DNA of 32,212 nucleotides from Kangiellaceae bacterium (GTDB taxonomy: Bacteria > Pseudomonadota > Gammaproteobacteria > Enterobacterales > Kangiellaceae), in NCBI GenBank assembly GCA_030590405.1, contig JAUUYO010000002.1:1-32212 (forward strand), given 5' to 3'. Position numbers and translations under genes: made by a program. The first letter of the stretch is position 1. Every line of letters starts with the position of its first letter. This document shows, piece by piece, positions 1 to 32,212 of this stretch. The notes under the pieces are model-generated. The model saw only the letters and a list, made by a program, of their open reading frames with translations. It was not told the origin of the DNA and ran no database searches.

Positions 1-297
1 GAAGCAAAGAATGGCAAAGATGCTACAGAAAAGGCGATGGGAAATTCTTACGCTCTTATCTTTATGGATTCTTTGATGCCGGTTATGGACGGACCGGAGG
101 CTACATTAAAAATATTATCACAAAATCAACAAAACACGGCTCCGATCATTATTGGACTGTCAGGCAGCGCAAGTTCAGAAGATCTAAAAATTTGTCTACA
201 AGCCGGTATGAGTCGTTGTCTTGTTAAACCGTTAACTTTGAAAATCCTAAAAGAGGTCGTCAATGAAGTCTTTTTACCAAATGAGGAAAGAAACTAA
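1..297 (+). CDS. Response regulator receiver domain, C-terminal part (5' truncated by window edge)
   Basis: Frame is open from base 1 (EAKNGKDATEKAMGNSYALIFMDSLMPVMDGPEAT...). Contains the receiver phospho-acceptor signature ALIFMDSLMPVMDG and a later KP motif (CLVKPLT). Confidence 0.85.
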   Translation, partial: EAKNGKDATEKAMGNSYALIFMDSLMPVMDGPEATLKILSQNQQNTAPIIIGLSGSASSEDLKICLQAGMSRCLVKPLTLKILKEVVNEVFLPNEERN

Positions 298-421
298 ATA
301 ATTACTGGTGTTCGCGTATAATTTCATTCTAAAACATCGCAAAAAACTAGTTCTTTTTTGTACCTCTCTGATATATAGTGTTTCACCATAAATTAGGCTT
401 ACCTTTTATTAGTCCTTAACT

Positions 422-1279
422 ATGAACGAAAAAAATGATATTTCGCATATATTACAACAACTTGGGCTCAACAACCTTGAAGCAGAGGTATATCAGTGCC
501 TGCTGAGTACCAATGGTGTAACGGCTTATAAGATAGGTAAACAATTAAATAAACCAACCGCAAATGTATACAAGGCCATTGATCGTTTAACATCACTAGG
601 GGCTGTTATGACAGAAGCCGGTGAGAATACTTTGTGTGTTGCGGTATCGCCAGAAGAGTTTTTAGACAATCGAATAGATGCCTATTCAAACCTCGCTGAT
701 AAAGCAAAAAAGAAACTGGCTAAACCCGAACCTGTTGAGAGAAACGAAGGGGTCTATAATATTCGATCCGCTGAGCTGGCTATTAGTAAAGCAATAGAGA
801 TGATTAATAATGCCCAACAAATCATTGTGCTTGATGTATTTCCTCAACCCTTAGAAATTTTGCTACCTCATATTCAAAATGCTGCAAACAATGGTATTGA
901 AGTTTATCTTCAATCCTATGAAAAGGTGAAAACAAAAAAAATTAAGCAAGTAGTTACTGAAGGCAGTCAAGAGGTTATTAAATTTTGGTCAAGTCAGCAG
1001 TTAAATTTAGTGTGTGATGGAAATAGCTCGCTACTTGCGTTATTTAATCGCTCATTAACTCAAATATACCAATGTTACTGGAGCCGATCATTGTATATAT
1101 CCTGCATGAATCACATGGGATTTATGCGCGAACACTTGTTTCATAGATTATTTGCCTTAGACAAAGAACAAGAACTCCCTACCAAAGTGATGAGAATGCT
1201 TAATAAACATAAAGTATTCCACAAGAGTTCGATATTGGGCCAGGTTGAATTATTTGATAAATACTCGATAACCCGATAA
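422..1279 (+). CDS. TrmB-family-like HTH transcriptional regulator
   Basis: 285-aa ORF. The N-terminus LNNLEAEVYQCLLSTNGVTAYKIGKQLNKPTANVYKAIDRLTSLGAV matches the TrmB winged-helix pattern, followed by a PLD-like/TrmB C-terminal region. Confidence 0.7.
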   Translation: MNEKNDISHILQQLGLNNLEAEVYQCLLSTNGVTAYKIGKQLNKPTANVYKAIDRLTSLGAVMTEAGENTLCVAVSPEEFLDNRIDAYSNLADKAKKKLAKPEPVERNEGVYNIRSAELAISKAIEMINNAQQIIVLDVFPQPLEILLPHIQNAANNGIEVYLQSYEKVKTKKIKQVVTEGSQEVIKFWSSQQLNLVCDGNSSLLALFNRSLTQIYQCYWSRSLYISCMNHMGFMREHLFHRLFALDKEQELPTKVMRMLNKHKVFHKSSILGQVELFDKYSITR

Positions 1280-1521
1280 CCCGATAATTCAACAATCTTT
1301 AGCACCTCCCGCCTAATTAAACCAGTAACTACTCCACGTTTTTCACAAAAAATAGCAATACTTATTTCAATTTTTTTAGTTTATCTTAAATGATATAAAT
1401 TTTTTACTTTTTATAACGAAATGAGATTTACGCCGCGCACCATATGCCGTAGTATATTTATATACTTCTTTAAAGTTTTTTCAGTAAACAAAAATAACAA
1501 CTTAACTCTTGAGGTAAACAC

Positions 1522-1950
1522 GTGCTGGTAAAAAAATATGATGATAACGAATCCGTACTCCGAATTGACATAACTGACATACGTGGAAGTATTGACATGT
1601 TTATTCAAAATAACGAAACAAGAAATATTTTTTATGGTGAAATTTCACAGAATTTAATAATCAAATCCATAGAAACTTATAACCAACATTGTCACAAAAG
1701 AAATATGCAGGACTATTTAGATTGTATTTATGACTTGACAGAAGTTATTAATATGTCGGAACCTGCTCTCAAAATATTTCAAATGCATCTTCGCCAGGAA
1801 ATGGCTGGAAAAGTACGAAAGACGGGGTTTATTATTAAACAGTATTCTTTTGGGCGGATCGTTGCACTTAGAACCATATTAGGAGCGCGTTTGACAAATG
1901 TTGAACTGTTTTATAATGAAGTAGAATGTCAAAATTGGCTTTCGGTCTAA
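1522..1950 (+). CDS. Hypothetical protein, possibly STAS/SpoIIAA-like fold
   Basis: 142-aa ORF starting at GTG with GAGG upstream. Length and pattern (YLDCIYDLTEVINMSE...) suggest a STAS-like domain, but no diagnostic motif is present. Confidence 0.45.
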   Translation: MLVKKYDDNESVLRIDITDIRGSIDMFIQNNETRNIFYGEISQNLIIKSIETYNQHCHKRNMQDYLDCIYDLTEVINMSEPALKIFQMHLRQEMAGKVRKTGFIIKQYSFGRIVALRTILGARLTNVELFYNEVECQNWLSV

Positions 1951-2027
1951 GCTTAAAAAATAAATGCATGCAATTTAAACATTTTTAGAAACTTTAATAT
2001 TTCTCGGTAAAATTTTGTAATCCACTA

Positions 2028-2336
2028 CTACTCGTGCAACCATGAAGTAATATTTTTCCAAAATGTCGGATTGGCGATACTTGCTTTTCCGTTTACTTCA
2101 TAACGCTTAAGAAAAGCATTAGGAATTTCACGTTGTTCACGCCATTTTTCTAATTCACTGACATAAGCGTAAACCGTATTATTTTTTAAATGTTTATGTC
2201 GTCTAACAGGTAATGCTTCGGTTTCTTCCCAACGTCTCGCCGTTCTTACACAGCGATTCAAGTATTTAGCAATACTTTTCCATGAATGAAGTATTTCCTT
2301 AGGGTATTCTTGCAACCGATCGGTTTCATCATTCAT
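2028..2336 (-). CDS. Small stand-alone HTH (excisionase/MerR-like) DNA-binding protein
   Basis: 102 aa with WKSIAKYLNRCVRTARRWEETEALPVRRHKHLKNNTVYAYVSELEKWREQ, a recognisable helix-turn-helix pattern. Confidence 0.6.
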   Translation of the reverse strand: MNDETDRLQEYPKEILHSWKSIAKYLNRCVRTARRWEETEALPVRRHKHLKNNTVYAYVSELEKWREQREIPNAFLKRYEVNGKASIANPTFWKNITSWLHE

Positions 2337-2659
2337 AATTTCTCCTCAAAATACAGAGCTAGAAAAATCCAACTCTACCGCTAAAAGATATTATATACTG
2401 AACAAACGTGAGTTCATCCCCCAAAAAATTAAAGTAGCATATATATATACTACGCTACAAAATGGTTGAATTGCAAGCCCTCAAACCTCTCAGATTGAGA
2501 TATGTGAAACTGTTCTCAGTTCAGAAACTAGTAATTTGATCTTACGCAAATGAATCTTATCCAAACCTGTGGTTACTTAACTAACAAGGTCAATAGTAGG
2601 CCTTGCATAATTTTATGAACGTTCGATTCAGATTTTTGAGACAGGCTATTGATAGGTAT

Positions 2660-2702
2660 AAGAGCTCAGATGACTGTGTTTTTCGTAGTCAAGCAAGCTC
2701 TT
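2660..2702 (-). terminator. Two-tier stem-loop just downstream of the cyclophilin-DsbA gene; possible terminator or 3' stabiliser
   Basis: AAGAGCT-CAGA-TGACT-GTGTTTTTCGT-AGTCA-AGCA-AGCTCTT: 7-bp and 5-bp stems separated by symmetric 4-nt internal loops. No strong U-run follows. Confidence 0.35.
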
Positions 2703-2731
2703 TATTTCTGATTATAGTCACTATTTAGATT

Positions 2732-3973
2732 TTAGTTGATTAATTTTTGTCTTTCTTTATCGACTAAAAAATCCACTAATTCAAACAGTTGTTGTTGCCC
2801 TCCTGCACGCATTGGATTTACTCGGTATTTACCATTAACAATCACTTCCGGAACACTTGCCAAGGTATATTTTGTGGTCCGAACCTTAGCTAACTCAACG
2901 AGTTTTTTAATTTTTGGGGAATTAAATGTTTCAATAAATAGCTTTTTAGAGACACCGTAAAACTCAAAAAAGCTGGCTAACTCTGTGGCATTACTTAGTT
3001 TCTTTTGTTCAACTACAATGGCTTCAAATAGAGGCTGGTGAGTCAATTTGTGAACCTTCAGCTCAACCGCAGTATAGAATGCTTGCGAATACAAGGTCAT
3101 CGCACTATTCCAAATAGCAGGAAAACGAACAAAGTCAACGTCAGCGGGCTGCTTTTCTAACCATTGCTCAATATCAGGGTCAATACCATAACAATGTCCA
3201 CAGCCATAAGAAAAAGCTTCTAACACTTCAATTTTTGAACTGTCGCGGGTAGCATAAGGCTCATCTAAAACAATATAGTGCTCACCAGCTATAAAAGCTT
3301 GTTTTTCTTTATTGGCCTCGTTGGCAATCTCTGCAACAGCTTGTTTACGCTTCACAGATAAAATAACGATATCGTCTTTGGGTACATCACTAAATTGTCC
3401 AGCTTTTAACGTCGGGGTTAGAGCAATTTTATCGACCACATCCATACCTTGACTAACTTTGCCAAAAACCGCGTAACCTGCTTTTTTGCCATTGGCGTCC
3501 AATTGACGATTATTTTTTATATTAATAAAAAACTGAGACGTCGCACTATTGGGCGAATTTTTTCGAGCCATGGAAATCGTTCCTCGCTCATTTAACAAAC
3601 CATTAAATGACTCGTTGTTAATAGTTGCACGAGTACGCTTTATTTTCATTTCTTTTTCAAAGCCGCCCCCCTGAATCATAAAGCTTGGAATAACCCGATG
3701 AAATAAAGTGTTGCTATAAAAACCATTGTCAACATAAGCGAGAAAATTTTCGACTGTTATTGGCGCTTTTTCTGGTTCAAGATCAATGATAATCTCACCT
3801 ACGTTTGTTTCAAAAACCACCTGGATTATTTCGGCTTTCTTATCAACAGGAATGACTTTTTTCTCTTTATCTACAATATTTTGTTCGTTAACGACCGCAT
3901 AATAATTATCGTAAATAAGAAAACCAGAAACGGCAATTAATACGGGTAATATATATTTCATAATTTTAGGCAT
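2732..3973 (-). CDS. Membrane-anchored periplasmic cyclophilin-type peptidyl-prolyl isomerase fused to a DsbA-like thiol:disulfide oxidoreductase
   Basis: N-terminal hydrophobic anchor (YILPVLIAVSGFLIY). Cyclophilin motifs FHRVIPSFMIQGG...RGTISMARKNSPNSATSQFFIN. C-terminal DsbA-like domain with active site FSYGCGHCYGIDP and cis-Pro-like TLASVPEVIVNGKY. Confidence 0.9.
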   Translation of the reverse strand: MPKIMKYILPVLIAVSGFLIYDNYYAVVNEQNIVDKEKKVIPVDKKAEIIQVVFETNVGEIIIDLEPEKAPITVENFLAYVDNGFYSNTLFHRVIPSFMIQGGGFEKEMKIKRTRATINNESFNGLLNERGTISMARKNSPNSATSQFFINIKNNRQLDANGKKAGYAVFGKVSQGMDVVDKIALTPTLKAGQFSDVPKDDIVILSVKRKQAVAEIANEANKEKQAFIAGEHYIVLDEPYATRDSSKIEVLEAFSYGCGHCYGIDPDIEQWLEKQPADVDFVRFPAIWNSAMTLYSQAFYTAVELKVHKLTHQPLFEAIVVEQKKLSNATELASFFEFYGVSKKLFIETFNSPKIKKLVELAKVRTTKYTLASVPEVIVNGKYRVNPMRAGGQQQLFELVDFLVDKERQKLIN

Positions 3974-4018
3974 TTATTTTCTCCAACTACAATAAAGAAG
4001 ATGATTTAATATAATTTG

Positions 4019-5365
4019 TTACTGAGCTTTCACTTCGACGGATACTGTTTGCGATTCACCTGAACTAAAGATCAATGTAAGGTCAACCTTGTCTCCCTGA
4101 ACCAAATCCTTTTTTGGTGATATCATCATCAAATGCTTACCACCGGGAGCGAGCTTTACTTGATCATTAACCGGAATGGTTAGAGTTTTAAGCTCTCGCA
4201 TATTCATTAATCCATCAACCACGGCCATTTCATGGACCTCAACTTTGTTAAAAGAATCACTTTTTATTCTAATTAAAGTAACCTCTTCTGAGCCAACGTT
4301 AATCAGTGTCATATAACCTGCATTTGCCTCAGAATCTGGCAAAGCCTCACGCACCCAGACATTCATAACGGCAACAACATCTGCACTCGGTTTAGTTTTG
4401 ACAGACCCTAAAACAGACATATTTTTACGACTAAAGATTTTCTCCGATGGACCTTCAGTTATTCTTTTAGTTTCTTGTTGAATATATTCAACAAGATCGT
4501 CAGCTTCCTGGCGATTCAAACGCATATTCGGCATGGCTAAGCTATCATATTGTTTAAATAGGGCCATGGCAATAGGATCTTTGTCTGTTAACATTTGATC
4601 GGGCGCACGAAGCCAGTTAAGCAACCAACTCATTTCTCGTCTTTTGCTCACACCTAGTAGATCTGGGCCTAGCGCATTAGGCAACTCTTTTCCTGTTATC
4701 GTGTGGCAAATATCACAGCGAGTACGGAACAATTGTTCTCCAGCAGTGATATTACGTAATTCAGGCGCAGTTTCATAGCCTTTACCTTTAGGGGCGGCTT
4801 TCCAACCAGTTAGCCAGTTACCGACCTGGTCTGCTAATACGTAGGGGTTTTCAAACGGTGAACGTTTCATCCAACGTCCTGTTTTTTGGTTACCGATGAT
4901 CATACTCACATTGTGGTTATTTGATCCATCTTGTATTTCTTCAATATATAAGCCGAGCTTTTTTCTTATCTCAATGATTTCTTCATTTTTTCCAGTTAAG
5001 AAAGTCCACTTTGCTCCAAATTTTTCGCGGTATTTCTTTAGCTTCGCGGGTGTATCGGTTTTGGGATCAACAGTAATAGAATAAAAGAAGACATCTTTAC
5101 CTAGTCGATCACCGAGTATATCTTGTACTTTTTTTAGTTGAGCAGTTTCTAATGGACATGAGTCTGGGCAGGTTGTATAAATAAAATTAAAAACGACAAT
5201 CTTATCTTTAACTAAATCGTCAAAAAAACGAACTTCTTTGCCTTCATGTGTCGTTAATTTAAAATTAGGGAAATAATCGGCTCCCCAGCGAGAACTAGAA
5301 CTAAAAGCATTGGTACTGAACAGTATGGTTAAAGCGATGGTCGCTATCCATTGGTATTTACGCAT
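4019..5365 (-). CDS. SCO1/SenC - cytochrome c - PCuAC (copper chaperone) three-domain fusion
   Basis: SCO1 motif FNFIYTTCPDSCPLE (CxxxC) and His in NNHNVSMI. Heme site RCDICHT (CxxCH) with candidate Met in LAMPNMRL. PCuAC motif VEVHEMAVVDGLMNMREL...GGKHLMMI. The supplied ORF starts at 5437, but MRKYQWIATIALTILFSTNAFS at 5365 is a signal peptide, and the upstream extension overlaps a terminator hairpin. Confidence 0.9.
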   Translation of the reverse strand: MRKYQWIATIALTILFSTNAFSSSSRWGADYFPNFKLTTHEGKEVRFFDDLVKDKIVVFNFIYTTCPDSCPLETAQLKKVQDILGDRLGKDVFFYSITVDPKTDTPAKLKKYREKFGAKWTFLTGKNEEIIEIRKKLGLYIEEIQDGSNNHNVSMIIGNQKTGRWMKRSPFENPYVLADQVGNWLTGWKAAPKGKGYETAPELRNITAGEQLFRTRCDICHTITGKELPNALGPDLLGVSKRREMSWLLNWLRAPDQMLTDKDPIAMALFKQYDSLAMPNMRLNRQEADDLVEYIQQETKRITEGPSEKIFSRKNMSVLGSVKTKPSADVVAVMNVWVREALPDSEANAGYMTLINVGSEEVTLIRIKSDSFNKVEVHEMAVVDGLMNMRELKTLTIPVNDQVKLAPGGKHLMMISPKKDLVQGDKVDLTLIFSSGESQTVSVEVKAQ

Positions 5366-5395
5366 AATACTTCTCACAATCAAAATGCTAAAAAT

Positions 5396-5430
5396 CAAAA
5401 AACCGCAGTGAGGAGGAAATCTCACTGCGG
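5396..5430 (-). terminator. Rho-independent terminator between the multicopper oxidase and SCO1-fusion genes
   Basis: Perfect 10-bp stem CCGCAGTGAG/CTCACTGCGG (5403-5412 / 5421-5430), 8-nt loop, followed on the minus strand by TTTTTTG. Confidence 0.85.
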
Positions 5431-5470
5431 AAGTCACCTAACTTACTTTTTTATTATCATTACCAGCTAA

Positions 5471-8400
5471 TTAAAATTTGCCAGCATTTCGTGCCGTATG
5501 GATCAACGTATCAACTGTCATAGGTGTAGGACAATTAACAACATGTGGCGAGTTGGGATTTTCAAAATCATAGTTATCTGTACCTATTTGAGGAGGTGCA
5601 GGGAATTCTACAATTTCAATCTTACCTTCTGATCTAAGCTGTTTCAACTGCTCAAGCCCTTTTACAACTCCGACACTGTCTGTCGCTGGAATTAACCAGT
5701 GAGCAAAACCGATGTGCCACATAGGACTGTAGTCATCTTCAGGCATAAAGTAGGAGGGAACACCAACCTGACTACCGAAAGGTCCACCACCTAGAACACC
5801 ATTACCATCTGAAGGCATTGGAGGATAGCTTGGACGGATTGGCGCTGGCGGCATAAACTGAACTAGTGGTACTGCAGCTTCGCCTAAGAACGCATGCTTA
5901 GGTACATAAGGTACACCCATTGCTCTTGAAGGACCAAAAGGGAATGTATCCACAACCACGTAATATGGCAAGTAATCTCCTCCATCAGTCCAGGATTTAT
6001 GTAATTTAAGTGATATCGTTGGAGTAGCGCTATCAGTATCGAGTGCAACTACGTGACCAGACTCATGTAAACCACCCCAAACATTACCGTTATACATACA
6101 AGTTGTATTAGCTGGCAAATCCGGGAAGCTAACGCAAGACTCATCGATTCGGTTATGCTCCCAAGGCTGATCGCCCCATTGGAAAATAATCGCATTGAAA
6201 ATAACGTCTGTTCCACCATAGTTCACACGACGAAGTGGTGAGTAAGTGCTGTTGTCGTTAACATCAGGAATGGCATCTGGGTTTTCACAAGCAACTCCAT
6301 TAGAGGTTCCATCAGAAACGCGACATGGAGGGTTAGCCCATACAGGATTAGGTAGATCGCCATAGAAAGTCCAATGACCACTTTCTGATACAGATGCTTC
6401 AGCAGTTGCTGCAACCGGTGTATTAGTTAACTTGCCAGCCCATGAAAGACCTAATTCGTCAGCTAACTCTTGATCGCTCACATCATGTAATACAAAGAGA
6501 ACTTCCGTCGCATTTCCGTTAGCATCAATATTAGTTCCCTTAGTTAATGGATAAGTAATCACTCCACGCTCATTGTCAGGTTCTGGATCAGACAAAGCAT
6601 CACCAAGCGGCGTATCTTTCAGATTATCAAGCTCAGTGACAACCGCGCCTCTCACCCAGATATCAACAGGCTCTAAAATTGGACCATATTGACCAACATC
6701 ATCACCAGTTCTCGCAGTAGGCAGTGCAACACTATCAACATAGCTGACACCATCCCACGTAGGAATAGGAGTAGGCATTAACTTGGTTTGACCAGGATTT
6801 TCAATATCCCAACGCAATAACATCGCGTGATCTTCATGCTGAGTATTATGGCAATGTTCCATATAGGTTCCAGCAAACTCTCTGAAACGTAAGGCAATTT
6901 CAACAATCGCGCCACTATCAGGTTGTGGTCCAATACGGTAAACATCTTTACGAGCCCATTGTTCCCACTCAGGTGGAGCAACGCCATTTCTACGAAGAAT
7001 AATACCTTCTTCAAAATGGATATGAACTGGATGACTCCACGTTCCACTATTGATCAAACGCCATACTTCCAGGCCACCATTTTTGGTTGGAGCCGCAGAA
7101 AGTCGACGAGGATCCATACCAACACCTTTTCCACCATCAGTTTCAATGACCCATGGCTTCTCATCAGTAGGCTGTCTTTCAAACTCAAAACTACGATGTA
7201 AAGCACCAGCCAGCTCTTCTTCAGTTGGACGCTGAATTGGGATCATCTTCTTCTTGCCAACAACATAATCGGCAGGATCCATACTCTCGTCTTTGCCTTT
7301 ATATTTTTTGACGCGAAACTCAAGGAATTTACCAACAACCGGATCGCCATCTAACCAACGATCAGTCTGACCATCTCCATCATCATCCACAGCAGTTGGA
7401 GAATAAGTACCATTTAGCACATCTTCCAATGAAACAACTTTATCAGTTACTTGGCCGGACTTATGTTGCATCAAGTTAACAAAGTAAAGTTTATCGCCAT
7501 CTTTGAAATTACTGAAATCAACAATAATGTCATAACGCTCTGCGATTGCGTGGGTCGGCAATTCACCGTTTTCAAAATAAACAGTGTGCTCCATGATGTT
7601 TCCATCATTGGCAACCATATGGAAAGGCACACGATCACCCGCTTCATTGACTAGAACGTTTTTGAAATAGCGAGAAACTGAACCATTCAAAATACGGAAA
7701 CGATAACGACGTGCACGAACCTCAAGGTAAGGGTCATACAACCAGTTAACCGTCATCACATCACCAATAAAACCTTTGATGTTGAAAGGGTTAAACCATA
7801 GTTGACCATCACGATCCCATGCTTTATCGGCTAATACCAGGTTAACGTCATAATCACGATTTCCCCAATCTTTAGCGCTACCGCTGGGCAGACGTAAGTT
7901 AACCCCATCATCCAGCTTTTCATTACCTCGATCAAGTGCACTGTAGTAGTTCATCATTGCCGCGTTGCCTTTATAGACATTTTGCGCGGTAAAATCGAGC
8001 ATATGATCATGGAACCAATGGGTACTCATGGTTTCATGCCAGTCACCAGGAAGCTTTTTAATTCCGCCTTTTCCGTCAGGCGCACCAGCACGCATATCTT
8101 GAGCTACAGTGTTGATAGAATCACTACCTGCAAGTGTCATCGGCCAACGATAATCATAAAACTGACCAGGGAAGAAGAACGCATTGGCATAACCATCACT
8201 TTCAGCAGGGTTGTGACCATTATGTTCATGAGTAGAAATGGTATGTACGCCAAATCCTTGATTGGCAGAAACATCAATTGGTAGCGCATTATAATGACGC
8301 ATCACCAAAGGCTCGCCGTACTTAGCTTTTAGTAGTTTTGGCGGTAAAGTACCATCAAATGTCCATAAAGTTTTTGGATCCTGTATTGGCATATTAGGAT

Positions 8401-9211
8401 GGAACTTGATATTAATACCACTGGTAGTCCCTTCAAATCCAGGAGCACCTACAGTATTGTGGTATAAACCATTTTTACCGAATTCACCATATCGGTATTT
8501 GAGATCTTGCTTTTTATCACGGAAACCACCGTTTTCACGAGCTCCAGACATTGCTGTTTGAAAGTAGTGCTTAGGCCTAAAATCATCCCAGCGCTGATGT
8601 GACCAGCCAATTCCAGGTGGACGACCTTCTGCAGGTGGAGTATCCAATGCACGCCCTAAATAGTCTTCTATTTCAGGTTTCCATGGGTTTTCAAAGTCAG
8701 TATTTGAAAACTTCATTGGTGCAGGCCAGATATCTTGGGATAAGAAATCTTCTAACATAACGCCATCAGGCACTTCGTCAGCATTTGCTGGCGCAGGCAT
8801 TGACACCCAGTTTTTTGGTTCTTTAGCATGCTTTTTTAACCTGTCCATGCCAAATTCTTCAAAACGTAACATCTGTTGCGAGAACTTAGTCGCGTTATAC
8901 AGAGGACTAGGAGTACCGTTTGTAGGTACATTAAAAACACCATTGGTGCGCTGATCAGCAGCCTGAAGTACGTTAGCTGAATGTGTATCTTCAACACTTT
9001 CAGTTTCACCGCCTTCAAAGGTTCCGGCATTTGCTTCAAAATGATCGTCAGGAACATCGCCAAAAATAGGCCCGGTTGGTAAGGATGGATCGTCTCCAGC
9101 CGTCTCAGCCGCTACGCTAATCGACACACAGAGTGTCGCACACAGCACAGCTTTAGAGATATGCGAAAGTCGCCACCCCTGGGTTTTAGGAATTTTTCTT
9201 TGAAATATCAT
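5471..9211 (-). CDS. Very large secreted multicopper oxidase (1246 aa), candidate metal (Mn?) oxidase
   Basis: Copper-site motifs THEHNGH, HWFHDHM, HPVHIHFEEG and HCHNTQHEDHAM. Sec-type signal peptide (ISKAVLCATLCVSISVAAE). Ribosome-binding site AGAGG upstream of ATG. About 400 residues follow the last copper motif. Confidence 0.9.
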   Translation of the reverse strand: MIFQRKIPKTQGWRLSHISKAVLCATLCVSISVAAETAGDDPSLPTGPIFGDVPDDHFEANAGTFEGGETESVEDTHSANVLQAADQRTNGVFNVPTNGTPSPLYNATKFSQQMLRFEEFGMDRLKKHAKEPKNWVSMPAPANADEVPDGVMLEDFLSQDIWPAPMKFSNTDFENPWKPEIEDYLGRALDTPPAEGRPPGIGWSHQRWDDFRPKHYFQTAMSGARENGGFRDKKQDLKYRYGEFGKNGLYHNTVGAPGFEGTTSGINIKFHPNMPIQDPKTLWTFDGTLPPKLLKAKYGEPLVMRHYNALPIDVSANQGFGVHTISTHEHNGHNPAESDGYANAFFFPGQFYDYRWPMTLAGSDSINTVAQDMRAGAPDGKGGIKKLPGDWHETMSTHWFHDHMLDFTAQNVYKGNAAMMNYYSALDRGNEKLDDGVNLRLPSGSAKDWGNRDYDVNLVLADKAWDRDGQLWFNPFNIKGFIGDVMTVNWLYDPYLEVRARRYRFRILNGSVSRYFKNVLVNEAGDRVPFHMVANDGNIMEHTVYFENGELPTHAIAERYDIIVDFSNFKDGDKLYFVNLMQHKSGQVTDKVVSLEDVLNGTYSPTAVDDDGDGQTDRWLDGDPVVGKFLEFRVKKYKGKDESMDPADYVVGKKKMIPIQRPTEEELAGALHRSFEFERQPTDEKPWVIETDGGKGVGMDPRRLSAAPTKNGGLEVWRLINSGTWSHPVHIHFEEGIILRRNGVAPPEWEQWARKDVYRIGPQPDSGAIVEIALRFREFAGTYMEHCHNTQHEDHAMLLRWDIENPGQTKLMPTPIPTWDGVSYVDSVALPTARTGDDVGQYGPILEPVDIWVRGAVVTELDNLKDTPLGDALSDPEPDNERGVITYPLTKGTNIDANGNATEVLFVLHDVSDQELADELGLSWAGKLTNTPVAATAEASVSESGHWTFYGDLPNPVWANPPCRVSDGTSNGVACENPDAIPDVNDNSTYSPLRRVNYGGTDVIFNAIIFQWGDQPWEHNRIDESCVSFPDLPANTTCMYNGNVWGGLHESGHVVALDTDSATPTISLKLHKSWTDGGDYLPYYVVVDTFPFGPSRAMGVPYVPKHAFLGEAAVPLVQFMPPAPIRPSYPPMPSDGNGVLGGGPFGSQVGVPSYFMPEDDYSPMWHIGFAHWLIPATDSVGVVKGLEQLKQLRSEGKIEIVEFPAPPQIGTDNYDFENPNSPHVVNCPTPMTVDTLIHTARNAGKF

Positions 9212-9570
9212 AATATAACCTCTTATGTTTGTGGGTTGTTAGCAAATATCAAATCGCGCAGCAATATACAAAAAATCCCCTTAAGTAATAACGCCGGGTA
9301 GTTTGATCTCACATCTTTTTATAGCTTGGTTCGTGTTAATGCAAGTATCAGATAGATGTAGGTCAGCTAACTGAAAGTCACTTATGAATTCATATCAATT
9401 GCGTTCAATATAAATCCAAAGCGTTTGCGCCAAAATAAAAATCAACTTCCTACTAATTTAGTGCTTACTTCACATTAGATGATTTTCTATGGAATGAGCC
9501 AGCTTTCCAAATCAGCAACCTTGGTAAAAGTTGATTAGCTAAGACTAATGTAGCCAGACCAAATCTTTCA

Positions 9571-9633
9571 AGTGACAAGAAGTGACACAAGCTATTAACG
9601 CCCTTAATGTCACGCAATGTCACGCAATGTCAC
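9571..9633. promoter_or_regulatory. Phased TGTCAC/GTGACA direct repeats in inverted arrangement upstream of the multicopper oxidase gene
   Basis: GTGACA at 9572 and 9582 (10-bp spacing); TGTCAC at 9608, 9618 and 9628 (10-bp spacing). Lies in a 520-bp intergenic region. Confidence 0.5.
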
Positions 9634-9733
9634 TCGACGCCTGTGTGGCAAAACATCGCACTACCTTGACATTGAGCAAAAAAGAAGCAATGGAGTTTTA
9701 TTTTTGACTGAGAATTATCTCAAATATAGCGCT

Positions 9734-11176
9734 TTAAAAATCATCCAGGCTTAAAATTAGAGCTTGTTCTTTTATGGGTGAATAATCACCGATGGTGGTA
9801 TCAAAATGATAATCTAATTCCCAATGATGAATATTCTCAACGATTTGGCTGATTGCATTGGCTATGAATCTTGCCTCATCATCTGTAGAGGTTGGGTGCA
9901 TCGAAATTCTGACCCAGCCCGGCTTACGACTTAAATCGCCTTCATCGATCTGACAAGTGATCTCATTTGATGTAGCTTTATCAACGCCTAACAGAATATG
10001 TCCATAAGTCCCGGCGCATGAGCATCCACCTCGGGTTTGGATACCAAAACGGTCGCTTAGTAAACGGACAATCAAATTAAAATGAATCTCCGGCAAATAA
10101 AACGAAACCACGCAAAGTCGATCTTTATGTTGATCATGAAGTATTTCTAACGAAGGGATTTTTCTTAGTTCTTCATATAAAATATCAACCAGCTGTTTTT
10201 CTCTGAGTCGGATATTCTCAGTGCCCATCTGCTCTTTAAGCTTAATGGCTAAAGCGGTACGTATCGTTTGCAAAAATCCAGGCGTGCCACCGTCTTCCCT
10301 GATTTCGATATCATCATAGAAATGATGCTTGCCCCAGGGATTTGTCCAGGTAACCGTGCCACCACCTGGATGATCAGGAATTTTATTGTTATAAAGCTTT
10401 TTATTAAAAACCAATACGCCTGAGCTACCGGGACCACCTAAGAATTTATGCGGTGAAAACATCACCGCATCCAGTCTTTCTAGCGGATCGACTGGATGCA
10501 TATCAATATCCACATAAGGCGCAGAAGCTGCAAAATCGATAAAACAATAACCACCATTTTGATGCATGGCTTTTGCCAATTGGCGATAATCGGTTTTAAT
10601 CCCGGTGACATTACTGCAGGCGGTAAAGGTACCAATTTTTAGTGGCCTGTCTTTATATTCTTGCAACAGGTTTTCGAGCGCACTGACATCGGGCAAACCA
10701 ACCTCATTCTCTGGAATTCGGATCACAGTAACCGCACACTCTTCCCAAGTGGTTTGATTGGAATGATGCTCCATATGAGTAATGAAAACTACCGGCTTTT
10801 CGCTCTCTTTAATTTCAAAGCGCCCCGCCCATTTTTCAGGAAGCTTAAGACCGAGAATACGTTGAAACTTATTAACCACTGCGGTCATACCCGCACCCGC
10901 ACAGATAAGCGCATCATCCTCACTGGCATTGACGTGTTTTTTTATTATTTGCTGAGCCTGATGATACAAATTAGTCATGGCACAACCAGTAAAACTCGCT
11001 TCAGTGTGAGTATTGGCGATCAACGGACCAATTTTACTGGTCATAAAGTCCTCAATCGGTTGATAAAGTCTGCCACTGGCGGTCCAGTCAGCATAGAGAA
11101 TTTTTTGACCAGCATGCTCAAGATCAATGCCAATGATATTTTGTCTGAAGGGTTTAAAGTAATCTTCTAGATTCAT
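9734..11176 (-). CDS. Aminotransferase class V-fold PLP-dependent enzyme (cysteine desulfurase-like)
   Basis: GAGMTAVVNKFQRILG, SNVTGIKTDYRQLAKAMHQNGGYCFIDFAASAPYVDIDM and the Lys region DAVMFSPHKFLGGPGSSGVLVF. The ORF track starts at 11260; the internal ATG at 11176 (MNLEDYFKPF) has a better AAGGA ribosome-binding site. Confidence 0.85.
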   Translation of the reverse strand: MNLEDYFKPFRQNIIGIDLEHAGQKILYADWTASGRLYQPIEDFMTSKIGPLIANTHTEASFTGCAMTNLYHQAQQIIKKHVNASEDDALICAGAGMTAVVNKFQRILGLKLPEKWAGRFEIKESEKPVVFITHMEHHSNQTTWEECAVTVIRIPENEVGLPDVSALENLLQEYKDRPLKIGTFTACSNVTGIKTDYRQLAKAMHQNGGYCFIDFAASAPYVDIDMHPVDPLERLDAVMFSPHKFLGGPGSSGVLVFNKKLYNNKIPDHPGGGTVTWTNPWGKHHFYDDIEIREDGGTPGFLQTIRTALAIKLKEQMGTENIRLREKQLVDILYEELRKIPSLEILHDQHKDRLCVVSFYLPEIHFNLIVRLLSDRFGIQTRGGCSCAGTYGHILLGVDKATSNEITCQIDEGDLSRKPGWVRISMHPTSTDDEARFIANAISQIVENIHHWELDYHFDTTIGDYSPIKEQALILSLDDF

Positions 11177-11340
11177 TTTTAATAATTCCTTGGTTCTTAT
11201 GGGTTCCAGCGCTGCGTAACTTTTGACTAGATCAAGAGCTGTTGATCTTTCATAGTTCAATAGCCCTTAACTATTATTTCACAAATTAATGAGAAAATTA
11301 TTCTGTATTTGGCTGATTTTACTGATATGCTAGTATATTA

Positions 11341-11356
11341 TTCTAATTTATTAGAA
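11341..11356. promoter_or_regulatory. AT-rich palindrome TTCTAATTTATTAGAA in a divergent intergenic region, candidate Lrp operator
   Basis: 6-bp arms TTCTAA/TTAGAA with 4-nt spacer, about 30 bp upstream of the Lrp-family start. Confidence 0.4.
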
Positions 11357-11384
11357 ATTTAGAGATTTATTTTTTAGTGATATT

Positions 11385-11843
11385 ATGGATGTTTTTGACA
11401 AAAAGATTTTGACAATATTGCAACAAGACTGCACCGCATCGGTGAGTGATGTGGCAGAACAAGTGGGTCTGTCTACCACGCCTTGCTGGCGACGCATTCA
11501 GGCAATGGAAAAATCTGGCATAATTAAAGGCCGAGTGGCACTAACAGATCCGGAAAAATTAAATGTTGGATTAACCGTTTTTGTTATGGTGAAAACCAAT
11601 CAGCATAATCCAAAGTGGTTAGACAACTTTTCAAATACGATTAAAGAAATCCCTGAAATTATGGAATTTTATCGATTAAGTGGTGATGTCGATTATTTAT
11701 TACGAATTGTTGTACCCGACATGAAGGCATTCGATATGTTTTACAAAAAACTGATCACCCAGGCAGATTTTTCCGATATTAGCTCCAGTTTTGCAATGGA
11801 AGAAATAAAATATACCACACGATTACCATTAGATTATGTTTAA
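11385..11843 (+). CDS. Lrp/AsnC family transcriptional regulator
   Basis: 152 aa: DVFDKKILTILQQDCTASVSDVAEQVGLSTTPCWRRIQAMEKSGIIKGRVALTDPEKL, the classic AsnC HTH, plus a RAM-like domain (FYRLSGDVDYLLRIVVPDMKAFDMF). Confidence 0.95.
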   Translation: MDVFDKKILTILQQDCTASVSDVAEQVGLSTTPCWRRIQAMEKSGIIKGRVALTDPEKLNVGLTVFVMVKTNQHNPKWLDNFSNTIKEIPEIMEFYRLSGDVDYLLRIVVPDMKAFDMFYKKLITQADFSDISSSFAMEEIKYTTRLPLDYV

Positions 11844-11882
11844 ACAATTTATCATAATAATAAAAATACCGCAGAAGGATGC

Positions 11883-12962
11883 ATGCACAAATTAACTTTT
11901 CTTTTTTTCTTTTGTTTAGCGGGTTATTTTGGCTCGGTATTTGAGCTGCATTCGGCAGAAGAAAACCAGACTAATGAGCTTGTTGAAAAAAAACCAGAAT
12001 TTGAGCCGACAGAAGTAACTACGCCCGACGAAATACCACCCAACGAACCCGCTTCTCAAATCGAATTACAAACATCACAAGAAACGGATCAACTATCAAA
12101 CGACGGTATCGAAAATTCAAAAAATGCCATCTACCAAGGTGCGGTTGGTTTTGCTAATTGGGTGGATACATTTTTTGGTGATAGACAAGAACTGGAAGAC
12201 GCCAGTTATGATTATTTAAGGCTGGTTAATAGTCTGGTACTTCGAGAAGGTGAAAACCCAAAGTACCGAACGAGGATCAAAGCGAAAGTTCATCTGCCAC
12301 AATTTCGCAATAAGACCAGCTTGCTTTTTAGTAATGACAGCGCAACTTCAAATGATAATTTTGAATCTGAAGAAAATAAAAGAAACACTCTGAATGATGA
12401 TAATAACGAAAGTCTCTCTGCAGCGATCAACTATGAAACAGAAGTTTATGCAAAATCAAAATTTGATTTTCGTGTCGGAATAGATTCATCCATCGACACC
12501 TTTGCCTTTATCAAACACAGTATGCCACTATATGATAGCGAGGATCTGCAGATCCAAAATTTTAACTATTTATTTTGGGAAGAAGAGCAAGGGTTCGGTT
12601 TAAAAACCCAATTAGAGCTGAATAAGGTTCTCGACGAAAAAACTCTTTTCCGTTGGAAATACTCAATACTACGTGCAGAAAAAAGTGATGGTAATGAGTG
12701 GTATAACCGATTCTCATTGGTTAACCAAATATCCGAAGAGAGATGGATAGCCTATGAATTGGGGTTCAATGGTGATACCGTACATCGCTACAAGGTAGAA
12801 AATTATCGATTCTCTGTACGACTTAGAAGCCAGACATCGGTTGACTGGTTATATCTTGAAATTGAGCCAGAAATTCGATACATTAGAACCCCCGACTTCT
12901 TTCAAAGAGAGCTGATAGCCGGGCTTATTGTGAAATTAGAAGTTCAGTTTGAAAAAAACTAA
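11883..12962 (+). CDS. Hypothetical exported protein, possibly outer-membrane beta-rich
   Basis: 359-aa ORF with signal-like N-terminus (MHKLTFLFFFCLAGYFGSVF), an acidic low-complexity linker, then alternating beta-like segments. Confidence 0.6.
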   Translation: MHKLTFLFFFCLAGYFGSVFELHSAEENQTNELVEKKPEFEPTEVTTPDEIPPNEPASQIELQTSQETDQLSNDGIENSKNAIYQGAVGFANWVDTFFGDRQELEDASYDYLRLVNSLVLREGENPKYRTRIKAKVHLPQFRNKTSLLFSNDSATSNDNFESEENKRNTLNDDNNESLSAAINYETEVYAKSKFDFRVGIDSSIDTFAFIKHSMPLYDSEDLQIQNFNYLFWEEEQGFGLKTQLELNKVLDEKTLFRWKYSILRAEKSDGNEWYNRFSLVNQISEERWIAYELGFNGDTVHRYKVENYRFSVRLRSQTSVDWLYLEIEPEIRYIRTPDFFQRELIAGLIVKLEVQFEKN

Positions 12963-12989
12963 CCTCGAATTCAACTGATTATTTTAGGT

Positions 12990-14360
12990 TTAACTACCCG
13001 CAATCATCATTTCTGGCAGCAACCAGGAGCCAGTGAGCAAGCTGCTACGGCGATCATAATCATTGCCGATCGCGATAACATTGGCAAACATTTCTTTTAG
13101 ATTACCAGCGATAGTTATTTCCTGTACAAAAAATTGTATCTCACCATTTTCAACCCAAAAGCCGGAGGCGCCTCTCGAATAATCACCAGTGATCATGTTC
13201 ACCCCCTGCCCCATCATTTCGGTAACAATCAACCCGTTATTCATTTGTTTGACCATTTGTTCGAAACTCAGATCAGAGTTTGAAACATGCAGATTGTGTA
13301 CCCCACCACAATGGCTGGTCGGTTGCATATTCAGTTTTCTTGCCGAATAACTATTGAGTAAAAAAGTATTGACGATGCCGTCCTGTACGATCGCTTGTTC
13401 TTTAGTTGCGAGTCCTTCGTTATCATACCAGGTACTGGCTAATCCCTTTTTAATAAATGGTTTTTCTTGCATCGAAACAAAGTCTGGAAATATTTTGCTA
13501 TTTAAGCAGTCTAGCAAAAAAGACGATTTACGATAGATATTAGTACCGCTGATCGCCGCCTTAAAATTACCGATCAAAGAACGCGCCATTTCGGGAATAA
13601 ATAGAACTTTGGCTTTTTGAGTTTTTATTTGTCTGGCATTTAATCGCGCAATGGTTTTTTCTGCCGCTTTTTCACCAACAACTTTCCCCGTTTCTAGCCC
13701 ATCAGCATCGCGACTAATGGTGTACCAATGATCTCGCTGTTTGCCAAGATGATCTTCTGCGATTAATACGCAGCTTAAGCTGTGCCTGGTCGAGGGAGTA
13801 GCAGCTTTGAAGCCATGAGAGTTAGTGTAAAATCGAATATTGCGATGGCTACTAAAAGAACTTCCTTCGCTATTACTGATCTTGTCGCTAAAATCCAATC
13901 CATATGCTTCACATTCGAGCGCCTGTTGTTTGGCTGTTTCGGCGTTAATTCCCATAGGATGATCCAATTCTAAATCCATGGAATTTGTAGCCATTAATTC
14001 AGCATCGGCTAAGCCAGAACAGGGATCGGCCTGGGTATGCTTTGCGATATTGAGTGCGGCGTCCACCGCACCATGTAACGCTTTAATTGATAGATCGCTG
14101 GTAGTCGCGATGCCTTTTTGTTTTCCTAAATAAACGGTGATACCAAAGCTATTGTCACGATTGTACTCCAAGGTTTCAATTTCACGATTGCGTACCGAAA
14201 CACTGAGTCCAATATCCTTGCTAACTCCTACTTCAACCTGACTCGCACCTTTCTTTTTAGCGTAGTCAACGAGATCACCACAAGTCTGTTCAAAAAAATC
14301 AACTTCTTTTTTGATATCCATTTGATCCGCAGATGATGTTTGATTTATTTCTTGACTCAT
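12990..14360 (-). CDS. pmbA: Metalloprotease PmbA/TldE
   Basis: 456 aa; GVSKDIGLSVSVRNREIETLEYNRD, GQGVNMITGDYSRGASGFWVENGEI and ending LTGSWLLPEMMIAGS are PmbA-like. Confidence 0.95.
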   Translation of the reverse strand: MSQEINQTSSADQMDIKKEVDFFEQTCGDLVDYAKKKGASQVEVGVSKDIGLSVSVRNREIETLEYNRDNSFGITVYLGKQKGIATTSDLSIKALHGAVDAALNIAKHTQADPCSGLADAELMATNSMDLELDHPMGINAETAKQQALECEAYGLDFSDKISNSEGSSFSSHRNIRFYTNSHGFKAATPSTRHSLSCVLIAEDHLGKQRDHWYTISRDADGLETGKVVGEKAAEKTIARLNARQIKTQKAKVLFIPEMARSLIGNFKAAISGTNIYRKSSFLLDCLNSKIFPDFVSMQEKPFIKKGLASTWYDNEGLATKEQAIVQDGIVNTFLLNSYSARKLNMQPTSHCGGVHNLHVSNSDLSFEQMVKQMNNGLIVTEMMGQGVNMITGDYSRGASGFWVENGEIQFFVQEITIAGNLKEMFANVIAIGNDYDRRSSLLTGSWLLPEMMIAGS

Positions 14361-14361
14361 A

Positions 14362-14913
14362 TTATTCCTGATGAGATTGAGAACTATCTTTTAGATAACT
14401 CTTTATTTTATTAATTGCCAACTGTTTCTTTTGGGGCGTTTTTGCGTTATTGATATTTCTCAAAATCTGGCGCAAAGTTTGTCGTTTCAAAACAGGATTG
14501 TTAGACAAAAGCTCATCGATGTAGGCGTCACCACCCTCAATTAATTGATCGATAATTTCATTGTCAGAATTGTTACTTACTTGTTCAGCCTCTTGCTTTA
14601 AATGAAGACTTGTTTCGCCATTTAAAACCCCTCTGATCGCTTGCTCATCTTCGTTTCTTAAACATTTACCAATAAACATGATGTGGCGTTTTTTTGCCAG
14701 ATTGGTAGTGATTTTTTGATAATCCAACAAGCTTTTTAAAGTCACTTCTGATAAAGGTAATTCAGATAATTTTTTAACGCTCAATTCAGCCAACTCTAAA
14801 CCGAAATTTTTAATCGCTAAGGATTCGTTTTTTTGTTGTGTTTTACTGAGTGCATCAGAATCAGATTCTGCTTCTGACTCATATCGTTTACGATTAAATT
14901 TTTTGATCGCCAT
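14362..14913 (-). CDS. darP: Ribosome biogenesis factor YjgA/DarP (DUF615)
   Basis: 183 aa; LPLSEVTLKSLLDYQKITTNLAKKRHIMFIGKCLRNED...DAYIDELLSNNPVLKRQTLRQILRN. Located between pmbA and tldD. Confidence 0.9.
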   Translation of the reverse strand: MAIKKFNRKRYESEAESDSDALSKTQQKNESLAIKNFGLELAELSVKKLSELPLSEVTLKSLLDYQKITTNLAKKRHIMFIGKCLRNEDEQAIRGVLNGETSLHLKQEAEQVSNNSDNEIIDQLIEGGDAYIDELLSNNPVLKRQTLRQILRNINNAKTPQKKQLAINKIKSYLKDSSQSHQE

Positions 14914-16349
14914 TAGTTAGTTCCGCCAACGGTTAACTCGTCAATTTTCAAGGTCGGCTGCCCTACCCCTACCGGCACACTTTGCCCCGCTTTTCCGCAG
15001 ATCCCAACGCCATTATCGAGCGCCATATCATTACCCACCATACTGACTTTGGTTAGCACATCCGGGCCATTGCCAATCAAAGTAGCGCCTTTGACTGGCG
15101 CAGTAATTTTGCCGTCTTCGATCAAATAAGCTTCGCTGGTAGAAAACACAAACTTACCGGAAGTAATATCCACTTGTCCGCCGCCAAAGTTAGGCGCGTA
15201 TAGGCCTTTTTTTACCGATTTAATAATATCTTCTTTTTCAGCTTCACCTGCCAACATATAAGTATTGGTCATCCGCGGCATTGGTAAGCAGGAGTAAGAT
15301 TCTCGGCGGCCATTACCGGTGGATTTTTGTTGCATCAACCGAGCATTTTTCTTGTCGTGCATGTAACCGGTCAAAATCCCATTTTCAATCAATGTGGTTG
15401 ACTGGCTGGGCGTACCTTCATCATCAATACTCAGCGACCCGCGTCGTCCCTGGATAGTGCCATCATCGACAATAGTGCAAAGCGGCGATGCAACTCGCTG
15501 ACCGATCCGATCGCTAAATGCCGATGAACCTTTACGGTTAAAGTCACCCTCCAGTCCGTGACCGATCGCTTCATGCAGTAACACCGCTGGCCAGCCTGAA
15601 CCAAGCACCACCGGCATTTGACCAGCAGGTGCAGCAATTGCATCTAAATTCACCAGCGCCTGATGCACCGCTTCTTTAGCTAGCTGTTGTAATAACTCGT
15701 CATTTAAGATCTGGTAAGAATCTCGTCCACCTGCGCCCGCGCTGCCCCGCTCGGTTTTACCATTTTTGTCGATAATAACCGTAACATTAGCTCGAACGAG
15801 CGGGCGAATATCGCTGGCAAAGGTGCCATCGGACGCGCATACCAATATTTTTTCATAAACGCCGGATAAAGATGCAATCACTTCTCTGACTCGGGGGTCA
15901 GCCTGTCTGGCTAATTGATCTAAACGGTGTAAAATTGATAATTTTTCAGCTTCTGTGAGACTCATCAATGGGTCATCTTGGGCGTATCGGGCAATTTGTC
16001 CGCTGATTGGCGAGAGTTTAACCATTGATTGGCTACCAGCAAGCGCAATTGTTCTAGAAGCATTAGCGGCTTGTTGCAAAGCTGGCAGAATAATCTCTTC
16101 GGAATAGGCAAAACCTGTTTTGTCACCGGACAAGGCTCTGATGCCAACGCCTTTATCACTGCTAAAGCTGGCATCTTTGACGATCCCATCTTCGAGCATC
16201 CAGGACTCATGGCGACTGCTTTGAAAATACATTTCAGCAAAATCAATTTGATGGGACATCATCGACTCTAAAGTGGTCACTAAATCACTAGAATCCAGAC
16301 CTCCTTCCGCTAGAAACTCGTTCGATGTGTTAATCAATGTTTGTGACAT
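14913..16349 (-). CDS. tldD: Metalloprotease TldD
   Basis: 478 aa; [33 protein letters not shown] with the HExxxH motif, and [27 protein letters not shown]. Confidence 0.97.
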
Positions 16350-16429
16350 AAGTATTTCCGATGAAAAAGTCTTTGAACTAGTTTATTAATAATTACTCAA
16401 CGAGATGAGATTTTGAACAGTTACGCGAA

Positions 16430-17260
16430 TTATAGCTTCTTATGGGATAATACTGGAAATTCTTTTCGCAAAACGGCTTGTTTTTCTCTGTCCAGGTTGG
16501 CCAGTACATAACCTTCACCAAAAGCCAACTCATCAATCACCTCTCCCCAGGGCGAGACAATACAAGAATGTCCCCAAGTTTGTCGACCGTTTTCATGTTG
16601 ACCACCTTGTGCTGAAGCGACGAAATAACAGAGATTCTCAATTGCGCGCGCTTTAATCAAAACTTCCCAATGTGCCTTACCGGTTTTATAAGTAAATGCA
16701 GCTGGCATGATCAAAATCTCACAACCTTGTTCGGAATGTTTTCTAAACAATTCTGGAAAACGAAGATCATAACAAACTGCCAAACCAATTTTTCCCCAGG
16801 GCGAGTCAAAATTGACCACCTGTTGACCTGGCCTGGTATATTTTGATTCACAATAACTGCCCTGTTCATCTCCCACCATCACATCAAACAGGTGAATTTT
16901 GTCATACCAGCTCACCACTTCGCCCTGGCTATCAAAAACATAACAACGACCAAATGGGCGCATCGATTCATCGGATTCGATGGGATGGGTTCCGGCAACG
17001 ATCCAAAGTTTAAGTTGCTTGGCAAGCTGACTTAGCATTAACTGAAGTGGCCCATCTTGGTGCTTTTCAACATACTCAAACTTGTCCTGCTCTTTAATCC
17101 CCATCAGAGCAAAATATTCTGGTAACACAACAAGCCTGGCACCGTCACTTGCTGCTTGAGTTATTAACTGGCTGGCCTGATTTAAGTTTTTATCGAAGTC
17201 GGCACTTGAAATCATTTGCAACGCGGCAATTTTGAGATCGGTATCAGGCATGGTAGGCAA
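16430..17260 (-). CDS. Carbon-nitrogen hydrolase (nitrilase superfamily)
   Basis: 276 aa; Glu in LVVLPEYFALMG, Lys in YDKIHLFDV, Cys in GLAVCYDLRFPELFR. Confidence 0.92.
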   Translation of the reverse strand: MPTMPDTDLKIAALQMISSADFDKNLNQASQLITQAASDGARLVVLPEYFALMGIKEQDKFEYVEKHQDGPLQLMLSQLAKQLKLWIVAGTHPIESDESMRPFGRCYVFDSQGEVVSWYDKIHLFDVMVGDEQGSYCESKYTRPGQQVVNFDSPWGKIGLAVCYDLRFPELFRKHSEQGCEILIMPAAFTYKTGKAHWEVLIKARAIENLCYFVASAQGGQHENGRQTWGHSCIVSPWGEVIDELAFGEGYVLANLDREKQAVLRKEFPVLSHKKL

Positions 17261-17283
17261 ACTCCCGGTTGAATGAGTTCATA

Positions 17284-20200
17284 TCAAAGGGATAAAGGAA
17301 CAAGTTCTTCGACCTGTGTTTCTTTTTCTGGTTTTTTTTCTGGTTTTTTTTCTGGTTTGTTTTGATTAGTTTTATTTTCTGATTTCTCATTAGCTTCTGG
17401 CTCTTTATTGATTTCTATCACATCGCTGGCTGGTGTTTCAGATTCTGGAGTTAGCTCTGTCTCTGGTATTAATTCAGACTGATATTCAACTTTTACTTTT
17501 TCTTTTGAGGTTTTAATGGTATCAACTTGAACTTCGTCAAAACTTCCATGGACTCGATAATCGATACGAGTCGCCACTTCGACCGCTGGCTCCATCAGCT
17601 TATCTAATAAGTAGACGATAATCCCAGTGGTCGGCTCGATCGCCCATGCGGCTAAAACAGGAAGACTGGATGTCAGATGAGGCGTGATCACTGCAACTTG
17701 CTCAATTTTTTCATTTTTTATATCAGTATATCCGTATAATTTAACATCCGCGACATTGCCTTTAATACTGAGATTTTCTGTGGATATAACGCCATCACGT
17801 AATTGAAAAGCCCCCTTTATAGAATCATAAAAGAAACCTTTTTTATACACATCTTTAAAATCAAAAGTTAATTTACGAATAAGCGACTGAAGATTAAACA
17901 AGGAAAATAGCCTCCCTTTTTCATCACTGATTTCACTTAAATAGCCTTTACCCAGTTGAAGTTGCATATCGCTTTCAACCGCTGAATAATCGAATTCCCA
18001 CGGTGCATCTTGCCAGGACAAACGAGCAATAAGCTGCGCTGAACTGTCTTCGATTGATGCATCCACATCCCATTTTTTGAGCAATGAGCCAACATTGGGA
18101 GTTTGCAGTTCAAACTGAACATTGGTACTGGTTTGCGCGTCTTTGGCTTCTAACCAGCTTCCCGATAAAACTAAGTCATGTTGTTTGCTTTTGGTGATTC
18201 TGCTGGAAAAATGAATCCCTTGATTTTGCTTTCTTAATTGAAAATTAATTTTCCCGTAATCTTTTTGCTGGATAATGCAATCGTTACACAGGATATCCAT
18301 ATCGACAAAATCAAGAGGCGATAATACTGTTTTTTTAATTGCCGTTTTTTTAGTCCCAGTTTCTTTAGTCGCCGTTTTTTCCGTTTGTTCAAATAATCCC
18401 TCTGCAAACTGTAGATTAATATTACTTAGTGTTGCTTGCCATGGCTTGTGAGAGTTTAAAACTAAAACAAGTTCTCCCTGAGCGCTTTGCAAATTAACTT
18501 GCCAAGGGTTATTGAGTCGTTTATCTATCTGCAAACGACTTTTGTTAATCATCATCAAAGCACTTTGTAACTGTTCAACATTGACATCTATCGACTCAAA
18601 CACCAGTTCCTCGCTGGCCTCTTCTTGTGCTTGTGATGTTGATGTATTAAATCCTTGAATAAACCTAAGCCAGGATTGAACATTCATTTTCTCAAAATCA
18701 CCATACACTCGTAAGCCAGGCTGAAGCTCCCCCTGATATTCATTTTTTCGATTGATAAAAAACATGCCGCCATAACTTATCGATGTCGGTTTTTTTTCTG
18801 TTTCTGTCTGCTTTTTCAAAGATGCGGTCTGCTTTTTCAAAGACGCGGCCTGCTCTTCTAAAGAAACCCCACCAACCTCATCCCAATACCACCTTCCATC
18901 CATACCCTTCCATTTTATTTCCCCAGTAGAGTGTTTGGCTAACTCCAGGGTGAGAAAAACTTCTTGCTGTTCTTCTGCCTGCTTGCCAAATTTATCTGGG
19001 AAATCAATGGATAATCCTTTCAGATCTGATTGAAATAAAACTCGGGTTGTCTCGGGCTTATCAGCGGGAGAAAAATGGATCAAAGCAGAAAAATCGGTTT
19101 GCCCTTTAAAGTATTTTAACCAACGTTCACCGATAAAGTAGCTGATACCGGCAGCCGGTAATAAACCTTTAACATCCAGACTCAATTGCGGTGATGAGGG
19201 TTTATCTTGACCAGTTAATGTTACCTCCAATTTTTTGCCTAAATAAAACGCTTCGATATCACTCTTTACAATACCTTCTTCAGTAAATTTAACCTCTCCG
19301 GAAAGGTTGTCGACTGAGATAACCGAAGTTTGAATTTTTGAAGCCTTCGGTTGAAGCCTGACACCGCCATTGAGCGACACTTGTCCTTTATCAGAAAGCC
19401 CCACGCGCAACTCGAGGTTGGTCTGCATTTTTCCGGAATAGTCGATAGCTTGCAAGGAATCCGAAATAAATTTAATCGGTGTTTGGCTGAGTAATTTTCT
19501 GGCAGAATTATTTTTACTCATCACCTTAAGAGAAAGCTCTAGTATCGGCTCTGCTAATGAAAAATCCCGGGCAATCGCGCGAGCTTTAATCACTTGATTA
19601 TTCATCGATTTCGCATTGCTGGCAAGAATATCCATACCATTGCCTTCAAATAATAATTTAGCGTTCAGCTCAGTAGCCACAGGCCAATCCGGCAAGTATT
19701 GATAGGTTGCATTTTCCAATATGCCCAGCGCCACAAATAAGCCGTTATTGTTAGCAAATGGAAAGTCTTTTAACGGGCCGCGAACAACCGATTTTATCAA
19801 GGGCAAAGAGCCTGACTTAATGCTCGCATCTAAATAACTGACTAAATTTTTAGACATTACTCCAACAGGCAAATATTGCGATTTGTTGGTTCCGTTGACA
19901 TCCGTCAACTCCGTGTAAAGCGATAACACCGGTTCATCATCCTGATAAAAAAACACCGAGCGAGCTTGAATATTGAGATCAGCATTCGATAAGAAGAAAT
20001 GCTCTACATTCAAATGGATTTGTTCTTGCTGGTTATATGACCAGCTAAAATTAGAATTGAGTTGTTCGGCTTTTATCGCGTGTCTAAATAATTCGCCAAA
20101 TTCCAAATCAATATTGCTGCCGTTCAGGCTGACCTGCCCCCCTAATTTATCAAGTTTCACTTTGCCCGATAAACCATTAGCTCTTGGAAAATTATTCCAG

Positions 20201-21567
20201 CGAGCATAACTTAGCTCTGAAAATGTAAAATCAATCGTTGGCGATTGCCATACGTCACTTTGTTTTTCAATCGACAAATGAAATAGGTCAAAAGATAATG
20301 AAAAGTCGGCCTGTTTAAAAAAATTGGTATATTCTTGTTTATCGTCCGATATATGACCAAAATAATTAGCAAGGGATGCAAGAGAAAAATTTTCTGTGAC
20401 CAGTTCCCAGGAAATATTTTGATTTTTGGATTGTTGATATTTTACATATACATCAGGCAAGACGGATTTATTAATCAGCTCACGGTTCTTGGATTCGCTA
20501 TCATCAGATTTGCTGTCATCAGCATTGACAGTATTAGTCGATGGCGTTTGCAGCGATAAATCATGGATCGACAAATAACCTTGCTGGCTATCATCATGTT
20601 GCCAGGAAATCATGGTTGATAAGTGATTTTTTATTCCTGTCTCGTCAGGTTCTGACCAGCTGGCATCATCTAGCGCCACCAGAGCTTTAACTGACTGCCA
20701 ATGGCTATCGCGCCAGGTTCCCCAAAACTGCCACGACAAATCCCCTGAATTCGACCGAGCAATAGGAAAAGAATCCAACCAGGGTAGATCGGCAATACTG
20801 ATATTGGAGCCACGTAAATAAATTTCTGAATAACTATTTTTTAATTTTGGATCGCCATAAATTTCAGTGACTAACGAAATCTCTCCCGAACCACCATAAT
20901 CCAGTTGACCGGATAGTTGATGTGCCGAACCAAATTTTTCAACCTTGATCAAATCAATATGATAATCAAACGGAATCCCTTGAAGAGTTAATAACTTCAG
21001 ATTGGAATCAGTAATAGATATTTGCCTTTGACCGAAAAGTATGTCAATCAATTTTTGACTGGTATCTTCCAGATTGATTTCGGTAGATGCTTTGTTTGAT
21101 TGATTATCCGAAAACACATTACCAGCATCTAACTTAACGCCTAATTTTCGATCGATATAGAATTTGAGATTAGCATGGTCAATCACAATTTCCTGAGTCG
21201 AAAATCGTTGATCCCAAAGCGAAGTAATCATATCAAAGTAGAGCGAAACATCGCCAACTTCAACGATATTATATTCGCCATTATCGGATTTTATTGAAAA
21301 ATTTGACAACGCAATAACTGGACCTTGTATGCTCCATTGCGCTGAAATTTTTTCGACCTCAATATTAATGTCATAGGTTTTTTCTACCCAACTGACGATT
21401 TCTTTTTGATAGCGATCGATTTGCGGAAGTAACAATCCTAATATTACATGGATCAAAGCGGCCAGAATAATTAAGCTGGCAAACAGCAACCAGAGTTTGT
21501 TAACACAATAGCCAAATAATCGGATACCGAGACTACGTTTTTTTTGCTTGGAAGAATGCTCGTTCAT
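17284..21567 (-). CDS. yhdP: YhdP family AsmA-like envelope protein (DUF3971)
   Basis: 1427 aa with N-terminal transmembrane segment, long beta-rich body, and conserved position between rng and the nitrilase/tldD genes. Confidence 0.9.
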   Translation of the reverse strand: MNEHSSKQKKRSLGIRLFGYCVNKLWLLFASLIILAALIHVILGLLLPQIDRYQKEIVSWVEKTYDINIEVEKISAQWSIQGPVIALSNFSIKSDNGEYNIVEVGDVSLYFDMITSLWDQRFSTQEIVIDHANLKFYIDRKLGVKLDAGNVFSDNQSNKASTEINLEDTSQKLIDILFGQRQISITDSNLKLLTLQGIPFDYHIDLIKVEKFGSAHQLSGQLDYGGSGEISLVTEIYGDPKLKNSYSEIYLRGSNISIADLPWLDSFPIARSNSGDLSWQFWGTWRDSHWQSVKALVALDDASWSEPDETGIKNHLSTMISWQHDDSQQGYLSIHDLSLQTPSTNTVNADDSKSDDSESKNRELINKSVLPDVYVKYQQSKNQNISWELVTENFSLASLANYFGHISDDKQEYTNFFKQADFSLSFDLFHLSIEKQSDVWQSPTIDFTFSELSYARWNNFPRANGLSGKVKLDKLGGQVSLNGSNIDLEFGELFRHAIKAEQLNSNFSWSYNQQEQIHLNVEHFFLSNADLNIQARSVFFYQDDEPVLSLYTELTDVNGTNKSQYLPVGVMSKNLVSYLDASIKSGSLPLIKSVVRGPLKDFPFANNNGLFVALGILENATYQYLPDWPVATELNAKLLFEGNGMDILASNAKSMNNQVIKARAIARDFSLAEPILELSLKVMSKNNSARKLLSQTPIKFISDSLQAIDYSGKMQTNLELRVGLSDKGQVSLNGGVRLQPKASKIQTSVISVDNLSGEVKFTEEGIVKSDIEAFYLGKKLEVTLTGQDKPSSPQLSLDVKGLLPAAGISYFIGERWLKYFKGQTDFSALIHFSPADKPETTRVLFQSDLKGLSIDFPDKFGKQAEEQQEVFLTLELAKHSTGEIKWKGMDGRWYWDEVGGVSLEEQAASLKKQTASLKKQTETEKKPTSISYGGMFFINRKNEYQGELQPGLRVYGDFEKMNVQSWLRFIQGFNTSTSQAQEEASEELVFESIDVNVEQLQSALMMINKSRLQIDKRLNNPWQVNLQSAQGELVLVLNSHKPWQATLSNINLQFAEGLFEQTEKTATKETGTKKTAIKKTVLSPLDFVDMDILCNDCIIQQKDYGKINFQLRKQNQGIHFSSRITKSKQHDLVLSGSWLEAKDAQTSTNVQFELQTPNVGSLLKKWDVDASIEDSSAQLIARLSWQDAPWEFDYSAVESDMQLQLGKGYLSEISDEKGRLFSLFNLQSLIRKLTFDFKDVYKKGFFYDSIKGAFQLRDGVISTENLSIKGNVADVKLYGYTDIKNEKIEQVAVITPHLTSSLPVLAAWAIEPTTGIIVYLLDKLMEPAVEVATRIDYRVHGSFDEVQVDTIKTSKEKVKVEYQSELIPETELTPESETPASDVIEINKEPEANEKSENKTNQNKPEKKPEKKPEKETQVEELVPLSL
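17321..17358. repeat. 12-bp tandem repeat encoding PEKKPEKKPEKE near the YhdP C-terminus
   Basis: Repeated tttttctggttt units containing two 8-T homopolymers. Confidence 0.8.
18806..18868. repeat. 21-bp tandem repeat inside yhdP, three degenerate copies
   Basis: GTCTGCTTTTTCAAAGATGCG / GTCTGCTTTTTCAAAGACGCG / GCCTGCTCTTCTAAAGAAACC, encoding EEQAASLKKQTASLKKQT. Confidence 0.8.
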
Positions 21568-21569
21568 TA

Positions 21570-23036
21570 TCAGATCAAAACCACATCAAACTGCTCTTGA
21601 GTGTAGAGAGGCTCGGCCTGAAATCTAACCGGTTTATTGATCATCGACTCTAATTCTGCTAAATGATTGGTTTCTTCATCTAACATTCTATCCACGATTT
21701 CTTGCGAAGCAAGTACCAGGTATTTTTTGGCCTCATAAGCCATCGCTGAACGATGCAGTTCTCGTAAGATTTCATAGCAAATGGTTTGCGCAGTTTTGAT
21801 GCTGCCACGACTATCACAGGTCGGGCAGGTTTCACACAAGATGTGCTCTAAACTCTCTCGACTTCGTTTACGCGTCATTTGCACCAGGCCAAGCGTTGAT
21901 ACTTCTGAAATATGCGTTTTAGCATGATCTTTACTCAGCGCCTTTTCAAGAGTGCGCAGTACCTGTCGTTTGTGCTCCTCTTCTTTCATATCAATAAAAT
22001 CAATTATTATCATACCGCCCAGATTTCTTAATCTCAACTGTCTGGCCAGTGATGAGGCCGCTTCCAGATTGGTCTTAAAAATGGTGTCTTCCAGGTTTCG
22101 ATAACCAACAAATGCGCCAGTATTTACATCGATGGTAACCATTGCTTCGGTTTGTTCAATGATCAAATAACCACCCGATTTCAGCTGCACTTTTCGTTGC
22201 AGTGATTTTTCAATATCATCTTCCACGTTATACATATCAAAAAGTGGTCGTTCGCCAGTATATAGCTCTACACACTTGCTTAAACTGGGAATAAAATCAG
22301 TAAGAAACTCTAACAAGCGTTGATGAACTGACTCTGAATCAATTCTGATTTTTTCGACATCTGAGGGGACCAGGTCTCTGACAAAACGCAGCGCCAAATC
22401 TAAATCTTCATGCACCAGAGAGGGCGCTCTTGCTTGCTGAATTTTTAATGTGATCTGCTTCCATAGCTTCAGCAAAAATTCAGAATCTCTGACTAGCTCT
22501 TGCTTATCGGCACCTTCAGCCGCAGTTCTGACGATATAGCCCGAAGTTTCACCATCACCTTGCTTAAGAATATCTTTTAAACGCTGCCTTTCCTGTTCAT
22601 CATCAATTCGCTGAGAAACACCAATATGCTGATTAGCAGGCATTAACACCAGATAACGAGATGGAATGGTCAGCTGGGTAGTTAATCGTGCCCCTTTGTT
22701 TCCCAATTCATCTTTAATGACTTGTACCGTAATAGTTTGCCCATCATGTAACAACTCAGTGATATCCGGAGGTTGAATTTTATTGTCATCGATTGATTCA
22801 TCTTCGGAGACTGGCAATACTTCGGCGGCATGCAAAAAAGCCGAACGCTCACGGCCAATATTAATAAACGCCGCCTGCATCCCGGGCAAAACTCGGATCA
22901 CCTTGCCACGATATATGTTACCGACTAAGCCTCGGCTGGATGCCCTCTCAATAAACAACTCTTGCAGCATGCCATTTTCCAGCACAGCCGCTCGGCTTTC
23001 TTGAGGAGTCATATTAAATAGTATTTCTTCTTTCAT
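21570..23036 (-). CDS. rng: Ribonuclease G
   Basis: 488 aa; EILFNMTPQESRAAVLENGMLQELFIERAS, S1 region GNIYRGKVIRVLPGMQAAFINIG, MVTIDVNTGAFVG and IIIDFIDM. Confidence 0.97.
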   Translation of the reverse strand: MKEEILFNMTPQESRAAVLENGMLQELFIERASSRGLVGNIYRGKVIRVLPGMQAAFINIGRERSAFLHAAEVLPVSEDESIDDNKIQPPDITELLHDGQTITVQVIKDELGNKGARLTTQLTIPSRYLVLMPANQHIGVSQRIDDEQERQRLKDILKQGDGETSGYIVRTAAEGADKQELVRDSEFLLKLWKQITLKIQQARAPSLVHEDLDLALRFVRDLVPSDVEKIRIDSESVHQRLLEFLTDFIPSLSKCVELYTGERPLFDMYNVEDDIEKSLQRKVQLKSGGYLIIEQTEAMVTIDVNTGAFVGYRNLEDTIFKTNLEAASSLARQLRLRNLGGMIIIDFIDMKEEEHKRQVLRTLEKALSKDHAKTHISEVSTLGLVQMTRKRSRESLEHILCETCPTCDSRGSIKTAQTICYEILRELHRSAMAYEAKKYLVLASQEIVDRMLDEETNHLAELESMINKPVRFQAEPLYTQEQFDVVLI

Positions 23037-23076
23037 TGTCTCTCGCTCTCACGCCATCTCAGACGGAGATTTCATA

Positions 23077-23117
23077 TCATTTAACGGGTCAATCATTTAA
23101 CGGGTCAATCATTTAAG
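23077..23117. repeat. 16-bp tandem repeat TCATTTAACGGGTCAA (about 2.5 copies) between maf and rng
   Basis: Exact copies at 23077-23092 and 23093-23108, partial copy to 23117. Confidence 0.85.
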
Positions 23118-23165
23118 TTTATAATCACTCAGTGAGCTAATAAATAATATTGATTCTGATTGCTT

Positions 23166-23750
23166 CTAAAATTTTTCCAATAATTTGGCAGTCTCAAATA
23201 AGGGCAGTCCAACAACGCCGGAATAACTGCCAGAAATCATCTTGACGAAGCTGGCTGCATAACCTTGAATACCATAACTACCGGCCTTATCCATGCAGTC
23301 ACCAGTATTTACATAATATTCGATTTGTTGCTCCGATAAGCTGGCAAAGCTTACATCGGTGATCGAGGTCACCAGCTCCACCTTTTTGCTATTTTTCACA
23401 ACGACACAACTAATCACTTGATGAGTTGCCTCGGATAACCTTTTTAACATGTTGACCGCATCTTGCTTATCCGTCGGTTTACCCAATATCTGATCCGCTA
23501 AGACAACACTTGTATCCGCCGCCAGCAATGGTATATCGTGTATTCTAGCGGAATGTGACCATCCTGCGTCGGCTTTCTCATAAGCCATTCGACTCACATA
23601 ATCGCAGGGGGTTTCATCTTTTTTAACCGTTTCATCAATATCAACAGGAATACAGTCAAACGAAACCCCAATCTGCTTGAGCAAAGATTGCCGTCGAGGT
23701 GATTTTGAGGCTAAATATAGTTGCATTGTTTTATTCAAATTTATCGTCAT
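23166..23750 (-). CDS. maf: Maf-like nucleoside triphosphate pyrophosphatase
   Basis: LYLASKSPRRQSLLKQIGVSF, LAADTSVVLADQILGKPTD and MDKAGSYGIQGYAASFVKMISGSYSGVVGLPLFE. True start is probably the ATG at 23726 (MQLYLASKSPRR). Confidence 0.95.
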   Translation of the reverse strand: MTINLNKTMQLYLASKSPRRQSLLKQIGVSFDCIPVDIDETVKKDETPCDYVSRMAYEKADAGWSHSARIHDIPLLAADTSVVLADQILGKPTDKQDAVNMLKRLSEATHQVISCVVVKNSKKVELVTSITDVSFASLSEQQIEYYVNTGDCMDKAGSYGIQGYAASFVKMISGSYSGVVGLPLFETAKLLEKF

Positions 23751-23781
23751 CAGTGTGATTGTTATAACGGCCTTGCCAGTT

Positions 23782-24267
23782 TTAAATACAAAATTTTCGC
23801 CTGACGTCTCTCAGAAAAATAAAGACCCAGGGCCAAAATAACATTGCCCCAAGCAAAGGCGTCCAGTAATCAAAATCAGTTGAAACAGGCTGTACAAAAC
23901 CTCTAAGAATACGCCCTAGTAACATATGAAGACCAATCACCACCGCAATATTGACTGACTGCTTCCAGCGGGGAAATAATCTTAAGCGATGATAAGTCAT
24001 CTGGACCAAGTAAGCGATTAATGCAAAGGTCATGGCGTGAATACCAAACAGGGTACCATATAAAACATCGACAAAGAGGCCAACCACCCAGCCGACCATC
24101 ACCCCCACTCGGTTGGGCACCGCCATCACCCAATAAACCAATACCAATGCAACCCAGTCTGGCTTAAATGGGTCAATCACCTGCCACCAAGGCAGTACAT
24201 TCATAAACATGGCACCAGCAAATGAAAGTAGAATAACAAAACTGCCTTTTGATTCTGTTTTAACCAT
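23782..24267 (-). CDS. mreD: Rod shape-determining protein MreD
   Basis: 161-aa multi-pass membrane protein; WWQVIDPFKPDWVALVLVYWVMAVPNRVGVMVGWVVGLFVDVLYGTLFG. Abuts mreC. Confidence 0.93.
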   Translation of the reverse strand: MVKTESKGSFVILLSFAGAMFMNVLPWWQVIDPFKPDWVALVLVYWVMAVPNRVGVMVGWVVGLFVDVLYGTLFGIHAMTFALIAYLVQMTYHRLRLFPRWKQSVNIAVVIGLHMLLGRILRGFVQPVSTDFDYWTPLLGAMLFWPWVFIFLRDVRRKFCI

Positions 24268-25106
24268 TATTCAAGCCCTTGCTCGAAATTATCGGTCCAA
24301 ACTAATAATACCGAATCGAGTTGCTCAAGTCTTGCAGCAGGTTTGGCAAAAATAATGGCGTAGGCCTTTCCCGGATCATGCTCGACCTTAGTTACAGTTG
24401 CCACCGGATACCCGATCGGAAATTTTTGTCCTAGACCAGAACTAATTAAGATATCACCCACTTTAATGTCTGTTGTATCGGTTACATTTTTTAACAATAA
24501 CTGGTTAATTCGGCCACTTCCTGCTGCAATTGAGCGAATGTTGTTTCTCGTCACTCTTACTGGAATAGCATGGCTGGCATCTGAAATCATCAACACTCTG
24601 GCGGTTGATGCGTAGACCGAAATTACCTGACCAACTACCCCATTTGCATCAATCACTGTTTGTCCCAAATAAACATCGCTGAGCGAACCCTTATTAATCA
24701 CAAATTCCAAAGCATAGGGATCGTTGTCAATCTGTATTATTTGGGCCAGTAATCGGCGCTCTAATGCTTCGTTTTCAGTTCCTAATAAATTTCTCAGACG
24801 GGCATTTTCAGCTTGTAGCGCAATATACTTTTGTAGCTGCGCTTTGAGGATATTGGATTCATCAACCAGTTTTTGATTTTCCTGATGTAGTTGAGAACGA
24901 GTGACTAATGATTCCCCACTCCAGGAAAAAAATTCCTGGGGTATATCGGCCAAATAAATAATCGGCGTTACCAAAGTGCCTAAAGTGGCACGTAAGCCTT
25001 GAAGGTGCTTTTGATAATGGTCGACAAACATCAAAATACCCGACATCACCACTACGATGAACAAGCGAGTCGAATGAGATGCACCTTGAGAAAATAGGGT
25101 CTTAAT
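24267..25106 (-). CDS. mreC: Rod shape-determining protein MreC, probable ATT start
   Basis: Transmembrane segment, coiled coil and MreC beta domain (VVGQVISVYASTARVLMISDASHAIPVR...RSIAAGSG). The ORF track starts at TTG 25064, but the conserved-looking N-terminus (I/M)KTLFSQGASHSTR continues to an ATT at 25106-25104 with AAGGA upstream. Confidence 0.9.
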   Translation of the reverse strand: MKTLFSQGASHSTRLFIVVVMSGILMFVDHYQKHLQGLRATLGTLVTPIIYLADIPQEFFSWSGESLVTRSQLHQENQKLVDESNILKAQLQKYIALQAENARLRNLLGTENEALERRLLAQIIQIDNDPYALEFVINKGSLSDVYLGQTVIDANGVVGQVISVYASTARVLMISDASHAIPVRVTRNNIRSIAAGSGRINQLLLKNVTDTTDIKVGDILISSGLGQKFPIGYPVATVTKVEHDPGKAYAIIFAKPAARLEQLDSVLLVWTDNFEQGLE

Positions 25107-25301
25107 TGGAATATTCCTTAAGTTAAGCGATATTATCCTTAACTATTTGAAATTACGGCTTTTTTGCTATTTTAGCCTATTATGGGCGGCGACTCAAAAT
25201 TAACTTCTCATGAAGCGATTTTTTATCTTAATTCAATACCACTTCAAGCTTGACTGTACTACTCAGTTAATTGCTAAACTGAATAGATAAATCCAATAAA
25301 T

Positions 25302-25901
25302 CTATTCAGTATTTGTTGAAAGATCTTCAGCAATCTGTTGTGAAAGTTTCTGTAAAACCAGTTCGAGCTTAGACACAGCATGTTCATAGCCATTTTTGTT
25401 GAGCGACTCTTCAAAGATAAAACCTTTCTTGAGTAGTAAGTTTTTATTACTATCAAACAGCCAAAATCGTCCCGAAGCTACGACTTGTTTTTGGTGGTTG
25501 ACAATATGAAACTGCTCCAATTCAATGGTTAATCGAAACTGCGGCCTGGCTTTCCATTGAACACCTTGATTTTCAAAACGGTAGTCAGGCAAAGCAACTT
25601 CAAGCTGCTTTCTAATAACTCGCGATGATGCTCTTTGCAAATCTTCCGCCCATCGATGAATATTTGAAATCTGTATTTGATGATTGGTTTTTTGGATCAC
25701 CAACCCCGGCTGTCTTAAAAAATCGGCCAACTGGATAGGCTCAATCAAAATGAGAGGTCGAGCAGCTTCTACTTGAACCGTTTTATCAACGACTGATGTA
25801 TTTTCTGCTCCCCCCAACTTATAGTATTTAATAGTGACAGATTCACTCGCACAACTCGTCAACAAAACCAGCGTTAACAGACTAGTGATTATTCTATTCA
25901 T
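25302..25901 (-). CDS. pqiC: PqiC-like ABC-type transport auxiliary lipoprotein (DUF330)
   Basis: Lipoprotein signal MNRIITSLLTLVLLTSCAS (lipobox LTSC); YYKLGG... and downstream of pqiB. Start refined from 25946 to 25901. Confidence 0.85.
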   Translation of the reverse strand: MNRIITSLLTLVLLTSCASESVTIKYYKLGGAENTSVVDKTVQVEAARPLILIEPIQLADFLRQPGLVIQKTNHQIQISNIHRWAEDLQRASSRVIRKQLEVALPDYRFENQGVQWKARPQFRLTIELEQFHIVNHQKQVVASGRFWLFDSNKNLLLKKGFIFEESLNKNGYEHAVSKLELVLQKLSQQIAEDLSTNTE

Positions 25902-27573
25902 TATTTTCACCTTCAGGTTCGACTTCATCAGTTCGCTTACCGCCAAATATCAAGCTATTGGGTTGATGATTTAATTGGGATAAAAACGGGGCTAATTCTT
26001 TTAACATGTTTTCCATCGTGGAAAGCATATTCTGGATATCTTGATGAGTTTTGGAACCTTCAGAAAAATCCTTGGCTAACTGGTCAATGCTTAGCAGAGT
26101 TTGATTAATATTGGTAATCATATGCTCACTTTCTGGGCGATCCAGTATGTTTTCGACTTGCAAAAAAACCTTACTGAAATTTTTCATCGCAATTTTCATC
26201 TCTCCCATCGCGCCGCCTGCGTTGTCTATCAATTTACCAAGCGATAAATTATCAATCGTACCCAGAATATTATCTAGCTTCTCTAACAGATTATCCAGTT
26301 CACTAGCAGCCGTTGGGATCACTTGATAACCGCTGTAAAGTTGCTCAGAGACCAACGTATTCGACACATATTCAATTTCAATATATTTATTGCCGGTCAA
26401 CAAACTCCCAGAACTGATAAAACCATGCAATCCGTCGGCAACCATATCCATCACCGCCGACTTCACTTTAATCACTTGCTCGGGAGTATCTTTAAGCCCC
26501 AGGCGCGCAGGTTCAATCTGGATCAATACCGGGATCAATGTTTTCTTATCTAACAGATTTCCCATATCAGGATAATCAATATCGGTACGAACCACCGAAC
26601 CTATTCGCACACCTTTATATTCCACCGGAGCCCCTGGAGTTAAACCTCGAATGGATTGTGAAAATAGTAAAATAAATTGTTGAGCATTCCTGTATTGTTT
26701 TAATAGAACGTCATTTTTTGTCGCATGAATGGTAAAAAAAGCACGCTCAGTAATGACTTCACCTTTGGGAAGGTTTTCTGGTACATCAAAAGTCACTCCT
26801 CCTCCCATCAGTGTCTCCAATGATCCGACATGCACCTGCACGCCATCGCCAGAAAGATCAAACTCTACCCCACTAATGTTCCAAAAACGGGTATTGCTTG
26901 TCACCAATTTGTCGTAAGGACTTTCAATAAAAGTATCATAATAAATGAGCCGCTTATCAACATTAAAATGGACATATTCGATCCTGCCGACTTGAATGCC
27001 ACGGAATATAATTGGATCGCCAATATTGAGTGCTGACTGACTCGCGCTATCTAAGGTAATATAAAGACCTGGTGTGCCGAGTGCTGTGACTGGTGGATTT
27101 TCTAGCCCCACAAAATCTCGTTTGGTTTCTTCAAGTACTCCTGGCGATAACTCGATATATGCGCCGGACAAAAGGGTCGATAAACCTGAAATACCACCGC
27201 TACCAATGCGAGGTTTAACGACCCAAAATTCACTATCAGTTTTGAGTAATTTTTCGGTATTTTTTTCTAATCGGGCGGTAATTTTTATTCCATCAAAGGC
27301 GTCGTTAAGTTGCAAATCAACCACCTTACCGATGGTAATCTCTCTCAGTTTGATTTTGGTTTTGTTGATATCGATCCCTTCAGCGGTTTCAAAATAAATC
27401 GTGATCAATGGACCCAGATTAGCCTGGGTCTGAATGATCATCCACGAGCCAATTAACACCGCAACAATCGGAATAAACCAGACTTTCGAAATTCTGTGTG
27501 CTCGCTTGACTTCTGCCATTGAGACTTCGGCTTCATTCGGCTCTGATTGAGAAGAGTCAGATTGATTAGACAT
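25894..27573 (-). CDS. pqiB: PqiB-like MCE-domain protein
   Basis: Single N-terminal transmembrane segment and several MCE repeats (GPLITIYFETAEGIDINKTKIKLREITIGKV; GDPIIFRGIQVGRIEYV; GAPVEYKGVRIGSVVRTDI). Start refined to MSNQSDSS at 27573. Confidence 0.92.
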   Translation of the reverse strand: MSNQSDSSQSEPNEAEVSMAEVKRAHRISKVWFIPIVAVLIGSWMIIQTQANLGPLITIYFETAEGIDINKTKIKLREITIGKVVDLQLNDAFDGIKITARLEKNTEKLLKTDSEFWVVKPRIGSGGISGLSTLLSGAYIELSPGVLEETKRDFVGLENPPVTALGTPGLYITLDSASQSALNIGDPIIFRGIQVGRIEYVHFNVDKRLIYYDTFIESPYDKLVTSNTRFWNISGVEFDLSGDGVQVHVGSLETLMGGGVTFDVPENLPKGEVITERAFFTIHATKNDVLLKQYRNAQQFILLFSQSIRGLTPGAPVEYKGVRIGSVVRTDIDYPDMGNLLDKKTLIPVLIQIEPARLGLKDTPEQVIKVKSAVMDMVADGLHGFISSGSLLTGNKYIEIEYVSNTLVSEQLYSGYQVIPTAASELDNLLEKLDNILGTIDNLSLGKLIDNAGGAMGEMKIAMKNFSKVFLQVENILDRPESEHMITNINQTLLSIDQLAKDFSEGSKTHQDIQNMLSTMENMLKELAPFLSQLNHQPNSLIFGGKRTDEVEPEGENNE

Positions 27574-28243
27574 TTGTATTTTTACCTTTATTCTTGTCCG
27601 GATTATCCCAAATGAGTCGGGATTCAAAACTAAACGCCGCTAACATGGTCGTGACGACCATCGCAGCAAAAGCGATAAGGGCAACGCCCGGCATAACCTT
27701 CATAAGATTGCCCCTTTCAATTAGCGCGACTAAAATTGTCACGGCGAAAACATCGACCATCGACCATCGACCAATAAACTCGGTGATGCGAAACATGACC
27801 TGGTTATTTTTTCTTGAAATGATGCGATTGCTTTGTACCGAATAAACCAACCAGCTAAGCGCCAAAATTTTAGCTACTGGTACCATCACGCTGGCCACAA
27901 AAATAATTAAAGCAATCGGATAAAACTGCTGCTCCCACAAGGTGATCACGCCGCCAACAATGGTGCTGGCGATTTCATCACCTATCGATGTGGTGTACAT
28001 AATTGGGTAGATATTAGCAGGTACATACAGCACAATTGATGTGACCAATAGTGCCACTGTGTTTTGCAAGCTATTTTTTTTTCTTACATGCAACACTGTT
28101 CCACAATAGGGACACTCGCTTTGTTGATGATCACTAGACTGATAACACATCGCGCAAGTCACTATTTTATTGCTACTGGCGACGTTGTCCTGAGAGAGAG
28201 GTTCAATTAATTGAGCATCAGATTTAACACCTTTAGCGCTCAT
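27566..28243 (-). CDS. pqiA: Paraquat-inducible protein A domain protein (second half-PqiA)
   Basis: Zinc-ribbon CAMCYQSSDHQQSECPYCGTVL plus four transmembrane-like segments; start refined to MSAKGVKSDAQ at 28243. Confidence 0.88.
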   Translation of the reverse strand: MSAKGVKSDAQLIEPLSQDNVASSNKIVTCAMCYQSSDHQQSECPYCGTVLHVRKKNSLQNTVALLVTSIVLYVPANIYPIMYTTSIGDEIASTIVGGVITLWEQQFYPIALIIFVASVMVPVAKILALSWLVYSVQSNRIISRKNNQVMFRITEFIGRWSMVDVFAVTILVALIERGNLMKVMPGVALIAFAAMVVTTMLAAFSFESRLIWDNPDKNKGKNTNV

Positions 28244-28865
28244 AACTATAGGCCCTCTTATCGTGATGCCTGAACCATTGCCAGACCTGATATTTATCCA
28301 GAAAAACTCGGGTGGCTGCCATACTGATAATATACAAAACAAATGAATAAAATGACCAGCCAAATTGAACATCACCTAATGAAGCAATTTTGATCATGCT
28401 GACTAAAATACCCAGTAAAAAGATTTCTGCCATATTCCAGGGTTGCAGTAAAAAAACTAATTTTAGTATGTGTCGGGTAAAAGGTAGCGGTTTATCTAAT
28501 TTGGCAGAAATGAGCGTATAGTTAATCCCGGTTAAAGTCATTACCGGCACCAGCACCGTAGTGGCCAACATAAACAATACGACGCTCAAGTAAGTCCCAC
28601 TACCCATACTTTGCAAGCCTTGCACCAGAGATATGACCTTTTCATTGCCTTGAGTTGTAAAAATTAAAAATGGAAAGACAAAACTGAGCAACAAAAAAAC
28701 TAACGAGCTTGAGGAAAAGGCCAACAAACGGCTTCTTGCTTTTTTGAAATAACGAGTAAATACAAATCCACAACGGGGACAGATCGCTTTTTGCCCATCG
28801 CTAAGCGCCGGAATGATGACAACTTGATCACACTCATGGCAAGCTAATTTTGTTGGACTAGACAA
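28233..28865 (-). CDS. pqiA: Paraquat-inducible protein A domain protein (first half-PqiA)
   Basis: Zinc-ribbon CHECDQVVIIPALSDGQKAICPRCGFVF plus four transmembrane-like segments; overlaps the downstream half. Confidence 0.88.
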   Translation of the reverse strand: MSSPTKLACHECDQVVIIPALSDGQKAICPRCGFVFTRYFKKARSRLLAFSSSSLVFLLLSFVFPFLIFTTQGNEKVISLVQGLQSMGSGTYLSVVLFMLATTVLVPVMTLTGINYTLISAKLDKPLPFTRHILKLVFLLQPWNMAEIFLLGILVSMIKIASLGDVQFGWSFYSFVLYIISMAATRVFLDKYQVWQWFRHHDKRAYSYER

Positions 28866-29186
28866 GAGATCTATTACTCCTTTTGTTACGCTTAGTTTTG
28901 TTGTACTGAATTGCTTTTCTGGTGGACAAATAACGATGCCCCAATGGTCGACTATTATATCCGTAAACTATTCATTTCATCAAATAAAGGTATTAAAAAT
29001 ATTCTTATTTTACAAACAGATAAACTATATTTAAGAAATAAAACAACGACTTCCTCTTTGAGTGGCTCGCTTTTGAATGGACTAAAATGCTCGCTTCACT
29101 TATTCTGGCACATATACCCTTCCACATGCATTTTGAGGTGGAACGGGAATAACTATTCCACAACCATAACAATTAGGAAGTATTCC

Positions 29187-29843
29187 ATGAAATCATTATT
29201 ATCCCTGATTATCCTTTATTTTGTCAGTCCTATCAGTATAGCTGACGATTTGTACAGGATCACCCTTGTTCGGGCCACACCGGGTAGCCTGACCCAGGTA
29301 ATAGATCAAGCTTCCAACTACAAAGCCCAACAAAAAGGCGATGTATCTATTATGCGCCATAGTCAGGGCGACCATTGGGATTTGATGATGTTAGAACCGG
29401 CAGGTAAAAATCCCTTGAAAACTCAGAATTTTAGCGACATCGCTGATTTCCAGCATAGCTTCCTGGCCAAATCGAACACCAGCTGGAAACAGCTCAAAGC
29501 TCGCGCGCAGGCCAGCGGGCTGTTTCATATCGAAATGTTTCATGCCCTGCATGGCAAGGCCGACGAACTGCTCAAACAACGAGCGATGGAAAATCAATAT
29601 CTAACCAGCACTCAAAGGCAAGCCAACGTGATATTTGAAACCACCTTTGGCAGTGATGTGGATAGTTTTACTATTGGTTATTACCCTGACCTGGTCGCTT
29701 TTGCTGCTATGCCGGATTTAAAGAGTGAAGTGTTTGCCAAAGCAGCGACCGATGCCGGTTTTAAATCGCGCGATGATATTGGTTTATATTTGCGAAAGTT
29801 GATCGTCGCTCATCATGATACATTGGCGACGCGGGTTGAATAA
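29187..29843 (+). CDS. Hypothetical secreted protein
   Basis: 218 aa from ATG 29187 with AGGAAG upstream and signal peptide MKSLLSLIILYFVSPISIADD. The ORF-track start at 28911 is judged too early. Confidence 0.65.
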   Translation: MKSLLSLIILYFVSPISIADDLYRITLVRATPGSLTQVIDQASNYKAQQKGDVSIMRHSQGDHWDLMMLEPAGKNPLKTQNFSDIADFQHSFLAKSNTSWKQLKARAQASGLFHIEMFHALHGKADELLKQRAMENQYLTSTQRQANVIFETTFGSDVDSFTIGYYPDLVAFAAMPDLKSEVFAKAATDAGFKSRDDIGLYLRKLIVAHHDTLATRVE

Positions 29844-29849
29844 AAAAGG

Positions 29850-30686
29850 CTAAAGAAAATACTTCATCCAGATATTTGGTTCGGTATAAGTTGCCATAAA
29901 ACGATCGTAATAAATTTTTAACGGGACTAATCCAAAGGGAATCTGTAATTGCTCCACGCCTTCAAGGGAACAATTTAATCGTTGTTCCCACCAACGGATT
30001 GAAGCGGTAATAATCATCGACTCATGGCAGATATTTAAAAGCTGTGCGCCTTGTTGACTATGCAAGGTTATCCATGGATCGTTTAATAGTTTCTGATTAG
30101 AAGTATTTTTAGCGTTACTGTTATCTTGATGCTCGGTGATATATTCTTGCATTGACATCTCAGGATAATTAACTTTATTGGTTGGCCTTACCGGCACCAA
30201 TACAGAGTGAAAACCAAGAGACACTGCTTGTTGCTTAGCTGAATTAACCAACGCTTTGGCTAGCCCTTTAGCGCGATATTGAGGCGCGACTGTCGCGGAG
30301 GTTAAACAAAGTGTATTGACTTTTTCGTCTTCAAAAGCTGCCTGTAGCGACCACTGCCAGCCGCGTTGTTCAAATACTGTTTGTTCTTTCTTAGAAAATA
30401 GGCATCGACAACTAATAAAGGCAACCAGTTGTTTGCTATTTTGATCTCTTATTCCCCAAGTATAAAACCGCTGCTCATGGTAGCGTTGATATTGAAAGGG
30501 CTGATAAGGTACGGTCATTTCAATATCAGGCTTTTCGGTTAAATAAAACGGCCATACTTTACTAGTCAATATCTGGATTGCATCTTCATCACGATCCAGA
30601 TTGACATCCCATTCAAAACCTTCTGGAAGTGCAATATCGAGAGAAATTATTTTACCTTTCATATTTTTTATTGATTTTTCTTTCAT
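29850..30686 (-). CDS. GNAT-family N-acetyltransferase
   Basis: 278 aa; LCLTSATVAPQYRAKGLAKALVNSAKQQAVSLGFHSVLVPVRP, a GNAT acetyl-CoA binding pattern. Confidence 0.8.
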   Translation of the reverse strand: MKEKSIKNMKGKIISLDIALPEGFEWDVNLDRDEDAIQILTSKVWPFYLTEKPDIEMTVPYQPFQYQRYHEQRFYTWGIRDQNSKQLVAFISCRCLFSKKEQTVFEQRGWQWSLQAAFEDEKVNTLCLTSATVAPQYRAKGLAKALVNSAKQQAVSLGFHSVLVPVRPTNKVNYPEMSMQEYITEHQDNSNAKNTSNQKLLNDPWITLHSQQGAQLLNICHESMIITASIRWWEQRLNCSLEGVEQLQIPFGLVPLKIYYDRFMATYTEPNIWMKYFL

Positions 30687-30789
30687 TTATTTTGTTGGTT
30701 AGATTTTGTACCTCAAAGATAAACAGACCCTAGCAAGAACAAATTAAAGTAACTTGATTTCATGAATAAGTTAGTTAGTTATTCAGAGT

Positions 30790-32212
30790 TTATTTAGATT
30801 TAACAAGCTTCAAAAAATCCTCCCACTGTAGAGGTTTACTTAAGTAGTAACCTTGAACCTGTTGGCAATGTAAATTTCGAAGGTAGTTTAATTGAGCCTC
30901 TGTTTCTACACCTTCTGCTACAATATTGAGTTCGTATAGTTTTGCTAGTGATGAAATGACATCTACCATAGAACGTTTTACGTTATCGTGCCGACCTATG
31001 TTATTTACAAAAGAACGGTCTATTTTTAACGTATCGACTGGGTAGTTGGATAATTGATTAAACGCAGTATACCCCGTTCCAAAATCATCCAGAGACAATC
31101 GAACTCCTAATTCTTTTAACTTTTTCAACGTTGTAATGCTTTTTGAGCCATGCCCAACCAGGCTAGTCTCTGTAATTTCCAATTCAATTAAACTTGAATC
31201 TACATTGTATTTTTTTAGCAAGAAGCTTAATTTATCAACAATGCTTGGATTAATTAGTTCTTTTGCTGAAATATTAATACAGAACAGAAGTGGTTGAACG
31301 ATGTTTATTTGCGCCATGTAAAGTATTTTTTGTAATGCTTTTTCAATAACAAGTAGATCAATATCATAAATTAGCCCACAGCGTTCGGCTATTGGGATGT
31401 ATTTATCCGGACCAACGCCTTCTAAATCTGGCGACGCGCTACGAATGAGTACCTCAACACCAGTCATTTTAAGGGTGTCAGTACAATATATGGGCATAAA
31501 TACCAAATAGAATTGATCATTAGCCAAAGCTTGTTGCAAACCTCGCTCAATATTTTTATCTGAACTTAACTCCAATGCTATTTCAGCATTAAAAAATTGA
31601 TAGCGTTTTTTTCCTTCTTTTTTCGCCTTATACATAGCAGCGTCAGCATTTTTCATTAACATTTCAGTGGTATCACCATCAGTTCCAGCCATGGCTATGC
31701 CAATACTGGCATTAATATTTAATATTAAATTGTCAACCTTATAAGATTCACTCAATGAGTTGAGTAAACGCTCAACAATAGTTTCGACGTTTTTAACTTG
31801 ATTCACATTGGTCAAGACCAAGGAAAATTCATCTCCAGCTATTCGTGCTACGTTAAATGATTCATCCAGGCAGGCTAAAACATCGTTTGTTCTTACCACT
31901 TGCATCATACGTTCACTTGTCTTTTTCAATATCTCATCGCCGATATCATGACCATAACTGTCATTAATGCGTTTAAAATCATCCAAATCAATATATAACA
32001 GTGCTAAATTTGTCTTTCGCTGGATGGCTTCAGGAATTTCCTTATCAAGCCATTTTGTAAAACTTCGACGGTTCAAAATCCCCGTTAAATAATCTTCGCC
32101 TGCTTCTTTTGCCAAGGCTGCTTTTTGTTTGTTGAGCAGTGATGCAAAACTGGTATGAAAAATAATCGTTAATAGAAGGCCAAGTGATAAGCGCGCAACA
32201 ATAACCACATCC
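30790..32212 (-). CDS. GGDEF-EAL diguanylate cyclase/phosphodiesterase, 5' end cut by window edge
   Basis: DYLTGILNRRSF, DDFKRINDSYGHDIGDEIL and RIAGDEFSLVL (GGDEF domain); EVLIRS (EAL-like), DDFGTGYTAFNQLSNYPVDTLKIDRSFV and VAEGVET (EAL domain). Confidence 0.93.
   Translation of the reverse strand, partial: DVVIVARLSLGLLLTIIFHTSFASLLNKQKAALAKEAGEDYLTGILNRRSFTKWLDKEIPEAIQRKTNLALLYIDLDDFKRINDSYGHDIGDEILKKTSERMMQVVRTNDVLACLDESFNVARIAGDEFSLVLTNVNQVKNVETIVERLLNSLSESYKVDNLILNINASIGIAMAGTDGDTTEMLMKNADAAMYKAKKEGKKRYQFFNAEIALELSSDKNIERGLQQALANDQFYLVFMPIYCTDTLKMTGVEVLIRSASPDLEGVGPDKYIPIAERCGLIYDIDLLVIEKALQKILYMAQINIVQPLLFCINISAKELINPSIVDKLSFLLKKYNVDSSLIELEITETSLVGHGSKSITTLKKLKELGVRLSLDDFGTGYTAFNQLSNYPVDTLKIDRSFVNNIGRHDNVKRSMVDVISSLAKLYELNIVAEGVETEAQLNYLRNLHCQQVQGYYLSKPLQWEDFLKLVKSK

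Follow-up and report, generated by a model that had tools for sequence, protein, structure and literature searches.

In a bacterium of the Kangiellaceae, a single gene joins a Sco domain, a mono-heme cytochrome c domain and a PCuAC domain, and this triple fusion goes with a multicopper oxidase (MCO) gene, not with cox genes. The fusion protein is probably a dedicated periplasmic, heme-equipped copper chaperone, or metallation factor, for the oxidase encoded directly upstream, which we assign to the McoA type.

The triple fusion and its gene neighbours

The window, i.e. the whole stretch of 32,212 nucleotides that was analysed (contig JAUUYO010000002.1), holds a three-gene unit, all on the minus strand, with the following features:

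5471..9211, minus strand: multicopper oxidase, 1246 aa, directly upstream of the triple fusion
6782..8410, minus strand: cupredoxin core of the MCO, about residues 268-810, Cu-oxidase_2 (Pfam)
5684..6508, minus strand: DUF7482, C-terminal domain of the MCO, residues 902-1176, Pfam PF24298
5403..5430, minus strand: hairpin resembling a terminator, with a 10-bp stem followed by T6, between MCO and triple fusion
4019..5365, minus strand: Sco-cytochrome c-PCuAC triple fusion gene, ATG 5365 to stop 4019, 448 aa
4907..5266, minus strand: Sco domain of the fusion, residues 34-153, Pfam SCO1-SenC PF02630
4475..4747, minus strand: mono-heme cytochrome c domain, residues 207-297, Pfam Cytochrom_C PF00034, CDICH at 217-221
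4043..4369, minus strand: PCuAC domain, residues 333-441, Pfam PF04314
2732..3973, minus strand: cyclophilin (PPIase)-DsbA (CGHC) fusion, 413 aa, Pfam Pro_isomerase and DSBA, third gene of the unit

An earlier note on this DNA had described SCO1, cytochrome c and PCuAC domains in one polypeptide at 4019-5365, with the key ligands intact. The coordinates are correct, the gene lying on the minus strand; Pfam matches were obtained to all three domains, and the Sco, heme and PCuAC ligand sets are all present. The plus-strand reading of the same interval contains stops throughout and was rejected. The open reading frame itself spans 4019-5437, its mechanical start being an upstream GTG at 5437, and the ATG at 5365 is the likeliest start. 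Read by eye from this ATG, the protein begins with a predicted Sec signal peptide, MRKYQWIATIALTILFSTNAFS, whose hydrophobic stretch is not followed by a lipobox cysteine, the first cysteine being C66.

The Sco domain matches SCO1-SenC with an E-value of 1.2e-25 (90.5 bits against a cut-off of 22.8), and its copper ligands C66 and C70 (CxxxC) and H151 are invariant in 35 aligned homologues. The match to Cytochrom_C (E 3e-7) lies above the curated cut-off, and the heme ligands C217xxC220H221 and the axial M278 are equally invariant in the 35 sequences. The best PDB match of this heme domain is 2l4d, the cytochrome c domain of Pseudomonas putida PP_3183 (E 1.4e-33), and the fusion aligns with the P. 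putida Sco-cytochrome c homologue across both domains. The PCuAC domain is matched with an E-value of 1.6e-31 (108.9 bits against a cut-off of 29.4), and its ligands, H378-X10-M389-X21-H411-X-M413 (with HLM), reproduce exactly the X10 and X21 spacing of the published copper motif, H(M)X10MX21HXM (PMC9145763). Of 23 triple fusions, 22 have all these ligands; the remaining copy, labelled Verrucomicrobiales, is degenerate. An AlphaFold2 model gave three confident domains connected by linkers of low confidence, with a pTM of 0.44 at which the arrangement of the domains is not interpretable; a Foldseek search with this model matched PCuAC, Sco and 2l4d structures.

The upstream MCO is probably Sec-exported. 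Its core has PDB matches to bilirubin oxidase and CotA, and its type 1 and trinuclear copper ligands, carried by the four motifs HEHNGH (328), HWFHDH (398), HPVHIH (727) and HCHNTQH (786), are invariant in 28 aligned sequences. The type-1 cysteine, C787, is the sole cysteine of the mature catalytic part. Further cysteines, C1026, C1038 and, just after DUF7482, C1227, are invariant among 20 DUF7482-bearing MCO sequences, a conservation from which disulfides could be surmised. DUF7482 was modelled by AlphaFold2 with a pLDDT of 74.6 and a pTM of 0.78, and this model matched no fold in the PDB. The C-terminal appendage varies within the MCO family: it is a di-haem CCP_MauG domain in L095 (2316-6773), Big_9/cadherin-like in L093 (4458-7853) and DUF7482 in the window (5684-6508). 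Two Colwellia MCOs (L078, 4063-7869, and L081, 4042-7866) start with an apparent lipoprotein signal, a hydrophobic stretch and then GCG, whereas the window protein has a Sec signal; the lipoprotein-like start suggests that the Colwellia enzyme is anchored.

The genes of the unit are closely spaced, with 33 nt between the MCO and the fusion reading frame, or 105 nt when counted to its ATG, and 45 nt between the fusion and the cyclophilin-DsbA gene, whose product has an N-terminal hydrophobic anchor. The hairpin, read from 5430 to 5403, would fall in the leader of the fusion gene if translation starts at ATG 5365, and it may set the level of the chaperone below that of the oxidase. An Rfam search of the window gave no match. 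Different hairpins were seen in the same gap of eight relatives of the DUF7482 clade (L062, L067, L073, L074, L075, L081, L083 and L086).

Four other genomes of the genus have the MCO, the triple fusion and the cyclophilin-DsbA gene in the same order, with different outer neighbours (in one of them the contig begins inside the MCO). The cyclophilin-DsbA gene is also syntenic in the public loci L062, L063, L065, L067, L068, L073 and L083, the last titled Nitrospirales, and in G201, a genome of another family, the MCO and the triple fusion are found without the rest of the unit. No plasmid relatives of the unit were found at the megablast level. The host has its COX1-family genes on other contigs than the fusion, a separate PCuAC gene on another contig, and a separate canonical Sco gene, also on another contig, adjoining what appear by eye to be heme a and heme o synthase genes.

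Linkage of the fusion to the multicopper oxidase

The gene had been said to lie beside an MCO gene and not among cox genes, and this is borne out by the wider sampling. Among 369 genomes of the class, the MCO core occurs at 63-100% identity in five (G000, G201, G306, G154 and G088), and these same five are the genomes with the Sco-cytochrome c fusion, which adjoins the MCO in each. The chance of this exact overlap is about 2e-11 when the genomes are taken as independent (1 over 369-choose-5, by hand calculation). In seven further genomes of the class, with more distant MCOs (38-45%), a Sco match lies close to the MCO by its coordinates, and two genomes of the phylum sample that have 39-45% identical Sco-cytochrome c homologues also have an MCO immediately upstream.

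A public scan of 84,980 species genomes yielded 80 loci, and 71 of them, from several phyla, have an MCO homologue directly upstream in the same orientation, a proportion that describes the Sco-cytochrome c family, from which the search patterns were taken, and not Sco proteins generally. The exceptions are two contig ends (L080 and L108) and seven Pseudomonas loci without an adjacent MCO. No COX1/CcoN (oxidase subunit-I) motif was found in the 1.15 Mb of these 80 loci, the host's own cox loci serving as positive control, and a cox association of the fusion found no support. Only the COX1/CcoN motifs were used as evidence for cox genes because a CuA regular expression missed the host's own COX2. 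Within these family-biased loci the architecture is not common beside cox operons. In Comamonadaceae and Fuscovulum plasmids, the deposited annotation gives an MCO gene and then an 'SCO family protein' gene with CxxCH, and genes annotated as 'hypothetical' in Paraburkholderia have the MCO and heme motifs. On a plasmid of Halomonas HAL1, a heme-less PCuAC-Sco pair adjoins a cytochrome c oxidase assembly gene. Taken together, the samples support an association with the MCO, not with cox genes.

The complete triple architecture was found in five further genomes and in 22 of the 80 public loci, some genomes being common to both sets. The conservation of architecture and synteny across many genomes rules out a chance fusion or an assembly artefact; this recurrence is far beyond chance. 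In these 22 loci, two of which come from one Myxococcales genome, PCuAC is in the same reading frame as Sco-cytochrome c; their titles name Gammaproteobacteria of several families, Kiloniellaceae, Myxococcota/Myxococcales and Verrucomicrobiales, i.e. three phyla as taken from record titles, which may be wrong for metagenome-assembled genomes. Their MCOs carry DUF7482 in all cases where the sequence is present, and three other loci (L083, L085 and L086) combine a DUF7482 MCO with a Sco-cytochrome c fusion devoid of PCuAC. Since PCuAC is missing from most relatives, it must be dispensable for the basic pairing of MCO and Sco-cytochrome c. As to a single origin of the triple fusion, a clade of all fused proteins is rejected by the tree of Sco-cytochrome c (AU p 1.2e-5) but not by the tree of the PCuAC domain only (p 0.68). 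The distribution may reflect repeated gains, or else losses or transfer. Pseudomonas vranovensis and Pseudomonas BGr12 have an MCO, Sco-cytochrome c and then PCuAC as a separate gene, and in a weakly supported tree the separate Pseudomonas PCuAC was not placed with the fused PCuACs.

The assignment of the oxidase to the McoA type comes from Pseudomonas. The P. putida locus L093 encodes, in this order, an MCO, Sco-cytochrome c, a GGDEF/EAL protein, a phosphonate-binding protein and a phage integrase, exactly the five products listed for the putative mcoA operon of P. putida GB-1 (PMC11409713). The window MCO is about 53-56% identical to Pseudomonas MCOs with this operon, and we assigned it to the McoA type because the operon of its homologues in P. 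putida matches the mcoA operon gene by gene; the basis of this assignment is the arrangement of genes in related strains. McoA can oxidise Mn(II) in GB-1 (PMC11930936), and Mn(II) would by analogy be the substrate of the window enzyme. The Sco-cytochrome c protein of L093 has 2l4d (PP_3183) as its top PDB match (E 1.4e-57), with few differences in the alignment.

The seven Pseudomonas loci that keep Sco-cytochrome c without an adjacent MCO are L121, L123, L124, L129, L134, L136 and L141, and scars of the MCO are present in L134 and L136. In the four for which neighbours were listed (L121, L123, L129 and L136), the gene lies between histidine-kinase-like genes that are followed by a response regulator, with an mnxS1-like gene on one side and mnxS2/mnxR-like genes on the other; in L121 the two histidine kinases and the sigma-54 response regulator were checked with Pfam and resemble mnxS1/S2/R. 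In two further strains, the published mcoA-SCO pair is flanked by mnxS1 and mnxS2 (PMC11409713). The retention of Sco-cytochrome c without the MCO suggests that it may have a further client, MnxG for example, or act in regulation.

Proposed copper loading of the oxidase and competing explanations

We propose that the MCO would be exported unfolded, that the membrane-anchored cyclophilin-DsbA protein would help it to fold and that the triple fusion would load it with copper. The PCuAC domain would bind copper and pass it to the Sco domain, or cooperate with it, and the Sco domain would deliver it to the MCO. The Sco CxxxC could also hold C787 reduced, as this cysteine must stay reduced because it has to bind the type-1 copper. 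The heme c, for which we infer a redox role, would give or take single electrons and so keep Sco or its copper in a transferable state. A copper chaperone, a heme c protein and a PPIase recur beside Mn/Fe-related MCOs (mnxG, mofA and ompB clusters; also our loci L056 and L058), which supports a shared set of maturation functions that, by analogy, would be compressed into two fusions in the window.

The heme had also been suggested in the earlier note as an electron acceptor of the oxidase. This is unlikely, since the MCO keeps all the histidines of its trinuclear site and O2 is therefore its expected acceptor; a role as donor to Sco or to copper would be more plausible. The same evidence bears on the broader idea that the fusion is mainly an electron-transfer partner, its heme passing electrons among MCO, Sco and respiratory chain, with copper delivery of secondary importance. 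In its favour, the heme ligands are invariant in 35 of 35 homologues, a constancy that the PCuAC domain does not reach; mof and mnxG clusters repeatedly contain cytochrome c genes, MofC having been proposed to transfer electrons, and ccm genes have been implicated in Mn oxidation. However, with the O2-reducing copper site complete a cytochrome acceptor is not needed, and the copper ligands of Sco and PCuAC are kept too; we regard this explanation as unlikely.

It is still less probable that the locus is a copper detoxification or storage unit, with the MCO as a CueO-like cuprous oxidase and the fusion buffering periplasmic copper. The MCO does show similarity to CueO in NCBIfam, but weakly (94 bits against a cut-off of 525), and it greatly exceeds CueO in length, having additional domains at its C-terminus. 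Neither a copper ATPase nor a Cue/Cop regulator was recognised by eye among the reading frames of the window, and the Pseudomonas relatives match the neighbours of mnxS/mnxR and of the mcoA operon. Sco and PCuAC are, on the other hand, the classical assembly factors of CuA (PMC9145763, PMC7558416), and the fusion could in principle be a factor of cytochrome c oxidase that lies beside the MCO gene by happenstance. The genomic context largely refutes this, and we give it very little credence: subunit-I motifs are absent from the 80 loci, the fusion co-occurs perfectly with the MCO, and the host has Sco, PCuAC and COX1-family genes of its own elsewhere.

A copper-loading role of the Sco-cytochrome c factor fits two genetic observations, which other cytochromes could explain too: Mn oxidation by strain DSV-1 is lowered when Tn5 is inserted in a TlpA-like gene that lies between dsbD and dsbG, and Mn oxidation by P. 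putida MnB1 reportedly involves ccm genes. A bolder and more tentative proposal, possible although we lean against it, is that the single polypeptide would form a complete copper relay by itself, serving a manganese oxidase and uniting both classical copper chaperones with an electron supply of its own, the heme c. If this were true, Mn oxidation would require cytochrome c maturation genes because its chaperone needs a heme, which could explain why ccm and thiol-disulfide genes came up in pseudomonad Mn-oxidation screens, and a copper chaperone may itself be a c-type cytochrome. Little is understood of copper delivery that is dedicated to multicopper oxidases, Sco and PCuAC being usually described for cytochrome oxidase. 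The present family offers a clean, genetically linked case, with Sco, heme c and sometimes PCuAC beside a manganese-type oxidase, and it includes cultured Pseudomonas, in which these ideas are testable.

Comparison with known systems

The arrangement had been presented as unusual, and this has to be qualified. A Sco gene beside an MCO is a published pattern, in the mcoA and mnxG operons (PMC11409713) and in ompB/mofA clusters (PMC5566968), and the fusion of Sco to cytochrome c is known from PP_3183; it is the fused PCuAC that is unusual. We found no report of the triple fusion in open papers, which does not prove its absence from the literature.

The Sco and PCuAC proteins that serve the CuA centre of cytochrome c oxidase have the same two copper domains and ligand motifs as the window fusion, in which, by contrast, they are joined around a heme and go with an MCO, not with cox genes. 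In Rhodobacter capsulatus, the maturation of the MCO CutO needs the co-encoded cutF, a proposed copper chaperone (PMC8456105). An MCO with a co-encoded maturation factor is common to both cases; CutF differs by its description, which, in the passages of that account consulted here, is not that of a Sco, PCuAC or heme protein.

In the mcoA operon of GB-1, the SCO1/SenC gene is immediately downstream of the MCO (PMC11409713), as in the window, and all five genes are reproduced in L093. The GGDEF/EAL, phosphonate-binding and integrase genes that follow are, however, absent from the window, and the Pseudomonas MCOs of L093 and L088 end in Big_9/cadherin-like domains where the window MCO ends in DUF7482. 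The mnxG operon encodes MnxG, a beta-propeller protein, two Sco proteins, a cytochrome c protein and SurA, and mofABC an MCO, a PPIase and a cytochrome c. These clusters share with the window a copper chaperone, heme c and a PPIase beside a Mn/Fe-related MCO (PMC11409713, PMC8218464, PMC5566968), but as separate genes, whereas the window packs the functions into two fusions and adds PCuAC and DsbA. Among our loci, L056 and L058 appear by eye to be mnxG-like clusters, with a very long reading frame, a beta-propeller-like and a SurA-like protein, two Sco proteins and a heme c protein.

The closest known protein is PP_3183, annotated 'SCO1/SenC family protein/cytochrome c', which has Sco and then mono-heme cytochrome c in one chain, as does the window fusion. 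It differs in being without PCuAC, and no cyclophilin-DsbA gene follows its L093 homologue. The Sco-cytochrome c fusion is thus already known, and what look new in the window are the addition of PCuAC and the cyclophilin-DsbA partner.
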